Shown here: positions 1 through 64,000 of the stretch, in pieces
Position numbering within the stretch: position 1 is the first letter of the stretch
Layout of the letters: every line of letters starts with the position of its first letter
Assembly: GCF_004137255.1 (NCBI RefSeq)
Contig: NZ_SDWT01000001.1
Span: 558,001-622,000 of the forward strand
DNA: 64,000 nt
Reading direction: 5' to 3'
DNA from: Nocardioides oleivorans
GTDB taxonomy: Bacteria; Actinomycetota; Actinomycetes; Propionibacteriales; Nocardioidaceae
The notes under the pieces: generated by a model
Database searches by the model: none
The model's input: only the letters and a program-made list of their open reading frames with translations
What the model was told of the DNA's origin: nothing
Made by a program: the position numbers and the translations under genes

Positions 1-1004
1 GCTCGGCGCTCTTCAACTCCGGCGCCGAGGCGGTGGAGAACGCGGTCAAGGTCGCGCGCCACCACACCGGCCGCGACGCCATCGTCGTCTTCGACCACGC
101 CTACCACGGCCGGACGAACCTCACGATGGCGCTGACCGCGAAGAACATGCCCTACAAGCACGGCTTCGGGCCCTTCGCCGGCGAGATCTACCGCTCCCCC
201 ATGGCCTACCCCTACCGCTGGCCCGGTGGCGCGGAGGCGTGCGCCGACGAGGCCTTCGAGGCCTTCGTCTCGACCGTCCACGCCCAGGTCGGCGAGGACA
301 ACTGCGCGGCCGTGCTCATCGAGCCGATCCAGGGCGAGGGCGGCTTCATCGTCCCGCCGCCGGGGTGGTTGAAGCGCGTCTCCGAGTGGTGCGCCGAGCA
401 CGACATCCTGCTCATCGCCGACGAGATCCAGACCGGGTTCGCGCGCACCGGCGACTGGTTCGCCTGCGACCACGAGGGTGTCGTGCCCGACCTGGTCACC
501 ACCGCCAAGGGCATGGCCGGCGGCCTCCCGCTGGCCGCCGTCACCGGTCGCGCCGAGGTGATGGACTCCGTCCACGTCGGTGGCCTGGGCGGCACCTACG
601 GCGGCAACCCGGTCGCCTGCGCGGCCGCGCTGGCCGCGATCGAGACGATGGAGGCCTCCGACCTCCCATCACGCGCCCGCGAGATCGAGGCGATCTTCCT
701 GCCCCGGCTGCGGGCGCTCGCCGAGCGGCACCCCGACCGCGTGGGCGACATCCGCGGCCGCGGCGCGATGCTGGCGGTGGAGCTCGTCAGCGACGGCCCC
801 GGTCGTACGCCGGACGCGGCGCTCGCCGGTGCGGTCCACCGGGCCTGCTCGGCCGAGGGCCTGGTGACGCTCACCTGCGGCACCTTCGGCAACGTGTTCC
901 GCTTCCTGCCGCCGCTGGCCATCGGCGACGACCTGCTCGTCGAGGGCCTCGACGTCTTCGAGGCTGCCTTCGACGCCGCCGCCAGTGGCAAGGTGGAGGG
1001 ATGA
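1..1004 (+). CDS. gabT: 4-aminobutyrate aminotransferase (class III), 5' truncated by the window
   Basis: This PLP-dependent class III aminotransferase would move the amino group of GABA (or a related omega-amino acid) to 2-oxoglutarate, giving succinate semialdehyde. The reading frame is open from base 3 and begins in the conserved ALFNSGAEAVENAVK block, so the N-terminal ~100 residues lie outside the window. Visible landmarks are DEIQTGFARTG (cofactor-binding Asp), TTAKGMAGGLPL with the Schiff-base Lys, and GGTYGGNPVACAAA. Its stop overlaps the start of the downstream semialdehyde dehydrogenase by 4 bp (ATGA), so the two are translationally coupled. This pairing supports the GABA assignment, although other omega-amino acids are possible. 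Confidence 0.9.
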   Translation, partial: SALFNSGAEAVENAVKVARHHTGRDAIVVFDHAYHGRTNLTMALTAKNMPYKHGFGPFAGEIYRSPMAYPYRWPGGAEACADEAFEAFVSTVHAQVGEDNCAAVLIEPIQGEGGFIVPPPGWLKRVSEWCAEHDILLIADEIQTGFARTGDWFACDHEGVVPDLVTTAKGMAGGLPLAAVTGRAEVMDSVHVGGLGGTYGGNPVACAAALAAIETMEASDLPSRAREIEAIFLPRLRALAERHPDRVGDIRGRGAMLAVELVSDGPGRTPDAALAGAVHRACSAEGLVTLTCGTFGNVFRFLPPLAIGDDLLVEGLDVFEAAFDAAASGKVEG

Positions 1005-2458
1005 CGAGCAACGACTCCGTGATCACGTCCGTCCCCACCCGGCTCCTCATCGGCGGCGAGTGGGTCGATGCCACCGGCGGCGCCACCTTCGAGGTCACCA
1101 ACCCGGCCAACGACGAGGTGCTCGCGAGCATCGCCGACGCCACGCCCGCCGACGGCGAGCGCGCGCTCGCCGCGGCCGCCGGTGCGCAGGCCGAGTGGCG
1201 CGCGACCGAGCCCCGCAAGCGGGGCGAGATCCTGCGCAGCGCCTTCGAGCTCCTCACCGAGCGGGCCGACGACTTCGCCCGGCTGATGACGCTCGAGATG
1301 GGCAAGGCCCTCCCGGAGGCGAAGGGCGAGGTCGCCTACGGCGCCGAGTTCTTCCGCTGGTTCTCCGAGGAGGCGGTGCGCATCCACGGGCGCTACGCCG
1401 AGGCGCCCGCCGGCAACACCCGCCTGATCACGATGAAGGGGCCGGTGGGCCCGACGCTGATGATCACGCCGTGGAACTTCCCGCTCGCGATGGGCACGCG
1501 CAAGATCGGCCCGGCGATCGCCGCCGGCTGCACGATGGTGGTCAAGCCGGCCGCGGAGACCCCGCTCACCATGCTGGCGCTCGCCGCCCTGCTCGAGGAG
1601 GTGGGCCTGCCGAAGGGCGTGCTCAACGTGGTCACCACGACCGACTCGGGCGGCGTCTGCGAGCCGATCATCAAGGACTCGCGGCTGCGCAAGCTGACCT
1701 TCACCGGGTCGACGGCCGTGGGCAAGAAGCTCGTCGCGCAGGCGGCCGACCAGCTGCTGCGGGTGTCGATGGAGCTCGGCGGCAACGCACCGTTCATCGT
1801 CTTCGGCGACGCCGACCTCGACGCCGCCGTCGACGGGGCGATGCTCGCGAAGATGCGCAACATCGGCGAGGCCTGCACCTCGGCCAACCGCTTCCTCGTC
1901 CACTCGGCCGTCGCCGAGGAGTTCGCCGAGAAGCTCGCGGCGCGGATGGGGGCGATGAAGGTCGGCGACGGCACCCAGGAGGGCGTCGAGGTCGGTCCGC
2001 TCATCACGGAGAAGGCCCGCACTGGGGTGCACGAGCTCGTCGAGGACGCCGTCTCGGCCGGCGCCCAGGCCGTCGTCGGCGGGGCGATCCCCGAGGGGCC
2101 CGGTCACTTCTACCCGCCCACGGTCCTGGTCGACGTACCCGCCACCGCGCGCGTGCTCCGCGAGGAGATCTTCGGTCCCGTCGCGCCGATCACGACCTTC
2201 GACAGCGAGGAGGAGGCGATCGCCAGCGCGAACGACACCGAGTACGGCCTGGTCGCCTACGTCTTCTCGAAGACCCACGCCCGGGTCCTGCGGGTCAGCG
2301 AGGCCCTGGAGTTCGGCATGGTCGGGCTCAACACCGGCATCGTCTCCAACCCGGCCGCGCCCTTCGGCGGGGTGAAGCACTCCGGCTTCGGGCGCGAGGG
2401 CGGCTTCGAGGGGATCGAGGAGTACCTCGAGACCAAGTACGTCGGCAGCGCACTCTGA
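1001..2458 (+). CDS. gabD: NAD(P)-dependent succinate-semialdehyde dehydrogenase
   Basis: This 485-residue aldehyde dehydrogenase completes the GABA shunt by oxidising succinate semialdehyde to succinate. The start at 1001 is chosen because the ATG overlaps the gabT stop and gives the usual N-terminus (LLIGGEWVDA). Family landmarks are TPWNFPLAMGTRKIGPA, FTGSTAVGKKL, the general-base Glu258 in MELGGNAPF and the nucleophile Cys292 in GEACTSANRF. The C-terminal PFGGVKHSGFGREGG block is intact. Length is normal for the family. Closely related aldehyde dehydrogenases cannot be excluded without a tree, but the gabT coupling argues for this substrate. Confidence 0.9.
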   Translation: MTSNDSVITSVPTRLLIGGEWVDATGGATFEVTNPANDEVLASIADATPADGERALAAAAGAQAEWRATEPRKRGEILRSAFELLTERADDFARLMTLEMGKALPEAKGEVAYGAEFFRWFSEEAVRIHGRYAEAPAGNTRLITMKGPVGPTLMITPWNFPLAMGTRKIGPAIAAGCTMVVKPAAETPLTMLALAALLEEVGLPKGVLNVVTTTDSGGVCEPIIKDSRLRKLTFTGSTAVGKKLVAQAADQLLRVSMELGGNAPFIVFGDADLDAAVDGAMLAKMRNIGEACTSANRFLVHSAVAEEFAEKLAARMGAMKVGDGTQEGVEVGPLITEKARTGVHELVEDAVSAGAQAVVGGAIPEGPGHFYPPTVLVDVPATARVLREEIFGPVAPITTFDSEEEAIASANDTEYGLVAYVFSKTHARVLRVSEALEFGMVGLNTGIVSNPAAPFGGVKHSGFGREGGFEGIEEYLETKYVGSAL

Positions 2459-2460
2459 GG

Positions 2461-3825
2461 ATGGGCACCGCGATCGACCGGGCGCGCCTCGCCACCCTGC
2501 ATGCGGACGAGGAGCAGCGCTTCATCGACCTGCACCCGACCTCGGCGAGGCTCGCGGCGGAGGCCGGCGAGCACCTGCTCGCCGGCGTCCCGATGCCGTG
2601 GATGACCCGGTGGCCGGGGTCGTTCCCGCTCTTCGTCGAGTCGGCCGGGGGTGGCCGGTTCACCGACGTCGACGGGATCGCCTACGTCGACCTCTGCCTC
2701 GGCGACACCGGTTCGATGACCGGGCACTGCCTCCCCGCGGTGGCCGACGCCGTGCGCGAGCGGACCGAGCGCGGCATCACGACGATGCTGCCCTCGACCG
2801 ACGCCGCGTGGGTCGCCGCCGAGCTCAGCCGCCGGTTCGGGCTGCCCCGCTGGCAGATGGCGATGACCGCGACCGACGCCAACCGGTTCGTGCTCCGCTT
2901 CGCCCGCCACCTGACCGGCCGGCCTCGCATCGCGGTCATGGACTGGTGCTACCACGGCACCGTCGACGAGACCCTCGGCGTGCTCGAGCACGGCCGGGCC
3001 GGCGACCGCGTCGTGCCCCGTCCGGGTGCGCTCGGTCCCCAGGTCGACGTGTCGGTCACGACGGCCGTCGTCCCCTTCAACGACCTCGACGCGCTCGACG
3101 CCCGCCTGGCGGAGGGTGACGTCGCCTGCCTGCTCATGGAGCCGGCACTGACCAACATCGGCATCGTGCTGCCCGACGACGGCTACCTCGCAGGTGTACG
3201 CGAGATCACCCGCAGGCACGGCGTGCTGCTCGTCAACGACGAGACCCACACCATCTGCGCCGGCCCCGGGGGTGCCACGGCGGCGTGGGACCTCGAGCCC
3301 GACCTCGTGGTCATCGGCAAGCCGATCGGCGGCGGCATCCCGGTCGCCGCCTACGGCATGAGCGCCGAGGTGGCGGCCCGGCTCGAGGGACCGATGCTCG
3401 GGCACGACATCGACGTGGCGGGAGTGGGCGGCACGCTCTCGGGCTCCGCGCTCGCGATGGCCGCGGTCCGCGCGACCCTGTCGACCGCCCTGCGGCAGGA
3501 GGACTTCGACGTCGCGATCCCGCTCGCCGAGTCGTTCACCGACGGCATCCGGGGCGTCATCGACGAGCACGGGCTCCCGTGGCACGTGCAGCGGCTCGGC
3601 TGCCGCGCGGAGTACTGGTTCTGCCCTCCCCCGCGTGGTGGCGCCGAGGCCGCGGCCGCCGTCGACGAGGAGCTCGACGCGTTCTTCCACCTCTGGACGG
3701 TCAACCGCGGCGTGCTGCTCGCGCCGTTCCACAACATGTCGCTCTTCTCGCCCTTCCACACCCGCGCCGACGTCGACGCGCACACGTCGGCGTTCCGCGG
3801 CGCCGTGGAGGCGCTGCTCGGATGA
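2461..3825 (+). CDS. Class III (glutamate-1-semialdehyde-type) aminotransferase
   Basis: This is a 454-residue PLP enzyme of the class III family, closer to glutamate-1-semialdehyde aminomutase-like transaminases than to gabT. The PLP-binding Asp lies in LLVNDETHTICAGPGG and the likely Schiff-base Lys in VVIGKPIGGGIPVAAYG. The start at 2461 follows the gabD stop by two bases, so it belongs to the same operon, and its stop overlaps the next ATG by 4 bp. The substrate is unknown; an amine or amino acid that feeds into the upstream gabT/gabD route is the simplest inference. Confidence 0.85.
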   Translation: MGTAIDRARLATLHADEEQRFIDLHPTSARLAAEAGEHLLAGVPMPWMTRWPGSFPLFVESAGGGRFTDVDGIAYVDLCLGDTGSMTGHCLPAVADAVRERTERGITTMLPSTDAAWVAAELSRRFGLPRWQMAMTATDANRFVLRFARHLTGRPRIAVMDWCYHGTVDETLGVLEHGRAGDRVVPRPGALGPQVDVSVTTAVVPFNDLDALDARLAEGDVACLLMEPALTNIGIVLPDDGYLAGVREITRRHGVLLVNDETHTICAGPGGATAAWDLEPDLVVIGKPIGGGIPVAAYGMSAEVAARLEGPMLGHDIDVAGVGGTLSGSALAMAAVRATLSTALRQEDFDVAIPLAESFTDGIRGVIDEHGLPWHVQRLGCRAEYWFCPPPRGGAEAAAAVDEELDAFFHLWTVNRGVLLAPFHNMSLFSPFHTRADVDAHTSAFRGAVEALLG

Positions 3826-4274
3826 CCGGTCAGCGGCGGGTGCCGGGCGACGTGCTCGTCCACCTGCGCCGGGCGCGCGACCACCTCGACCGGCACTTCG
3901 ACGAGCCGTTCGACCTCGACCACCTCGCGGGGCTCGCCGGGATGAGCCGGTTCCACTTCGCGCGGTCGTTCGCGACGACGTACCGCACGACGCCGGCAGC
4001 GTACCTCGCCGCGCGACGGGTCGAGCGCGCCCAGGACCTGCTGCGGGGGGCCAACCTGACGGTGACCGAGGTCTGCCACGCCGTCGGTTACAGCAGCCTC
4101 GGGTCGTTCAGCTCGAGGTTCCGCGAGATCGTCGGGGAGAGCCCGAGCGACTTCCAGCGGAGGTACGCCGTCGCCGGCAACCCGCGCATCCCAGGCTGCT
4201 ACGTCTTCATGGCCGGGCTGGTCGAGCGCGGCAGAGCAACACAGGAGAAGCAGGACGACGCCGGTCGTTCCTAG
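3822..4274 (+). CDS. Short AraC-family transcriptional regulator
   Basis: This 150-residue protein consists almost entirely of the AraC/XylS DNA-binding domain. The two helix-turn-helix units are FDLDHLAGLAGMSRFHFARS (about residues 26-45) and LTVTEVCHAVGYSSLGSFSS (about 76-95), followed by FREIVGESPSDFQRRY. There is no ligand-binding domain at either end, so sensing must be by another protein or absent. The tail has the RIPGCYVFMAGL segment often seen in AraC proteins next to VOC genes. The ATG overlaps the preceding aminotransferase stop. It may control the upstream catabolic genes or the downstream VOC gene. Confidence 0.85.
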   Translation: MTGQRRVPGDVLVHLRRARDHLDRHFDEPFDLDHLAGLAGMSRFHFARSFATTYRTTPAAYLAARRVERAQDLLRGANLTVTEVCHAVGYSSLGSFSSRFREIVGESPSDFQRRYAVAGNPRIPGCYVFMAGLVERGRATQEKQDDAGRS

Positions 4275-4277
4275 GCT
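4272..4277 (+). promoter_or_regulatory. -10 hexamer TAGGCT, leaderless promoter of the VOC gene
   Basis: The hexamer begins 12 bases before the ATG at 4284, which places the transcription start at or next to the start codon. Its first three bases are the TAG stop codon of the upstream AraC gene, so one sequence serves both purposes. No Shine-Dalgarno is visible before the ATG. Confidence 0.5.
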
Positions 4278-4283
4278 CGTCGC

Positions 4284-4727
4284 ATGATCACCAACCTCTC
4301 CCTCGTGTCCGTCTGGGTGAAGGACATCGACGAGTCCCTCGCCTTCTACACCGACGTCCTCGGCTTCGAGGTCGGCGACGACCTCCAGCTCGGTCCCGAC
4401 TTCCGCTGGTGCACCGTCTTCCACCCGAAGCAGCCCGAGATCCACCTCCACCTGACGACGCCGAGCGGTCCCCTGCCCGACTACCTGATCGAGGCGATGC
4501 GCCGCGCGCAGGACGAGGGCGGCCTGCCGGGCGTCGGGATGGACGTCGACGACTGCCGCGCGACCTACGAGGAGCTCAAGGCCAAGGGAGTGGAGTTCCT
4601 CCAGGAGCCCGAGGAGCGGCCCTACGGCGTCGAGGCGCTGATGCGCGACAACTCCGGCAACTGGATGGTGCTCGTGGAGAGGCGCGAGTTCACCCCGGAG
4701 GACTTCGAGGGCGTCGACCTCGGCTGA
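4284..4727 (+). CDS. VOC-family (glyoxalase/bleomycin-resistance fold) protein
   Basis: This 147-residue protein has the paired beta-alpha-beta-beta-beta repeats of the vicinal oxygen chelate superfamily. It opens with SVWVKDIDESLAFYTDVLGF and ends its second half with EALMRDNSGNWMVLVER. Possible metal ligands are the His in IHLHLTT and the Glu in MVLVER. Members include glyoxalases, dioxygenases and antibiotic-binding proteins, and the sequence alone does not say which this is. The gene follows a small AraC gene, a common genomic pairing, and converges end to end with the Mug gene. Confidence 0.85.
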   Translation: MITNLSLVSVWVKDIDESLAFYTDVLGFEVGDDLQLGPDFRWCTVFHPKQPEIHLHLTTPSGPLPDYLIEAMRRAQDEGGLPGVGMDVDDCRATYEELKAKGVEFLQEPEERPYGVEALMRDNSGNWMVLVERREFTPEDFEGVDLG

Positions 4728-5303
4728 CTAGCCGATCACGCCCGCTGCGCGCGCCGCTGCGGCGTACGCCGTCGCGAGGCTGTCGACGGTCTCGTGGGCG
4801 TTGAGGCCCGACGGGTTGGGCACCACGAAGACGCTCGAGCTGCCCCACGGCTCGGGCTGCTCGCCGACCTTCGCGGCCCGGTCTCCGAAGGCGGTGCGGT
4901 AGGCCGTGATGCCGGCGACCGCCACCACGCGCGGGCTGCGCCGGGCCACCAGCTCCTCCAGGAGGGCACCGCCTGCGCGGAGCTCGTCGCGGGTGAGCTC
5001 GTCGGCCCGGGCGGTGGCCCGCGCGACGACGTTGGTGATGCCGATCCCCCGGTCGCGCAGCGTCTCGCGGTCCGTGTCGCTCATCCCCGCCGCCGGGTCG
5101 ATCGGCGCGGTGAGGATCCCGGCCCGCAGCAGCGCCGGGTAGAACCGGTTGCCGGGGTGCGCGAAGTGGGTCTGGGTCGCAGCCGTCCACAGACCGGGGT
5201 TGATGCCCACGAAGAGCAGCCGCAGGGGCCGGCCCGGCGGCGGGAGCAGGTCGGGCACCTCGGTGTCGCGGAAGGACTCGAGCTCGGCCCTGGTGAACCC
5301 CAT
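4728..5303 (-). CDS. mug: Mismatch-specific (G:T/G:U) uracil/thymine DNA glycosylase, Mug type
   Basis: This 191-residue base-excision-repair enzyme removes uracil or thymine mispaired with guanine. The active-site block GINPGLWTAATQTHFAHPGN near residue 35 matches the Mug/TDG family, and NPSGLNAHE near the C-terminus matches the intercalation/substrate loop. The start at 5303 (MGFTRAELESF) is preferred over the longer frame because the extra upstream residues overlap the esterase gene and are unlike the family. It lies 5 bases after the esterase stop, so the two are probably co-transcribed, and its 3' end abuts the convergent VOC gene. Confidence 0.88.
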   Translation of the reverse strand: MGFTRAELESFRDTEVPDLLPPPGRPLRLLFVGINPGLWTAATQTHFAHPGNRFYPALLRAGILTAPIDPAAGMSDTDRETLRDRGIGITNVVARATARADELTRDELRAGGALLEELVARRSPRVVAVAGITAYRTAFGDRAAKVGEQPEPWGSSSVFVVPNPSGLNAHETVDSLATAYAAAARAAGVIG

Positions 5304-5308
5304 CGCCG

Positions 5309-6376
5309 TCAGCGCGGGGCGTGGCGCCGCAGGCCGGCTCCCAGCCCCATCCGGATCGCCCCGCACGCCTCGAGCACGGCCTCCCGACCGGAGCGCCCGA
5401 CACCGGTCGTGCTGACGAAGGCGTGGATGAGGCTGTCGTGGCGGCGCAGCGCGACGGGTACGCCGGCCTCCGCGAGGCGGCGGGCGTAGGCCTCGCCCTC
5501 GTCGCGCAACGGGTCGAAGCCGGCGGTCGCGACGTAGGCCGGCGGCAGCCCGGTCAGGTCCTCGGCCAGCAGCGGCGAGACGCGCGGATCGGTGCGGTCG
5601 GCGTCGCCGAGGTAGCGCTCGGTGTACCAGTCCATCTGCTTCTCGGTGAGGTAGAAGCCGTCGGCGAACTCACGGTAGGACGCGCTCTGCCGGCTGGTGT
5701 CGGTGACCGGGTAGAGGAGCAGCTGGAACGCCGGGTGCACCTGGGCCTTCGCGAGGTCCTGGCACAGCACTGCCGAGACGTTGCCGCCCGCGCTGTCACC
5801 GCCCACCCCGATCCGGTGCGCGTCGTGGCCCCACGCGGCGGCCTTCGACGCGGCGAACATGAACGCCGCCCGGGCGTCGTCGAGCGCTGCCGGGAACGGG
5901 TGCTCGGGGGCGAGGCGGTAGTCGACCGCGAGCACCGACACCCCGGCGTGCTCGGCCAGGAAGCGGCAGACCGTGTCGTGGCTGTCGAGCGAGCCGACCA
6001 CGAAGCCGCCTCCGTGGAAGTAGACGAGCAGGCGGTCGGCGTCGTCGCGGTGGGCGAGGTAGCGGCGGCCGGTGATCGGGCCGGCGAAGGTCGGGATCTC
6101 GACGTCCTCGACGAGCGCCATCGGCAGCGGACGACCGCCGAACAGCGCAGCCTCCTCGTCGACGCGGCGTCTCGCCGCCTCCGCCGTCAGCTGGGTGTAG
6201 TCGCTCTCGGGCAGCGCGTCGAGCAGGCGCAGGGCCGCCGCCACCTCGGGCTCGAGCACGGCGCCGGCCCGGTTGACCCGCCGCCCGCCGACGAGGCTCT
6301 GCACGCGGTCGGGCGCCCGCCCGAAGACCTTGACCACGGCGCGGGCGACGGCGGACTCGACAGCCTTGGCATCCAT
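5309..6376 (-). CDS. Alpha/beta hydrolase, hormone-sensitive-lipase family (HGGGF type)
   Basis: This 355-residue esterase/lipase has the oxyanion motif HGGGFVVGS and the nucleophile elbow GVGGDSAGGNVS. The later acid is probably in ATAGFDPLRDEGEAYARRL and the His in DSLIHAFV. It has no signal peptide, so it should be cytoplasmic and act on short acyl esters. The ATG at 6376 gives a typical N-terminal cap of about 100 residues; longer upstream coding in the same frame does not resemble the family. It is the upstream gene of a two-gene unit with mug. Confidence 0.88.
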   Translation of the reverse strand: MDAKAVESAVARAVVKVFGRAPDRVQSLVGGRRVNRAGAVLEPEVAAALRLLDALPESDYTQLTAEAARRRVDEEAALFGGRPLPMALVEDVEIPTFAGPITGRRYLAHRDDADRLLVYFHGGGFVVGSLDSHDTVCRFLAEHAGVSVLAVDYRLAPEHPFPAALDDARAAFMFAASKAAAWGHDAHRIGVGGDSAGGNVSAVLCQDLAKAQVHPAFQLLLYPVTDTSRQSASYREFADGFYLTEKQMDWYTERYLGDADRTDPRVSPLLAEDLTGLPPAYVATAGFDPLRDEGEAYARRLAEAGVPVALRRHDSLIHAFVSTTGVGRSGREAVLEACGAIRMGLGAGLRRHAPR

Positions 6377-6426
6377 GGGCCGTGATCCTGCCACCCGGCC
6401 CGCACCGCCCACGAGGAGGCTCTCCC

Positions 6427-6798
6427 TCAGGTGAGAGCCTGCTCCGCGTCGTGCTGTCCGGAGACGCAGAACAGGTTGCCGTCGGGGTCGGTGAGGGTCA
6501 CCCAGCGGAAGTTCTCGTCGCCACGCCGCTCCACGAGTGCGGCACCTGCCGCGACGAGCTCGTCGACCGCGCCGTCGAGGTCGGCCGCCGCGAGGTCGAG
6601 GTGGATCCGGTTCTTTCCCGGGGTGGCGTCCTCGACCTGCTGGAAGCCCAGCAGTGCCGGCAGGCCACCCCCACCGAGAATGACGAACTCGCCGCCGAAG
6701 TCCTGCACCACCTCGGCGCCGAACCGCTCCGCCCACCAGGTCGCGAGCGGCATGGCCGCCGGGGTGTCGATCGTGATCATGCCGATGCTCAGGGTCAT
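6427..6798 (-). CDS. VOC-family protein, glyoxalase-like
   Basis: This 123-residue single-domain VOC protein starts MTLSIGMITIDTPAAMPLATWW and ends WVTLTDPDGNLFCVSGQHD, the usual DPDGN(L/P)FC strand. Candidate metal-site residues are Asp in the first strand and His in NRIHLDLAAADL. The start at 6798 is supported by a -10-like TACGGT 13 bases upstream (6811-6806), consistent with a leaderless mRNA. Substrate and function are unknown. Confidence 0.82.
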   Translation of the reverse strand: MTLSIGMITIDTPAAMPLATWWAERFGAEVVQDFGGEFVILGGGGLPALLGFQQVEDATPGKNRIHLDLAAADLDGAVDELVAAGAALVERRGDENFRWVTLTDPDGNLFCVSGQHDAEQALT

Positions 6799-6805
6799 GC
6801 CGGCG

Positions 6806-6811
6806 ACCGTA
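6806..6811 (-). promoter_or_regulatory. -10 hexamer TACGGT, leaderless promoter of the VOC gene at 6427-6798
   Basis: The hexamer lies 13 bases before the ATG on the minus strand, with no ribosome-binding sequence between. It fits the -10/start-codon spacing that recurs in this window. Confidence 0.4.
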
Positions 6812-6841
6812 CCCGCGCCCGCCGACACGGGTCGAGCAGCA

Positions 6842-6877
6842 CGAGACCCCGCCTCCCTCGCGGGAGACGGGGTCTCG
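6842..6877 (-). terminator. Terminator downstream of tuf
   Basis: Ten-base arms CGAGACCCCG and CGGGGTCTCG pair perfectly, and inside them CTCCC/GGGAG pairs around a GCGA tetraloop (GNRA class on the minus strand). It begins 37 bases after the tuf stop and closes the str operon. There is no T-run, as is usual for high-GC actinobacterial terminators. Confidence 0.75.
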
Positions 6878-6913
6878 GTGTGGCGCTGGGTGCCGGTCAG
6901 CGACCGGCGGTGA

Positions 6914-8107
<1,194 letters not shown>

Positions 8108-8182
8108 TGGGGCTCCTCCTGATTGGTTGTTACTTGACTCGTGGGTGTGGGGTGTAGCTGGGTGCCGAGGATCCGGCGGCGA

Positions 8183-10297
<2,115 letters not shown>

Positions 10298-10337
10298 TGA
10301 AAGTCTCAGTCCCTCGTAAGAGTTGGTGGGGTTGGTG

Positions 10338-10369
10338 GGTGCGGGGCTCCGTCAGCGGAGCCCCGCACC
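10338..10369 (-). terminator. Perfect 14-bp hairpin between rpsG and fusA
   Basis: The arms GGTGCGGGGCTCCG and CGGAGCCCCGCACC pair without mismatch around a four-base loop. It begins two bases after the rpsG stop and lies about 40 bases before the fusA start. It could be a partial terminator or an RNA-processing site within the str operon. Confidence 0.6.
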
Positions 10370-10371
10370 GA

Positions 10372-10842
10372 TCACCAGCGGTAGTGGGCGAAGGCCTTGT
10401 TGGACTCGGCCATCTTGTGGGTGTCCTCGCGCTTCTTCACAGCGGCACCGAGGCCGTTGCTCGCGTCGAGGATCTCGTTCATCAGGCGCTCGGCCATGGT
10501 CTTCTCGCGACGGTCCTGGGCGTAGCCCACGAGCCAGCGCAGCGCCAGCGTGGTGGAGCGGTTGGCCTTGACCTCGACGGGGACCTGGTAGGTCGCACCG
10601 CCGACGCGGCGGGACTTGACCTCGAGGGCCGGCTTGACGTTGTCCATCGCGCGCTTGAGCGTGACGACGGGGTCGGTGCCGGTCTTCTCGCGGCAACCCT
10701 CGAGGGCGCTGTAGACGATGCGCTGGGCGACGGCCTTCTTGCCGTCCTGCAGGACCTTGCTGACGAGCTGGGTGACCAGCTGCGAGCCGTAGACCGGGTC
10801 GGAGACGAGAGGCCGCTTCGGGGCGGGACCCTTGCGAGGCAT
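10372..10842 (-). CDS. rpsG: 30S ribosomal protein S7
   Basis: This 156-residue primary 16S rRNA-binding protein organises the head of the small subunit. The sequence begins [20 protein letters not shown] and contains the conserved [16 protein letters not shown] and [17 protein letters not shown] blocks; it ends KAFAHYRW. Its ATG overlaps the last base of the rpsL stop (TAATG), so S12 and S7 translation are coupled. A strong hairpin follows its stop. Confidence 0.98.
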
Positions 10843-11213
10843 TACTTCTCCTTCTTCGCGCCGTAGCGGCTGCGGGCCTGCTTGCGGTTCTTGACACCCT
10901 GGGTGTCGAGCGTGCCGCGGATGATCTTGTAGCGGACACCGGGAAGGTCCTTCACACGGCCGCCGCGCACGAGCACGATCGAGTGCTCCTGCAGGTTGTG
11001 ACCGACACCCGGGATGTAGGCGGTGACCTCGACGCCACTGCTCAGGCGCACGCGGGCGACCTTGCGGAGGGCGGAGTTCGGCTTCTTCGGGGTGGTCGTG
11101 TAGACGCGGGTGCAGACGCCACGGCGCTGCGGGGATCCCTTCAGGGCAGGCGTCTTGGACTTCGACACCTTGTCCTGGCGGCCCTTGCGGACCAGCTGGT
11201 TGATGGTGGGCAC
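10842..11213 (-). CDS. rpsL: 30S ribosomal protein S12
   Basis: This 123-residue decoding-centre protein starts with GTG at 11213 ([12 protein letters not shown]), preceded by GAGAGAGGG. Longer upstream reading of the same frame is not S12-like. Lys43 and Lys44 in [10 protein letters not shown] and Lys88 in [12 protein letters not shown] are the wild-type residues at the streptomycin-sensitivity positions. Asp89 is the site modified by methylthiolation in some bacteria. It is the first gene of the str operon, behind a ~160-base structured leader. Confidence 0.98.
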
Positions 11214-11352
11214 CGGGTGGTTCCCTCTCTCTGTCTTCTCATCACGGACCGGCGCGGTGCCGGACTCGGGTGTGGAGCGATGTTGCGATGTGCCTGGTGC
11301 CAGCAGGTCGGTGCGGCCTCGAGGGCCGCGACTCGGCGAGCAGTGGGCATGC

Positions 11353-11369
11353 GTCTGGACGGACCAGAC
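11353..11369 (-). promoter_or_regulatory. Hairpin in the str-operon leader
   Basis: GTCTGG and CCAGAC pair around a five-base loop just downstream of the predicted start point of the rpsL transcript. A further GCGGCC/GGCCGC stem and a CCGGC/GCCGG stem lie closer to the gene, so the ~160-base leader is highly structured. Its role is unknown. Confidence 0.35.
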
Positions 11370-11379
11370 ACAAGGAATG

Positions 11380-11408
11380 AGGCTACTCGGGCGCTTCGAC
11401 AGGGTCAA
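11380..11408 (-). promoter_or_regulatory. Promoter of the rpsL-rpsG-fusA-tuf operon
   Basis: A -35 box TTGACC (11408-11403) and a -10 box TAGCCT (11385-11380) are separated by exactly 17 bases, a near-ideal housekeeping-sigma promoter. The -35 overlaps the 3' end of the upstream MFS gene, whose stop is at 11405. Transcription should start near 11373, giving a leader of about 160 bases. Confidence 0.75.
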
Positions 11409-12622
11409 AACGCCGCGGAAGCGGTCTCCACGGCCGGTTCGCCGGCCTCGGAGGACCGCTGGTGACGCGCCCTCTCGAGCCTCAGGTACATGATCGCAGA
11501 CAGGGCAACCCCGGCGATCGTCAGGCAGCCACCACCGAGCAGCGTCCAGCGAGCGCCGTACTCGTGCCCGATCCAGCCGATGATGGGCGCACCGAGCGGC
11601 GTGCCGCCCATGAAGATCATGAGGTAGAGCGCCATCACCCGGCCGCGGACGCCCGCGTCGGTGTGCAGCTGCATGTAGGTGTTGGCCGCGGTGATCATGG
11701 TCAGGGCGAGGAACCCGGTGACCGGCGCCCAGAGCGCGAAGGTGAGGTAGGAGGGCATCAGCCCGGCGACCACGACCGAGGCGCCGAACGCGAGCGCGGC
11801 GCCCACGACCAGACGGTGACGCACCTGCGTGCGTCGCGCGGCGAGGAGCGCGCCGGTCAGGGACCCGATCGCCAGGACGCTGCCCAGCAGCCCGAACTCC
11901 TCGGGGCCCTTGTCGAAGACCTCGGTCGCCATCAGCGCGGAGGTGATCTGGAAGTTGAGCCCGAACGTGCCCGCGAAGAACACCAGGCTCAGCACCAACA
12001 GCAGGTCGGGTCGGGCCCGCACGTAGGCCAGTCCCTCGCGGATCGCGCCGGGTCCGCGGCCGGCGGGCCGGGCGGCGTCGATCCGGCTGACGTCGAGGTG
12101 GCGCAGCGACCAGATCGGAGCGGCGTACGACACCGCGTTGAGCAGGATGACCCAGCCGGTGGCGACCGCTCCCCCGCCGAACGCCGCGATCAGCAGACCG
12201 GCGAGTCCGGGGCCGACCAGGCGGGCGGCGTTGAAGCTCGCCGAGTTGAGGCCCACCGCGTTGGTGAGGTCGACGGGGTCGACGAGCTCGCTGACGAACG
12301 ACTGGCGCGCGGGTGCGTCGAAGGCCGAGGCTGCTCCGAGGATGAGCGCCAGGACGTAGACGTGCCAGACCTGGGCGAGGCCGGTGACGGCCAGGACGCC
12401 GAGGACGGCCGCCGGCGCCGCCATGCCGATGTTGGTCAGCTGGAGGAGCCGGTGCTTGGGCACCCGGTCGGCGATCAGCCCGGCGAAGGGCGTCAGCAGC
12501 AGGAACGGCAGGAACTGCAGGCCGGTCGTGATGCCGAGGGCGGTCGCGCCGGAGCCGGCGGCGAGCTCGAGGACGAGCCAGTCCTGGGCCACGCGCTGCA
12601 TCCAGGTGCCGGTGTTCGACAC
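11405..12622 (-). CDS. MFS transporter, probable drug exporter (apparent start-codon loss)
   Basis: This is a 12-helix major facilitator of the DHA3/EntS-like type. Helix blocks include [26 protein letters not shown], the Asp/Arg-containing loop of motif A, and a duplicated second half. The first standard start is GTG at 12622, but that cuts into conserved family sequence. The same frame continues upstream for about 21 codons encoding [20 protein letters not shown], and then reaches an ACG codon at 12685 set 5 bases after GAGGAG, where an ATG would be expected. It lies downstream of the marR gene and is probably its target. The real protein is likely ~426 residues. Confidence 0.85.
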
Positions 12623-12752
12623 GACACCGCCGGCGGCGTAGCGGCGGTAGTTCGGGTTGGCCAGGGAGCGGAAGGTGGGACTCGTGGTGACTCCTCAGGT
12701 GGTCAGCGGTCAGGTGGTGCGGTCAGGGATGACGTGGTGAGCAGGCCGGGCG

Positions 12753-13196
12753 TCAGTCGGTGACGGCCAGGCGGGCCAGGATCGGCGCGGCCTCGCGCAA
12801 CGTCTCGCGCTCGGCGTCGGTGAGGGCGTCGAGCCGGCGCGCGAGCCAGGCGTCGCGGCGCTCACGGTCGGCGAGGACCGCGGCACGACCCGCGTCGGTC
12901 AGGCTCACGACGACCTGGCGGCCGTCGGTCTCGTGCGGACGGCGTACGACGAAGCCGTCCTGCTCCAGGCAGTTGACCGTCCGGGTCATCGACGGCGGCT
13001 GCACGCGCTCGGCACGGGCGAGGTCACCGACGGTCTGGTCGCCGAGGCGGACGAGCAGCCCGAGGACGACCATCTGGCTGATGCTGAGGTCGTTGTCGGG
13101 GTGGCGCTCGCTCATCAGGCGGCGGCGCAGGCGCATCACACCACCCCGGAGCTCGGAGGCGAGCCCGGCGTCGGTGCGAAGGTCGGCGGTCGGCAT
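12753..13196 (-). CDS. MarR-family transcriptional regulator
   Basis: This ~147-residue winged-helix repressor has the recognition region LGDQTVGDLARAERVQPPSMTRTVNCL and the wing FVVRRPHETDGRQVVVSLTDAG. The start at 13196 (MPTADLRTD) is preferred over the upstream ATG at 13214 because a -10-like TACGCT lies exactly 12 bases before it, inside a palindrome that would be the operator. The gene is divergent from nothing and is followed by the MFS exporter, the standard MarR/efflux arrangement. The inducer is unknown. Confidence 0.88.
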   Translation of the reverse strand: MPTADLRTDAGLASELRGGVMRLRRRLMSERHPDNDLSISQMVVLGLLVRLGDQTVGDLARAERVQPPSMTRTVNCLEQDGFVVRRPHETDGRQVVVSLTDAGRAAVLADRERRDAWLARRLDALTDAERETLREAAPILARLAVTD

Positions 13197-13199
13197 GTC

Positions 13200-13227
13200 G
13201 TTAGCGTAACTCATTACCTGTGCTAAC
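13200..13227. promoter_or_regulatory. MarR autoregulatory operator/promoter
   Basis: Outer arms GTTAGC (13200-13205) and GCTAAC (13222-13227) are perfectly inverted, and inner GTAA/TTAC (13206-13209, 13214-13217) adds a second inverted pair. The minus-strand -10 TACGCT (13208-13203) lies inside the dyad, so bound repressor would cover the promoter of its own gene. Confidence 0.55.
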
Positions 13228-13257
13228 TATTCCGGCGACCGTCGGGTCGCTGGAGTG

Positions 13258-13345
13258 ATCCCCGGTCGGCCGGGGATTCCTGAACATGTCGGCGGTTGCA
13301 ACGCCTGACAAGTTCAGTGATCCCCGGTCATCCGGGGATCACTGA
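13258..13345. repeat. Composite palindromic element (two hairpins flanking a TTGCAA-centred dyad)
   Basis: The left hairpin is ATCCCCGG-TCGG-CCGGGGAT (13258-13277). The right hairpin has 14-base perfect arms, TCAGTGATCCCCGG at 13314-13327 and its complement at 13332-13345. Between them CTGAAC...GTTCAG and TGTCGGCG...CGCCTGACA pair imperfectly about the central TTGCAA (13296-13301). The whole 88 bp is therefore roughly symmetrical, like a REP/BIME unit. The right hairpin sits 11 bases past the permease stop and could also act as its terminator. Confidence 0.7.
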
Positions 13346-13355
13346 GGGGCGTGGG

Positions 13356-14828
13356 TCAGGACAGCCAGCCGCTGATCGGCGTGTAGGCGAAGTAGACGAC
13401 GAAGAGGGCGGCGACGACCCACATCAGGGGGTGCACCTCGCGAGCCTTGCCGACGACGGCCTTGATGAAGACGTAGGCGACGAAGCCGGCGCCGATGCCG
13501 ACGGAGATCGAGTAGGTGAAGGGCATCAGCACGACGGTGAGGAAGGCCGGGATCGCCACCTCGAGGTCGCGCCAGTCGATCTCGGTGACCTGCTGCATCA
13601 TCAGGAAGCCGACCAGCACGAGGGCCGGGACGGCCGCCTCGGAGGGGATCGCGGCGACGAGCGGCGTGAAGAAGGTCGCGAGCAGGAACAGCACGCCGGT
13701 CGCGACCGACGCGAGGCCGGTGCGGGCACCCTCGCCGACGCCGGAGGCGCTCTCGATGTAGGACGTGTTGGACGAGACGCCGGCCGCGCCGCCCGCGATG
13801 GCAGCGACGGAGTCGACGACCAGGATCTTCTGGGCGTGGGGCGGGATGCCCTCCTCGTCGTTGAGCCCGGCCTCGGCGCCGATGGCCGTCATCGTGCCCA
13901 TGGTGTCGAAGAAGTCGGCGAGCAGGAGCGAGAAGACCAGGAGCAGGGCGGCGAGCGTGCCGGTCCCGGCGCTGCCGAACGCACCGAAGAGGCTGAAGTC
14001 GCCGAGGGTGTCGAAGTGCGGCAGCCCCACGACGTCACCGCTGAGGGTCGGCACGCTGAGCGACCAGCCCTTCGGGTTCTCCGCCGACGAGGCGCCGATG
14101 TCGCCGACGGCCTCGACGACGACGGCGACCACGGTCGTGACCACGATCGAGATGAGGATCGCGCCGCGCACCTGGCGCACCCAGAGGGCGATCACGAGCG
14201 CGAGGCCGAGCACGAAGACCAGCACGGGCCAGCCGCCGAGGTGGCCGTCGCCGCCGAGCTGCACCGGGACGGTGGTCTGGAACGCGTCGGGGATGCGGGT
14301 CACCACTCGCGCGTCGACGAAGCCGATGAGCGCGATGAAGAGGCCGATGCCGACCGAGATGGCCACCTTGAGCTGCTGCGGCACCGCGTGGAAGACCGCC
14401 TTGCGGAACCCGGTGAGCACCAGGACGAGGATCAGGATGCCCTCGAGGACCACCAGGCCCATCGCCGCGCCCCAGGTCGACTGGCGCGCGATCGAGTTCG
14501 CCACGAAGGCGTTGAGGCCCAGGCCGGTCGCCAGGGCGAGCGGGAAGTTGGCGTAGCCGCCCATCAGGATGGTCAGCACGCCCGCCACCAGCGCCGTACC
14601 GGCCGCGATCGCCGGGATGCCGCTGCCGGGCTCCGCGCCGCCACCGAGGAAGGCACCCGTCGAGTCGGGCACGAAGCCGAGGATCAGCGGGTTCAGCACG
14701 ATGATGTAGGCCATCGTGAGGAAGGTGACCAGGCCACCGCGGAGCTCGCGACCGACGGTCGAGCCCCGCTCGCTGATCTTGAAGAATCCGTCGAGGCCGG
14801 CTGTCGGTGCAGTCTTGGTGTCACTCAC
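13356..14828 (-). CDS. NCS2-family purine permease (AzgA-like)
   Basis: This 490-residue membrane protein imports nucleobases, most likely hypoxanthine, guanine or adenine, by proton symport. It begins GLDGFFKISERGSTVGRELR, a hallmark of the AzgA branch, followed by FLTMAYIIVLNPLIL. About 12-14 hydrophobic segments follow, including GYANFPLALATGLGLNAFVA and the SYIESASGVGEGARTGLASV block before TM10. GTG at 14828 is used as start because everything upstream in frame is unlike the family. It is monocistronic and its 3' end faces the composite palindrome. Confidence 0.9.
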   Translation of the reverse strand: MSDTKTAPTAGLDGFFKISERGSTVGRELRGGLVTFLTMAYIIVLNPLILGFVPDSTGAFLGGGAEPGSGIPAIAAGTALVAGVLTILMGGYANFPLALATGLGLNAFVANSIARQSTWGAAMGLVVLEGILILVLVLTGFRKAVFHAVPQQLKVAISVGIGLFIALIGFVDARVVTRIPDAFQTTVPVQLGGDGHLGGWPVLVFVLGLALVIALWVRQVRGAILISIVVTTVVAVVVEAVGDIGASSAENPKGWSLSVPTLSGDVVGLPHFDTLGDFSLFGAFGSAGTGTLAALLLVFSLLLADFFDTMGTMTAIGAEAGLNDEEGIPPHAQKILVVDSVAAIAGGAAGVSSNTSYIESASGVGEGARTGLASVATGVLFLLATFFTPLVAAIPSEAAVPALVLVGFLMMQQVTEIDWRDLEVAIPAFLTVVLMPFTYSISVGIGAGFVAYVFIKAVVGKAREVHPLMWVVAALFVVYFAYTPISGWLS

Positions 14829-14885
14829 GGAACCGCAGTGTGGCAGAACCTTGCTACGGCCGTGTTTCGCCCCGTGACGCGCGTG

Positions 14886-14891
14886 TAGCGT
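14886..14891 (+). promoter_or_regulatory. -10 hexamer TAGCGT of the DUF2530 gene
   Basis: The hexamer starts 13 bases before the GTG at 14899, the spacing of a leaderless promoter, and overlaps the alternative GTG at 14890. It favours the shorter protein start. Confidence 0.45.
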
Positions 14892-14898
14892 GACGATC

Positions 14899-15198
14899 GT
14901 GGACCTGGGCGACGAGCAGCCGACGCAGCACGAGATCGGCAACCGCACCTACATCGTCGCGCAGGTCGAGCCGCTCGACGTCGACGGCGTGCGCACCACC
15001 GAGGTCGGCACGGCCCTGTGGCTGCTCGGCTTCCTCGGCCTGCTCCCCTTCTGGAGCACGCTCCAGGACAACGGACGCACCTGGTGGCTGTGGACCTGCC
15101 TGGCGGGCTTCGGCCTCGGCCTGTGCGGCCTGGAGTACTGCCGCCGTCGTCGCAAGGAGCGCGCGGCGCAGCGCGGTGCCGGCGGAGCGCACCGGTGA
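14899..15198 (+). CDS. DUF2530 small membrane protein
   Basis: This 99-residue actinobacterial protein has VEPLDVDGVRTTEVGTALW followed by two hydrophobic helices (about residues 39-55 and 66-83) and a basic tail, CRRRRKERAAQR. The block GRTWWLWTCLAGFGLG is the family signature. Start 14899 is chosen over GTG 14890 because a -10 hexamer overlaps the latter. It overlaps the next gene by 4 bp (GTGA), so they are co-translated. Function is unknown; it should be an inner-membrane protein. Confidence 0.82.
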   Translation: MDLGDEQPTQHEIGNRTYIVAQVEPLDVDGVRTTEVGTALWLLGFLGLLPFWSTLQDNGRTWWLWTCLAGFGLGLCGLEYCRRRRKERAAQRGAGGAHR

Positions 15199-15794
15199 GC
15201 CTGCCCAGGACCCGCTGGGAGCTCACGGGCCAGGGCAACCGGGGCTACGGCCAGCACTTCGCCGAACAGGTGGCCCGGGGTGCGGACGTGGACGGGGAGG
15301 CGCGGTTCGTCGACGCGCTCGCCGCGCGCGGCGCACGGATCCTCGACATCGGCTCCGGCATGGGGCGCGTCGCCGCCTCCCTGCAGGCGCGCGGCCACGA
15401 GGTGGTCGCCACCGAGCCCGACCCGGACCTGCGTGCGCAGTCGGAGTCGACGTACGCCGACCTCGCCGTGCTCCCCCACGAGGCCCTCGCCCTCGACCCG
15501 GCCGAGGTCGGTGCGTTCGACCTCGTGGTCGTGGTCGGCAACGTGATGATCTACCTCGGCGAGGACACCGAGGTGGCCGTGCTGGAGCGGGTCCGCGACC
15601 TGCTCGCCCCCGGTGGTCGCGCCGTCGTCGGCTTCCACCTGACCGCGGTCAAGACCGGCAGCCGGACCTACCCGGCCGACGAGTTCGTCGCCGACGTGGC
15701 GTCGGCCGGCCTGCGGGTGGTGCACCGGTTCGGCAGCTACGAGCTGCACGAGCCGAACGACGACTACGCCGTCTGGGTGCTCACGCGGGCCTGA
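15195..15794 (+). CDS. Class I SAM-dependent methyltransferase
   Basis: This 199-residue Rossmann-fold methyltransferase has motif I ILDIGSGMGRVAASL near residue 50, the acidic post-I strand VVATEPDPDL, and motif IV DLVVVVGNVMIYL. The typical VRDLLAPGGRAVVGFH strand follows. GTG at 15195 overlaps the DUF2530 stop. The acceptor substrate cannot be told. The last 14 bases overlap the convergent DUF3027 gene. Confidence 0.85.
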   Translation: MSLPRTRWELTGQGNRGYGQHFAEQVARGADVDGEARFVDALAARGARILDIGSGMGRVAASLQARGHEVVATEPDPDLRAQSESTYADLAVLPHEALALDPAEVGAFDLVVVVGNVMIYLGEDTEVAVLERVRDLLAPGGRAVVGFHLTAVKTGSRTYPADEFVADVASAGLRVVHRFGSYELHEPNDDYAVWVLTRA

Positions 15795-16575
15795 AGCCGT
15801 CGTCGGTCAGGGTGTCGAAGACGTGCTCGGGCATCGGCAGCGGCTGCTGCTTGCGAGCCAGCTTGACCTCGGAGTGGGCGCCGCAGCCGTGGTCGAGCGT
15901 GACGACCCGGCCGTCGTCGTTGGCGTTGCCGTTGGCGCACACGCCGAAGCTCATCGAGAGCGAGCCGTTGAGCCGCACGAGGAACCCGCACGAGAAGCAG
16001 TGGTCGGGCGCGCTCTTCGCCAGCGGCGCGTCGGGGCCGCCGGTGCCGGCGTGCCAGCGCTCCGCCGCCATGTCCAGGCCCTCGCGGCTGAGCGTGCGCA
16101 CCCGACCGAGCCCGAGGTCCTCGGCCACGCGGCGCACCTGCGCCTTCGCGTCGCCGTCGAGCGGCGTGTCGAGCGGGTCGTCGCCGACGAGGTAGGTCGG
16201 CACGAGGCGCGCGTCCTCGTCCTCGACCGGGAGCAGGTCGCCGGGCGAGAGGTCTCCGGGCTGGATCCGCTCCTTGTAGGGCACCCAGGCCGGCGCCACG
16301 ATCGCCTCGTCGCCGGGCAGCAGCACGACCTCGTTGACGGTGAGCTCCTTGCCGCGCTTGGCGCGGGTGAGGGTCACCGACCAGAACCACCCGGGGTAGC
16401 CCGGGCGCACGCAGGCGAACTGGTGCGTCACGACGCGCTCACCCTCGGCGCGGGCACCGAGGTGGTCACCCAGCTCTTCGGGCTCGGCGACCTCGAGGAC
16501 GACCTGGCGCGCCAGGTCGACGGCCTTGGCGAGGGCCGAGTCCGGCTTTCCGGCACGGGTGGGGAGAGCGATCAC
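15781..16575 (-). CDS. DUF3027 family protein
   Basis: This 264-residue actinobacterial conserved protein contains the DUF3027 signature: THQFACVRPGYPGWFWSVTL, EVVLLPGDEAIVAPAWVPY and RIQPGDLSPGDLLP. The C-terminal third holds CGFLVRLNGSL and a DHGCGAHSEV motif with clustered Cys and His, suggesting metal binding. No enzymatic function is known to me. It starts with GTG and its 3' end overlaps the methyltransferase gene by 14 bases on the opposite strand. Confidence 0.85.
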   Translation of the reverse strand: MIALPTRAGKPDSALAKAVDLARQVVLEVAEPEELGDHLGARAEGERVVTHQFACVRPGYPGWFWSVTLTRAKRGKELTVNEVVLLPGDEAIVAPAWVPYKERIQPGDLSPGDLLPVEDEDARLVPTYLVGDDPLDTPLDGDAKAQVRRVAEDLGLGRVRTLSREGLDMAAERWHAGTGGPDAPLAKSAPDHCFSCGFLVRLNGSLSMSFGVCANGNANDDGRVVTLDHGCGAHSEVKLARKQQPLPMPEHVFDTLTDDGFRPA

Positions 16576-16684
16576 GAGTGCATCCTCGCAAACGCCTGGT
16601 CGTCCTGTCCCCTCGACGTCCCGTCCGGACGTCCCGGTGCACGTCTCGGTGGACGTCCTGACCCGTCCTGTCGGGTGCGTACGC

Positions 16685-16690
16685 CAAGAT
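16685..16690 (+). promoter_or_regulatory. -10-like CAAGAT upstream of the MFS gene
   Basis: It begins 12 bases before the GTG at 16697, the leaderless spacing, and supports that start. Confidence 0.35.
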
Positions 16691-16696
16691 GGTGCC

Positions 16697-18163
16697 GTGA
16701 CCTCCGAGCGCCCCCACCCCGTGCCGGGGCAGGACCCGGGTCACGAGCAGGAGCACGACGCGGGGCAGCCGACCGAGCCGATGTCGGCACATCCCAGCGG
16801 TGCCGTACGCCGTTCGCTGTCGGGCGCCGCACGCGGTGTCCGCGCGACGGGGCGGGGCGCCCGAGCGGTCGGCCACGGAGCCGGGACGGCCGGCCAGTAC
16901 GCCGTGCGGCAGGCCCGACGCGCCGCCCGCGCCGAGGGCGCGGGCGACTCCGGGCTCTCCCGGCTGATCGAGCTGCACGCCTTCAACGCCGCCGGTGACG
17001 CGGCCGTGGCGATCTCGCTCGCGGGCACGCTGTTCTTCCAGGTCCCGACCGGCGAGGCACGCGGCCAGGTCGCGCTCTTCCTGGGCATCACGATGCTGCC
17101 CTTCGCGATCGTCGCGCCGCTGATCGGCCCCTTCCTCGACAAGTTCAGCCACGGCCGCCGGTGGGCGGTCGGCTCGACGATGGCGATCCGCGGCTTCCTG
17201 TGCTGGGTGCTCGCCACGGCGGTGGCCACCGAGTCCTACTGGCTGTTCCCCGCCGCGCTCGGGGTGCTCGTCGCCTCCAAGGCCTACGGCGTCACCCGTG
17301 CCGCCGCCGTGCCGCGGCTGGTGCCCCCCGACCTGACCCTGGTGAAGGCCAACGCCCGCGTCTCGCTCGCGGGCGTCGTCGGCGCGGGCGTCTCCGCCCC
17401 GCTCGCGGTCCTCGCCTCGACCTTCGGCCCCGAGTGGTCGCTGCGCTATGCGTTCGTGATCTTCGTGATCGCCACCATCTGGGCGATCCGGCTGCCCGAG
17501 CAGGTCGACGCCAGCCACGGCGAGGGCGACCTGGTGCTCGGCGGCGAGGAGGTCGAGCCGACGACCACCGGCAAGCGGTCGCGCACCCGGATCCCCGCGG
17601 CCGTCGCGTTCGCGCTGCGGGCCAACTGCGGGCCGCGCTGGCTCTCGGGCTTCCTCACGATGTTCATGGCGTTCCTGCTGCGCGAGAACCCGATCGGCGA
17701 CTGGCGCCCCGAGGTCCTGCTCGGCCTCGTCATCGGCGCGGCCGGCCTGGGCAACACCCTCGGGATCACGATCGGGTCGCTGCTGCGCAAGCTCAACCCC
17801 GCGGTCACGGTGGTGCTCGCACTGCTGGCCGACGCCGCTGTCGCGACGGTCGCCGCCCTCTTCTACGGGCTCGTCCCGCTGGTGCTGCTCGGCCTGACGG
17901 CCGGTCTCGCGCAGTCACTGGCCAAGCTGTCGCTCGACTCCACCATCCAGCGCGACATCCCGAGCCGGATCCAGGCGAGCGCGTTCGCCCGCTCCGACAC
18001 CACGCTCCAGCTCGCCTGGGTGATCGGCGGGTTCATCGGCATCGCGATGCCGCTGATGCCGCAGCTCGGCCTGGGCATCGCGGCCGGCGTGCTCGGGCTG
18101 TGGGCCACGTTCGTGCTGGTCAGCCGACCGGCGCGGTCCGCGCAGGCGCCCGCCCGGTCCTGA
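16697..18163 (+). CDS. MFS transporter with long basic N-terminal extension
   Basis: This 488-residue membrane protein has a cytoplasmic N-terminus of about 90 residues rich in Ala, Gly and Arg, then MFS helices beginning at LIELHAFNAAGDAAVAISLA. It has the inner loop DKFSHGRRWAVG (motif A equivalent) and a later IGSLLRKLNP loop. The C-terminal half ends in GIAAGVLGLWATFVLVSRP. GTG 16697 is chosen because a -10-like element lies 12 bases before it. Substrate is unknown. It converges with the cold-shock gene. Confidence 0.83.
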   Translation: MTSERPHPVPGQDPGHEQEHDAGQPTEPMSAHPSGAVRRSLSGAARGVRATGRGARAVGHGAGTAGQYAVRQARRAARAEGAGDSGLSRLIELHAFNAAGDAAVAISLAGTLFFQVPTGEARGQVALFLGITMLPFAIVAPLIGPFLDKFSHGRRWAVGSTMAIRGFLCWVLATAVATESYWLFPAALGVLVASKAYGVTRAAAVPRLVPPDLTLVKANARVSLAGVVGAGVSAPLAVLASTFGPEWSLRYAFVIFVIATIWAIRLPEQVDASHGEGDLVLGGEEVEPTTTGKRSRTRIPAAVAFALRANCGPRWLSGFLTMFMAFLLRENPIGDWRPEVLLGLVIGAAGLGNTLGITIGSLLRKLNPAVTVVLALLADAAVATVAALFYGLVPLVLLGLTAGLAQSLAKLSLDSTIQRDIPSRIQASAFARSDTTLQLAWVIGGFIGIAMPLMPQLGLGIAAGVLGLWATFVLVSRPARSAQAPARS

Positions 18164-18185
18164 CGGCGTCCTGGATCTCGCGGAC

Positions 18186-18581
18186 CTAGATCTCGAGCTC
18201 GTCGGCGAGCGCGCGCAGCACCTTCGCGGTGCCGCGACCGGCGGCGCGCTCGGGGTGGCGGCCGCGTCGGTAGGTCTCCTCGACCCCCTCGAGCATCTTG
18301 ATGAGGTCCTCGACGATCGTGACCATCGCGTCGGGCTGCTTGCGCTGCGCGTTGCGCTGGTTGCGGGTGACCGACGCGGGCGCGTCGACCACGCGGACCT
18401 GCAGGGCCTGGTCGCCACGGCGGCCCTGGGCGATGCCGAACTCGACCTTGGTGCCGGCCTTCAGGGTGGTGACCCCCTCGGGCAGGGCGTCGGAGTGCAC
18501 GTAGACGTCCGGGCCGCTCTCCTGGGACAGGAAGCCGAAGCCCTTCTCCGCGTCGTACCACTTCACCTTGCCACTGGGCAC
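18186..18581 (-). CDS. Cold-shock domain protein with C-terminal extension
   Basis: The N-terminal ~65 residues are a cold-shock domain: GKVKWYDAEKGFGFL carries RNP1 and DVYVHSDAL carries RNP2, which bind single-stranded RNA or DNA. A further ~65-residue tail, rich in charged residues, continues with MVTIVEDLIKMLEGVEETYR and probably forms helices; classical CspA proteins of ~67 residues lack it. GTG at 18581 (VPSGKVKWYD) is preferred, with GGAG seven bases upstream; a GTG four codons earlier is the alternative. It probably acts as an RNA chaperone. Confidence 0.9.
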   Translation of the reverse strand: MPSGKVKWYDAEKGFGFLSQESGPDVYVHSDALPEGVTTLKAGTKVEFGIAQGRRGDQALQVRVVDAPASVTRNQRNAQRKQPDAMVTIVEDLIKMLEGVEETYRRGRHPERAAGRGTAKVLRALADELEI

Positions 18582-18648
18582 GGTCCACTCCACTCAGGTC
18601 GGTCAGTCACGTGTGCCGCCACCCATGTCGGTGCAGTCGGCGCGGAAA

Positions 18649-18678
18649 GGATAGGGCCCGGGGAGGCACGGCCACCAA
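18649..18678 (-). promoter_or_regulatory. Promoter of the cold-shock gene
   Basis: TATCCT (18654-18649) with TTGGTG (18678-18673) 18 bases upstream gives a plausible -10/-35 pair. It predicts a 5' untranslated region of about 60 bases before the start, compatible with temperature-dependent folding. Confidence 0.4.
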
Positions 18679-18803
18679 CGGGTTCTGCCTGCCGCCCTTT
18701 GCCCAGCGCCGTGACTGCTGGGACGATGGACCACTCGTGGGGCCGCCGCAACGGCGGGGACGACCAGCACGACCCGGACGAACGACGAGGTGGGTGACGC
18801 AGC

Positions 18804-20909
18804 ATGGGTGGACGAGCAGTGGGCCGAGCCCTCGGCTGCGGCGTGCTCGCACTCGCCGCGACCCTGCCGGCGACGGGTCTGGCGGTCGCCGACGAGGCGG
18901 CCACCGCGCCCGCGACGCTCACGCTGGTCACCCTGCAGGGTGCCGGCACCGCCGCCGGCCGTGCCGACGCCTCCGACCTGCTCGCCCGCCAGGACGCCGT
19001 GCTCGCCTCGATCGGCGTCGGCGAGCCGACCTACCGCTGGACCACCGCCCTCAACGGCTTCGCCGCGCCCCTCACCGACGCCCAGCTCCACGAGCTCGAC
19101 GACCAGCCCGGGGTCGTCGCGATCGAGGCCGACCAGGTCCGTCCGCTCGCCGGGCGGACGTCGTTCGCCGCCGTCCGCGGTGCTGCGGGGTCCCCACGGC
19201 TGAAGGGTGGCGCCGGGGTCGTGATCGGCGTGGTCGACTCCGGGATCGCGCCCGGCTCCCCCGCCTTCGCCGCAGTGCCCGGCCTCGGTGCCTCCCCGCG
19301 CGACTTCGCGGGCGAGTGCGTCGAGGGCGAGGGCTGGTCGGTCGAGGAGTGCACGCGCAAGGTCGTCGGCGCCCGCTGGTTCGTCAACGGCTTCGGCGCC
19401 GACCGGATCCGCTCCTCGGAGACCCTCTCGGCGCTCGACGACCTCGGCCACGGCACCCAGGTCGCCTCGGTCGCGGCCGGCAACGCCGGCGTCACCGTGC
19501 GGGTCGACGACCGGGACGCCGGTCAGTTCGGCGGCGTCGCACCCCAGGCCCGGGTCGCCGCCTACAAGGCCTGCTGGGGCGCACCCGACCCGTCGGGCGA
19601 CGGCTGCTCCACGGCTGACGTGGTCAGCGCCGTGGACGCGGCGGTCGCCGACCGGGTCGACGTGCTGAGCCTGGCGCTGGCCGGTGGCGAGGGCATCGAC
19701 ACGCTCCAGCGTGCGCTGCTCGGCGCCGCGGAGGCCGACATCGTCGTCGTCGGTGCCGCTGGCAACGCGGCCGGCTCGGCGTACGCCGCCCACGCGGGGC
19801 CGTGGGTGACCACGGTCGGCGCGGCCGTCGGCCGGATGTCACGTGGCCGCATCACCCTGCCCGGCGGCCGGACGTGGACCGGCGGCGGACGACCCGTCGC
19901 CGTCGCGGGCCGCCTCGTGCTCGCCGGGGACGCGGCCGCACCTGGTGCCACCCGGACCGCCGCCGCCCAGTGCCGTCCCGGCGCCCTCGACACCCGGCAG
20001 GTCGCCGACCGCATCGTCGTGTGCCGCCGCGGCGGCATCGGCCGCATCGACAAGTCCGACGCCGTCGCCCTGGCCGGTGGTCGCGCGATGGTCCTGGTCA
20101 ACCGGCGACCGGGGGCGGTGAGCGCCGACCTCCACGCCGTGCCGACCGTGCACCTCGCCGCGACCGCGGGACGCGAGCTCACCCGCTGGGCCGCGCGACA
20201 CCCCGACACCCGCGTCCGGATGACCCGGGTCGGCGGCGACCCCGGCACGCGCCGTACGGCTCCGTGGAGCGCGGCCGGCGACCCCCGCGGTGCCGCCCTC
20301 AAGCCCGACGCCGTGGCCGACGGGGACGCCGTCCTCGGCGCCCTGCCCGACTCCACCGGTCGCGGGTGGGGCGTGTTCAACGGCAGCTCGGCGGCCACGG
20401 CCCACGCGAGCGGCCTCGCCGCGCTCGTCCGCTCCGCGCACCCCGACTACTCCGCAGCCGTCGTCCGCTCCCTGGTCGTCACGGCGGCCCGCCGGGTCCC
20501 CGGCTCGTCGGCCCTCCAGCAGGGCTCCGGCGCGCTCCCCGGCCGTGCGCCGACGGCCCACCTGGCGCTCGACGTGGCGCCGGGTGCGTGGCGTCGTGCA
20601 CTGCGCACCCACAGCCTCGCCGACCTCAACACCAGCTCGCTGCTGCTGTCGGCACGGCAGCGGACTGCGGTGCGCACGCTGACCAACATCGGCACCCGAC
20701 CCGAGTACTTCTCCGTCACCGCCAGGGGCTTCACCTCCCACCAGGTGCGCGTGCAGCCCCTCGCCGTACGCCTCGCGCCGGGCGAGTCCGCGCGCTTCAC
20801 CATCACCGTCTCGGGCCCCAGCACCCCCGGCCGCCTCGACGACGGCGAGCTCGTCTGGCTCGGCGCCCGCGGCGGCGTCACCCGGGTCCCGGTCGCGCTG
20901 ACCCGCTGA
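18804..20909 (+). CDS. Secreted S8 subtilisin-like serine protease
   Basis: This 701-residue exported protease has a signal peptide (about residues 1-30, cleaved near GLAVADEA) and an inhibitor-like propeptide containing TALNGFAAPLTDAQLHELDD. The S8 catalytic domain places Asp145 in GVVDSGIAP, His216 in DLGHGTQVASVAAGN and Ser529 in NGSSAATAHASG. A PA-like insertion lies around residues 370-455 (IGRIDKSDAVALAGGRAMVL). A fibronectin-like C-terminal domain follows. The Ser block differs from the usual GTSMATPHVAG by four substitutions, though the nucleophile remains. It is probably an extracellular protease. Confidence 0.88.
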   Translation: MGGRAVGRALGCGVLALAATLPATGLAVADEAATAPATLTLVTLQGAGTAAGRADASDLLARQDAVLASIGVGEPTYRWTTALNGFAAPLTDAQLHELDDQPGVVAIEADQVRPLAGRTSFAAVRGAAGSPRLKGGAGVVIGVVDSGIAPGSPAFAAVPGLGASPRDFAGECVEGEGWSVEECTRKVVGARWFVNGFGADRIRSSETLSALDDLGHGTQVASVAAGNAGVTVRVDDRDAGQFGGVAPQARVAAYKACWGAPDPSGDGCSTADVVSAVDAAVADRVDVLSLALAGGEGIDTLQRALLGAAEADIVVVGAAGNAAGSAYAAHAGPWVTTVGAAVGRMSRGRITLPGGRTWTGGGRPVAVAGRLVLAGDAAAPGATRTAAAQCRPGALDTRQVADRIVVCRRGGIGRIDKSDAVALAGGRAMVLVNRRPGAVSADLHAVPTVHLAATAGRELTRWAARHPDTRVRMTRVGGDPGTRRTAPWSAAGDPRGAALKPDAVADGDAVLGALPDSTGRGWGVFNGSSAATAHASGLAALVRSAHPDYSAAVVRSLVVTAARRVPGSSALQQGSGALPGRAPTAHLALDVAPGAWRRALRTHSLADLNTSSLLLSARQRTAVRTLTNIGTRPEYFSVTARGFTSHQVRVQPLAVRLAPGESARFTITVSGPSTPGRLDDGELVWLGARGGVTRVPVALTR

Positions 20910-20949
20910 GCCCACCTCACGAGGACCCTCCGGGCGTGATGGCGAGCTC

Positions 20950-22125
20950 CTACGCCTCGCGGGTGATGGTCATCTCGCGGTCACCGTAGACGACCTTGTC
21001 GCCGTCGACGAGCGCGGCCGGCTTGCCGGGGGCGAGCTGCCGCGACACGCCCTGGCGCACGAGCATCGTGCCGTTGGTCGAGCCGCGGTCCATCACGACG
21101 ATCGTGCCGTCGCTCGCCGGGCCGAACTGGGCATGGGTCTTGGACACCGACATGTCCGCCGACTGCAGCGGGATGAGGTGGGCGACCTGCTCGCCCGCCC
21201 GGGCCTCCGGGCGCCGACCGACGAGCGCCAGGCCGGCGATCACGAAGCTCTCGCCGTTGTCGAAGTGCACCCGCCACCGGGCAGCCACCGGCTGCGGGCG
21301 CTGGGGCGGCGGCGACCACTGCGGCGCGGACTGGTGGGGCGGCGCCTGCGGAGGCAGCTGTTGCGGTGGCACCTGCTGCGGGTAGGGCGGGCCCGGCGGC
21401 GGAGCCTGCAGCGGAGGCGCCTGCTGCTGGGGCGCCTGCTGCTGCGGCGCGGTCCCGGGTGCGGGGCCCGCACCGGGAGGGGCGATGACGTCGGCGGGCA
21501 GCGGCTGGCGGCGCATCGACTGCTCGGAGCGCTCGGGCGTGCGCGGCACCTCGATCGCGGGGGCCGGGATCAGCCGCATGGCGGTGAGGTTGACGATGTG
21601 GCGCGGACCCTCGTCGACCGCGTCCTCCACCTCGACCACGGGCCGTACGTCGACCACGACGGTGTGGGTCAGGTGGTCGTGCCACCCGCGGCGCTGGCGG
21701 CCGCGGTCCTCGACGGCCGTCCAGGCCAGGGCCGCCATGCCGATGCCGAAGGTCGGCAGCCCGCAGAAACCGAGCACGAACGAGCGCAGGAGGGCCGGGC
21801 CGACGCCGATCGGGGTGCCGGTGCCGTGGTGGACCACCCGGAGTCCGGTCATCGCCTTGCCGGGCGAGGAGCCGCCGATCCCGAGCACGACCGCGAGGAC
21901 GAGCCAGAGCAGCACCGTCGCACCGGCGACCGCGCCGACGACGGTCCAGAGCTCGTCGGAGATCGCGTAGGCCGTCACCAGCCCGACGGCGGCGAGCAGG
22001 CTCCACGCCAGCAGCCGGTCGATCGCGAACGCGGTGAAGCGCCGCTCGAGCTGGGCGACGGGGTAGGTCAACGCCTGTGGCTGGGCCGGCGCGAGCTGCT
22101 GGGGGTGCGGGGGGTGCTGGGTCAC
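20950..22125 (-). CDS. RDD membrane domain-FHA domain protein
   Basis: This 391-residue fusion has an N-terminal RDD domain (FTAFAIDRLLAWSLLAA to VEDRGRQRRGWHDHL, about residues 30-165) with three to four membrane helices. A long Pro/Gln-rich linker follows (about 205-285). The C-terminal FHA domain has VGRRPEARAG, DMSVSKTHAQF and DRGSTNGTMLV, which would bind phosphothreonine peptides. It lies 9 bases after the FHA gene in a PP2C-FHA-RDD/FHA operon. It likely docks phosphorylated partners at the membrane, but the partner is unknown. Confidence 0.88.
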   Translation of the reverse strand: MTQHPPHPQQLAPAQPQALTYPVAQLERRFTAFAIDRLLAWSLLAAVGLVTAYAISDELWTVVGAVAGATVLLWLVLAVVLGIGGSSPGKAMTGLRVVHHGTGTPIGVGPALLRSFVLGFCGLPTFGIGMAALAWTAVEDRGRQRRGWHDHLTHTVVVDVRPVVEVEDAVDEGPRHIVNLTAMRLIPAPAIEVPRTPERSEQSMRRQPLPADVIAPPGAGPAPGTAPQQQAPQQQAPPLQAPPPGPPYPQQVPPQQLPPQAPPHQSAPQWSPPPQRPQPVAARWRVHFDNGESFVIAGLALVGRRPEARAGEQVAHLIPLQSADMSVSKTHAQFGPASDGTIVVMDRGSTNGTMLVRQGVSRQLAPGKPAALVDGDKVVYGDREMTITREA

Positions 22126-22134
22126 GGGGTGTCG

Positions 22135-23328
22135 CTAGGGGTTGGTGACCTGGATGGTGACGCCGTCGCCGAGGTCGAGGACGGCACCGGGGACCAGGCT
22201 GACCGCGATGCCGGGCTTGAGCTCCTCCGGGTCGAGGCCGGGCTGGGCGAGGACCGTGCCGTTGGTGGAGCCGAGGTCGGTCGCGATCGCCGAGCCGTGG
22301 TCGGCGCCGGCGCCGGGGCGGATCTCGAGGTGCGTCGAGGAGATCTCCTGCTGCGGGCTGGGGACCGACACGACGTGCGGCTGGTCGTGCGAGGCAAAGC
22401 GCCGCGCCTCAGGCGCGCGGCCGACGAGCACGGTGCGGTCGACCAGGACGACGTCGCCGGTCGAGAAGACGAGCGACGCGACGGGCTGGGACACCACGTC
22501 CGGGGCGATCTCCTGGCCGGGGATCGGCGGACGGGCGAAGTCGGGGATCGGCGCACCGGCCTGGGTGTGGCCGTCGTGCTCGGACCACGCCTCGTCGACG
22601 ACCGGGGTCTCGCCGGTCGGGGTCGGGTCGTCGCCCGGCTCGCCGAAGCTCATCGGCGTCGACGCGACGGGCTCGGCCTCCACGGCCGGCTCGGCGTCGG
22701 GCACCGGGCTCGACAGCGCGTCGTCCAGGGCGGGCGCCGGCGCGACGGGGTCGGCGTACGGCTCCGGGGTCGACGCGTCGACGGGCTCGTCGACCGGTTC
22801 CTCGACCGCTGCCTCCACGGGCTGCTCCACGGGCTGCTCGACGGGCTGCTCGGCCGGCTGCTCGACGGGAGCGAACGAGGCGGAGGGGTCGGGCGCCCCG
22901 ACCGGGGCGCCGACCTCGACGACTGACACCCGGGCGACGCCGGCCGTCAGGGGGAGGTCGGCGACCCCGTCACCGGTCAGGGTGAGGCGCACGCTGGTGA
23001 CACCGGTGACGAGGCGCTCGGCCCACGCGGTGCCCGGCGCAGCCGTGACCAGCTCGTCGCCGTCGGTCGAGGAGACGGTCGCGCTGGGCGCGCCGCGGAC
23101 GATCAGCCGCGTGGCGTCGTCGCCGTGGGCGACGAGCGCGAAGTGGTCGAGCGAGGCGAGTCCGCCCGCGAGCAGGGCGTCGAGCACGGCGTCGGCACCG
23201 GCACCCGCGTCGGCGAGGTCCCAGATCGCGGCGACCCGGCCGCGCTGGCTGCCGGGCAGCAGGACGGTGACCTCGTCACCCACGACGGCGTACCAGTCGC
23301 CCGTGGCGAACCTGGCCTCAGTGCTCAC
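22135..23328 (-). CDS. FHA-domain protein
   Basis: This 397-residue protein has a C-terminal FHA domain (about residues 290-397) with LVGRAPEARRF, QEISSTHLEIR and DLGSTNGTVLA. The N-terminal ~170 residues form an unassigned folded region with TRLIVRGAPSATVS. Between them is an acidic Pro/Glu-rich linker of repeated EQPVEQPVEQPVE units (around residues 155-175). The start overlaps the phosphatase stop by 4 bp. It probably reads the phosphorylation that the upstream phosphatase removes; no kinase is encoded in the window. Confidence 0.87.
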   Translation of the reverse strand: MSTEARFATGDWYAVVGDEVTVLLPGSQRGRVAAIWDLADAGAGADAVLDALLAGGLASLDHFALVAHGDDATRLIVRGAPSATVSSTDGDELVTAAPGTAWAERLVTGVTSVRLTLTGDGVADLPLTAGVARVSVVEVGAPVGAPDPSASFAPVEQPAEQPVEQPVEQPVEAAVEEPVDEPVDASTPEPYADPVAPAPALDDALSSPVPDAEPAVEAEPVASTPMSFGEPGDDPTPTGETPVVDEAWSEHDGHTQAGAPIPDFARPPIPGQEIAPDVVSQPVASLVFSTGDVVLVDRTVLVGRAPEARRFASHDQPHVVSVPSPQQEISSTHLEIRPGAGADHGSAIATDLGSTNGTVLAQPGLDPEELKPGIAVSLVPGAVLDLGDGVTIQVTNP

Positions 23329-24140
23329 AGTCGTCCCCCCAGCTTGGATTCGAGGCTCTCCAGCTGGCGCTGGGAGTCATACGTGGCGTCCTTCACCAAT
23401 CCCACCACATCGACGACGATCGCCGTGGCGTTGTCGCGACCTCCGGCGGCGATCGCGGCGCGGACGAGCTTGTCAGCCGCGTCGCGCGGGTCGGCGACGG
23501 TCTCGAGGATGTCCTCGATCTCCTTGTCCTCGATCATCCCGGAGATGCCGTCGCTGCAGAGCAGCAGGCGCTCGACGGAGCCGAGGGGCAGGAGGAAGAA
23601 GTCGGGGTGGATGCCGCCCGGGCTGCCCAGCGCGCGCGTGATGACGTGGCGCTCGGGGTGCACGGCCGCCTCCTCGGCGGTGATGTGGCCGGCGTCGACG
23701 AGCTCCTGCACGACTGAGTGGTCGACGCTCACCTGCTCGAGGCGGCCCTCGGTGATGCGGTAGATCCGCGAGTCGCCGAGGTTGGCCAGCAGCCACTTGG
23801 CCACGCCCTGGTCGTCGACGAGCACCGCCACGACCGCGGTCGTGCCGGCGTGCCAGCCGGGCTGGACCGCCCGATGGGCGTTGCCGAGCTCGACGATGCG
23901 GGTCTGCGCGCGCGAGAAGGCGTCGGCCACCTGCTCGGCGCCGCGGGTCGGGTCGTAGGAGCCGGCCAGCCGCTCGAACTCCTCGACGACCATCTGGCTC
24001 GCGACGTCACCGCCGGAGTGGCCGCCCATGCCGTCGGCGACGACGAAGACCGGCGGCGCGACCAGGAAGGAGTCCTCGTTGACCTTGCGCACCAGACCGA
24101 CGTCGGTCGCCGCCCCGTGGTGCAGATCAACGTTCCTCAT
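23325..24140 (-). CDS. PP2C-family Ser/Thr protein phosphatase
   Basis: This 271-residue metal-dependent phosphatase has the family's metal-binding motifs: VGLVRKVNEDSF, VADGMGGHSGGD, LGDSRIYRI, LLLCSDGIS and the final GRDNATAIVV. It should dephosphorylate proteins modified by Hanks-type kinases. It is first in an operon of three with two FHA proteins. The divergent helicase gene starts 69 bases away, sharing the promoter region. Confidence 0.9.
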   Translation of the reverse strand: MRNVDLHHGAATDVGLVRKVNEDSFLVAPPVFVVADGMGGHSGGDVASQMVVEEFERLAGSYDPTRGAEQVADAFSRAQTRIVELGNAHRAVQPGWHAGTTAVVAVLVDDQGVAKWLLANLGDSRIYRITEGRLEQVSVDHSVVQELVDAGHITAEEAAVHPERHVITRALGSPGGIHPDFFLLPLGSVERLLLCSDGISGMIEDKEIEDILETVADPRDAADKLVRAAIAAGGRDNATAIVVDVVGLVKDATYDSQRQLESLESKLGGRL

Positions 24141-24196
24141 GCCGCGCCCTCTTCGCCCCGTGTCGAGATCGTGGGCGATGGTGGCTGCCCGGCGAG

Positions 24197-24202
24197 TAGC
24201 GT
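24197..24202 (+). promoter_or_regulatory. -10 hexamer TAGCGT of the helicase-associated gene
   Basis: It begins 13 bases before the ATG at 24210. A short GAGGG also lies in that gap, so initiation could be leaderless or weakly SD-assisted. Confidence 0.4.
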
Positions 24203-24209
24203 AAGAGGG

Positions 24210-26477
24210 ATGTCCAGTTCAGCGCGGACGACACCCGCACGCACCCTCGCCGACCAGCTGCGCAGCTGGCCCGACGAGCGACTCGTGGCGCTGCTGGGGG
24301 CCCGACCGGATCTCGCCACACCCGCCCCTCAGGATTCGTCGCAGCTGGCCTCGCGGGCCGCCACTCGCTCGTCGATTCACCGGGCCCTCGACGGCCTGGA
24401 CCGTCTCGAGCTCACCGTCCTTGATGCCCTGCTGGTTGCAGGTCAAACCACTTCCGCGCACCTGATCTCCCTCGTCTTCGCCGACGAGGGGCGTACGGCG
24501 TCCGCGCTCCAGCGGCTGCTCGACCTCGCCCTGGCCTGGGAGGGTCCGGGCGGCGTCCGCGCGCTGACCGGCGTCGCGGACGCGATGCGCGGCATGCCCG
24601 GCATCACGAGCGGCCTGCGGCCGTCGAGCCCCGACCCGGCACCCGCCCCCGACATCGCCGCGCGGATCGCCGAGCTGAGCCCGGCCGCGACCGCGCTGCT
24701 GCGGCACGTCGACGAGCACGGCGGCGAGGGCACGACCGGTGCAGCCAGGCGCACGGTGGCCCCCGCCGACGCCCGCACGCCCGCCGAGGAGCTGCTGAGC
24801 CGACGCCTGCTCGTGCCGCGGGAGGGCGACAGCGTGGTGCTGCCGGGCGAGGTCGGGCTGGCGCTCCGTGGCGGGCGCACGACCACGGGGCCGGTCGACG
24901 ACGTGCCGTCCCTGGCGACGTCGTCGCGCGAGCCCGCGCTGGTCGCCCGCACGGCTGCCGGAGCCGCCTTCGACGTCGTACGACGCGTGGAGCTGCTGCT
25001 CGACCACTGGGGCGTCGCACCTCCGGCGGTCCTGCGCAGCGGCGGCCTGGCCGTCCGCGACCTGAAGGCCACGGCGACCGAGCTGCACGTCGACGAGGCC
25101 GAGGCCGCGCTCATCGTGGAGCTGGCGCTATCCGCCGGTCTGGTCGCCGAGGCGGCGGTCGCCGACGGGACGCCGTCGTGGCTGCCGACCGAGGAGTTCG
25201 ACGTGTGGTCCGGGCGAGGTGTCTCCGAGCGCTGGGCACGGCTGGTCGGCGGCTGGCTGGCCAGCAGCCGGATGCCGTCGCTCGTCGGCTCGCGCGACTC
25301 CGCAGGGAAGGCGTGGAACGCGCTCGCCCCGGAGCTCTCCAGCGGCCTGGCGGAGGAGGCCCGCCGCCTCGCGCTGGGCGAGCTGGCCGGCCTGCCCGAC
25401 GGCGAGGTGCTCGCCGCCGGCACCGGGATCGCCTCGCTCGTCCGGCGGGTCGACTGGCTGCGCCCGCGCAGGCCACGGGTCTTCGCCGACCTCGTCGCCG
25501 CCGCCGTCGCGGAGGCCGCGGTGCTCGGCGTGAGCGGCGCGGGCGGGTTGCCACCGAGCGGCCGGCTGGTCGCCGACGGCGACCTCCCGGGCGCCGCCGC
25601 GGCCATCGACCCGCAGCTGCCCCAGGCCGTCGACCACGTCCTCCTGCAGGCCGACCTCACGGCGGTCGCGCCCGGTCCGCTGGAGACCGAGGTCGCCCGG
25701 CGCCTGCACCTGCTCGCCGACGTGGAGTCGCGCGGCGGAGCCACCGTCTACCGCTTCACGCCGGGCTCGCTGCGCCGCGGCTTCGACGCCGGCTGGTCGG
25801 CCGTCGAGGTGCGCGACTTCCTCACGACCGTGTCGCAGACCCCGGTCCCGCAGCCGCTGGAGTTCCTCGTCGACGACGTCGCGCGCACCTTCGGCACGGT
25901 CCGCGTCGGTCACGCCGAGGCGTTCCTGCGCGCCGACGACGAGGCCGCCCTCGCCTCCCTCGTGCACGACCCCCGCGCCCGCACGCTCGGCCTGCGCCTG
26001 CTGGCCCCGACGGTCGCCATCGCCACCTCCCCGCTCGACGTGCTGCTCCCCCGCCTGCGCGAGCTCGGTGCCGCGCCCGTCGTCGAGGCCGCCGACGGCA
26101 CGGTCCGGGTGTCGCGCCCCGACCTGCACCGCGCCCGCACCCGACGCGGCCGCCGACCGGCCGGTGCCGTCGAGGCGCGTGCCGCGGCCCAGGTCCGGGC
26201 CGTGGCGACCGCGATCCGCGCCGGCGACCGGGCGGAGTCGTCCCGGCCGTCGACGGCCGAGGCCACGAACCCGTCGGCCGCGCTCGCCGCCATCCGCGAG
26301 GCCATCGAGGCCGGCTCCACCCTCGTCATCGGCTACGTCGACAACCACGGAGCCACCGGCGAGCGCGTCGTCGACCCGCGCCGGCTCGACGGCGGCCGGC
26401 TGTCGGCGTACGACCACCGCGCCGACGACGTGCGCGAGTTCGCGGTGCACCGCATCACGGGCGTGCGGACCGTGTGA
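24210..26477 (+). CDS. Helicase-associated (XPB/Ssl2-like C-terminal) domain protein with WYL-like end
   Basis: This 755-residue actinobacterial protein starts MSSSARTTPARTLADQLRSWPDERL, a common N-terminus of this group. It contains winged-helix-like stretches (about residues 260-320, ATATELHVDEAEAALIVE) and the helicase-associated region around 440-620. There is no Walker A motif, so it is not itself a helicase. Residues ~692-755 (IEAGSTLVIGYVDNHG, RRLDGGRLSAYDHRADDVREF) read like a WYL ligand-binding domain. It lies two genes before an XPB helicase on the same strand. Its role is unknown; a DNA-binding partner or sensor for XPB is inference. Confidence 0.82.
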   Translation: MSSSARTTPARTLADQLRSWPDERLVALLGARPDLATPAPQDSSQLASRAATRSSIHRALDGLDRLELTVLDALLVAGQTTSAHLISLVFADEGRTASALQRLLDLALAWEGPGGVRALTGVADAMRGMPGITSGLRPSSPDPAPAPDIAARIAELSPAATALLRHVDEHGGEGTTGAARRTVAPADARTPAEELLSRRLLVPREGDSVVLPGEVGLALRGGRTTTGPVDDVPSLATSSREPALVARTAAGAAFDVVRRVELLLDHWGVAPPAVLRSGGLAVRDLKATATELHVDEAEAALIVELALSAGLVAEAAVADGTPSWLPTEEFDVWSGRGVSERWARLVGGWLASSRMPSLVGSRDSAGKAWNALAPELSSGLAEEARRLALGELAGLPDGEVLAAGTGIASLVRRVDWLRPRRPRVFADLVAAAVAEAAVLGVSGAGGLPPSGRLVADGDLPGAAAAIDPQLPQAVDHVLLQADLTAVAPGPLETEVARRLHLLADVESRGGATVYRFTPGSLRRGFDAGWSAVEVRDFLTTVSQTPVPQPLEFLVDDVARTFGTVRVGHAEAFLRADDEAALASLVHDPRARTLGLRLLAPTVAIATSPLDVLLPRLRELGAAPVVEAADGTVRVSRPDLHRARTRRGRRPAGAVEARAAAQVRAVATAIRAGDRAESSRPSTAEATNPSAALAAIREAIEAGSTLVIGYVDNHGATGERVVDPRRLDGGRLSAYDHRADDVREFAVHRITGVRTV

Positions 26478-26500
26478 ATGGTGTAAGGACCATTCCCCGC

Positions 26501-26506
26501 TACGAT
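26501..26506 (+). promoter_or_regulatory. -10 hexamer TACGAT of the CGNR gene
   Basis: It starts 12 bases before the GTG at 26513 with no ribosome-binding site between, as for a leaderless transcript. Confidence 0.45.
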
Positions 26507-26512
26507 TGAAAT

Positions 26513-27037
26513 GTGGACTTCATCCGCTACGCCGAGCGCTCCGCCGCGCTCGTCAACGCCGAGCTGGTCGACGAGGGCGCGCTGCACGACCACCTCGCCG
26601 ACCGCACGTGGCTGCACCGGTCCGTGGTCGCGGCCGACGTCCCGGCGCTCCGGGCCTTCCAGGACGAGCTGCGGCCGGTGTTCGAGGCGTCCGACGTCGA
26701 CGACGTGCCCCTCGTGGTGAGCTCGCTCAACGACCTGCTCGCCAGTCACCCGGTCACGCCGATGATCTCCGACCACGACCCGTCGAACCTCCACATGCAC
26801 GTGACCAACCGGGCCTCCTCGGTCGCCGAGCTGCTGGTCGCCGAGTCCCTGATGGGCCTGGCGAACCTGGTCTGCGACCTCGGCGCCACCCGGCTCGGCA
26901 TCTGCTCGGAGGCGCGTTGCGACAACGTCTTCGTCGACACCTCGCCCAACCAGTCGCGCCGCTACTGCTCCGACCGGTGCTCGTCGCGGGCCAACGTGGC
27001 CGCCTACCGTGCGCGGCAGAGGGCCGCAGCCAGCTGA
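26513..27037 (+). CDS. CGNR-type zinc-finger protein
   Basis: This 174-residue protein has an all-helical N-terminal ABATE-like region and a C-terminal zinc finger with CSEARC (CX4C) and YCSDRC (CX3C). The C-terminal helix then runs on as SSRANVAAYRARQR. The family's name motif CGNR is CSSR here, but all four metal-binding Cys are kept. It probably binds DNA as a stress regulator. It starts with GTG and is transcribed from its own leaderless promoter between the helicase-associated gene and XPB. Confidence 0.8.
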   Translation: MDFIRYAERSAALVNAELVDEGALHDHLADRTWLHRSVVAADVPALRAFQDELRPVFEASDVDDVPLVVSSLNDLLASHPVTPMISDHDPSNLHMHVTNRASSVAELLVAESLMGLANLVCDLGATRLGICSEARCDNVFVDTSPNQSRRYCSDRCSSRANVAAYRARQRAAAS

Positions 27038-27041
27038 TCCG

Positions 27042-27047
27042 TAGGAT
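27042..27047 (+). promoter_or_regulatory. -10 hexamer TAGGAT of the XPB helicase gene
   Basis: The hexamer lies 12 bases before the GTG at 27054, consistent with a leaderless transcript separate from the gene upstream. Confidence 0.45.
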
Positions 27048-27053
27048 CGATGG

Positions 27054-28703
27054 GTGAACGACGGCCCCCTGATCGTCCAGTCGGACAAGACGCTCCTGCT
27101 CGAGGTCGACCACCCGTCGGCCGCCGAGGCCCGCAAGGCGATCGCCCCGTTCGCCGAGCTCGAGCGGTCCCCCGAGCACATCCACACCTACCGCCTGACC
27201 CCGCTCGGTCTCTGGAACGCCCGCGCCGCCGGGCACGACGCCGAGCAGGTCGTCGACGCGCTGCTGACCTGGAGCAGGTACGCCGTCCCGCACGCGCTGC
27301 TCGTCGACGTGGCCGAGACGATGGGGCGCTACGGCCGGCTCCGCCTCGAGAAGCACCCGGTCCACGGGCTGGTGCTGTCGTCGACGGACCAGCCGGTGCT
27401 CGAGGAGGTGCTGCGCGCGAAGAAGATCGCCGGCATGCTCGGCGAGCGGCTCGACGACGCCTCGGTCGCCGTCCACCCCAGCGAGCGCGGCAACCTCAAG
27501 CAGGCGCTGCTCAAGCTCGGCTGGCCGGCCGAGGACTTCGCCGGCTACGTCGACGGCGAGGCGCACGCGATCGACCTCGCCGAGGACGGCTGGTCCCTGC
27601 GGCCCTACCAGCGCGAGGCGGCCGAGTCGTTCTGGGACGGCGGGTCGGGAGTCGTCGTGCTGCCGTGCGGAGCCGGCAAGACGATCGTGGGCGCGGCCTC
27701 GATGGCGCACGCGCAGGCGACCACGCTGATCCTGGTCACCAACACGGTGAGCGCGCGGCAGTGGAAGGACGAGCTGGTCAAGCGCACGTCGCTGACGCCC
27801 GACGAGATCGGTGAGTACTCCGGTGCCGTCAAGGAGGTCCGCCCGGTCACGATCGCGACCTACCAGGTGCTGACGATGAAGCGGAAGGGCGTCTACCCGC
27901 ACCTCGAGCTGCTCGACGCCCGCGACTGGGGCCTCATCGTGTACGACGAGGTGCACCTGCTGCCGGCACCGATCTTCCGGATGACCGCCGACCTCCAGGC
28001 CCGACGCCGCCTCGGCCTGACCGCGACGCTCGTGCGCGAGGACGGTCGTGAGGGCGAGGTGTTCTCGCTGATCGGGCCGAAGCGCTACGACGCGCCGTGG
28101 AAGGACATCGAGGCGCAGGGCTACATCGCGCCCGCCGACTGCGTCGAGGTGCGGGTGACCCTGCCGGACGGCGAACGGCTCGCCTACGCCACGGCCGACC
28201 CCGACACGAGGTACCGGCTCGCGTCGTGCACCCACGCCAAGATCGGCGTCGTACGCGACCTCGTCAGGCAGCACGCCGGTCAGCCGACCCTCGTGATCGG
28301 GCAGTACATCGACCAGCTCGACGAGATCGGCGAGATGCTCGACGCGCCGGTCATCAAGGGCGAGACGACGGTGAAGGAGCGCCAGCGGCTCTTCGAGGCG
28401 TTCCGGTCCGGTGAGATCGGGCTGCTGGTGGTCAGCAAGGTCGCCAACTTCTCCATCGACCTGCCCTCGGCCGAGGTGGCGATCCAGGTCAGCGGCTCCT
28501 TCGGCTCGCGCCAGGAGGAGGCCCAGCGCCTCGGCCGGCTGCTGCGACCCAAGACGGAGGGCCGCAGCGCGCACTTCTACACGGTCGTCTCCCGCGACAC
28601 CGTCGACGCCGACTTCGCGCAGAACCGGCAGCGGTTCCTCGCCGAGCAGGGCTACGCCTACCGGATCGTCGACGCCGGGGACCTGCCGGCCGGCTCCGCC
28701 TGA
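27054..28703 (+). CDS. DNA repair helicase XPB (superfamily 2)
   Basis: This 549-residue 3'-5' helicase has an N-terminal damage-recognition-like region (residues 1-180), then the ATPase core: LRPYQREAAESFW, Walker A GAGKT (206-210), DEVH (298-301) and LGLTATLVREDG (motif III). The second lobe has VANFSIDLPSAEVAIQVSGSFGSRQEEAQRLGRLLRP (motifs V and VI). Length and motifs match bacterial XPB. It would unwind DNA during repair or transcription-coupled processes. The GTG start is supported by a leaderless -10. Confidence 0.93.
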   Translation: MNDGPLIVQSDKTLLLEVDHPSAAEARKAIAPFAELERSPEHIHTYRLTPLGLWNARAAGHDAEQVVDALLTWSRYAVPHALLVDVAETMGRYGRLRLEKHPVHGLVLSSTDQPVLEEVLRAKKIAGMLGERLDDASVAVHPSERGNLKQALLKLGWPAEDFAGYVDGEAHAIDLAEDGWSLRPYQREAAESFWDGGSGVVVLPCGAGKTIVGAASMAHAQATTLILVTNTVSARQWKDELVKRTSLTPDEIGEYSGAVKEVRPVTIATYQVLTMKRKGVYPHLELLDARDWGLIVYDEVHLLPAPIFRMTADLQARRRLGLTATLVREDGREGEVFSLIGPKRYDAPWKDIEAQGYIAPADCVEVRVTLPDGERLAYATADPDTRYRLASCTHAKIGVVRDLVRQHAGQPTLVIGQYIDQLDEIGEMLDAPVIKGETTVKERQRLFEAFRSGEIGLLVVSKVANFSIDLPSAEVAIQVSGSFGSRQEEAQRLGRLLRPKTEGRSAHFYTVVSRDTVDADFAQNRQRFLAEQGYAYRIVDAGDLPAGSA

Positions 28704-28745
28704 CCGGGTACGACGTCGCGCGAGGGCGCGCGTGGGTCGCACGGA

Positions 28746-28751
28746 TAGCCT
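28746..28751 (+). promoter_or_regulatory. -10 hexamer TAGCCT upstream of the MpaB-like gene
   Basis: Thirteen bases separate the start of the hexamer from the ATG at 28759; no Shine-Dalgarno is present. Confidence 0.4.
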
Positions 28752-28758
28752 CGGCAGC

Positions 28759-29643
28759 ATGAACGTCCGTGACCGCATCGGCGCCGAGCTGTTCCGCAAG
28801 GTCGCGGGGCCGGACGGTCCCCGCCAGCGCGAGCGCGTGCACGGCACGCCGGGCCCGCGCTGGTTCGATCCCGGCTCCGCGATCCACCGCGTCCACGGCG
28901 ACGCCTCGATGTTCGTCGGCGGCATCCGCGCGATCATGCTGCAGTCGCTGCACCCCGCCGCCATGCAGGGGGTCGCCGACCACTCCGGCTACCGGGGCGA
29001 CATGTGGGGCCGGCTCGCCCAGGTGTCGACCTACATCGCGATGACGACCTTCGGCGCCGAGAAGGACGCGCTGCAGCTGATCCGGGCCGTCCAGCGCGCG
29101 CACGAGTCCGTCGTCGGCACGCTGCCCGACGGGACGCCCTACGCCGCCTCCGACCCGCACCTGCTCGGCTGGGTGCACGCCGCCGAGATCGACAGCTTCC
29201 TGCGCGCGCACGACCGGTTCGGCCACCGCCCGCTGGTCGGTGCCGAGCGCGACGAGTACGTCGCCCAGGCAGCGGTCGCCGCGGCCCACCTCGGCGTGCT
29301 CGACCCGCCGCGGACCGAGGACGAGCTGGCCGCCACCCTGGCGTCGTACGCCCCCGAGCTGCGCGGCACCGACGCCGCGCGCGACGCGATCCGCTTCCTG
29401 GTCTGGCACCCCGACCTCCCGCTGGCAGCGCGTCCGGCCTACCTCTCCCTGGTGGGTGCCGCGGTCTCGCTCACGTCCGAGTCGGCTCGTCGCGAGCTGG
29501 GGCTGCCGCATCCCCCCGTGCTCGACCGGGCGATCGACGTCACCGTCGGACGCGCGCTCGGCAAGGTGTCGACCGGTGCGATCCGGTGGGCGATGACCTC
29601 CGGGCGCGAGCACGCGCAGACGATCGAGGACTCGCGGGCGTGA
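28759..29643 (+). CDS. Oxygenase MpaB-like family (DUF2236) protein
   Basis: This 294-residue protein belongs to the DUF2236/MpaB group, whose best-studied members are latex-clearing or terpenoid-cleaving oxygenases that bind heme. Visible landmarks are RVHGDASMFVGGIRAIMLQSLHP, ADHSGYRGDMWGRLAQVSTY and WVHAAEIDSFLRAHDRFG, with conserved His and Arg that could coordinate heme. It is cytoplasmic by sequence. The stop overlaps the HD hydrolase start (GTGA). Substrate is unknown. Confidence 0.82.
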   Translation: MNVRDRIGAELFRKVAGPDGPRQRERVHGTPGPRWFDPGSAIHRVHGDASMFVGGIRAIMLQSLHPAAMQGVADHSGYRGDMWGRLAQVSTYIAMTTFGAEKDALQLIRAVQRAHESVVGTLPDGTPYAASDPHLLGWVHAAEIDSFLRAHDRFGHRPLVGAERDEYVAQAAVAAAHLGVLDPPRTEDELAATLASYAPELRGTDAARDAIRFLVWHPDLPLAARPAYLSLVGAAVSLTSESARRELGLPHPPVLDRAIDVTVGRALGKVSTGAIRWAMTSGREHAQTIEDSRA

Positions 29644-30233
29644 GCCTCGGCCCGCGACTGGCCACGCGCTGGCCGATGGAGGACCACCTCGACCTGCGCG
29701 ACGAGCTCCTCGCCGCCTGGGACCGGTCCGGCTACCACGACCTGCTGCACCTCACCGAGGTCCTCGATCGCCTCGACCTGCTGCGGTCTGCCGGCGCCGG
29801 GTTCGACCCGACCTCCGTAGGGCTGGCGGCGTGGTTCCACGACGCCGTCTACGACGGCACGGCCGACGACGAGGAGCGGTCGGCGCAGTGGGCCGAGCGC
29901 GCCCTCCCGGTGCCGTACGCCGACGAGGTGGCGCGGCTGGTCCGGATGACCGTGCACCACCGACCGGGCGACGACGACCCGGCGGGCGGCGCGCTGAGCG
30001 ACGCGGACCTCGCGATCCTGGCGGCTCCGCGCGAGCGCTACCACGCCTACGTGGCAGGCGTGCGCGCCGACTTCGCCCACGTCGCGGACGACGACTTCCG
30101 GGTCGGCCGGGCGCTGGTGCTCGCCGACCTCGCGGCCAAGCCGTGGCTCTTCCACACTGCCCAGGGGCGCGGCCTCTGGGAGGCAGGGGCGCGCGCCAAC
30201 CTCACGCGCGAGCTCGACGAGCTCCGCGCGTGA
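29640..30233 (+). CDS. HD-domain metal-dependent phosphohydrolase
   Basis: This 197-residue protein has the HD signature YHDLLHLTEVLDRL and GLAAWFHDAVYDG, with later VRMTVHHR and DADLAIL supplying further ligands. Such proteins hydrolyse phosphate esters of nucleotides. Its start overlaps the MpaB gene stop by 4 bp, so the two are co-translated. The 3' end faces the gntR gene on the other strand. The natural substrate is unknown. Confidence 0.82.
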   Translation: MSLGPRLATRWPMEDHLDLRDELLAAWDRSGYHDLLHLTEVLDRLDLLRSAGAGFDPTSVGLAAWFHDAVYDGTADDEERSAQWAERALPVPYADEVARLVRMTVHHRPGDDDPAGGALSDADLAILAAPRERYHAYVAGVRADFAHVADDDFRVGRALVLADLAAKPWLFHTAQGRGLWEAGARANLTRELDELRA

Positions 30234-30236
30234 GGC

Positions 30237-30959
30237 TCAGCGGTCGGCGAGCGACAGGTAGACCGTGAAGCGGTCGTGCCGGTAGCAGGTGCGCGAGACC
30301 TCGACGATGCGGCCGTCGGAGACGGCGCGACGCGAGTGGCGCAGCACGGGGTCTCCCTCGGCGACCTCGAGGACGGTGGCCTCCTCCGCGCTGGCGCGGT
30401 CGGCGCTGATCGAGTCCTCGACCTCGGTGGGACGCAGGCCGCGAGCGGCGAGCGCCTCGTAGAGGCTCGTCGGGGTGCCGTGCTGCAGGAAGCCCGGCAG
30501 CAGCACCTCGTTGAGGTAGGCGTCCTCGACGCACACGATCGCCTGGTCGGCACGGCGCAGCCGGCGCCAGTGCAGGACCGGGTCACCGGGCGAGATGTCG
30601 AGGGCGCGGGCGACGCCCGGACCGGCCTGCTCGACGCGGGCCAGCAGGGTCTGGGACTCCGGCAGCATGCCCCGGCGACGGATCTCCTCGGTGAAGGAGG
30701 TCAGGCGACCGGCGGTCTTGGGCGGCTGCGCGACGAACGTGCCACGTCCAGGGATGCGCTCCAGCAGACCCTCGGCGACGAGCGCGTCGAGCGCCTGTCG
30801 TACGGTCATCCGGGCCACTCCGAAGCGAGCGACCAGCTCGCGCTCCGACGGTGCCGCGGATCCCGGGGGCTGCGCCTCGATGAGGCTGCGGACGTGCTCA
30901 CGAACCTGGACGTGCTTCAACGCCCGCTGGCGCGGTACGACGAGGTCCACAGGTTCCAT
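30237..30959 (-). CDS. GntR-family regulator with UTRA domain
   Basis: This 240-residue regulator has an N-terminal winged helix (PPGSAAPSERELVARFGVARMTVRQAL, residues ~30-60) followed by GLLERIPGRGTFV and a UTRA effector domain ending in CYRHDRFTVYLSL. The organisation and sequence resemble DasR/NagR-type amino-sugar regulators, but the effector cannot be assigned. It starts 24 bases before a DasR-box-like dyad and has a -10-like TAATCT (30973-30968), which suggests autoregulation. Confidence 0.87.
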   Translation of the reverse strand: MEPVDLVVPRQRALKHVQVREHVRSLIEAQPPGSAAPSERELVARFGVARMTVRQALDALVAEGLLERIPGRGTFVAQPPKTAGRLTSFTEEIRRRGMLPESQTLLARVEQAGPGVARALDISPGDPVLHWRRLRRADQAIVCVEDAYLNEVLLPGFLQHGTPTSLYEALAARGLRPTEVEDSISADRASAEEATVLEVAEGDPVLRHSRRAVSDGRIVEVSRTCYRHDRFTVYLSLADR

Positions 30960-30977
30960 AGCCAGTCAGATTAGGAC

Positions 30978-30989
30978 TGGGCTGGACCA
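30978..30989. promoter_or_regulatory. Candidate GntR/UTRA operator (DasR-box-like)
   Basis: On the minus strand this reads TGGTCCAGCCCA, matching 10 of 12 positions of the DasR core TGGTCTAGACCA. It lies between the expected -35 and the -10 TAATCT (30973-30968) of the gntR gene, where a repressor would act. Confidence 0.4.
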
Positions 30990-31040
30990 GGTGTCACCAC
31001 ATTGAGGAATCCTTCGATAAACACTCGACGGAACCTCGAG

Positions 31041-31060
31041 GATCGAACGCGTGTTCGATC
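31041..31060. promoter_or_regulatory. SOS box (LexA site) upstream of alkB
   Basis: GATCGAAC and GTTCGATC are perfect inverted arms around GCGT, giving the actinobacterial LexA core GAAC-N4-GTTC with extended symmetry. It lies immediately upstream of the alkB -10 (31067-31072), covering the -35 position, as expected for repression by LexA. Confidence 0.78.
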
Positions 31061-31066
31061 GTGCGC

Positions 31067-31072
31067 TAGGAT
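31067..31072 (+). promoter_or_regulatory. -10 hexamer TAGGAT of the alkB gene
   Basis: It begins 12 bases before the GTG at 31079, indicating a leaderless mRNA, and sits just downstream of the SOS box. Confidence 0.5.
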
Positions 31073-31078
31073 GCCCGT

Positions 31079-31690
31079 GTGGACTTCCAGACGTCCCTCT
31101 TCGCCGATGCCACCACGGATTCCGTGGCGCTCACCCCTGAGCGCCGGACCCTGACGCGTGGAGCGTGGGTCGACGTCCAGCGCAACTGGCTGGCCGACCC
31201 CGACGCCGCGTTTTCCGCACTCGTCTCCCGGGTCCCGTGGCGGGCGGAGAGCCGCGAGATGTACGACCGGGTCGTCGACGTGCCACGGCTCGTGCACACC
31301 TACCTCGGCGGCGACGCACTCCCCCATCCGTCGCTCGAGCGCGCGCGCGACGCGCTCTCCGCCCACTACCGCGACGAGCTCGGCGAGCCGTTCGTGAGCG
31401 CCGGCTGCTGCTACTACCGCGACGGCCGCGACTCCGTCGCGTGGCACGGCGACACCCTCGGCCGCGGTCGCACCGGCGACACGATGGTGGCGATCGTCAG
31501 CGTCGGCGACCCGCGCCGCCTCATGCTCCGGCCGCGCGGCGGCGGAGCGTCCGTCTCGGTGACGATGGGCCACGGCGACCTGGTCGTGATGGGCGGGTCC
31601 TGCCAGCGCACCTGGGAGCACGCCGTGCCCAAGGTCGCGCACGCCGGCCCGCGGATCTCGGTGCAGTTCCGCCCGCTCAACGTCTTCTGA
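31079..31690 (+). CDS. alkB: AlkB-type 2-oxoglutarate/Fe(II)-dependent DNA dioxygenase
   Basis: This 203-residue enzyme oxidatively removes alkyl groups from damaged bases. The Fe(II) ligands are His123 and Asp125 (VAWHGDTLG) and His181 (EHAVPK), and the 2-oxoglutarate-binding arginines are in PRISVQFRPL (Arg192, Arg198). The residues between (YYRDGRDSV) match the AlkB2 group. GTG 31079 is supported by the -10 and an SOS box upstream. Its 3' end overlaps the coxG gene on the other strand by 14 bases. Confidence 0.9.
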   Translation: MDFQTSLFADATTDSVALTPERRTLTRGAWVDVQRNWLADPDAAFSALVSRVPWRAESREMYDRVVDVPRLVHTYLGGDALPHPSLERARDALSAHYRDELGEPFVSAGCCYYRDGRDSVAWHGDTLGRGRTGDTMVAIVSVGDPRRLMLRPRGGGASVSVTMGHGDLVVMGGSCQRTWEHAVPKVAHAGPRISVQFRPLNVF

Positions 31691-32390
31691 GGATCCGCCG
31701 CACCACCGCGAGACCCGCGACGGCCGCGAGTGCGTGCTTCCAGTACGACCTCACCAGCACCGGCAGCACCGCGCTGCCGAGGTCGAGCGCCTCGGCCTCC
31801 CGCGGAGGTGGCGGTGGTGGCGACGTCCGCGGACCGGGAGGGGGCGACGGGGGCGGGGCTGCCAGCTGCTCGGGGGGTAGGGCAGCATCCGCCCCCGCCG
31901 CGGTCCCCGGGTCCGGATCGGTGGGTGGCTCGGGAGCCGCCGGCTCGGGTGCCGCGAGCCGCTGCTCGAGGCAGGCCACGAACTGGCCGAGGAGCTTGTC
32001 GGAGACGTCCTGCATCACGCCCCGCCCGAACTGGGCGGGCTTGCCGGTGACGGCGAGGTCTGTCTCCACGGAGATGTCGGTGGCACCGCCGGCATCGGTC
32101 ATCTCGACGGTGACCTTCGCCCCCGCCGTACCGTTGCCGCGCTTGTCCTTGCCCTTCGCGTCGACGACGAAGCGGTGCGCGGCGTCGTCCTTCTCCACGA
32201 AGGTGCCGGTGCCGTTGTAGAGCAGCGCGATCGGACCGAGCTTGACCTTCACCGACCCGGCGAAGGAGGACTCGTCGGCCTCGGTCACCTGGGCTCCGGG
32301 GAAGCACTCGGCGACCGAGGCGATGTCCTTGAAGTGCGCCCACGTCTCCTCGACGCCGATCGGGACCGTGAAGCGGTGGCTCAGCTCCAT
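31677..32390 (-). CDS. coxG: CoxG-like SRPBCC carbon monoxide dehydrogenase subunit G
   Basis: This 237-residue protein has an N-terminal SRPBCC/CoxG domain (MELSHRFTVPIGVEETWAHF to about residue 145), then a Pro/Ala-rich linker. A C-terminal hydrophobic helix followed by RRILRRR suggests membrane attachment. In related clusters CoxG helps membrane anchoring or complex assembly of the molybdenum hydroxylase. It is the last gene of coxS-coxL-coxM-coxG and abuts coxM. Confidence 0.87.
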   Translation of the reverse strand: MELSHRFTVPIGVEETWAHFKDIASVAECFPGAQVTEADESSFAGSVKVKLGPIALLYNGTGTFVEKDDAAHRFVVDAKGKDKRGNGTAGAKVTVEMTDAGGATDISVETDLAVTGKPAQFGRGVMQDVSDKLLGQFVACLEQRLAAPEPAAPEPPTDPDPGTAAGADAALPPEQLAAPPPSPPPGPRTSPPPPPPREAEALDLGSAVLPVLVRSYWKHALAAVAGLAVVRRILRRR

Positions 32391-33245
32391 CTACGCGCCA
32401 GCCGCCTTCAGGACCGCACGCCCGGTCAGCACCCGTGCGAGGTGCTGGCGGTAGTCGGCCGCGCCGTTGAGGTCGGTCGGCGGGTTGGTCCCGTCGGCGG
32501 CGAGCTCCACGGCAGCGCGTACGCCGTCCTCGGTCGCGCTCGCCCCGGCGAGTGCGGCCTCGGTGGCCGCTGCCCGCAGCGGTGTGGAGCCCATGTTGGT
32601 GAGCCCGACCTTCGCCTCGTCGATCGAGCCGCCCGAGGACCGCACGGTCGCCGCGACCGCGACGATCGGCCACTGGTGGGCGACGCGGACGAACTTCTCG
32701 TAGTGCGCGCCCCAGCCGGTGTGCTTGGGCAGCCGGACCTCGGTGAGGATCTCGTCGTCGCCGATGGCGGTCTCGAAGAGGTCGACGAAGAAGTCCGCTG
32801 CCTCGACCGTGCGGGTCCCCCCGGGGCCGGCGATCACGAACTGCGCGCCGAGGGCGAGCGCCGGCGCGCCGAGGTCACCTGCGGGGTCGGCGTGCGCGAG
32901 CGCCCCGCCGAAGGTGCCGCGGTGCCGGATCTGCGAGTCGGCCACCTCGGCCGCCGCCTTGGCGACCAGCAGCGCGTGCTCCTTGACCAGGTCGTGGTCG
33001 CGCACGTCGTGGTGGGTGGTCATCGCCCCGACCACGATGGCGTCGCCGTCGTCGCGGATGCCCCGCAGCGAGGAGATGCCGCCGAGGTCGATGACCACCT
33101 CGGGCGCGTTGAGCCGCATCCGCAGGACGGGCAGCAGGCTCTGGCCGCCGGCCAGGATCTTCGCGTCGTCGCCGTGCTCGCCGAGCGCGGCCAGGGCCTC
33201 CTCGACCGATGCAGGTGCGAGGTAGTCGAACTTCACCGGGATCAC
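32391..33245 (-). CDS. coxM: Molybdenum hydroxylase FAD-binding (medium) subunit
   Basis: This 284-residue FAD-binding subunit has the nucleotide-binding motif ILAGGQSLLPVLRMRL (about residues 29-44) and the second flavin motif HRGTFGGALAHADPAGD, followed by the C-terminal CO_deh_flav_C domain. It passes electrons from the iron-sulfur subunit to the acceptor. GTG at 33245 overlaps the coxL stop (GTGA), so the subunits are translationally coupled. Confidence 0.9.
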   Translation of the reverse strand: MIPVKFDYLAPASVEEALAALGEHGDDAKILAGGQSLLPVLRMRLNAPEVVIDLGGISSLRGIRDDGDAIVVGAMTTHHDVRDHDLVKEHALLVAKAAAEVADSQIRHRGTFGGALAHADPAGDLGAPALALGAQFVIAGPGGTRTVEAADFFVDLFETAIGDDEILTEVRLPKHTGWGAHYEKFVRVAHQWPIVAVAATVRSSGGSIDEAKVGLTNMGSTPLRAAATEAALAGASATEDGVRAAVELAADGTNPPTDLNGAADYRQHLARVLTGRAVLKAAGA

Positions 33246-35703
33246 TGGCCCGCTCCGTCCTGGTTGAGGGAACCCTCGTCGAAGTGCGGCATCGCGTCGG
33301 GCGGTGTCTCCGTCGCCCCGCCGGCCGACGAGCCCTGGATCGCGCGCCACACCCGCTCCGGGGTGCACGGCATCTGGACGTCGTTCACGCCCAGGTGTCG
33401 GACGGCGTCGACGACGGCGTTGACCACGGCCGGGGTCGAGGCGATGGTCCCCGCCTCACCGACGCCCTTGGTGCCGAGGGTGTTGGTCGTGCAGATGCTC
33501 GGCTCGTCGGTGTGGACGACGTCGAAGGAGATCGTGTCGGCCGACGTGGGCAGCAGGTAGTCGACGAACGACCCGCTCACGAGGGTGCCGGCCTCGTCGT
33601 GCACCGCCTCCTCCCAGAGCGCCTGTGCGATGCCCTGCACGAGCCCGCCGTGCACCTGCCCGGCGACGATCAGCGGGTTGATGATCGTGCCGATGTCGTC
33701 GCAGCAGGTGTACTTCCGCATCTTCACCGCACCCGTCTCGGTGTCGACCTCCATCGCGCAGAGGTGCGTGCCGTGCGGGTAGTTGAAGTTCACGGGGTCG
33801 TAGGTCGCGTCGGCGTCGAGGCTCAGCTCCATGCCCTCGGGGTAGTCGTGCCCCGCGAACGTCGCCGTCGCCAGCTCCTGGATCGCCTTGCCCTGGTCGG
33901 TGCCGCGCACGGTGAACTTGCCGTCGGCGTAGTCCAGGTCGTCGGCGTTGGCCTCCAGCAGGTGCGCCGCGAGCACCTTGGCCTTGTCGATCACCTTGTC
34001 GACCGCCTTGACCAGCGCCTCGCCTCCCACGACCAGCGACCGCGAGCCGTAGGTGTCGAGGCCCTTGGGCGCCACCTGGGTGTCCCCATGCAGCACCTCG
34101 ACGTCCTCGAACGGCACCCCCAGGCGGTCGGCGACGATCTGGCTGAAGGCCGTCTCGTGGCCCTGCCCGTGGGCACTCGCACCGGTGACGACCTCGACCT
34201 TGCCGAGCGGGGTCAGGCGCACGCTCGCGCTCTCCCAGCCGCCGGCGCCGTAGTCCAGGCTGCCCAGCACCCGGCTCGGGGCCAGGCCGCACATCTCGGT
34301 GAAGGTCGAGACGCCGATGCCGAGCTGCACCCGGTCGCCGCGCTCGCGCCGCTCGGCCTGCTCGCGGCGCAGCTCGTCGTAGCCGAAGGACGCCTTGGCC
34401 TTCTCGGTGGCGGCCTCGTAGTTGCCGGTGTCGTACTCGAGCCCGGCCACCGTCGTGAAGGGGAACTCCTCGTGGGTGATCCAGTTGCGCTCGCGGATCT
34501 CCAGCGGGTCGACGCCCACCTCCGCGGCGAGCTCGTCCATGAGCCGTTCGATGGCGTACGTCGCCTCCGGCCGCCCGGCGCCGCGGTAGGCGTCGGTGAA
34601 GGTCGTGTTGGTGAGGACCGTCTGGCACTCGAAGCGGTAGGCCGGGAACTTGTAGATCGCGTTGAACATGAACGCGCCCAGCACCGGGACACCGCCGCCG
34701 ACGATGGCGACGTAGGACCCGAGGTCGGCGTCGAGGTGCACCTTGAGCCCGGTCACCTTGCCGTCCTTGTCGGCCGCGAGGGTCAGCGTCTGCACCTGGT
34801 CGCGCCCGTGGTGGGCCGCCATCAGGCTCTCGCTGCGGGTCTCGGTGTACTTGACCGGCTTCGACAGGCGTCGGGCGACTGCCCAGGCGATCCACTCCTC
34901 CGGGGTCGCCTGCAGCTTGCCGCCGAACCCGCCACCGACGTCGGGGGCGATGACCCGGATCTTGCTCTCGGGCACCCCGGTGGTGGCCGCCAGGGCGAAC
35001 CTCAGGATGTGCGGGATCTGGGTGGCCGACCACATGGTCAGCTGCTCGCTGGTCGGGTCGACCACGACGCTGCGGGGCTCCATGAAGGCCGGGATGAGCC
35101 GCTGCTGGCGGTACTCCCGCTCGATCACGATGCCGTTGGCGCGGGCCTCGGTGATGGCGGCCTCGGCGTCGGTGCCGGTGCCGGCCTCGCCGGAGTCGAA
35201 GACCCACAGCGCGGACTTGTTGGTGCCCAGGTCCGGGTGGGCGAGCACCTCGTCCTTGAGCGCGTTCTTGATGCCGATCACGGCCGGCAGCTCGTCGTAC
35301 TCCACGTCCACGAGCTCGGCGGCGTCGCGGGCCTCCGCGACGCTCCGGGCCACGACGACGGCGACGATCTCGCCGGCGAAGGCGACCCGGTCGGCGGGCA
35401 TCGGCGAGTGGGTCGGGGTCTTCTGGTCCGGGGTGATCGGCCACGCGTTGATGCAGGCGCCGAGCTCCTCGCCGAAGTCCTTGCCGCTGAGCACGGCGAC
35501 CACGTTGGGCGAGGCCTTGGCCGCCTCGGTGTCGATCGAGGTGATGGTCGCGTGGGCGAACGGGCTGCGCACCATCGCCAGGTGCAGCATCCCGGGCAGG
35601 GTGATGTTGTCGGTCCAGCGGGTGCGACCGGTGATCAGGCGCTGGTCCTCCTTGCGCCGGCGGTCCTTGCCGATCTCGGCTGCGGGACGGTCCTGGGTGG
35701 CGG

Positions 35704-35707
<4 letters not shown>
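33242..35707 (-). CDS. coxL: Molybdenum hydroxylase large subunit, form II (AYRGAGR)
   Basis: This 821-residue catalytic subunit binds the molybdopterin cytosine dinucleotide cofactor. The substrate-loop signature at residues 373-379 is AYRGAGR, the form II type, rather than AYRCSFR of proven aerobic CO dehydrogenases. The Mo-site Glu is Glu751 in [11 protein letters not shown], and [17 protein letters not shown] is also present. It overlaps coxS (4 bp) and coxM (4 bp). Annotation as CO dehydrogenase is therefore by homology only; other N-heterocycle or aldehyde substrates are possible. Confidence 0.9.
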
Positions 35708-36177
<470 letters not shown>

Positions 36178-36234
36178 GTGGCGCCTCCGGGCGTGTGAGG
36201 TGGGTCACTCTCGCCACCGACGCTAGGCGTCGAT

Positions 36235-36264
36235 GGTTGGTCCGCGGTTGCCCGCGGACCAACC
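36235..36264 (-). terminator. Terminator of the ScyD-like gene
   Basis: GGTTGGTCCGCGG and its exact complement form a 13-bp perfect stem with a TTGC loop, starting 6 bases after the gene's stop. It lies just upstream of the coxS promoter region and would insulate the cox operon from read-through. Confidence 0.7.
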
Positions 36265-36270
36265 CGCGCA

Positions 36271-37335
36271 TCAGTACTGGAGGATCGTGCCCCTCGGCTT
36301 CTCGGACAGGACGTCGGCCGAGACGTAGAGGTGGCCGTCGGCCCACTCCACCGAGGCCGGCATCTTCGCCATGACGTAGGGCCTGGCCGTGTCGGACCCC
36401 GCCTTGATCCGCGAGACCATCCCGCCGAACAGCTGCGCGACGTAGACGTCTCCGTTGTCGGCGACCGCCACGCCGGTGGCCGCCGCGAAGCCGGTGGCCA
36501 CGGTGCGCACCTTGCCGGTCCTCGCCTTGACCTTCACGACCATGCCGTTGGCGCCGGTGCTGCCGTCCTCGGGACCTCCGGGGAGGAGGCTGACGTAGAG
36601 CCACCCGCCCGTGCCGACCTCGACGTCGGTCGGGACCGGCTCGAAGTTGTAGGTGTGCCCGACGACGCAGGCCGGGAGCTTGTTCGCCGTCGCCGCCTCG
36701 GCGGTGATCACCACCGGGACCGGCGGGAGCACGGCCACCGTCGAGACCTTGCCCTTCGCGTCCACCCCCAGGATCGAGTTGCCCGCGGCGTCGGCGACGT
36801 AGGTCGTGCCGTGGCCGACCGCGGAGCCGTAGGGGTGCGACTCGACGATGCCGGTGTAGGCAGCCGGCACCTCCTTCGGGACCTGCGCCAGGCAGGTCGC
36901 GTCGAGGTCGGTGAAGCCGTAGGCCTGCTTCGCGTCCGGGTTCTTCCTCGCCTCGTAGGCGCCCAGGTCGGCCTGCATCCTCGGCGCGCCGCCGGGGCGC
37001 ATCCACCACAGGACGGCCTTCTTGCCCTTCGTCGTGGCGAAGTGGACGACGCCACCGGACTCGGACAGCGCGCCGACCTCGGTGCCCTTCTTGGGCGCTG
37101 CGAAGACGACCTTCGGCCTACCGCCGGGCGGGACGGCCGTGAGCAGGCCGGCGAAGTTCTGGCTGACGTAGGCGGTGCCGTCGCCGGCGACCACCATGCT
37201 GAGCGGCGAGACCAGCTTCTTCGCCACCGTCGTGGGCTCGGGTGCGGGGGCGGCCCCCGCCGTCGGGGCGCCGAGCAGGCTCCCCGCCAGCAGGACGGCC
37301 GCTCCCGCAGCCATCCCACCTCGTGTCGTGACCAT
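36271..37335 (-). CDS. Secreted ScyD/ScyE-like beta-propeller protein
   Basis: This 354-residue protein has a Sec signal peptide (about residues 1-30, ...GSLLGAPTAGAAP) and a repeated YVSQ/YVAD/YVAQ strand pattern (GTAYVSQNFAG, TTYVADAAGNS, GDVYVAQLFGG) that matches the ScyD/ScyE family. The start MVTTRGGM follows a GGGAGAG site. It should be extracellular or surface-bound. It lies between the cox structural and maturation genes, so a link to that pathway is possible but unproven. Confidence 0.78.
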   Translation of the reverse strand: MVTTRGGMAAGAAVLLAGSLLGAPTAGAAPAPEPTTVAKKLVSPLSMVVAGDGTAYVSQNFAGLLTAVPPGGRPKVVFAAPKKGTEVGALSESGGVVHFATTKGKKAVLWWMRPGGAPRMQADLGAYEARKNPDAKQAYGFTDLDATCLAQVPKEVPAAYTGIVESHPYGSAVGHGTTYVADAAGNSILGVDAKGKVSTVAVLPPVPVVITAEAATANKLPACVVGHTYNFEPVPTDVEVGTGGWLYVSLLPGGPEDGSTGANGMVVKVKARTGKVRTVATGFAAATGVAVADNGDVYVAQLFGGMVSRIKAGSDTARPYVMAKMPASVEWADGHLYVSADVLSEKPRGTILQY

Positions 37336-37453
37336 GCGTCTCTCCCTCGTCGGGGCCACGCCCTCCCGGCACGGCACCTCGTTGCAGGATCGACCCGGTT
37401 CCTTCGCCCCGGCCACCCACTAGGTGGGAAATGACCGGAATCTGCGGGATCGG

Positions 37454-38671
37454 TCAACGCGCGCTGGCGAGCTTGCCCTTCAGCAGCGGCGCCACGGGGT
37501 GGTGCACCGGGATCGCGGCCAGGCACGCCTCGACGACCGCGGTGTCGTAGGGCGCCAGCTCGCTGTAGCGCAGCACCGCGTCGGGGTCGGGGCGGGCCAG
37601 CAACGCCTCGCGCACGCTCACGGCGAGGAAGTCGGCCATCTGGACCAGCGCGGGCGAGTCGGTGCCGGGCAGCAGGTCACCGCCGTAGGCGCGCACTGCT
37701 CGACGTACGTCACCGCGGCGCAGCAGGCGCTGCACCTCCTCGACGTCGGTGGTGACCGGCATCGTCAGCCGGTAGGGACGCGACGAGAGCTGGCCCGACA
37801 GGGCCGTGCGGAGGTGCGACACCTCGGCCTTGAGCGTCGAGGTGGTGACCGCGGCGTCGCCGTAGAGGAGGGCGTGCAGGTGCTCGACCGACAAGCCCTC
37901 CGGGTGGAGCGCGAGCAGCGCGAGGATCTCGGTCTGGCGCCGGTTGAGCAGCAGCCGCTGCCCGTCGAACCACACCTCCGCGGTGCCGAGGAGGGTCAGG
38001 AACAGCCCGGGCTCGTCGGGACCGACGTCCCCGGTGAGCGGCGTACGCCGGTCGGTGGGCAGCGCGCCCTCGATGAGCCGCGCCATCACCCGAGCCGTCG
38101 CCAGGCCGATCGGGTGCGTCCGGTCCCAGGTCGTCGACAGGTCGATGACCCCGAGCGACCGGCCGGTGACCGGGTCGAAGACCGGTGCGGCCCAGCAGAC
38201 CCAGTTGTGCACGACCTCGGCGTAGTGCTCGGCGCTGAAGACCATCGACGGTGCGGCGGTGCGCCCGGCGATGGCGAGGGCGTTGGTGCCGACACTGAGC
38301 TCGTCCCACCGTCCGCCCGGCACGAAGTTGACCGTCTCGGCCTTGCGCCGCATCACCCGGCCGCCGTAGGTCCACAGGATCCGGGTCTGCTCGTCGGTGA
38401 CGGCGATGACCAGGTCGCCGTCCTCGGCGGTGCGACGCAGCTCGTCCTGGACCCGCTCGACGGCGGTCTGCAGCGGCGAGGCGTTCCAGAAGTCGGCCGT
38501 GTCGCCCTCGTCGGCGAGGGGCGCGTGGGTCACGTCGGGCGAGACGACGCCTGAGAGCTGCCAGCTGCTGAGGATCTCGGGCCGGACGGCGTCGGCCTCG
38601 TCGCCTCCGTCGGAGACGAACTGCGCCCACGCGCGCATGGCGCGCACGCGTCGGTCCTGCAGGTCATCCAT
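37454..38671 (-). CDS. GAF-domain transcriptional regulator
   Basis: This 405-residue protein has an N-terminal GAF region (about residues 60-205, with NFVPGGRWDELSVGTNALA, the style of acetoin-regulator AcoR N-termini) and a C-terminal winged helix (FDGQRLLLNRRQTEILALLALH). There is no AAA+ sigma-54 domain. Such proteins sense small molecules and switch nearby genes. It starts next to an AcoR-like dyad (38709-38724) and is flanked by cox genes, so it may control them. Confidence 0.83.
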   Translation of the reverse strand: MDDLQDRRVRAMRAWAQFVSDGGDEADAVRPEILSSWQLSGVVSPDVTHAPLADEGDTADFWNASPLQTAVERVQDELRRTAEDGDLVIAVTDEQTRILWTYGGRVMRRKAETVNFVPGGRWDELSVGTNALAIAGRTAAPSMVFSAEHYAEVVHNWVCWAAPVFDPVTGRSLGVIDLSTTWDRTHPIGLATARVMARLIEGALPTDRRTPLTGDVGPDEPGLFLTLLGTAEVWFDGQRLLLNRRQTEILALLALHPEGLSVEHLHALLYGDAAVTTSTLKAEVSHLRTALSGQLSSRPYRLTMPVTTDVEEVQRLLRRGDVRRAVRAYGGDLLPGTDSPALVQMADFLAVSVREALLARPDPDAVLRYSELAPYDTAVVEACLAAIPVHHPVAPLLKGKLASAR

Positions 38672-38708
38672 GGCGGCTCCCCCGTGGTCGCGGCCAACCT
38701 AACCCGGC

Positions 38709-38724
38709 TGTGACGCTGGTAACA
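38709..38724. promoter_or_regulatory. Candidate dyad operator upstream of the GAF regulator
   Basis: The 16-mer TGTGACGCTGGTAACA has the dyad TGTnAC-N4-GTnACA and lies just upstream of a -10-like TAGGTT (38701-38696) serving the GAF regulator gene. It could be its autoregulatory site. Confidence 0.35.
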
Positions 38725-38749
38725 GTGCCGCACGCAACCGGTTCGGTCC

Positions 38750-39883
38750 TCAGTCGTCGTGGTGGATCCGGCCCCGCGTGGTCACGAGGCGCTCCCCCGA
38801 GCCTCCCCAGCGGTGGGCGACGATCTCCGCCGCGATCGACACGGCCGTCTCCTCCGGGGTGCGGGCACCGAGGTCGAGCCCGATCGGCGACGAGAGCAGG
38901 CCGAGCTCGTCGTCGGTGAGCCCGGCCTCGACCAGTCGCGCCATCCGCTCGTCGTGCGTGCGACGCGAGCCCATGGCGCCCATGTAGCCGGGGCGTACGT
39001 CGTCGTCGAGCCGGAGCGCGACCTCCAGGAGGGGCACGTCGAACTTCGGGTCGTGGGTGAGCACCGCGAGCACCGTGCGCCGGTCCACCCGTCCGGCCTC
39101 GACCTCGGCGGCCAGGTAGCGGTGCGGCCAGTCGACGACGACCTCGTCGGCACCGGGGAAGCGCGAGGTCGTGGCGAAGACGGGCCGGGCGTCGCACACG
39201 GTGACGTGGTAGCCGAGGAAGGAGCCGACGCGGGCCACGGCCGCCGCGAAGTCGATCGCGCCGAAGACCATCATCCTCGGCTTGGGCGCGAAGCCCCACA
39301 CGAAGACCCGCATGCCCTCGCCACGTCGCTCCCCGTCGGGCCCGTAGGTCAGCGTCGCGTTGGTGCCGGCTGCGAGCAGGCCGAGGGCGTCGTCGCGCAC
39401 CGCGGCGTCGGCGCGGGGCGACCCGATCCCACCGACCGGGTCACCGTCGGGCCGGACGACCATCCGGCGCCCGACCCACGACGGGTCAGGGTGCTCGATC
39501 ACGGTGGCGAGCGCGACCGGACGGCCTGCCTCGATGTCGGCGGCGACGTCCCCCAGCTCGGGGAAGGTCTCCCGCGAGACGCGCTCGACGAAGACGTCGA
39601 GGATCCCGCCGCAGGTGAGGCCGACCGCGAAGGCGTCGTCGTCGGAGACGCCGTAGCGCTCGAGCACCGGCTCACCCGAGGCGACCACCTCCTGCGCGAG
39701 GTCGTAGACCGCGCCCTCCACGCACCCGCCGGACACCGAGCCGACGGCAGAGGCGTCGGGACCCACGAGCATCGAGGCGCCGGGCGGCCGCGGCGCCGAC
39801 CGGAAGGTCGCCACGACCGTGCCGACGCCGATCGTCTCTCCGGCCTCCCACCACGCCAGCAGCTCGGGCAGCACCTCACGCAC
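38750..39883 (-). CDS. XdhC/CoxI-family molybdenum-cofactor maturation factor
   Basis: This 377-residue protein has the N-terminal XdhC/CoxI domain (VATFRSAPRPPGASMLV, VGSVSGGCVEG) and a C-terminal Rossmann-like XdhC_C domain (MRVFVWGFAPKPRMMVF, FLGYHVTVCD). It delivers or modifies (sulfurates) molybdenum cofactor for insertion into the hydroxylase. It overlaps the coxE stop by 8 bases and is last in moxR-coxE-xdhC. Confidence 0.9.
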   Translation of the reverse strand: MREVLPELLAWWEAGETIGVGTVVATFRSAPRPPGASMLVGPDASAVGSVSGGCVEGAVYDLAQEVVASGEPVLERYGVSDDDAFAVGLTCGGILDVFVERVSRETFPELGDVAADIEAGRPVALATVIEHPDPSWVGRRMVVRPDGDPVGGIGSPRADAAVRDDALGLLAAGTNATLTYGPDGERRGEGMRVFVWGFAPKPRMMVFGAIDFAAAVARVGSFLGYHVTVCDARPVFATTSRFPGADEVVVDWPHRYLAAEVEAGRVDRRTVLAVLTHDPKFDVPLLEVALRLDDDVRPGYMGAMGSRRTHDERMARLVEAGLTDDELGLLSSPIGLDLGARTPEETAVSIAAEIVAHRWGGSGERLVTTRGRIHHDD

Positions 39884-40994
39884 CGGCGATCACCTCGGTG
39901 AGGTCCGCGAAGGTCGCCAGCGAGTGCCCGGCCAGGAAGTCGTCGCAGTGCGGCAGCGCCGCCACCACCCCGCCCTGGAGCGGCTCGTAGCCTGCCTTCC
40001 CGCGGTGCGGGTTGACCCAGATGACGCGGTGGGCGACCCGCTGGAGCCGGGCCATCTGCTCGCCGAGCAGCTCGGCGTCGCCGCGCTCCCACCCGTCGCT
40101 GAAGACCACGACCACGGCACCGCGCGCGAGGCCGCGCTGGCCCCAGCGGTCGAGGAACACCCGCAGGGTCTCGCCCAGCCGGGTGCCGCCCGACCAGTCG
40201 GGCACCACCTCACCGGCCGCGACGATGGCACGGTCGGCGTCGGGCGAGCGCAGGGCGCGGGTGACGTGGGTCAGCCGGGTGCCGACGGTGAAGGTCTCGA
40301 CCGCGCCGCCGCCGGCCCGCGCCGACTGGGTGAGGCGGTGGGCCAGCCGCAGCAACGCGTCGGCGTACGCGCTCATCGATCCGCTCACGTCGACCAGGAG
40401 CACCACCCGGCGCGGCCGGGTGCCGCGTCGCCGCCACGCGATCTCGGCGGGCTCGCCGAGGTGCCGCAGCGAGCGGCGCAGCGTGCGCGCGGCGTCGACC
40501 TGGCCGCGGTGCCACTTGCGGTGACGGGCGGTACGACGTGCGGGCGGGTGCAGCGACAGCCGGGCGAACATGCCGGCCAGGCGTCGCTTCTCGGCCGCGT
40601 CCAGCGTCGCCACGTCGCGGTGGCGCAGCACCTCCGACGTCGAGGCCATCGCCTGGACGACGTCCTCCTCGCCGTCGCCCGGACCGCCGGCGACCTCGGT
40701 GTCCGGCAGCAGGTGCGCGGTCTGCGGCCGGCTGTGCTCGCGGGGCCGGGCGCGGGGCAGGCCGTCGTGGGGGTCGAACCACGAGGCGAAGACCTGGTCG
40801 TAGCGCTCGAGGTCGTCGGGCGAGCCGCACAGGGTGGCGCGGCCGGCCCAATAGGTCGCCTGGCGGTCGCCGGCCCCGACCGTCGCGACGGCGGCGAGGA
40901 ACCCGTGCGACCGGTCCTGGGTGACGGGTACGCCGGCGGCGCGCAGGGCGCGCGCGAAGCCGAGCAGCACCTCGTCGGCACCGCGGTCGGTCAT
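39876..40994 (-). CDS. coxE: CoxE-like vWA-domain protein
   Basis: This 372-residue protein contains a CoxE/VWA domain with the MIDAS motif DVSGSMSAY (202-210) and later Thr/Asp positions (WSGGTRLGETLR, VVVFSDGWERG). It forms a complex with the MoxR/CoxD AAA+ ATPase for metal-centre maturation of the hydroxylase. ATG at 40994 overlaps the moxR stop by 4 bp. The larger reading frame extending upstream is an antisense-like artefact of the moxR frame. Confidence 0.88.
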   Translation of the reverse strand: MTDRGADEVLLGFARALRAAGVPVTQDRSHGFLAAVATVGAGDRQATYWAGRATLCGSPDDLERYDQVFASWFDPHDGLPRARPREHSRPQTAHLLPDTEVAGGPGDGEEDVVQAMASTSEVLRHRDVATLDAAEKRRLAGMFARLSLHPPARRTARHRKWHRGQVDAARTLRRSLRHLGEPAEIAWRRRGTRPRRVVLLVDVSGSMSAYADALLRLAHRLTQSARAGGGAVETFTVGTRLTHVTRALRSPDADRAIVAAGEVVPDWSGGTRLGETLRVFLDRWGQRGLARGAVVVVFSDGWERGDAELLGEQMARLQRVAHRVIWVNPHRGKAGYEPLQGGVVAALPHCDDFLAGHSLATFADLTEVIAGA

Positions 40995-41857
40995 CGCGAG
41001 AGCATCCGGTCGAGCGCGGCCTTCACCCGGTCGGCGTCCTCGCGGTACTTCAGGAGGGCGCCCAGGGTGGCCGCGGCGGAGGCGAGGTCGAGGTCGGCGG
41101 TGCCGAGGTAGGTCAGCGCCCGGGCCCAGTCGAGCGTCTCGGCCACGCCGGGCGGCTTCAGCAGGTCGTCGCGGGTGCGCAGCTGCTGGACGACCCCGAC
41201 CACCTGACGGGCCAGGGCCTCGCTGACCTCGGGGGCCCGCGAGCGGACGATCTCGACCTCGCGCTCGAGGCCGGGGTGGTCGATCCAGTGGTAGAGGCAG
41301 CGCCGCTTGAGCGCGTCGTGGAGCTCGCGCGTGCGGTTGGAGGTGAGCACCACCAGCGGCGGCTCGGGCGCCGTCACCGTGCCGAACTCGGGGATCGTGA
41401 CCTGCCACGTCGAGAGCACCTCGAGCAGGAACGCCTCGAACTCGTCGTCGGCGCGGTCGACCTCGTCGACCAGCAGCACGGCGGGTGCCTGACGGAGCGC
41501 GGCGAGGACGGGGCGCGCGAGCAGGAAGCGCTCGTCGTACAGGCTCTTCTCGGCCTCGTCGGAGTCGACCGCTCCGGCCGCCTCGAGCGCGCGGAGGTGA
41601 AGGATCTGGCGCGGGAAGTCCCAGTCGTAGAGCGCCTGGCTGGCGTCGATCCCCTCGTAGCACTGCAGCCGCACGAGCGGGAGGCCGAGGGACTGGGCGA
41701 GGGCCTCGGCGAGGGCCGTCTTGCCCGTGCCGGGCTCGCCCTCGAGCAGCAGCGGCCGCTGCATCCGTGCGGCCAGGAACACGACGGTGGCCAGCTCGCC
41801 GTCGACGAGGTAGCCCGTCGTGCCGAGGCGGGCGGCGACGTCCGCAGCTGACTCCAT
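40991..41857 (-). CDS. coxD: MoxR/CoxD-family AAA+ ATPase
   Basis: This 288-residue AAA+ ATPase has Walker A GEPGTGKT (40-47), Walker B LLVDEVDRADD and the sensor region VLTSNRTRELHDALKRRCLY. CoxD-type MoxR proteins act as chaperones that activate molybdenum hydroxylases together with CoxE. It is the first gene of this operon and has a leaderless -10 TAGCCT 12 bases before its ATG. Confidence 0.9.
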   Translation of the reverse strand: MESAADVAARLGTTGYLVDGELATVVFLAARMQRPLLLEGEPGTGKTALAEALAQSLGLPLVRLQCYEGIDASQALYDWDFPRQILHLRALEAAGAVDSDEAEKSLYDERFLLARPVLAALRQAPAVLLVDEVDRADDEFEAFLLEVLSTWQVTIPEFGTVTAPEPPLVVLTSNRTRELHDALKRRCLYHWIDHPGLEREVEIVRSRAPEVSEALARQVVGVVQQLRTRDDLLKPPGVAETLDWARALTYLGTADLDLASAAATLGALLKYREDADRVKAALDRMLSR

Positions 41858-41863
41858 GCACTC

Positions 41864-41869
41864 AGGCTA
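41864..41869 (-). promoter_or_regulatory. -10 hexamer TAGCCT of the moxR-coxE-xdhC operon
   Basis: It starts 12 bases before the ATG at 41857 on the minus strand, giving a leaderless message. Confidence 0.45.
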
Positions 41870-41925
41870 CGACCCACCACGTTGGTCGCACGTTGGCGTG
41901 CGACGCCCAACCTGGGGGGCGAGGT

Positions 41926-42477
41926 TCAGCGGGTGTCGACGTCGGCACCAGTGGCGAGGTCGCCGCACTCGACGAGGGCCACGTCGCGGGTCGCGAGGTA
42001 GTCGCGGGCACCGCGGTCCCCGGTCGCGACCTCGACGACCCCGGCCCAGTGGTCACGGCCCAGCACGACCGGGTGCCCCGGCACGCCGTCGTACGACGCT
42101 CGCAGGAGGTCGCCCGGGCCGGACACCCGACCCGCCAGGCGCGCCACCACGGCGGCGTCGACGTCGGGCAGGTCGACCAGGGTCACGACGACGGCGTCGT
42201 GCTCGGTCGGCTCGAGGGCCAGGAGGCCCGCGCGCAACGAGGCCCCCATCCCCTCGGCCCAGTCGTCGGCCCGGATGCGCGCCACCGACATCGGGAGCAG
42301 CGCGGCGGCGCGCTCCGCCTCCGCGCCCAGCACGACGACGACCTCCGCGCACGGGCGCAGCGCCTGGACCGCGCGGAGTAGCCAGGACGTCCCGTCCTCG
42401 TCACGGGCGAGCGCCTTCGGGCCGCCGAACCGCTTCCCCGCGCCTGCCGCGAGGAGCAGTCCGACGACCGAGGTCAC
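41926..42477 (-). CDS. MobA-like molybdenum cofactor nucleotidyltransferase
   Basis: This 183-residue NTP-transferase-like protein starts LLLAAGAGKRFGGPKAL, the sugar-nucleotidyl/MobA nucleotide-binding signature, and contains VVVTLVDLPDVDAAVVARL. It likely converts molybdenum cofactor to the cytosine or guanine dinucleotide form needed by this hydroxylase (MocA/MobA type). GTG at 42477 overlaps the upstream lipoprotein stop by 4 bp. Confidence 0.8.
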   Translation of the reverse strand: MTSVVGLLLAAGAGKRFGGPKALARDEDGTSWLLRAVQALRPCAEVVVVLGAEAERAAALLPMSVARIRADDWAEGMGASLRAGLLALEPTEHDAVVVTLVDLPDVDAAVVARLAGRVSGPGDLLRASYDGVPGHPVVLGRDHWAGVVEVATGDRGARDYLATRDVALVECGDLATGADVDTR

Positions 42478-42998
42478 AGGGCGAAGGCCTCGGAGTAGAG
42501 CGCCTCGAGCTCCGGGGACTTCTCCGCAGTGAAGCCGCACAGCGTGACCCGGTCACCCGTGGCGCTGACGAGGTAGGTCTTGCCCTGCTCGAAGTCGACG
42601 GCCATCAGGAGGTCCTGCAGGTCCTTGCTCGGCGCCTCGACCGTCACCGTCGAGGCCTCGTCGCCGGCGTACCACTGGTCGACCTGGAGGGTCGCCGCGC
42701 CGTCGTCGACGCTGGTCACCGTGCCCTCGAAGGCGGTGTCGAAGCCCGCGAGCATCTCGGCCGACGGGACGGCGCACTTGCCGGCCACGGAGCCGTCGGC
42801 GACCAAGGCGAGGGTGCCCCCGGCGGTCGGGTCGTCGGACGGGGCCGGGGTGGTCGGGCTGGCGGTCGTGTCGCCCGACTCCTGCGCAGTGCCGGACGCG
42901 TCGTCGGAGCCGCAGGCGGCGAGGCCGGTGAGCGCGACGAGGAGGACGGGGACGGCGAGCAGCTGACGTGCTCGGCTGGGGGTACGGCTGGTGTTCAC
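42474..42998 (-). CDS. Predicted lipoprotein
   Basis: This 174-residue protein has a lipobox, LTGLAACGS (Cys29), after a basic and hydrophobic signal, so it should be a membrane-anchored lipoprotein. The mature part has a Ser/Thr/Pro linker and then a small beta-rich domain (TVTSVDDGAATLQVDQWYAG). It resembles nothing I can name. GTG follows AGGAGG and its stop overlaps the MobA-like gene. A link to the hydroxylase is unproven. Confidence 0.7.
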   Translation of the reverse strand: MNTSRTPSRARQLLAVPVLLVALTGLAACGSDDASGTAQESGDTTASPTTPAPSDDPTAGGTLALVADGSVAGKCAVPSAEMLAGFDTAFEGTVTSVDDGAATLQVDQWYAGDEASTVTVEAPSKDLQDLLMAVDFEQGKTYLVSATGDRVTLCGFTAEKSPELEALYSEAFAL

Positions 42999-43087
42999 GA
43001 TTCCTCCTGGTGGATCGGGCCGGTGTCCTCACCGTGCCACATGCCCTTGGACGCAGGACGACGTCGTGGCGTTCCCTCCCGACGAGG

Positions 43088-43645
43088 TCAGGGAGCGGCG
43101 GCCTCGATCTCCTCGTCCTCCTCCTCGACCTTGCGCTTGAGCCGCCCGATCCCGGGGACCTTGCCGAGGATCTCGTTGAGCTCGCGCGAGACGTTGAGCA
43201 GGTCGTGCAGGTCGGGCGCCACGGTGCCGAGGGTCGTCAGCACGGGGAGCAGGTCGCGCTCGACCTGCTCGGTCAGGGCGGGCAGATGGTCGACGAGGCC
43301 CACCAGGGCGGCGACCTCCTCGGGGGACGTGGTGTCGGCCAGGGTCTGGAGCGTGGGCTGCAGCCGGGTCAGGGAGGGCTCGAAGGTGTCGAGCAGGCCC
43401 GTGATGCGTGCCACCTGCGCGTCGGCGTCGTCCACCACGCCGCTGGTGCGCACGACCACCACGTGCGCGGACTCGGTGACCTCCCGGACCCGGTCGATCG
43501 CCGCCGAGGCGCGCACCATGAGGCGCTCGGCGTCGTCGAGCAGCGCCAGCACCCTGGGCACCGCCCCGACCAGGGCCTCGATCTGGTCGGTGCCCCGCTC
43601 GAAGGCCGAGAGGACGTCGCGGGGGCCGGGCACGGGAAGGCGCAT
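43088..43645 (-). CDS. Hypothetical coiled-coil protein
   Basis: This 185-residue protein is rich in Leu, Val and charged residues and should be largely alpha-helical or coiled-coil (RVLALLDDAERLMVRASAAI, DLLNVSRELNEILGKV). It ends in an acidic tail, VEEEDEEIEAAAP. There is no signal peptide or membrane helix. I do not recognise its family. A -10-like TAGAAA at 43657-43652 lies 12 bases before its ATG. It lies between the lipoprotein and the collagen-like genes. Confidence 0.6.
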   Translation of the reverse strand: MRLPVPGPRDVLSAFERGTDQIEALVGAVPRVLALLDDAERLMVRASAAIDRVREVTESAHVVVVRTSGVVDDADAQVARITGLLDTFEPSLTRLQPTLQTLADTTSPEEVAALVGLVDHLPALTEQVERDLLPVLTTLGTVAPDLHDLLNVSRELNEILGKVPGIGRLKRKVEEEDEEIEAAAP

Positions 43646-43651
43646 GCGACG

Positions 43652-43657
43652 TTTCTA
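43652..43657 (-). promoter_or_regulatory. -10 hexamer TAGAAA of the hypothetical gene at 43088-43645
   Basis: It begins 12 bases before the ATG at 43645 on the minus strand. Confidence 0.35.
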
Positions 43658-43678
43658 CCGCGTGCCCGAAATGGGCGC

Positions 43679-43704
43679 AGGGCCCCCGCCGGAGCGGGGG
43701 CCCT
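43679..43704 (-). terminator. Terminator downstream of collagen-like gene 1
   Basis: On the minus strand AGGGCCCCCGC and GCGGGGGCCCT pair perfectly around UCCG, a closed cUNCGg tetraloop. It lies 27 bases after the stop. The same module recurs at 45225-45258 and 46859-46892. Confidence 0.75.
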
Positions 43705-43730
43705 GCTGGTGGAGCTGGTGGAGCTGGTGG

Positions 43731-45110
43731 TCAGTTGGAGACGGTCGTGAGCGGCACCGCGAACTTGTTGACCTGCGACCCGCTTGCCGGCAGTCCGAGC
43801 TCGCTGGTCGTCGCCGTCCTGAGCAGCCAACCGCTGCGCGGGCCGGCGTTGGTCCCGCAGTCCGGGTTGTCGAGGCTCTGCGACGTGAAGGGACCGGAGG
43901 TCGCGTAACCGTTGGCGACCGAGCTGGGCACCATCCAGGCGTTGCGGCTGTTGCTGAACGAGACGGCCTTGGCCATGTGGGCCAGCCCGCCCTCGCCGCC
44001 GTCGTTGAGGTAGGCCTGCCCGCTGGCCGTGTTGCCGCACGCCGTCGTGTAGTAGATCTGTGCGGGGTAGGTCTCGCCGTCCCAGCCCGCGTAGAGGAGG
44101 TAACCGGTGGAGCTCATGAAACCGACACCGTAGGAGTCGATCGAGGTGACCCTGCCCAGCGTGTTGCCCGCCCCGTCCTTCAACGTCAGGCCGCCCGGCG
44201 CGCCCGTGGCACCGTTCGCACCGGCAGTGCCCTGCGGCCCCTGCTGGCCCTGAGGACCCTGCGGACCCTGGGGTCCGGTGGCGCCCGTAGCCCCCTGGGG
44301 ACCCTGCGGTCCGGTCGCGCCGGTCGCGCCGGTGCCACCGGTGGTGCCGGCGGTGCCCTGCGGGCCCTGGGCCCCCGCGGCTCCGGTGGCTCCGGTGTCG
44401 CCCTTCGGGCCGACGGGACCGCGGAGGTTGACCACCGGGGTCCAGCCGCTGGCCGTCTTCTCGTAGGCGTCGTACGTCGCGGTGTTGAGGTACCAGTCGC
44501 CCACGGTGCCGAGGCCGGCGGCGGGTGCTGCCGTGCCCTGGAGCCACTTGCTGCCGGCCGCGCCGGTGGTTCCGGTCGCACCCTGGGCGCCCGTCGCACC
44601 CTGGGGACCGGTCGCGCCCTGGGCGCCCGTCGCGCCCTGGGCACCGGTCGCACCCTGGGCGCCGGTCGCACCGGTGTCGCCCTTGTCGCCCTTCGCGCCG
44701 GTGTCGCCCTTGGCACCCTGCACGCCCTGCGGACCGACCGCGCCGGGGGCACCGGTGGCGCCCATGATGTTGACCCGGAACTCCCAGCCGCGCGGCGTGT
44801 TCTTGTACGCGTCGCCCGTGGCGGTGTCGAGGTACCAGCTGTTCGTCGCCCCGTCGGAGGCCTTCGGGGCGCCCGTGCCCGAGTTCCAGCTGGTGCGGAG
44901 GGTGTCCACGGCCTCGGAGCTCAGGTGGTGCGTGTCGAGGGCGCGGTTCTTGATGTCCGCGCCGGTGATGGACTTGTCCTTGATGTCCCGGCCCGTGATG
45001 AGCGCACCGGCGGTCGCGCCGCCGACACCGGCGGAGACCACGAGGGCACCTGCGACGAGCAGGGCGGAGGCGGCGCGGCCGTTGGGGCGCGAGGGCATGG
45101 AGAAACGCAC
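43731..45110 (-). CDS. Collagen-like repeat surface protein 1
   Basis: This 459-residue protein has an N-terminal hydrophobic segment ([19 protein letters not shown], residues ~18-35) and [35 protein letters not shown] unit comes next, then Gly-X-Y tracts of GAxGPQ/GATGAQ triplets (about residues 115-190 and 230-310) interrupted by WYLNTATYDAYEKTASGW. A globular C-terminal domain (about 310-459) follows. It should form a secreted triple-helical surface stalk. It is the downstream member of a tandem pair. Confidence 0.83.
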   Translation of the reverse strand: MRFSMPSRPNGRAASALLVAGALVVSAGVGGATAGALITGRDIKDKSITGADIKNRALDTHHLSSEAVDTLRTSWNSGTGAPKASDGATNSWYLDTATGDAYKNTPRGWEFRVNIMGATGAPGAVGPQGVQGAKGDTGAKGDKGDTGATGAQGATGAQGATGAQGATGPQGATGAQGATGTTGAAGSKWLQGTAAPAAGLGTVGDWYLNTATYDAYEKTASGWTPVVNLRGPVGPKGDTGATGAAGAQGPQGTAGTTGGTGATGATGPQGPQGATGATGPQGPQGPQGQQGPQGTAGANGATGAPGGLTLKDGAGNTLGRVTSIDSYGVGFMSSTGYLLYAGWDGETYPAQIYYTTACGNTASGQAYLNDGGEGGLAHMAKAVSFSNSRNAWMVPSSVANGYATSGPFTSQSLDNPDCGTNAGPRSGWLLRTATTSELGLPASGSQVNKFAVPLTTVSN

Positions 45111-45165
45111 GATGGATGACCCCCAGAGTCAGGTGCGGCCACCCGGATGGCGGCGCAGCGTGAGA

Positions 45166-45171
45166 AGCCTA
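45166..45171 (-). promoter_or_regulatory. Promoter -10 of collagen-like gene 1
   Basis: TAGGCT (45171-45166) lies about 56 bases before the ATG. The following leader is closely matched by that of collagen-like gene 2, including GCTGCGC and the GGGTGG segment. Confidence 0.45.
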
Positions 45172-45224
45172 GGACTCCGAGGACCCCGCCGTACCCAAAA
45201 TGGGGGACGTCGGTGCCGGGACGC

Positions 45225-45258
45225 CAGCAAGGCCCCCGCCGGAGCGGGGGCCCTGCTG
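45225..45258 (-). terminator. Terminator downstream of collagen-like gene 2
   Basis: Fifteen-base arms CAGCAGGGCCCCCGC and GCGGGGGCCTTGCTG pair with one mismatch around a cUCCGg tetraloop. The stop of gene 2 is 22 bases upstream on the minus strand. Confidence 0.75.
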
Positions 45259-45280
45259 GTAGGTCAGCCTGCTGCCGGTG

Positions 45281-46726
45281 TCAGCCGATCGTCAGGGGAA
45301 CGGCGAACTGGTTGCCCGACATCGTGGGCAGGCCCAGCTCGGCGGTCGTCGACGCACGCATCTTCCACGCCGACTGCGTGGGCGTCTGGGTCGGGGCGCT
45401 GCAGCTCCACCCGCTCTGGCCGGAGTTGTCGAACCCGCCGACGGCCGGCATGGCGGCCGAGGTGGCGAAGCCGTTGACGACCGTCGCGACGACCATCCAC
45501 TGGTTGAGCGAGTGGGAGTAGACCGCGCTCTTGCCGTACATCGTCTGGGGCGTGGAGTTGCCCGCGTTCCAGTACGCGTCGCCCGTGCAGCTGCCGGAGT
45601 AGTAGAGCTGGCCCTTGGAGGCGGAGCCGTCCCAGCCGACGTTGATGATGTACCCGGTCGAGGTCTTGATCAGCACGCCCCGGCTGTACTGGGCCACACC
45701 ACTGCCGGCCGAGGGCGAGCCGGCGGACAGGATCGTGCCCAGGACGACGCCGTTCACGTCCTTGAGGACTGCCCCGCCGGCACCCGACGCACCGGCCGGG
45801 CCCTGCTGACCGGTGGCCCCGGTCGGTCCCGCCGGACCCTGGGGGCCCGTGGCACCGATCGGCCCGGCAGGCCCCTGGGGACCGGTGGCGCCGTTGCTGC
45901 CATTGGTGCCGTTCGTGCCGGCCTGTCCCACGGGACCGGTGGCACCGGTGGCACCGGTGGCGCCGGCGGCACCGGCCGCGCCCGTGGCACCCGTGTCGCC
46001 CTTGGGACCGATCGGGCCGCGGAGGTTCACCCGCACGGACCAGCCGGAGGCAGTCTTCTCGGAGGCGTCCCAGGTGGTCGTGTTGAGGTACCAGTCACCG
46101 ACGACCCCGTCGCCGGCGGTCGGGGCGGCGGTGCCCTGGAGCCATCTGCTGCCGGCCGCGCCCGTGGCGCCCGTGGCGCCCGTGGCGCCCGTGGCACCCG
46201 TGGCACCGGTGTCGCCCGTGGTGCCCTTGTCGCCCTTGTCGCCGGTCAGGCCCTTGTCGCCCTTGTCGCCCTTGGCGCCGGTCGCGCCCGTGGCTCCGGT
46301 GGCGCCGGTCTCGCCGGTCTCGCCCTTGGCGCCGGCGACACCCTGCGGGCCGACGGCGCCGGGGGCACCGGTGGCGCCCATGATGTTGACCCGGAACTCC
46401 CAGCCCTTGCGGGTGTTCTTGTAGGTGTCGCCGGTGGCGGTGTCGAGGTACCAGTTGTTCGTCGTGCCGTCCTCGGCCGACGGCGCGCCGACGCCGGAGT
46501 TCCAGACGGTCTTGAGGCTGTTCACGGCCTCCTCGCTCAGCTGCTTGGTGCCGAGCGTGCGGTCCTGGATGTCGGCCGCGGTGACGGACTTGTCCTTGAT
46601 GTCCCGGCCGGTGATGAGGGCGCCGGCGGTCGCGCCGCCGACACCGGCCGAGACCACGAGGGCGCCTGCGACGAGCAGGGCGGGAACGGTGCGGCCGCTG
46701 AGGCGCGCAGGCATGAGTGAACGCAA
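45281..46726 (-). CDS. Collagen-like repeat surface protein 2
   Basis: This 481-residue paralogue has the same plan as gene 1: hydrophobic N-terminus ([19 protein letters not shown]), [35 protein letters not shown], a Gly-X-Y tract, a [18 protein letters not shown] unit, a second Gly-X-Y tract and a C-terminal globular domain ending in [10 protein letters not shown]. Two Cys (CTGD, CSAP) lie in the C-terminal domain. Leader and terminator match gene 1, indicating a duplication that includes its control sequences. Confidence 0.83.
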
Positions 46727-46781
46727 GGTAGGTGACTCCCACAGGACGGTGCGCCCACCCCGATGGCAGCGCAGCGTGTGG

Positions 46782-46787
46782 AGCCTA
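46782..46787 (-). promoter_or_regulatory. Promoter -10 of collagen-like gene 2
   Basis: TAGGCT (46787-46782) lies 56 bases before the ATG, the same position and leader as in collagen-like gene 1. Confidence 0.45.
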
Positions 46788-46858
46788 GGACGTGACGGGC
46801 GTCTCGGTACGCGAATTGGTTACATCCGCGTCGTACCGAACATCTCGGCGTGAAATGG

Positions 46859-46892
46859 CAGCGAGGCCCCCGCCGGAGCGGGAGCCTCGCTG
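46859..46892 (-). terminator. Terminator downstream of groEL
   Basis: On the minus strand CAGCGAGGCTCCCGC and GCGGGGGCCTCGCTG pair with one mismatch around a cUCCGg tetraloop. It starts 22 bases after the groEL stop and belongs to the same family as the collagen-gene terminators. Confidence 0.75.
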
Positions 46893-46914
46893 GTGGTGCT
46901 GGTGGGAGGACGGA

Positions 46915-48633
<1,719 letters not shown>

Positions 48634-48673
48634 TCACGTCGGCTTCTGCGGACCTCAGCGTCACCTGGGGTCG

Positions 48674-48700
48674 CTGTCACTCTCATGACGAGAGTGCCAG
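48674..48700. promoter_or_regulatory. Second, weaker CIRCE-like operator
   Basis: CTGTCACTC and GAGTGCCAG flank a 9-base spacer, keeping the CACTC/GAGTG core but not the outer positions. It lies 8 bases from the better copy at 48709-48735, suggesting cooperative HrcA binding. Confidence 0.5.
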
Positions 48701-48705
48701 CGTCA

Positions 48706-48735
48706 TGTTTAGCACTCGACACCGGAGAGTGCAAA
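48706..48735 (-). promoter_or_regulatory. CIRCE operator overlapping the groEL promoter
   Basis: TTAGCACTC, a 9-base spacer and GAGTGCAAA (48709-48735) match the HrcA-box consensus TTAGCACTC-N9-GAGTGCTAA with one mismatch. On the minus strand TTGCAC (48734-48729) and TAAACA (48711-48706) are -35 and -10 boxes 17 bases apart, so HrcA would cover the promoter. Confidence 0.8.
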
Positions 48736-48782
48736 CGCCGCCCCGGGGGTCCGGAGCGGCGTCCACGCGGTGGAAGTCGGGA

Positions 48783-50564
48783 CTACTCGATGAGGCGGAC
48801 GGGCTCGCCGACGATCTTGGCGGTCCAGGTCGTAGAGTCGTTGACGGCGTTGCCGGAGCCGAACTTCACCGAGACCCGGAACCAGCACCCGCCGGTGCTC
48901 GCGACCGTGCACGTGTACGTGCTCGGGATCGGCACCCGGATCGTCTGGAGCTGCCCGTTGTAGTTGGCGGACGTGATGCCGGTGACCTCGCAGTTGGAGA
49001 GGTTGCCGTCCTTCACTCCCGCACCAACGCAGCCGACGATGTTGGTCGGCAGGTTGCTGTCGGTCGGCTTCACGATCTTCACCGTCCCGCCGCTGCCCGC
49101 ACCCTCACCGACGTCGAAGAAGGTGATGAGCAGGGTCTTGGTCGCCGCCGCCGGCGGCACGCGCAGCAGGTTGAACTCGGTCTCGGCGCCGGTCGCGTTG
49201 GCGTAGATGCGCATCCGCTCGAAGGCGGCGACGGAGACGCCACCGGCCGGCGCGGTCGAGATCGCCCGGACGGCGAAGTGGTTCTTGCCGGTGCCGCGCA
49301 CGGCTGTGTTGTCCCCGGCCTGGTTGAAGACGTTCATGTTGCCCGAGTAGACGCCGTTCGTCTCGGTGCCGCCGAGCGCGACGTTGCTGCGCACCTGGAG
49401 GTAGTAGTCGCCGGCCTTCGACGGGGTGAAGGTGCACAGCGAGGTCCACTGGTGGAAGACCCGTGCCAGCTTGTCGTTGTAGCTGCCCGAGTCCTTGCGC
49501 AACGTGTTGCGCGTGTAGGAGCTCGGGAGCCAGCCCGGGTACTGCTTCACGCAGGAGGTGATCGGCGGCGCGGTGTAGGGGTCGAGGGTGTCGACCGGGG
49601 CTCGCAGGCCGAAGGACGTGATCGTGCCGTACTCGGTGTTGCCGTTGTACGACGACGTGTTGCTGCCGTCGTCGCCGGCGCAGAACGAGTTGGTGGTCTT
49701 GCCGTAGCGGTCCGCGGAGTCGGTCGGGGTGTAGTCGTTGTAGTTCGCCCCCGAGATCGCCGTGCCGGACGGGCCGTCGGCGCAGCGCAGGCCGGTGCCG
49801 GTGAACTGCGGGTCGTAGAGCTGCAGGTCGATGGGACGGCCCACGGCGGACGCCCCGATGCGCACCAGGTAGATGTAGCCGCGGCTGTCGAACTCGTCGT
49901 TCTTGCCGCCGGTGCAGCCGACCTCGCCGCCCTTGCACCAGCGAGCCTCGAACTCGGAGCCCTCGTCCTTGTAGACGTCCGGTCCGGAGATCGCGCCCCA
50001 GAAGTCGGGCTCGGTCGGGCAGGTGGCAGGCGCGGGGACCAAGATGCCGGAGGCGACGGGTCCGTAGCCGGCCGGCACCACGCCCGCACCCGTGGTGACG
50101 GTCGTGCCGTTGGGGACGTTGGCGAAGGCGTTGCAGGGGCTGCCCATGGGAGCCGGGCCGTTGAAGTCGGCCACCGCCGACCGGGACATCGTCGACTGGC
50201 CGACGCCGAAGTTCTTGGCGAACGAGTTCTTCACCGTCGACGAAACCGTGACCTTGAGCTGCGTCGGCTTCTCGCCGGCGGTCACGACGACCGAGGTCGA
50301 GCCCGAGTTCGGGAAGCCGTTGTCGGCTGCGATGTCCAGGGCGCGTGCCTTGGCGCTCGTGAAGTCGTCGGGCATGTACGTGACGCCCGCCGTGGCCGCC
50401 GCGTCCGCGGCGGCCTGCACGCGCTCCAGCTCGACGTACAGACGCGCGACGTCGATGCTGAGGGCGCTCAGCGGCACCGCGATGAAGGCGAAGAACATCG
50501 CGACGATGATGGCGATCGCACCGGCATCGTCGCGCCGGCGCCTCAGCCTGCTGGAGAACGGCAT
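48783..50564 (-). CDS. TadG-like secreted pilus assembly protein
   Basis: This ~593-residue protein has an N-terminal membrane segment, DDAGAIAIIVAMFFAFIAVPLSALS, typical of TadG, and then a large extracellular region with several Cys, including CSFTP-like and ADGPSG segments, and a Gly/Ser/Asn/Thr bias. The start MPFSSRLRRRR at 50564 is preferred, with an upstream ATG at 50591 that overlaps the TadE end as the alternative. It lies downstream of a TadE-like gene; the tadABC export genes are not in the window. Confidence 0.8.
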   Translation of the reverse strand: MPFSSRLRRRRDDAGAIAIIVAMFFAFIAVPLSALSIDVARLYVELERVQAAADAAATAGVTYMPDDFTSAKARALDIAADNGFPNSGSTSVVVTAGEKPTQLKVTVSSTVKNSFAKNFGVGQSTMSRSAVADFNGPAPMGSPCNAFANVPNGTTVTTGAGVVPAGYGPVASGILVPAPATCPTEPDFWGAISGPDVYKDEGSEFEARWCKGGEVGCTGGKNDEFDSRGYIYLVRIGASAVGRPIDLQLYDPQFTGTGLRCADGPSGTAISGANYNDYTPTDSADRYGKTTNSFCAGDDGSNTSSYNGNTEYGTITSFGLRAPVDTLDPYTAPPITSCVKQYPGWLPSSYTRNTLRKDSGSYNDKLARVFHQWTSLCTFTPSKAGDYYLQVRSNVALGGTETNGVYSGNMNVFNQAGDNTAVRGTGKNHFAVRAISTAPAGGVSVAAFERMRIYANATGAETEFNLLRVPPAAATKTLLITFFDVGEGAGSGGTVKIVKPTDSNLPTNIVGCVGAGVKDGNLSNCEVTGITSANYNGQLQTIRVPIPSTYTCTVASTGGCWFRVSVKFGSGNAVNDSTTWTAKIVGEPVRLIE

Positions 50565-50577
50565 CGCAGAAGTCCGA

Positions 50578-51237
50578 TCAGCTGTGCGCATTGGGGGTTC
50601 CGGGCTTGCAGCTGTCCTGGGTGAGCGGCTCGAACTGCATCACCGTGCGCTCGGTCATCACCTTGTTGCCGCCCATCAGCCCGCTGACCAGTCCGGTCAT
50701 CCAGTTGTGGTTGGCGCGCAGGGCCACCCCGACGGACTCACGGTTGTCGTCGTTGAGGCAGGCGTTGACCGTGGCGGAGGTCCACGAACCGCTGGAGTAG
50801 CGGAACTTCTTCAGGCCGGCGTCCCACACGTACTTCACGCACTTGGCCGTGCAGTTGTCCGGGATGCTGGTGCCCGAGCCGGGGAACCCCGCCGTGTTGG
50901 CCGAGTAGATCATCACCCACTGGATGTCCTCGGACTTCATGGCCGTCCCGGCGGTCTGCATGGTGTCGGCCGCCGCCTGGGCCAGGGCCGGGGCGTTGAC
51001 CGGGGTGCACGGCGGCGGGTTCGCGCTCGCCTCGCAGGTGCCGGGACCGGCGTCCGCCGACGCGGACGCAGCGCGCGCGCCGGCGCGCACGCTGCTGCTC
51101 ATGGACACGTAGTCCTTCATGTAGAGCCCGAGCTCGACCGTGCCGAGCAGGAAGGTGAGGAGGAGGGGAACGACGAGTGCGAACTCGACCGCTGCCGCAC
51201 CGCGGTCGTCTCCACGACGACGACGCCACTTGAGCAC
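50578..51237 (-). CDS. TadE-like minor pilin
   Basis: This 219-residue protein has the TadE N-terminus RGAAAVEFALVVPLLLTFLLGTVELGLYMKDYV: a positively charged leader followed by a hydrophobic helix with a conserved Glu, matching pilin-like processing. The remaining domain contains Cys pairs (CEASANPPPC, CTAKC) that may form disulfides. GTG at 51237 follows GAGGGGG at good spacing. It is the first gene of a two-gene operon with TadG. Confidence 0.82.
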   Translation of the reverse strand: MLKWRRRRGDDRGAAAVEFALVVPLLLTFLLGTVELGLYMKDYVSMSSSVRAGARAASASADAGPGTCEASANPPPCTPVNAPALAQAAADTMQTAGTAMKSEDIQWVMIYSANTAGFPGSGTSIPDNCTAKCVKYVWDAGLKKFRYSSGSWTSATVNACLNDDNRESVGVALRANHNWMTGLVSGLMGGNKVMTERTVMQFEPLTQDSCKPGTPNAHS

Positions 51238-51314
51238 TGGATCCCCCTCTGCAGGTGGCGCCGCCCGATACGGCCGCCTCGTAGACCCCCGACCCGTGCC
51301 GGGAAGCCCGTCCC

Positions 51315-51334
51315 GCTGCACCCCCCAGTGCAGC
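51315..51334 (-). promoter_or_regulatory. Hairpin upstream of tadE
   Basis: GCTGCA and TGCAGC pair around an 8-base loop. It lies in the gap between the ATP-grasp gene and tadE and may be part of the leader of the TadE message. The role is unknown. Confidence 0.3.
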
Positions 51335-51391
51335 CAGATCAGCCGCAAAAGTATCGGCTGGCGAGACGGGCCCTCTCCCGATCTGGGTAAT

Positions 51392-51413
51392 TTTGCCGTG
51401 ACGTCAGCGCAAA
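51392..51413. promoter_or_regulatory. Candidate 22-bp palindromic operator upstream of tadE
   Basis: TTTGC and GCAAA flank TGACGTCA, giving TTTGCcgTGACGTCAgcGCAAA with only the two lowercase positions non-complementary. It lies about 155 bases upstream of the tadE GTG and 36 bases from the 3' end of the ATP-grasp gene. It is a good site for a homodimeric regulator, identity unknown. Confidence 0.45.
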
Positions 51414-51448
51414 TGGTCACGACGCACTAGACGCATGGCCCGAAATGA

Positions 51449-52330
51449 CTACGCGCGCAGGCGGGATGCCAGCAGATCGGCGAAGGGAGCCGCGTTGGCG
51501 GGCGAGACCTCGAGGTAGAGGCCGGGCTCGATGAGCTCGAGCTCGCTCACCACCCACGCACCCTCCCACTGCAGCAGGTCGACGCGCAGGTAGTCCAGCG
51601 GTCGGCCGAAGCGCTCGGCCATGGCGTCGGCGGCCTGCAGGGCGAGATCGCCGACGTCGCCGGGCTCGACCTCGCGCACCCGGCCGCCGAACTCCTCGTG
51701 GACGCGTACGTCGCCCGCACCCGGCAGCTTGTCGAAGCGCGCGGTGACCTCACCCCCGAGCACGTAGACCGACACCTCGCCGACCGTGCGGATCGACTCG
51801 ACGAGCGGCTGCACGACCCAGGGTCCACCGACCTCGGGGTAGTCCGGGGTGCTGCGGATCGGCGTACCGAGTCGGGGGTCGTCGGGGTCGGTGACCACGA
51901 GCAGGCCGGCACCCCCCGCGCTGATGCGTGGCTTGACGACCGCCGAGCCGCGCCCGCCCTCGGCGGAACCGAAATGGCGTACGGCGTCGGCGAGCCCTGC
52001 GCGGTCGTCGGCGAGCAGCGTCGGGACGACCGGCAGGTCACCGAGGTCGGCGAGGTAGCGCTTGTCGTGGTTCCACGCGAAGACGTCGGCGCCGTTGAGC
52101 AGGCGCGACTGGTCGAGGGAGGCGGTCCAGGCCAGGAACTCGTCCTGCCGGGTGAAGTAGTCCCACGGCGAACGGAGGGCGACGAGGTCGGCGGCGGCCC
52201 AGTCGACGGACGGGTCGTCCCACCGGGCCCAGGCGAAGTCGATCCCGCGCTCGCGCAGGGCCGCGTCGAGGACCGGGGCGCCGGGCTCGCCGTCCGGGTA
52301 GCCGGCACTCGTGGCGAGGAGGACGCTCAC
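51449..52330 (-). CDS. ATP-grasp domain protein
   Basis: This 293-residue protein has ATP-grasp features: SAVVKPRISAGGAGLLVV (nucleotide-binding lobe) and YLRVDLLQWEGAWVVSELELIEPGLYL (metal-binding Glu-rich end). The family ligates carboxylates to amines, thiols or similar nucleophiles using ATP. It ends a hydrolase-methyltransferase-ATP-grasp operon with the methyltransferase overlapping by 4 bp. Cytoplasmic. Natural substrates are unknown; a role in a small specialised metabolite or a modified peptide is possible. Confidence 0.82.
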   Translation of the reverse strand: MSVLLATSAGYPDGEPGAPVLDAALRERGIDFAWARWDDPSVDWAAADLVALRSPWDYFTRQDEFLAWTASLDQSRLLNGADVFAWNHDKRYLADLGDLPVVPTLLADDRAGLADAVRHFGSAEGGRGSAVVKPRISAGGAGLLVVTDPDDPRLGTPIRSTPDYPEVGGPWVVQPLVESIRTVGEVSVYVLGGEVTARFDKLPGAGDVRVHEEFGGRVREVEPGDVGDLALQAADAMAERFGRPLDYLRVDLLQWEGAWVVSELELIEPGLYLEVSPANAAPFADLLASRLRA

Positions 52331-53181
52331 TCGCCCACCTCGGGATCGGGGACCTCCGAGGTGCCGTGGAAGTGGTGGGCGGAGTGGTCGCGATTGGTGC
52401 CCTCGCGGTTGTCGCCCTTCTCGATGATCACGAGGTTGTGGTAGCAGTGCACCGCCCGGACCCACTGGTCGGTGTAGGTCGCCTCGTAGCCCTCCACGAG
52501 GAACTCCTCGTGGTTGAGGCCGTCGACGAGGTCCTTCACGAGGTCCATCGAGGTGCCGGGGGCGCGCGGGTCGAGCTGGCCGCCCCAGGCGGGCCAGTAG
52601 GAGGTCTGGATGTCCTCGATGCAGTAGATCGCGCCGTCGGGCAGCAGCGGGAAGAGGATCCGGAACGACTCGCGCACGTGGGCGGGGATGTGGCTGCCGT
52701 CGTCGATCACGACCAGCGGCGCGCCCTGCTCCTCGATGATCTGCTGGAGGATCCCGGGGTCGGTCTGGTCACCGAGGTAGGTGTGGATGTGGCCGCGCGT
52801 CAGCCACGACTTGTCCTCGATGTCGAGCCCCACGATGCGCGCCTTGGGGAAGAACCAGCGCCACATCTTCATCGAGGCGCCGCTCTTGCGCCGCTTCTGG
52901 TAGCCACCGATGCCGAGCTCGAGCAGCGTGAACGACTCCGTGCGGAGGTGCTGGAGGTGCCGCTCGTAGTGGGGGGTGTACTTGTGCACGCCCCACTTGT
53001 CGGTGCGGAACTCGATCGCGAGCTCGGTGAGGTTGCTGGCCAGGAGCCTGCGGCGGCGCTCGACCTTCGGGTCGACGGCGGCGGGCTCGGCGGGCGGGGG
53101 AACGGCGGGAGGCTGCATGCGGCCTGCCTTCTGGGCAGCCTTCTTGACGGCCCGGCCGGCTCGTCGAGCAGTGGTGCGCAC
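52327..53181 (-). CDS. MycE/TcmP-like SAM-dependent O-methyltransferase
   Basis: This 284-residue methyltransferase starts with a basic Ala/Lys-rich tail and then the MycE-type core: ELAIEFRTDKWGVHKYTPHYE, TLLELGIGGYQKRRKSGASM and the metal/acid motif VVIDDGSHIPAHV, with IYCIEDIQTSYW following. This family methylates deoxysugar or macrolide hydroxyls. It lies 9 bases after the SGNH gene and overlaps the ATP-grasp gene. The acceptor is unknown. Confidence 0.85.
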   Translation of the reverse strand: MRTTARRAGRAVKKAAQKAGRMQPPAVPPPAEPAAVDPKVERRRRLLASNLTELAIEFRTDKWGVHKYTPHYERHLQHLRTESFTLLELGIGGYQKRRKSGASMKMWRWFFPKARIVGLDIEDKSWLTRGHIHTYLGDQTDPGILQQIIEEQGAPLVVIDDGSHIPAHVRESFRILFPLLPDGAIYCIEDIQTSYWPAWGGQLDPRAPGTSMDLVKDLVDGLNHEEFLVEGYEATYTDQWVRAVHCYHNLVIIEKGDNREGTNRDHSAHHFHGTSEVPDPEVGE

Positions 53182-53190
53182 CCGCAGACC

Positions 53191-54030
53191 CTAGCCTGAC
53201 CCGCCCACCCCGGGTGCGTGGTGCCCGAACGGTACGGCCTGCACGACGCCCAGCGCGGCCAGCACCGACGGCAGCATCGCCTTCGCGGTGCGCTTGTAGC
53301 CGTGTGCGCTGGGGTGGAAGCGGTCGAGGCTGAACATCTCCTCGGGGAAGGTGTAGAAGAACGGACCGACCACGTGGGACAGCGAGACCACGCGTGCACC
53401 GTGCCGGAGGGCCGCGGTCCGCTGGGCCGCGGCGAGCTGCCGAGAGGCCCGGGATCCCAGTGCCCGCAGGGGTTGCGGGACCGGGCGCAACGCACCGAGG
53501 TCCGGACAGGTGCCGACGACGACCTGGGCCCCGCGGGCGCGGAGCTCGTCGATCGCCTCGGCGAGGTGGCGCACGGACTCCGACACCGGGACCCGGTGCG
53601 TGACGTCGTTGCCACCGACGACGATGACGGCGACGTCGGGACGGTACGACGACGGCAACGAGGCCAGCTGCTCGGCGAGCATGCTGCTCTCCGAGCCGAC
53701 GACCGCGGCCGTCCGCAGCCGCACCGAACGCCCGGCGTGCTTGGCGATGCCGTTGGCCAGCCGTCCGCCGAGGGTGTGCTTGGGCTTCTCCGCGCCCAGC
53801 CCGGCAGCGATCGAGTCGCCGAGCACCAGGAGGTCCACCGGCTCGCCGTACTTCTTCTTGTAGTGCCGGTCGGCCGACGGCGCCACCTCACCGAGGGGCT
53901 TGCCGATCGCGCGACGGGCCTGGGCCGCCTGGCGCTGCAACAGCTCCCGCGCGCCGTACGCCGTCCCACCGGCGAGGCCGCTCACGACGGCCAGCGCCAC
54001 GCCGGCCCGGGTCAGGTGATTGCTGGACAC
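53191..54030 (-). CDS. SGNH/GDSL hydrolase with N-terminal membrane anchor
   Basis: This 279-residue protein has a hydrophobic N-terminus (about residues 8-22, VALAVVSGLAGG) and an SGNH domain: block I GDSIAAG (Ser73), VGGNDVTHR (Gly/Asn) and DRFHPSAHG (Asp and His of the triad). GTG 54030 is preceded by GGGAGG. It should act outside the membrane on an ester or acetyl group. It heads the operon with a methyltransferase and an ATP-grasp protein. Confidence 0.85.
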   Translation of the reverse strand: MSSNHLTRAGVALAVVSGLAGGTAYGARELLQRQAAQARRAIGKPLGEVAPSADRHYKKKYGEPVDLLVLGDSIAAGLGAEKPKHTLGGRLANGIAKHAGRSVRLRTAAVVGSESSMLAEQLASLPSSYRPDVAVIVVGGNDVTHRVPVSESVRHLAEAIDELRARGAQVVVGTCPDLGALRPVPQPLRALGSRASRQLAAAQRTAALRHGARVVSLSHVVGPFFYTFPEEMFSLDRFHPSAHGYKRTAKAMLPSVLAALGVVQAVPFGHHAPGVGGSG

Positions 54031-54155
54031 GCCTCCCTTGAACCACACGGACGTGAACGGCCCGGCACCCCCGGGTGGCGGGGGACCCAACTGCCGGCCC
54101 CGAGTTGGGTCGTCGTACTCATGCGCCCGACCGGTCGCGCGCACAGGGTGGGGAC

Positions 54156-55388
54156 ATGACCGACACATCGACGCTCCCCATCCGTCCGGTCCCACCGCGC
54201 CAGCTCGCCTGGCTGCGCACCGAGGTCTCCGACTGGGCCTCGCAGGGACTCATCAGCCCGGAGCAGGCGGACGTGATCCGCACCCGCTACCGCTCCGACC
54301 ACCACACGCGGTCCAGCATCGGCCGCGTCCTGCTCCTCCTCGGCGGCGGCTTCGTCGGCATCGGCCTCATCTGGCTCGTCGCCGCGAACCTCGACCAGCT
54401 CGCCCCCGTCGCCCGCTTCGGCGTGGTCACCGGCCTCTGGCTGGTCTTCCTCGTCGGCGGCGAGGCGCTCGCCGCCCGCAACGCCTCCCCCGCGCTCGTC
54501 GGCGGGATCCGGCTCCTCGCCGCTCTCGGCACCGGTGCGGTGGTCTTCCAGGCCGCGCAGTCGCTCCAGGTGCCGGCGTTCGAGCCGCGCCTCGTCGGCG
54601 TGTGGGCTGCCGGCGCCCTCCTCCACGGCTACCTCGCTCGCGCCTACCTGCCCTTCGTGGTCGGCATCGTGACCGGCCTCGGCTGGTGGTTCGCGCAGCC
54701 CATGTGGGACGCGCAGAGCGGTCTCACCGTCGTCGTGCTCCTCGGCGCGGCCGCCGTCCTCGCGGCCGGGCTGGCGGTCCTGCACGACAGACGCCTCGAC
54801 ACCTTCGCCCGGACCTGGCGCACGCTCGCCGGGGGCATGGCGCTGCTGGCGCTGTTCGTCGCGGCCGTCCCCGACATCGGTGGAGGTGGCGTCGAGTGGT
54901 CCACCTGGCTCGTCGTCGTGCTGGCGATGGCCGGGCTGTCCGCCGCAGCCGCGCTGGTCGTCCACCCCGGCCAGCGGGCGCTCGAGCCGCTCGGCGCGAT
55001 CGTCGTGCTGGGCGCTGCCACCCTCCTCGCGCTCTGGAGCACCGGCGCGGACACCTCCGACGTCGACGCGGCCGACTGGCTGCACGCGGCGGTCTCCATC
55101 GGCGCCTACGTCGCCCTGGCGGTGGCGCTGGTCGCCCTCGGCACGGTGCGCGAGCACCCGTCGCTGTCGTGGATGGCGATGGTCGGGCTCGTGGTCTTCA
55201 CGACCTTCCAGAGCTTCGCCGTCTTCGCCCCGATCGTCACCGGGGCCTGGCTGTTCGTCGTCCTCGGCACCGTGTTCCTCGGGACCGGCTTCCTCGTCGA
55301 CCGGGCACGCCGCGAGCTCGTGCAGGCACTCGACACCACCACCGACAGCCCCGACAGCACCGACACCACCGAAGGAGACGTCCGATGA
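54156..55388 (+). CDS. DUF2157 membrane protein
   Basis: This 410-residue integral membrane protein matches DUF2157. The N-terminus has a soluble segment (WLRTEVSDWASQGLISPEQA) and then about ten hydrophobic helices (VLLLLGGGFVGIGLIWLV, LAGGMALLALFVAAV, GAIVVLGAATLLAL). The C-terminus is hydrophilic (DTTTDSPDSTDTT). ATG 54156 follows GGTGGGG. Its stop overlaps the GDYXXLXY gene (ATGA), so they are expressed together. Function is unknown. Confidence 0.85.
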   Translation: MTDTSTLPIRPVPPRQLAWLRTEVSDWASQGLISPEQADVIRTRYRSDHHTRSSIGRVLLLLGGGFVGIGLIWLVAANLDQLAPVARFGVVTGLWLVFLVGGEALAARNASPALVGGIRLLAALGTGAVVFQAAQSLQVPAFEPRLVGVWAAGALLHGYLARAYLPFVVGIVTGLGWWFAQPMWDAQSGLTVVVLLGAAAVLAAGLAVLHDRRLDTFARTWRTLAGGMALLALFVAAVPDIGGGGVEWSTWLVVVLAMAGLSAAAALVVHPGQRALEPLGAIVVLGAATLLALWSTGADTSDVDAADWLHAAVSIGAYVALAVALVALGTVREHPSLSWMAMVGLVVFTTFQSFAVFAPIVTGAWLFVVLGTVFLGTGFLVDRARRELVQALDTTTDSPDSTDTTEGDVR

Positions 55389-55858
55389 ACCGCGTCCTCA
55401 CCACCGGCGTGATCGCCGCCAGCCAGCTGGCCCTGGTCGGCCTCGCCGTCGCACCCCAGCTCTCCGCCCGCGCGAGCGGCGACACCTACCTCCTGCGGGT
55501 GGCACCGGTCGACCCGATCGACCCCTTCCGCGGCGCCTACGTCGCGCTCGACTACCCCGGTCTGCGCGAGGACGACGCCCCGGTCCTCGACGACGGTCGC
55601 CAGGGCGACCTTTACGTCACCCTCGAGCAGCACGGCGACGTGTGGCGGGCCGGCGAGTGGAGCCGCGAGCGCCCGGACGACGGGCCGTACCTCGCGTGCG
55701 ACGACCGCACGTGGCAGGTCCAGTGCGGGATCGAGAGCTGGTTCCTGCCGCAGGACGAGGCGAAGCAGGTCGAACGGCTGCTCCGCGACGGCGCCGTCGC
55801 GGAGGTCAAGGTCGACGGTCGGGGCAACGCCGCCGTCGTCGACGTACGTGCACCGTGA
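55385..55858 (+). CDS. GDYXXLXY domain secreted protein
   Basis: This 157-residue protein has a signal-peptide-like or anchoring N-terminus (LTTGVIAASQLALVGLAVA), then PVDPIDPFRGAYVALDY, the signature of the GDYXXLXY family (here GAYVALDY). It has Cys residues (YLACDDRTWQVQCGIE) likely to pair outside the cell. Partners of DUF2157 genes often carry this domain, as here. Function is unknown. Confidence 0.82.
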   Translation: MNRVLTTGVIAASQLALVGLAVAPQLSARASGDTYLLRVAPVDPIDPFRGAYVALDYPGLREDDAPVLDDGRQGDLYVTLEQHGDVWRAGEWSRERPDDGPYLACDDRTWQVQCGIESWFLPQDEAKQVERLLRDGAVAEVKVDGRGNAAVVDVRAP

Positions 55859-55867
55859 CCGGCGCCC

Positions 55868-56338
55868 TCACAGGCGGCTGAGCGAGACCGTGTAGTAGAG
55901 CTCGTCGTCCGTGGCGTTCGCGATCCGGTCCACGGTGATCGTGGTCGGGACGCCGCGGCGCGTGTAGTCGACGTCCACCGCGTCGGCGGTCCCCTGGGAC
56001 TCGCGGATCATCGTGAACACCTCGTCCACCGACCAGCCGCGACGGGGGGCGACGCGTCGCTCGCCCTGGGTGACCCGCACGATCGCGTCGTCGCGCACCA
56101 CGGTGCGCACGGGCTCGGAGACCTGGCAGAAGCAGCTGAGCCGGACGGTGATGACGTAGTCGTCGATGTCCTTGGACTGCCACCGCTGCCACGCGCGGTC
56201 GAGGGCTGGGTCGTCGTTCATCCCGGGCACGAACGGCTGCACCGGCTGCGGGTCCGTGACGGCGTACGCCGGCGCAGCACCGGCGCCGACGACGGCGGCG
56301 AGCAGGACGACGAGGGACAGGCGCTTCATGGAGGTCAT
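55868..56338 (-). CDS. DUF6174 secreted protein
   Basis: This ~156-residue protein has a signal peptide (MKRLSLVVLLAAVVGAGAAPAYA) and a small domain with DDYVITVRLSCFCQVSEPVR and a CXC pair, followed by GWSVDEVFTMIRESQ. This matches the DUF6174 style. The start could be 56338 (used, GGAGGG before it) or 56329. It faces the GDYXXLXY gene end to end. Function is unknown. Confidence 0.72.
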   Translation of the reverse strand: MTSMKRLSLVVLLAAVVGAGAAPAYAVTDPQPVQPFVPGMNDDPALDRAWQRWQSKDIDDYVITVRLSCFCQVSEPVRTVVRDDAIVRVTQGERRVAPRRGWSVDEVFTMIRESQGTADAVDVDYTRRGVPTTITVDRIANATDDELYYTVSLSRL

Positions 56339-56375
56339 GTCCCTCCGACGTGCCGGGGTCACCGGACGGTTCCGC

Positions 56376-56651
56376 TCAGCCGCCTGCGACGGCCGGGATC
56401 ACCGAGATCTGCACCCCGTCGGGGGTCGGCGTGGCGAGGTCCTCGAGGAAGCGGACGTCGTCGTTGCCGACGTAGACGTTGACGAACCGGCGCAACGCCC
56501 CGGCGTCGTCGAGGATGCGGGCCCTGATCCCGGCGTAGCTCGCGTCGAGGTCGTCGAGGACCGCGGCCAGGGTGTCGCCCTCGGCGCTGACCTCGGACTC
56601 GCCACCGGTGTAGGTGCGCAGGATGGTGGGGATCCGGACGGACACGCTCAT
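56376..56651 (-). CDS. MoaD/ThiS-family sulfur carrier protein
   Basis: This 91-residue ubiquitin-like protein has the beta-grasp fold pattern (MSVSVRIPTILRTYTGGESE, VNVYVGNDDVRFLEDL) and ends in the Gly-Gly tail AVAGG that is thiocarboxylated. It lies 12 bases after thrC, a common actinobacterial arrangement. It may donate sulfur for a cofactor, molybdopterin or homocysteine/cysteine metabolism. The SAM riboswitch upstream of thrC probably controls it too. Confidence 0.85.
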   Translation of the reverse strand: MSVSVRIPTILRTYTGGESEVSAEGDTLAAVLDDLDASYAGIRARILDDAGALRRFVNVYVGNDDVRFLEDLATPTPDGVQISVIPAVAGG

Positions 56652-56663
56652 GTGCTGGGCTCC

Positions 56664-57968
56664 TCAGACGATTCCGGACGCGGCGAAGGCGTCGTAGGTG
56701 GGGGCGATGGTGGCGACGGGGCCGACCCGGTCGGAGATCGCGTCGAGGGTCTTCAGGCCGTGGCCGGTGTTGATCACGACGGTCTCGAGCGAGGTGTCGA
56801 GCTGACCGGACTCGACGAGCTTCTTCAGTACGCCGACCGTGGTGCCGCCGGCGGTCTCGGTGAAGATGCCCTCGGTGCGGGCGAGCAGGACGATCGCGTC
56901 GCGCACCTCGTCGTCGGTGATGTCCTCCACGGCGCCGCCGGTGCGACGACAGACGTCGAGGACGTAGATGCCGTCGGCGGGGTTGCCGATGGCCAGGCTC
57001 TTGGCGATCGTGTCGGGCTTCACCGGTCGGATCGCGTCGGTGCCGGCCTTGTAGGCGACCGAGACCGGCGAGCAGCCGGCGGCCTGCGCGCCGTAGACCT
57101 TGTAGGGCTTGTCCTCGACGAGGCCGAGCTTGATCAGCTCCTGGAAGGCCTTGTCGACCTTGGTGAGCTGCGAGCCCGAGGCGACCGGGATGACGATCTG
57201 GTCGGGCAGGCGCCAGCCGAGCTGCTCGGCGATCTCGTAGCCGAGGGTCTTCGAGCCCTCGGCGTAGAAGGGGCGCACGTTGACGTTGACGAACGCCCAG
57301 CCCTCCTCCTCGCCGGCGATCTCGGAGGCGAGCTTGTTCACGTCGTCGTAGTTGCCGTCGACGGCGACGAGCTTCTCGGTGAAGACGGCGGAGTTGACCT
57401 TCTTCGGCGTCTCGAGGTTGCTCGGGATGAACACCACGGTCGGGATCCCGGCCCGGGCGCCGGCCGCTGCCACCGCGTTGGCCAGGTTGCCCGTCGAGGG
57501 GCACGCGAACACCTTGGCGTCGAGCTCGCGGGCCGCGCTCAGGGCGCAGGCGACGACGCGGTCCTTGAAGGAGTTGGTGGGGTTGGTGGAGTCGTCCTTG
57601 ACCCAGAGCCTGTCGATGCCGAGCTCACGGGCGAGGTTCTTCGCCTCCAGCAGCCGGGTGAAGCCCGGCTCGGTGTTGGGGCTCTGCTCGATGTCCGTCG
57701 GGACCGGCAGCAGCGCCTTGTAGCGCCAGATGTTGCGGGGGCCGGCGGCGATCTCCTCGCGGGTCACGGCCGGGAAGTCGTAGGCCACCTCGAGCGGCCC
57801 GAAGCACTCCGGACAGGCGTAGGAGGGGCCGAGCTCGACCTCGTGGCCGCACTCGCGGCAGGCCAGCGCCCGGGCATTGCCGAAGGCGCCGTCGCGCGGC
57901 CCCTTCTTCGCCGGGGCGGGAGTGCCGGCAGTGCCGGGAGTGGTGGTGTCGTCCAGCAGGGTGCTCAT
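56664..57968 (-). CDS. thrC: Threonine synthase
   Basis: This 434-residue PLP enzyme converts O-phosphohomoserine to threonine. It has a short N-terminal zinc-ribbon-like CRECGHEVELGPSYACPEC (two Cys pairs), then the PLP core STNPTNSFKDRVVACALSAA with the Schiff-base Lys and the Ser/Gly-rich ASGSQLTKVDKAFQ block. The start MSTLLDD at 57968 follows AAGGAGG. A SAM-I riboswitch lies immediately upstream, linking threonine and methionine branch control. It is followed by a MoaD/ThiS gene. Confidence 0.93.
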   Translation of the reverse strand: MSTLLDDTTTPGTAGTPAPAKKGPRDGAFGNARALACRECGHEVELGPSYACPECFGPLEVAYDFPAVTREEIAAGPRNIWRYKALLPVPTDIEQSPNTEPGFTRLLEAKNLARELGIDRLWVKDDSTNPTNSFKDRVVACALSAARELDAKVFACPSTGNLANAVAAAGARAGIPTVVFIPSNLETPKKVNSAVFTEKLVAVDGNYDDVNKLASEIAGEEEGWAFVNVNVRPFYAEGSKTLGYEIAEQLGWRLPDQIVIPVASGSQLTKVDKAFQELIKLGLVEDKPYKVYGAQAAGCSPVSVAYKAGTDAIRPVKPDTIAKSLAIGNPADGIYVLDVCRRTGGAVEDITDDEVRDAIVLLARTEGIFTETAGGTTVGVLKKLVESGQLDTSLETVVINTGHGLKTLDAISDRVGPVATIAPTYDAFAASGIV

Positions 57969-57980
57969 GAAGTCCTCCTT

Positions 57981-58117
57981 CTCATCTGTCCCCCGCGGCT
58001 TTCGCGTGGGCCGGATTTGGCACCTGCTCCCATGACTGCCGGAAGGTCTCCGGACAGGAGGCTCATGGGTGGTTGCCGGGACTTCGACGGGCCGTTCCCT
58101 CAGTCCCTCGTGATGAG
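57981..58117 (-). ncRNA. SAM-I (S-box) riboswitch in the thrC leader
   Basis: On the minus strand CTCATC (58117-58112) and GATGAG (57986-57981) form P1. Between them are the SAM-I landmarks: AGGGACTGAGGGAACGGCCC, GAAGTCCCGGCAACC, a P3 closed by CCCATGA/TCATGGG, and GGTGCCAAATCCGG. The 3' P1 strand ends directly before the AAGGAGG Shine-Dalgarno of thrC, which suggests translational control when SAM is bound. Confidence 0.88.
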
Positions 58118-58185
58118 CAGGACCAGAGTAGGCAGGCCGTCTCACGATGCGCACATCGAGTCCACGATGTGGTCGCACCGGGGTG

Positions 58186-59016
58186 TCAGCGACGTACGAC
58201 GAGCCCGCTGAGCAGCTCGACGACGCCCGCGGGGCCCTCGACCACGACGTCGGCGAGCTCCACGAGGTCGGGCTGTTCGTGCGAGGCGGAGCAGACCACG
58301 AGCCCCGGCAGGCCGTCGGCCCGCAGCGCGCGCACGGCCTCGAACGCCTCGATGTCCCCGAGGTCGTCGCCGCCGAAGACGATGCCGGTCGCCTCCTGCT
58401 CGGCCACGAACGCGCGCACGGCGTGGCCCTTGTGCATGTCGCCCGAGCGCACCTCGATGACGTTGCGGCCGGGCTCGACGGAGAGGTGGTGGCGCTCGGC
58501 GAGGCTCGTCAGCGGCTTGACCAGCCGCTCGAACGCACCTGCCGGGTCGTCCATCCGGCGGGTGTGCACGGCGACGGCGAGCCCCTTCTCCTCGATGAAC
58601 GCGTCGGCGGCCCCGGCCGTGCGCAGCACCGACGGCAGCTCGCGCTCGAAGGTCGCCAGGCCGGCGGGCGGTCGCGGCGACCGGATCCGCTGGTCGGTGG
58701 CCGACCAGCGCTCGTTGCCGTAGTGGCCGAAGACGAAGAGCTCGGCACCCCGGTCGAGCATCGCGTTGCCGAGGGCGTCCAGGTCGCCCATCGAGATCGC
58801 CTGGCGGGCCGGGCGGCCGGTGATCACGGCGACCGCGCGGACGACCTCGGCCAGCTCGAGCAGGGCGCCCGGCGCCCCGGGGTGCAGCCGGGCCGCCTCC
58901 GGGTCGTCGACCACGGGGGAGAGGGTGCCGTCGAAGTCGAGGCCGACGACGACACCGTCGAGGACGGCTCGTACGGCGTCGTAGTGGGCGCGCGCGTCGT
59001 CGGAGGTGAACTCCAT
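58186..59016 (-). CDS. otsB: Trehalose-6-phosphate phosphatase
   Basis: This 276-residue HAD phosphatase completes trehalose synthesis by dephosphorylating trehalose-6-phosphate. The nucleophile and acid are Asp27 and Asp29 in GLDFDGTLSPV, and the cap/core motifs VAVITGRPARQA and VFGGDDLGDIEAFEAV match the family. The start at 59016 (MEFTSDD) follows a Gly-rich stretch; a GTG four codons upstream is an alternative. otsA lies 1.1 kb away on the opposite strand. Confidence 0.92.
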   Translation of the reverse strand: MEFTSDDARAHYDAVRAVLDGVVVGLDFDGTLSPVVDDPEAARLHPGAPGALLELAEVVRAVAVITGRPARQAISMGDLDALGNAMLDRGAELFVFGHYGNERWSATDQRIRSPRPPAGLATFERELPSVLRTAGAADAFIEEKGLAVAVHTRRMDDPAGAFERLVKPLTSLAERHHLSVEPGRNVIEVRSGDMHKGHAVRAFVAEQEATGIVFGGDDLGDIEAFEAVRALRADGLPGLVVCSASHEQPDLVELADVVVEGPAGVVELLSGLVVRR

Positions 59017-59091
59017 GCCCCCACCCAACCACGCAGCGGGGACGCACGGCGAACCGAGCGTGGCTGGGACCGCCGGCCGGCTGCTGGGGGA

Positions 59092-59637
59092 CTACTGGGG
59101 CGCGTCGGTGGTGAGGATGACCGTGAGCCGGTCCTTCCTCATCTCCCCCACGGCCGGCGCGGTGCGCGCGATGCCGAGGTCGAGGGCGAGCTGCTTGCCG
59201 GCCGCCTTGAGCCGCGGCGGGAAGTAGACCGTGGTCGTCGGGACGACGCCGTACCAGTTGTCCTCGCCCACCACCGACCAGCCGATGGTGGTCGCCCGGG
59301 TGGCCGTGGTCGCGGCCAGGCCCTTGATCCCGGAGTTGTTGTAGACCTCGACGTAGACCTCGCCGCGCTTGATCGCCGGCGGAGGCTTCGGCGTCTTCGT
59401 CGCGCTCGGCGTCGCCTCCGGCGTCTGCTCGGCGCTGGCGATCGTGGCGGTGTTGTCGACCCGCCGCTCGGTCGGCGACTGCTCGCGGGTGGCCAGGAAG
59501 GTGATCGACGCCATCGCGACGGCGAGCACCGAGAGCATCACGAGCGGGGACGGGAACGCGACGCCACGCTCGTCACGCGAACGACGGGAGGGGCGGGAGC
59601 CGGGGTGACGGCCGGTGCTGCTGGGGAAGGAGGCCAT
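59092..59637 (-). CDS. LytR_C (LytR/CpsA/Psr C-terminal) domain membrane protein
   Basis: This 181-residue protein has an N-terminal basic region, then a single membrane helix (SPLVMLSVLAVAMASITFLA, about residues 27-46), a Thr/Pro-rich linker and a LytR_C domain (VYVEVYNNSGIKGLAATTAT, VPTTTVYFPP). The domain sits outside the cell and may bind cell-wall glycopolymers. It lies just downstream of the DUF3263 gene on the same strand. Start 59637 is the best ATG. Confidence 0.8.
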   Translation of the reverse strand: MASFPSSTGRHPGSRPSRRSRDERGVAFPSPLVMLSVLAVAMASITFLATREQSPTERRVDNTATIASAEQTPEATPSATKTPKPPPAIKRGEVYVEVYNNSGIKGLAATTATRATTIGWSVVGEDNWYGVVPTTTVYFPPRLKAAGKQLALDLGIARTAPAVGEMRKDRLTVILTTDAPQ

Positions 59638-59678
59638 GGGGAAGGTGACCAATCGTGAGTGGTGGAGGTGGACGCCCG

Positions 59679-59981
59679 TCAGATCTCGAAGCCGAGGCGG
59701 CGGGCGGAGCGCTGGCGCTGGCGCGAGGCGCGCAGCCGGCGGAGGCGGCGCACCAGCAACGGGTCGGCCTCGAGGGCCTCGGGACGGTCGATGAGCGCGT
59801 TGAGGACCTGGTAGTAGCGGGTGGAGGACATGTCGAAGTTCTCGCGCACCGCCTGCTCCTTGGCACCGGCGTACTTCCACCAGTGGCGCTCGAACTCCAG
59901 GATGTCGCGGTCGCGCTGGCTCAGCCCGGCAGCAGTCTCCTGCTCGGCTGCGATGTGCTTGGCGGCGTCCATCCGTGCCAT
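59679..59981 (-). CDS. DUF3263 small protein
   Basis: This 100-residue actinobacterial conserved protein matches DUF3263: QRDRDILEFERHWWKYAGAKEQAVRENF is a helix-turn-helix-like region, followed by MSSTRYYQVLNALIDRPEAL and a basic tail RRLRRLRASRQRQRS. It may bind DNA or act as a regulatory protein. It starts with ATG after GAGGAG. A -10 at 60033-60028 (TAGACT) with -35 at 60057-60052 is likely. Confidence 0.85.
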   Translation of the reverse strand: MARMDAAKHIAAEQETAAGLSQRDRDILEFERHWWKYAGAKEQAVRENFDMSSTRYYQVLNALIDRPEALEADPLLVRRLRRLRASRQRQRSARRLGFEI

Positions 59982-60027
59982 CTCCTCCTCGACCCCACGT
60001 CCACCCGTGGCCGGGCGGACTGCGGTC

Positions 60028-60057
60028 AGTCTAGGTGACGAACGACAACGATGTCAT
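60028..60057 (-). promoter_or_regulatory. Promoter of the DUF3263/LytR_C gene pair
   Basis: TAGACT (60033-60028) and ATGACA (60057-60052) are 18 bases apart, a plausible -10/-35 pair. The start of transcription would lie about 40 bases before the DUF3263 ATG. Confidence 0.4.
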
Positions 60058-60173
60058 TCGCCTCCGGCGAGTCGTCTGGACAAACTCGGGCGGACCCTCG
60101 GTCGCGGTCGACCGGTCCCCGTCGGGGCACCGGACGGCCACGGAGGGGTGACCCGCCCGTCACCGTGCGTCGA

Positions 60174-60179
60174 TAGGGT
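60174..60179 (+). promoter_or_regulatory. -10 hexamer TAGGGT of otsA
   Basis: It begins 12 bases before the GTG at 60186, consistent with a leaderless otsA mRNA. Confidence 0.45.
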
Positions 60180-60185
60180 GACGAC

Positions 60186-61628
60186 GTGACCACCGTCCCG
60201 CAGGCAGACCTCGTGATCGTGGCCAACCGCCTCCCCGTGGACCGGGTGACGCTGCCCGACGGGGGCGTCTCGTGGCGACGCTCCCCCGGCGGCCTGGTCT
60301 CGGCCCTCGAGCCGGTGATGCGCGCCAACGACGGCGCCTGGATCGGCTGGCCGGGCTCGGCCGACGAGGACGAGTTCGACCCGTTCGTCGAGGACGGGCT
60401 CTCGCTGGTGCCGGTCTCGATGAGCTCGCAGGAGGTCGAGGAGTTCTACGAGGGATTCTCCAACGGCACGCTGTGGCCGCTCTACCACGACGTGGTCGCC
60501 AAGCCGGAATTCCACCGTGAGTGGTGGGACTCCTACGTCTCGGTCAACGAGCGCTTCGCCGCCCGGGCCGCCGAGGTGGCCGCCGAGGGGGCGACGGTCT
60601 GGGTGCAGGACTACCAGCTCCAGCTGGTGCCGCAGATGCTGCGCGACCGGCGACCCGACCTGCGGATCGGCTTCTACCTCCACATCCCGTTCCCGCCCGC
60701 CGAGCTCTTCTCGCAGCTGCCGTGGCGCCGCCAGATCCTCGAGGGGCTGCTCGGTGCCGATCTGATCGGCTTCCAGCTGCCGGGGGCGGCCGCCAACTTC
60801 GTCCGCCTGGTGCGCAGCCGGGTGGGCCACAAGACGCACCGCGACACGATCTACCTGCCCGACGGCCGGCCGGTGAGGGCGACGGCGTTCCCGATCTCGA
60901 TCGACACCGCCGGCTTCGAGGAGCTCGCCCGCTCCGAGGGCGTGGCGAAGCGTGCTGAGGACATCCGCTCCGCCCTCGGCAACCCGAAGAAGATCTTCCT
61001 CGGCGTCGACCGGCTCGACTACACCAAGGGCATCTACTCCCGGCTGCGCGCCTTCGGCGAGCTCGTCCGCGACGGCCACATCGACGTCGAGGACGCCGTC
61101 TTCGTGCAGGTCGCGACCCCGTCGCGCGAGCGCGTCGAGCAGTACCGCATCCTCCGCGACGAGATCGAGCGGCTCGTCGGCCGGATCAACGGCGACGAGG
61201 GACGCATCGGTCGCCCGGCGATCTCCTACATGCACTCCTCCTACCCGCGCGAGGAGATGGCCGCGCTCTACCGCGCCGCCGACGTGATGGTGGTGACGCC
61301 GTTCCGCGACGGGATGAACCTCGTCGCCAAGGAGTACGTCGCCTGCCGCTACGAGGACGACGGGGCGCTGGTCCTCTCCGAGTTCGCCGGAGCCGCGCAG
61401 GAGCTGCGGCAGGCCTGGCTGGTCAACCCCTACGACATCGACGGCATGAAGGCAGCTCTCCTCGAGGCCTACGCCGCCGACGACAAGGAGACCGGCCGCC
61501 GGATGCGCGCGATGCGCAAGACCGTCGTCCAGCACGACGTCGCCCGCTGGGCGGCCGACTTCCTCCACGAGCTCGAGACGCTGCCCGAGCACCACGACAA
61601 GGCGACGCGCAAGCCGCACGCCGGCTGA
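60186..61628 (+). CDS. otsA: Trehalose-6-phosphate synthase (GT20)
   Basis: This 480-residue glycosyltransferase joins UDP-glucose (or GDP-glucose) and glucose-6-phosphate. Landmarks are LVIVANRLPVDRV at the N-terminus with the flexible donor loop (WRRSPGGLVSAL), VWVQDYQLQLVPQML, GVDRLDYTKGI, and the C-terminal FRDGMNLVAKEYVACR with the donor-binding Glu/Asn. It should provide trehalose as an osmoprotectant. GTG start with leaderless -10. It abuts the FMN gene in convergence. Confidence 0.95.
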   Translation: MTTVPQADLVIVANRLPVDRVTLPDGGVSWRRSPGGLVSALEPVMRANDGAWIGWPGSADEDEFDPFVEDGLSLVPVSMSSQEVEEFYEGFSNGTLWPLYHDVVAKPEFHREWWDSYVSVNERFAARAAEVAAEGATVWVQDYQLQLVPQMLRDRRPDLRIGFYLHIPFPPAELFSQLPWRRQILEGLLGADLIGFQLPGAAANFVRLVRSRVGHKTHRDTIYLPDGRPVRATAFPISIDTAGFEELARSEGVAKRAEDIRSALGNPKKIFLGVDRLDYTKGIYSRLRAFGELVRDGHIDVEDAVFVQVATPSRERVEQYRILRDEIERLVGRINGDEGRIGRPAISYMHSSYPREEMAALYRAADVMVVTPFRDGMNLVAKEYVACRYEDDGALVLSEFAGAAQELRQAWLVNPYDIDGMKAALLEAYAADDKETGRRMRAMRKTVVQHDVARWAADFLHELETLPEHHDKATRKPHAG

Positions 61629-63200
61629 CTAGCGGCCCGGCCGCACCTCGTCCACGGTGTGGTCGGTGGCGTCCTGCGCGACCATGAGCGCCTCGATCTC
61701 CTTGACGAGGCGCTCGCCCAGCCGGGGCCACGTCGGGTCGTAGCCGTAGGTCTCGGCGAGCCCGACGGCCGAGCGGGTGCCGTCGAGGATGTCGATGTCG
61801 CGCGGGGAGATCAGGCCCGGGTGCACGACCCCGATCGCCTCGGAGACCTTGAGCAGGTCGCGGCGCATGGAGCGGACGTAGTTGGCCGCTCGCACGCTCT
61901 TGAGCGACACGTCGAGGCCACGGGTGTAGCGCGGGTTCTGCGTGGCGACGCCGACCGGGCAGTGGTCGGTGTGGCACTTCTGCGCCTGGATGCAGCCGAT
62001 CGACATCATCGCCTCGCGGCCGGCGTTGACCATGTCGGCGCCGAGGGCGAAGGCGACGATCGCGTTCTCCGGGATGCCGAGCTTGCCGGCGCCGATGAAG
62101 ACCACGTCGTCGGTGAGGCCCGCGGTGGCGAAGCGGCGGTAGACCTCGGCGAAGGCGATCCGGAAGGGGTAGGCCACCGAGTCGGAGAAGATCATCGGCG
62201 CGGCACCGGTGCCGCCCTCACCACCGTCGATGTTGACGAAGTCGACGCCGCGCTGGCCGTCGGCCATCGCCGCGGTGAGCTCGTCCCACATCGTCAGGTT
62301 GCCGACGGCTGACTTGATGCCGACCGGCAGGCCGGTCGCCTGGGCGACGGTCTCCACGAAGTCGAGCATCGAGTCGACGTCGCCGAACACCTCGTGGCGG
62401 CTCGGCGACGCACAGTCCTTGCCCTGGGGGATGCCCCGGATCTCGGCGATCTCCTTGCTGACCTTCTCCCCCGGCAGCATGCCGCCGAGGCCAGGCTTGG
62501 CGCCCTGGCTGAGCTTGACCTCGATCGCCCTGACCGGAGCGGACTGCACGAGGTCGACGAGCCGGGCCAGGTCGAAGCGGCCGTGCTCGTCGCGGCAGCC
62601 GAAGTAGGAGGTGCCGATCTGGAAGACGATGTCGCCGCCGTGGCGGTGGTGCGGCGAGAGCGCACCCTCGCCGGTGTTCTGGAGGCAGCCGGCCATGGCG
62701 GCGCCCTTGTTGAGCGACTCGACGGCCTTGCCCGACAGCGAGCCGAAGCTCATCCCGGAGATGTTCACGACCGACTGCGGGCGGAAGGAGTGCGTACGAC
62801 CCCGCGCCGCGCCCATCACCTTCGCGCAGGGCAGCGCGATCTCCTCCTGCGCGTGCGGCATGGTCGCGGCACCGGGGCCGGTGAAGGTGCGGTGCTTGAT
62901 GATCGGGTAGCCCGTGAGGTTCTCGACGTCGTTGTCGGTGCCGAAGCCGAAGTAGTTGTTCTCCATCTTGGAGCTGGCATAGACCCAGCGGCGCTGGTCA
63001 CGGCTGAACGGCCGCTCCTCGTCGTTGCCGGTGACGATGTACTGGCGCAGCTCGGGACCGACCTTCTCGACCAGGAACCGGCCGTGGCCCAGGACAGGGA
63101 AGTTGCGCAGGATCGCGTGCTTCCTCTGGACCAGGTCGTGCGCCGCCGTCGCCGCAGTGGCCGCCGCTGCGCCGCCCAGGATCGCGTACCTCCACCTCAT
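61629..63200 (-). CDS. FMN-binding glutamate synthase-family protein
   Basis: This 523-residue protein matches the central/FMN domain of glutamate synthase, standing alone. It has an N-terminal membrane-like segment (residues 5-20), then ISGMSFGSLSGKAVESLN, VDFVNIDGGEGGTGAAPM and the iron-sulfur cysteines in CIQAQKCHTDHCPVGVATQ. It lacks the glutaminase domain, so it is unlikely to be a complete glutamate synthase and probably catalyses another FMN-linked reduction. It converges with otsA. Confidence 0.88.
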   Translation of the reverse strand: MRWRYAILGGAAAATAATAAHDLVQRKHAILRNFPVLGHGRFLVEKVGPELRQYIVTGNDEERPFSRDQRRWVYASSKMENNYFGFGTDNDVENLTGYPIIKHRTFTGPGAATMPHAQEEIALPCAKVMGAARGRTHSFRPQSVVNISGMSFGSLSGKAVESLNKGAAMAGCLQNTGEGALSPHHRHGGDIVFQIGTSYFGCRDEHGRFDLARLVDLVQSAPVRAIEVKLSQGAKPGLGGMLPGEKVSKEIAEIRGIPQGKDCASPSRHEVFGDVDSMLDFVETVAQATGLPVGIKSAVGNLTMWDELTAAMADGQRGVDFVNIDGGEGGTGAAPMIFSDSVAYPFRIAFAEVYRRFATAGLTDDVVFIGAGKLGIPENAIVAFALGADMVNAGREAMMSIGCIQAQKCHTDHCPVGVATQNPRYTRGLDVSLKSVRAANYVRSMRRDLLKVSEAIGVVHPGLISPRDIDILDGTRSAVGLAETYGYDPTWPRLGERLVKEIEALMVAQDATDHTVDEVRPGR

Positions 63201-63270
63201 GGGTCATGCCTAGCCCTCGCGCCGGGCGATGTCGAGGAACCGCGCGCGAACGGTGCACGGCAGTGTCGGC

Positions 63271-63975
63271 TCAGGCGAGCTCGCCGCGGGCGAGGCTCAC
63301 CCCGGAGTGGGTGGGGTCGCCGTCGTCGGGCTCGATGGAGATGTCGACGATCCGGTAGCCCTCGTCGACGAGGTCGCCGGGCACCCGGAACTCCCCCGAC
63401 TCACCGTCGCCGAGCACTCCCAGGGCCACCATCCGGTTGCCGTCGAGGTTGATCAGCCAGACCTCGTGGAAGCCGTCCTCCTCGCCGAGGTCGCGCGCCT
63501 CGACGCGCAGCGTGACGGCGTCGGCGTCACGCACGACCTCGGCCACGCCACGCGACTGCTCGCTGTCGAGGGCCGTGAGGTCGGCCGCGGCGACCACGGT
63601 CGCCGGGTCGCGCGGATCCGGCGAGGGAGCGGGGTCGTCGAGGGTCAACCTGCCCAGGCCGAGGCCGACCACCAGCGCGACGGCGGCGGCGAGCCCGGCG
63701 ACCCAGGTCGGCAGGGCACGACGACGGTTCGAGGGCGGGGTCAGCGGCACCACCTGGGCGCTCGAGCCCGCGATCTCGGCGAGCACCCGGCGGCGTACGT
63801 CCTCGGGCGGGGCGACCAGCGCCTCGGACTCGACGGCCGTCGACCGGACGCCGGCCAGCCGGTCGACCAGGGCGGCGCAGTCCTCGCAGCCGGACACGTG
63901 CTCGCGGACGAGCGGGTCCACGTCGGAGCCGTCGAGCACCAGGCCCGCGAGGTCGTCAGGATGAGGATGGGTCAT
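63271..63975 (-). CDS. Anti-sigma factor (zinc-finger and RskA-type C-terminus)
   Basis: This 234-residue membrane protein has an N-terminal zinc-finger-like region with His and Cys (HPHPDDLAGLVLDG, HVSGCEDCAALVD), a single hydrophobic helix (about residues 91-108, WVAGLAAAVALVVGLGLG), and an extracellular RskA-type C-terminal domain (FHEVWLINLDGNRMVALG). It should bind and inhibit an ECF sigma factor until released by proteolysis. The upstream frame ends within its start region and probably encodes that sigma factor. Confidence 0.85.
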   Translation of the reverse strand: MTHPHPDDLAGLVLDGSDVDPLVREHVSGCEDCAALVDRLAGVRSTAVESEALVAPPEDVRRRVLAEIAGSSAQVVPLTPPSNRRRALPTWVAGLAAAVALVVGLGLGRLTLDDPAPSPDPRDPATVVAAADLTALDSEQSRGVAEVVRDADAVTLRVEARDLGEEDGFHEVWLINLDGNRMVALGVLGDGESGEFRVPGDLVDEGYRIVDISIEPDDGDPTHSGVSLARGELA

Positions 63976-64000
63976 CGCGCACCTCCTCGAGTCGGCGATG
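63956..64000 (-). CDS. Probable ECF sigma factor, C-terminal end only
   Basis: In the minus frame the sequence at the right edge reads HRRLEEVRDDPSSS followed by TGA at 63958-63956. This overlaps the anti-sigma start by 20 bases and matches a sigma-factor tail in position and basic character. Only about 14 residues are in the window, so the assignment rests mainly on the sigma/anti-sigma gene order. Confidence 0.4.
   Translation of the reverse strand, partial: HRRLEEVRDDPSSS

Follow-up and report, generated by a model that had tools for sequence, protein, structure and literature searches.

A family of modular palindromic repeats in Nocardioides is associated with a gene for an AbiEi-nuclease-like protein

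The window analyzed in this work, a 64,000-nucleotide stretch of the Nocardioides oleivorans genome, contains a palindromic element at positions 13254–13343. The element is preceded by the stop codon of a permease gene (13356–14828, minus strand, PF00860 Xan_ur_permease) and followed by a gene of the MarR family (12753–13214), oriented in the same direction and identified by gene call and domain match. The permease start is that chosen by the gene caller and the longest frame starts at 14948. An inverted repeat, GTTAGC..GCTAAC, spans the marR start at 13200–13227 and is kept in most of 30 relatives; it is a likely MarR operator.

The element was 90 bases long and formed a near-palindrome of three modules, hairpin–core–hairpin, delimited by the inverted-repeat listing, the fold and the register of other copies. 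Its inverted arms (13254–13298 and 13299–13343), each of 45 nt, 80% complementary and with no gap between them, were the longest among the five inverted repeats listed for the window, with the TTGCAA centre at their midpoint (13296–13301). The left hairpin (13255–13280, loop TCGG) comprised a perfect ATCCCCGG/CCGGGGAT part at 13258–13277. The alignment with other copies placed the core, an imperfect palindrome TGAACATGTCGGCG-GTTGCAAC-GCCTGACAAGTTCA, at 13281–13316, in plus orientation as set by the asymmetry CGGC vs. GCCTG, and the right hairpin (loop TCAT) at 13317–13342, in the same direction as the left one. Folding of 13240–13365 as single-stranded DNA gave −40.4 kcal/mol in comparison with −21.8 kcal/mol (sd 2.8) for 200 dinucleotide shuffles, none of which was as good (z = −6.56). 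The two-hairpin palindrome around TTGCAA described in the first-pass annotation is thus real, the 14-bp perfect arms ascribed there to the right hairpin were found at 13314–13345, and its statement that the window holds no other copies was confirmed, as the hairpin pattern with up to three mismatches matched only the element's own two hairpins.

The scan for intrinsic terminators (a G+C-rich hairpin with a T run) revealed no terminator-like sites at 12700–15000, and the element has no T run. Terminators devoid of T runs exist in actinobacteria and are not covered by such a scan. The window copy likely ends the permease transcript because it lies between the permease stop codon and the marR gene of the same strand, a position where most relatives examined also have some palindrome.

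The element belongs to a family, designated A, which occupies 14 places in the 4.48-Mb N. oleivorans genome. The 14 copies aligned in register over 96 columns, six of them with two hairpins and eight with one. Since both loops were read in one direction in the two-hairpin copies, the repeat unit appears to be (hairpin-core)n-hairpin, its period being 62 bp. Neither a lone hairpin nor a lone core was found in this genome at the sensitivity used. In the relatives, genome G116 has a core-hairpin-core array, and at one site (L002) G073 carries a lone hairpin where N. oleivorans carries hairpin-core-hairpin.

The covariance model R1, comprising three hairpins, gave matches in 144 of 215 genomes of the same genus at E ≤ 1e-3 and, at E ≤ 1e-6, in 121 of 341 genomes of the taxonomic family, two of these outside the genus. 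The pattern scan of named genomes revealed at least 80 loci, those listed being from Nocardioides or Pimelobacter apart from one chance hit. Across 47 of the 78 named copies, 90.7% of cells paired, the central 26 nt being fixed by the search pattern and hence uninformative, whereas pairing dropped to 27–48% in control structures that had been slid. Fifteen of 24 pairs were changed on both sides in the 47 copies, and the number of cells with a two-sided change (108) was not reached in any of 500 shuffles (mean 38.3). The first-pass annotation had proposed a search of the genome and its relatives and named a single copy per genome, with the TTGCAA-centred structure not conserved in relatives, as the outcome speaking against a repeat family; the search returned the 14 places, covarying stems and a TTGCA-centred structure kept in relatives.

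Likeness of the arms beside the core was higher for pairs of one species (0.694, 241 pairs) than for pairs of different species (0.556, 2244 pairs), a difference not reached in 1000 label shuffles; of the 92 copies, these shuffles used the 71 whose species had at least four. At the marR site, orthologues had a mean likeness over eight species of 0.730, own paralogues one of 0.698 and the remaining pairs one of 0.605, and at a second site, in a pabB-like gene, own paralogues were more alike than orthologues in four of five species. The likeness of both orthologues and own paralogues indicates that both descent and homogenisation act, the latter only partially, because likeness at the marR site was similar for orthologues and own paralogues. 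The 'Bacteriophage sp.' contig MT839447.1, which comes from human feces and has no annotation, also contains at positions 280–374 an element resembling family A, with 82.7% identity.

Two of the family A copies in N. oleivorans bracket a gene (C2:159492–160439) encoding a protein of 316 aa. Residues 1–197 of this protein constitute an AbiEi-type half according to the predicted fold, with PF13338 and PADLOC AbiEi matches. The other half has a predicted Vsr/I-Bth0305I-like homing-endonuclease fold, the match to the nuclease domain being weak by Foldseek's own E-value (0.10), and in this nuclease-like half E249 and K255 are invariant. No AbiEii-like partner was found beside the gene at the N. oleivorans locus, where the neighbours encode a protein with no Pfam match and an Lrp/AsnC regulator. 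Homologues were detected in 11 of 12 genomes searched, 192 of 215 genomes of the genus and 95 of 117 genomes from the order. A TCCACAG motif was located 57–122 nt upstream of the matched gene start on the forward strand in 72 of 76 loci (L373–L454), on the reverse strand in one, and in 23 of 1146 control genes; in 15 loci, paired copies were 27–28 nt apart. The motif resembles a DnaA box (TTNTCCACA), the strict form of which was present in 31 of the 76 loci vs. 4 of 1146 controls, and it is common to gene groups with different palindromes.

The flanks of the gene and its homologues were then compared. Family A palindromes flanked the group of genes 70–100% identical to the N. oleivorans gene (30 loci, flanks read by eye), and the pattern check detected A hairpins on both flanks in all 11 full-length loci of this group. 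Palindromes of family E (GATATC-type hairpin, AGATCT-type core) flanked nine loci with a gene identity of 44–48%, and D, F, B' and further palindromes were found at other homologue loci, with one clear side only at L392 and L394. In a test blind to the family, 79 loci were entered, of which three proved too short, and the sequence shared between the upstream and downstream 300 bp was compared with that of 292 control genes of similar length. Of the 76 full-length loci, 63 exceeded the 99th percentile of the controls and 71 the 95th percentile, these counts coming from related loci and species and thus not being independent. The loci which did not exceed the 95th percentile were L382, L392, L398, L413 and L425. 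In the first version of the test, with 350 bp and 293 control genes (one itself a homologue), 41 of 58 loci exceeded the 99th percentile, and mismatched pairs of flanks scored still lower (mean 24.7, 400 pairs). Self-complementary flanks were present at homologues in other families of the order too. The association of the palindrome families with the nuclease-like gene is strong. Family E, the larger of the two, is represented in N. oleivorans as well (C1:898608, 914903, 1097478 and other places) and has its own nuclease-gene homologue at C1:897680–898573; a search of this genome with families B to F as the query gave 41 match rows, both strands counted, and among the matches listed all were to E.

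With regard to the orientation of genes, called with our own codon-usage script, six of the 14 N. oleivorans copies lie between convergent and seven between tandem genes, one is inside a gene, and no copy separates a divergent pair; each of the 13 intergenic copies is at most 32 bp from a gene 3' end or overlaps one. Among the matches listed for named loci, 36 were convergent, 26 tandem, 4 divergent, 7 inside genes (one of them a chance hit) and 9 at edges, compared with 55 convergent, 127 tandem and 93 divergent gaps of at least 60 bp in those loci. The binomial p-values for the convergent excess (6e-10) and the divergent lack (8e-8) among these matches ignore the kinship of the species, which are not independent. 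In tandem contexts with a single detected hairpin, it was located on the side of the upstream gene in 16 cases and on the other side in 4.

Such a placement at gene 3' ends, the 16 to 4 bias, and the occurrence of a palindrome of one kind or another in the majority of the 30 orthologous marR/permease gaps could be explained if the repeats were solely host terminators, selected behind genes and occasionally copied by recombination, and the nuclease gene were merely flanked by terminators. This explanation is very improbable in view of the sequence that the two flanks of the nuclease gene have in common, beyond the 99th percentile of controls at most loci, of in-frame copies inside genes, of a shared core centre for which termination has no need and of the lack of a T run. 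The palindromes could also be operators, with the AbiEi-like protein regulating its own gene, the scattered copies serving as further binding sites and the nuclease-like half playing no part in their spread. AbiEi antitoxins bind inverted repeats and repress their own expression, and the predicted AbiEi fold of the N-terminal half and the intergenic position of 13 of the 14 copies agree with such a role. However, the copies are situated at gene 3' ends with none of 13 between divergent genes, a palindrome is present on the downstream flank of the gene too, E249 and K255 are invariant, and the families replace each other at fixed sites, so this role appears unlikely.

The replacement was followed at several sites. 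The intragenic copy in N. oleivorans is in frame and without a stop within a gene for a chorismate-binding enzyme (PF00425, pabB-like). In all eight genomes compared, this site was occupied by some member of the families, read by eye as A in N. oleivorans and G058, B-like in G076, G214, G071, G116 and G215, and D-like in G073. The corresponding linker was extracted from 118 of 120 listed homologous proteins, and the 30 linkers listed displayed at least five peptide types at one place, with no such peptide in P0056. A second in-frame copy was found in N. silvaticus in a thiamine-pyrophosphate enzyme gene, which we read as menD-like. At the marR/permease site, the best 30 orthologous regions carried family A in 14 cases, B in seven, C in two, D in two and other or unclear palindromes in five, as judged by eye. 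Two of the 14 A copies were single hairpins with no full core, and in all 11 other A copies with a core at this site the core was oriented opposite to that of the window copy.

At four sites (L003, L008, L016 and L019), the repeats were present in some relatives and absent from others, and no clean target duplication was seen by eye at the empty sites, the element itself being palindromic. At the L008 site, family A was found in N. oleivorans and G215, three relatives were empty, and G073, G116 and G214 (L285, L286 and L288) contained an unrelated-looking stretch in its place, an insert roughly 100 bp long (GACGAGCAGCGGCGA..GAACGAGCTCG) that differs from family A. In the infB-rbfA gap (L005), other long palindrome families (ACCGGGCACTTCCTCGCG.., CGAGTCGGCGCATCC..) were observed instead of A in G073, G215, G116, G214, G058, G071 and G076. 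The presence/absence pattern and the in-frame copy in the second gene of N. silvaticus would suit MITE-like passengers of an ordinary transposase, for which the AbiEi-nuclease gene was cargo or a frequent landing place. We regard this origin as rather improbable, as no target duplication was visible, the bracketing by different families at many loci, in several families of the order, shows a regularity that chance landing would not produce, and no Y1_Tnp match was found in 39 genomes in a search that covered PF01797 only.

The gene and its repeats changed together at one place, home locus I, defined by the gene upstream of the N. oleivorans nuclease-like gene, which 25 loci share. In 10 other genomes, the nuclease-like gene was 71–79% identical and had A repeats on both sides. 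In G073, it was 47% identical and accompanied by D repeats, both outer flanks being alike; in G142, it was 40% identical with a C-type palindrome upstream, and in G215, 38% identical with B' repeats. The remaining 11 loci had genes of 49–65% identity, L437 with A-like hairpins. Beside the new element, G073 keeps a fragment of an A hairpin and G215 a whole one, and in the same genomes repeats of the new family occupied old sites: in G073, family D was found at both marR and pabB, and in G215, B' was found at pabB.

The 12 genomes whose gene belongs to the A group (identity of 70% or more; partial in G075) were all within the 36 of 215 genomes with an R1 match at E ≤ 1e-12, the other 24 such genomes being among the 203 lacking an A-group gene, in a tally made by hand with relatedness ignored. 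Family A occurred in G138 with no detected homologue of the gene and in G215, G142 and G073 with no A-group gene, and family B occurred in G116 and G080 without its gene; we read these cases as relics or missed genes.

The first-pass annotation had likened the element to REP/BIME repeats and suggested looking for a REP-type tyrosine transposase. In PMC3733652, REPtrons are presented as species-specific repeat families with a dedicated RAYT gene flanked by its own repeats, REP hairpins are tagged GTAG or CGTC at one end, and CGTC repeats form a palindromic family apparently without a dedicated transposase. Family A agrees with this type in being dispersed, composite and mostly extragenic, in flanking a gene with its own members and in that the families are species-specific. 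It differs in the kind of gene, which is AbiEi-Vsr-like, and in the unit of about 90 bp with a TTGCAA core rather than a tagged hairpin of 20–40 bp; the alignment of the 14 own copies revealed no GTAG or CGTC tag column at the hairpin ends. Because PF01797 (Y1_Tnp) had no match in 39 genomes, N. oleivorans included, with five of 14 control genomes positive in the same search, family A is not a RAYT-linked REP. The resemblance to REP/BIME is supported as regards a dispersed, modular family placed behind genes and not supported as regards the REP-type transposase.

Homing replaces alleles at fixed sites, and the replacement of families at fixed sites fits this. The predicted catalytic-domain fold of the 316-aa protein is that of Vsr-like homing endonucleases (I-Bth0305I); unlike this type, the gene was not seen in an intron or intein, is fused to an AbiEi-like half and is bracketed by palindromes which also occur without it. 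The first 197 residues match an AbiEi antitoxin of type IV toxin-antitoxin systems in fold, PF13338 and PADLOC, whereas the nuclease-like domain is additional and an AbiEii-like partner is lacking beside the N. oleivorans gene. ERIC and BOX repeats, which are palindromic in a modular or imperfect way and lie in transcribed DNA between genes, are likened here by description to the build of family A, for which, in contrast, a partner gene was found. Rickettsia palindromic elements (RPE) sit inside protein genes, as stated in PMC3733652. The copy in the pabB-like linker resembles RPE, although family A is mostly intergenic and has a partner gene. Among the literature matches listed (titles and abstract beginnings, subscription papers and preprints being outside the scope), none linked palindromic repeats to AbiEi or Vsr-like proteins, and the main text of PMC12306157 makes no mention of Nocardioides, AbiEi, RAYT or nuclease.

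The data are probably best explained by a modular palindrome family and a bracketed gene for a predicted AbiEi-Vsr/homing-type nuclease, which would cut at or near the palindromes, with repair copying the repeats into or over the cut sites. By analogy, the nuclease and its cognate palindromes may be regarded as a selfish pair comparable to REP and RAYT, with a homing-type nuclease in place of the transposase. This explanation is built on the repeat family, its covarying structure, the 3'-end placement, the shared flanks, the pairing of families with gene groups and their joint change at one site; palindrome binding, cutting, repair-copying, mobility and termination are what we infer. The AbiEi-nuclease-like protein would bind and cut DNA at or near the palindromes, or else at their target. 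Another copy would then serve as the template for repair, a homing-like gene conversion that would insert the repeat into, or over, the cut site. Repair-copying would spread and homogenise the repeats, and an incoming family could thereby replace the one that had occupied a site before. Copies would persist where harmless or useful, and those behind genes may have been retained for the ability of their hairpins to terminate or protect transcripts. Speaking against this explanation are the genomes in which a family occurs without its nuclease gene, the empty sites with no clean target duplication, the weak Foldseek match of the nuclease domain and the only partial homogenisation at the marR site.

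Y1 transposases have served as the explanation for REP-like repeats. In the present case, palindromes across several families of one actinobacterial order are linked to another kind of protein, so the origin of transposase-less palindromes becomes directly testable. A single site, even an intragenic one, swaps unlike palindromes yet keeps place and frame. A testable function is also offered for proteins now named AbiEi family antitoxins. Only tentatively, and with somewhat less than even confidence, a new class of bacterial selfish systems may be proposed, in which an AbiEi-Vsr nuclease with its own hairpin-core-hairpin family cuts and overwrites sites throughout the genome, with other copies as templates for repair, displaces rivals at fixed sites, even in frame inside a coding gene, co-evolves with its repeats and gives the host swappable transcript ends. 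If this were true, repeat-keeping homing nucleases of this kind would include many of the orphan 'AbiEi antitoxins' found in actinobacteria.
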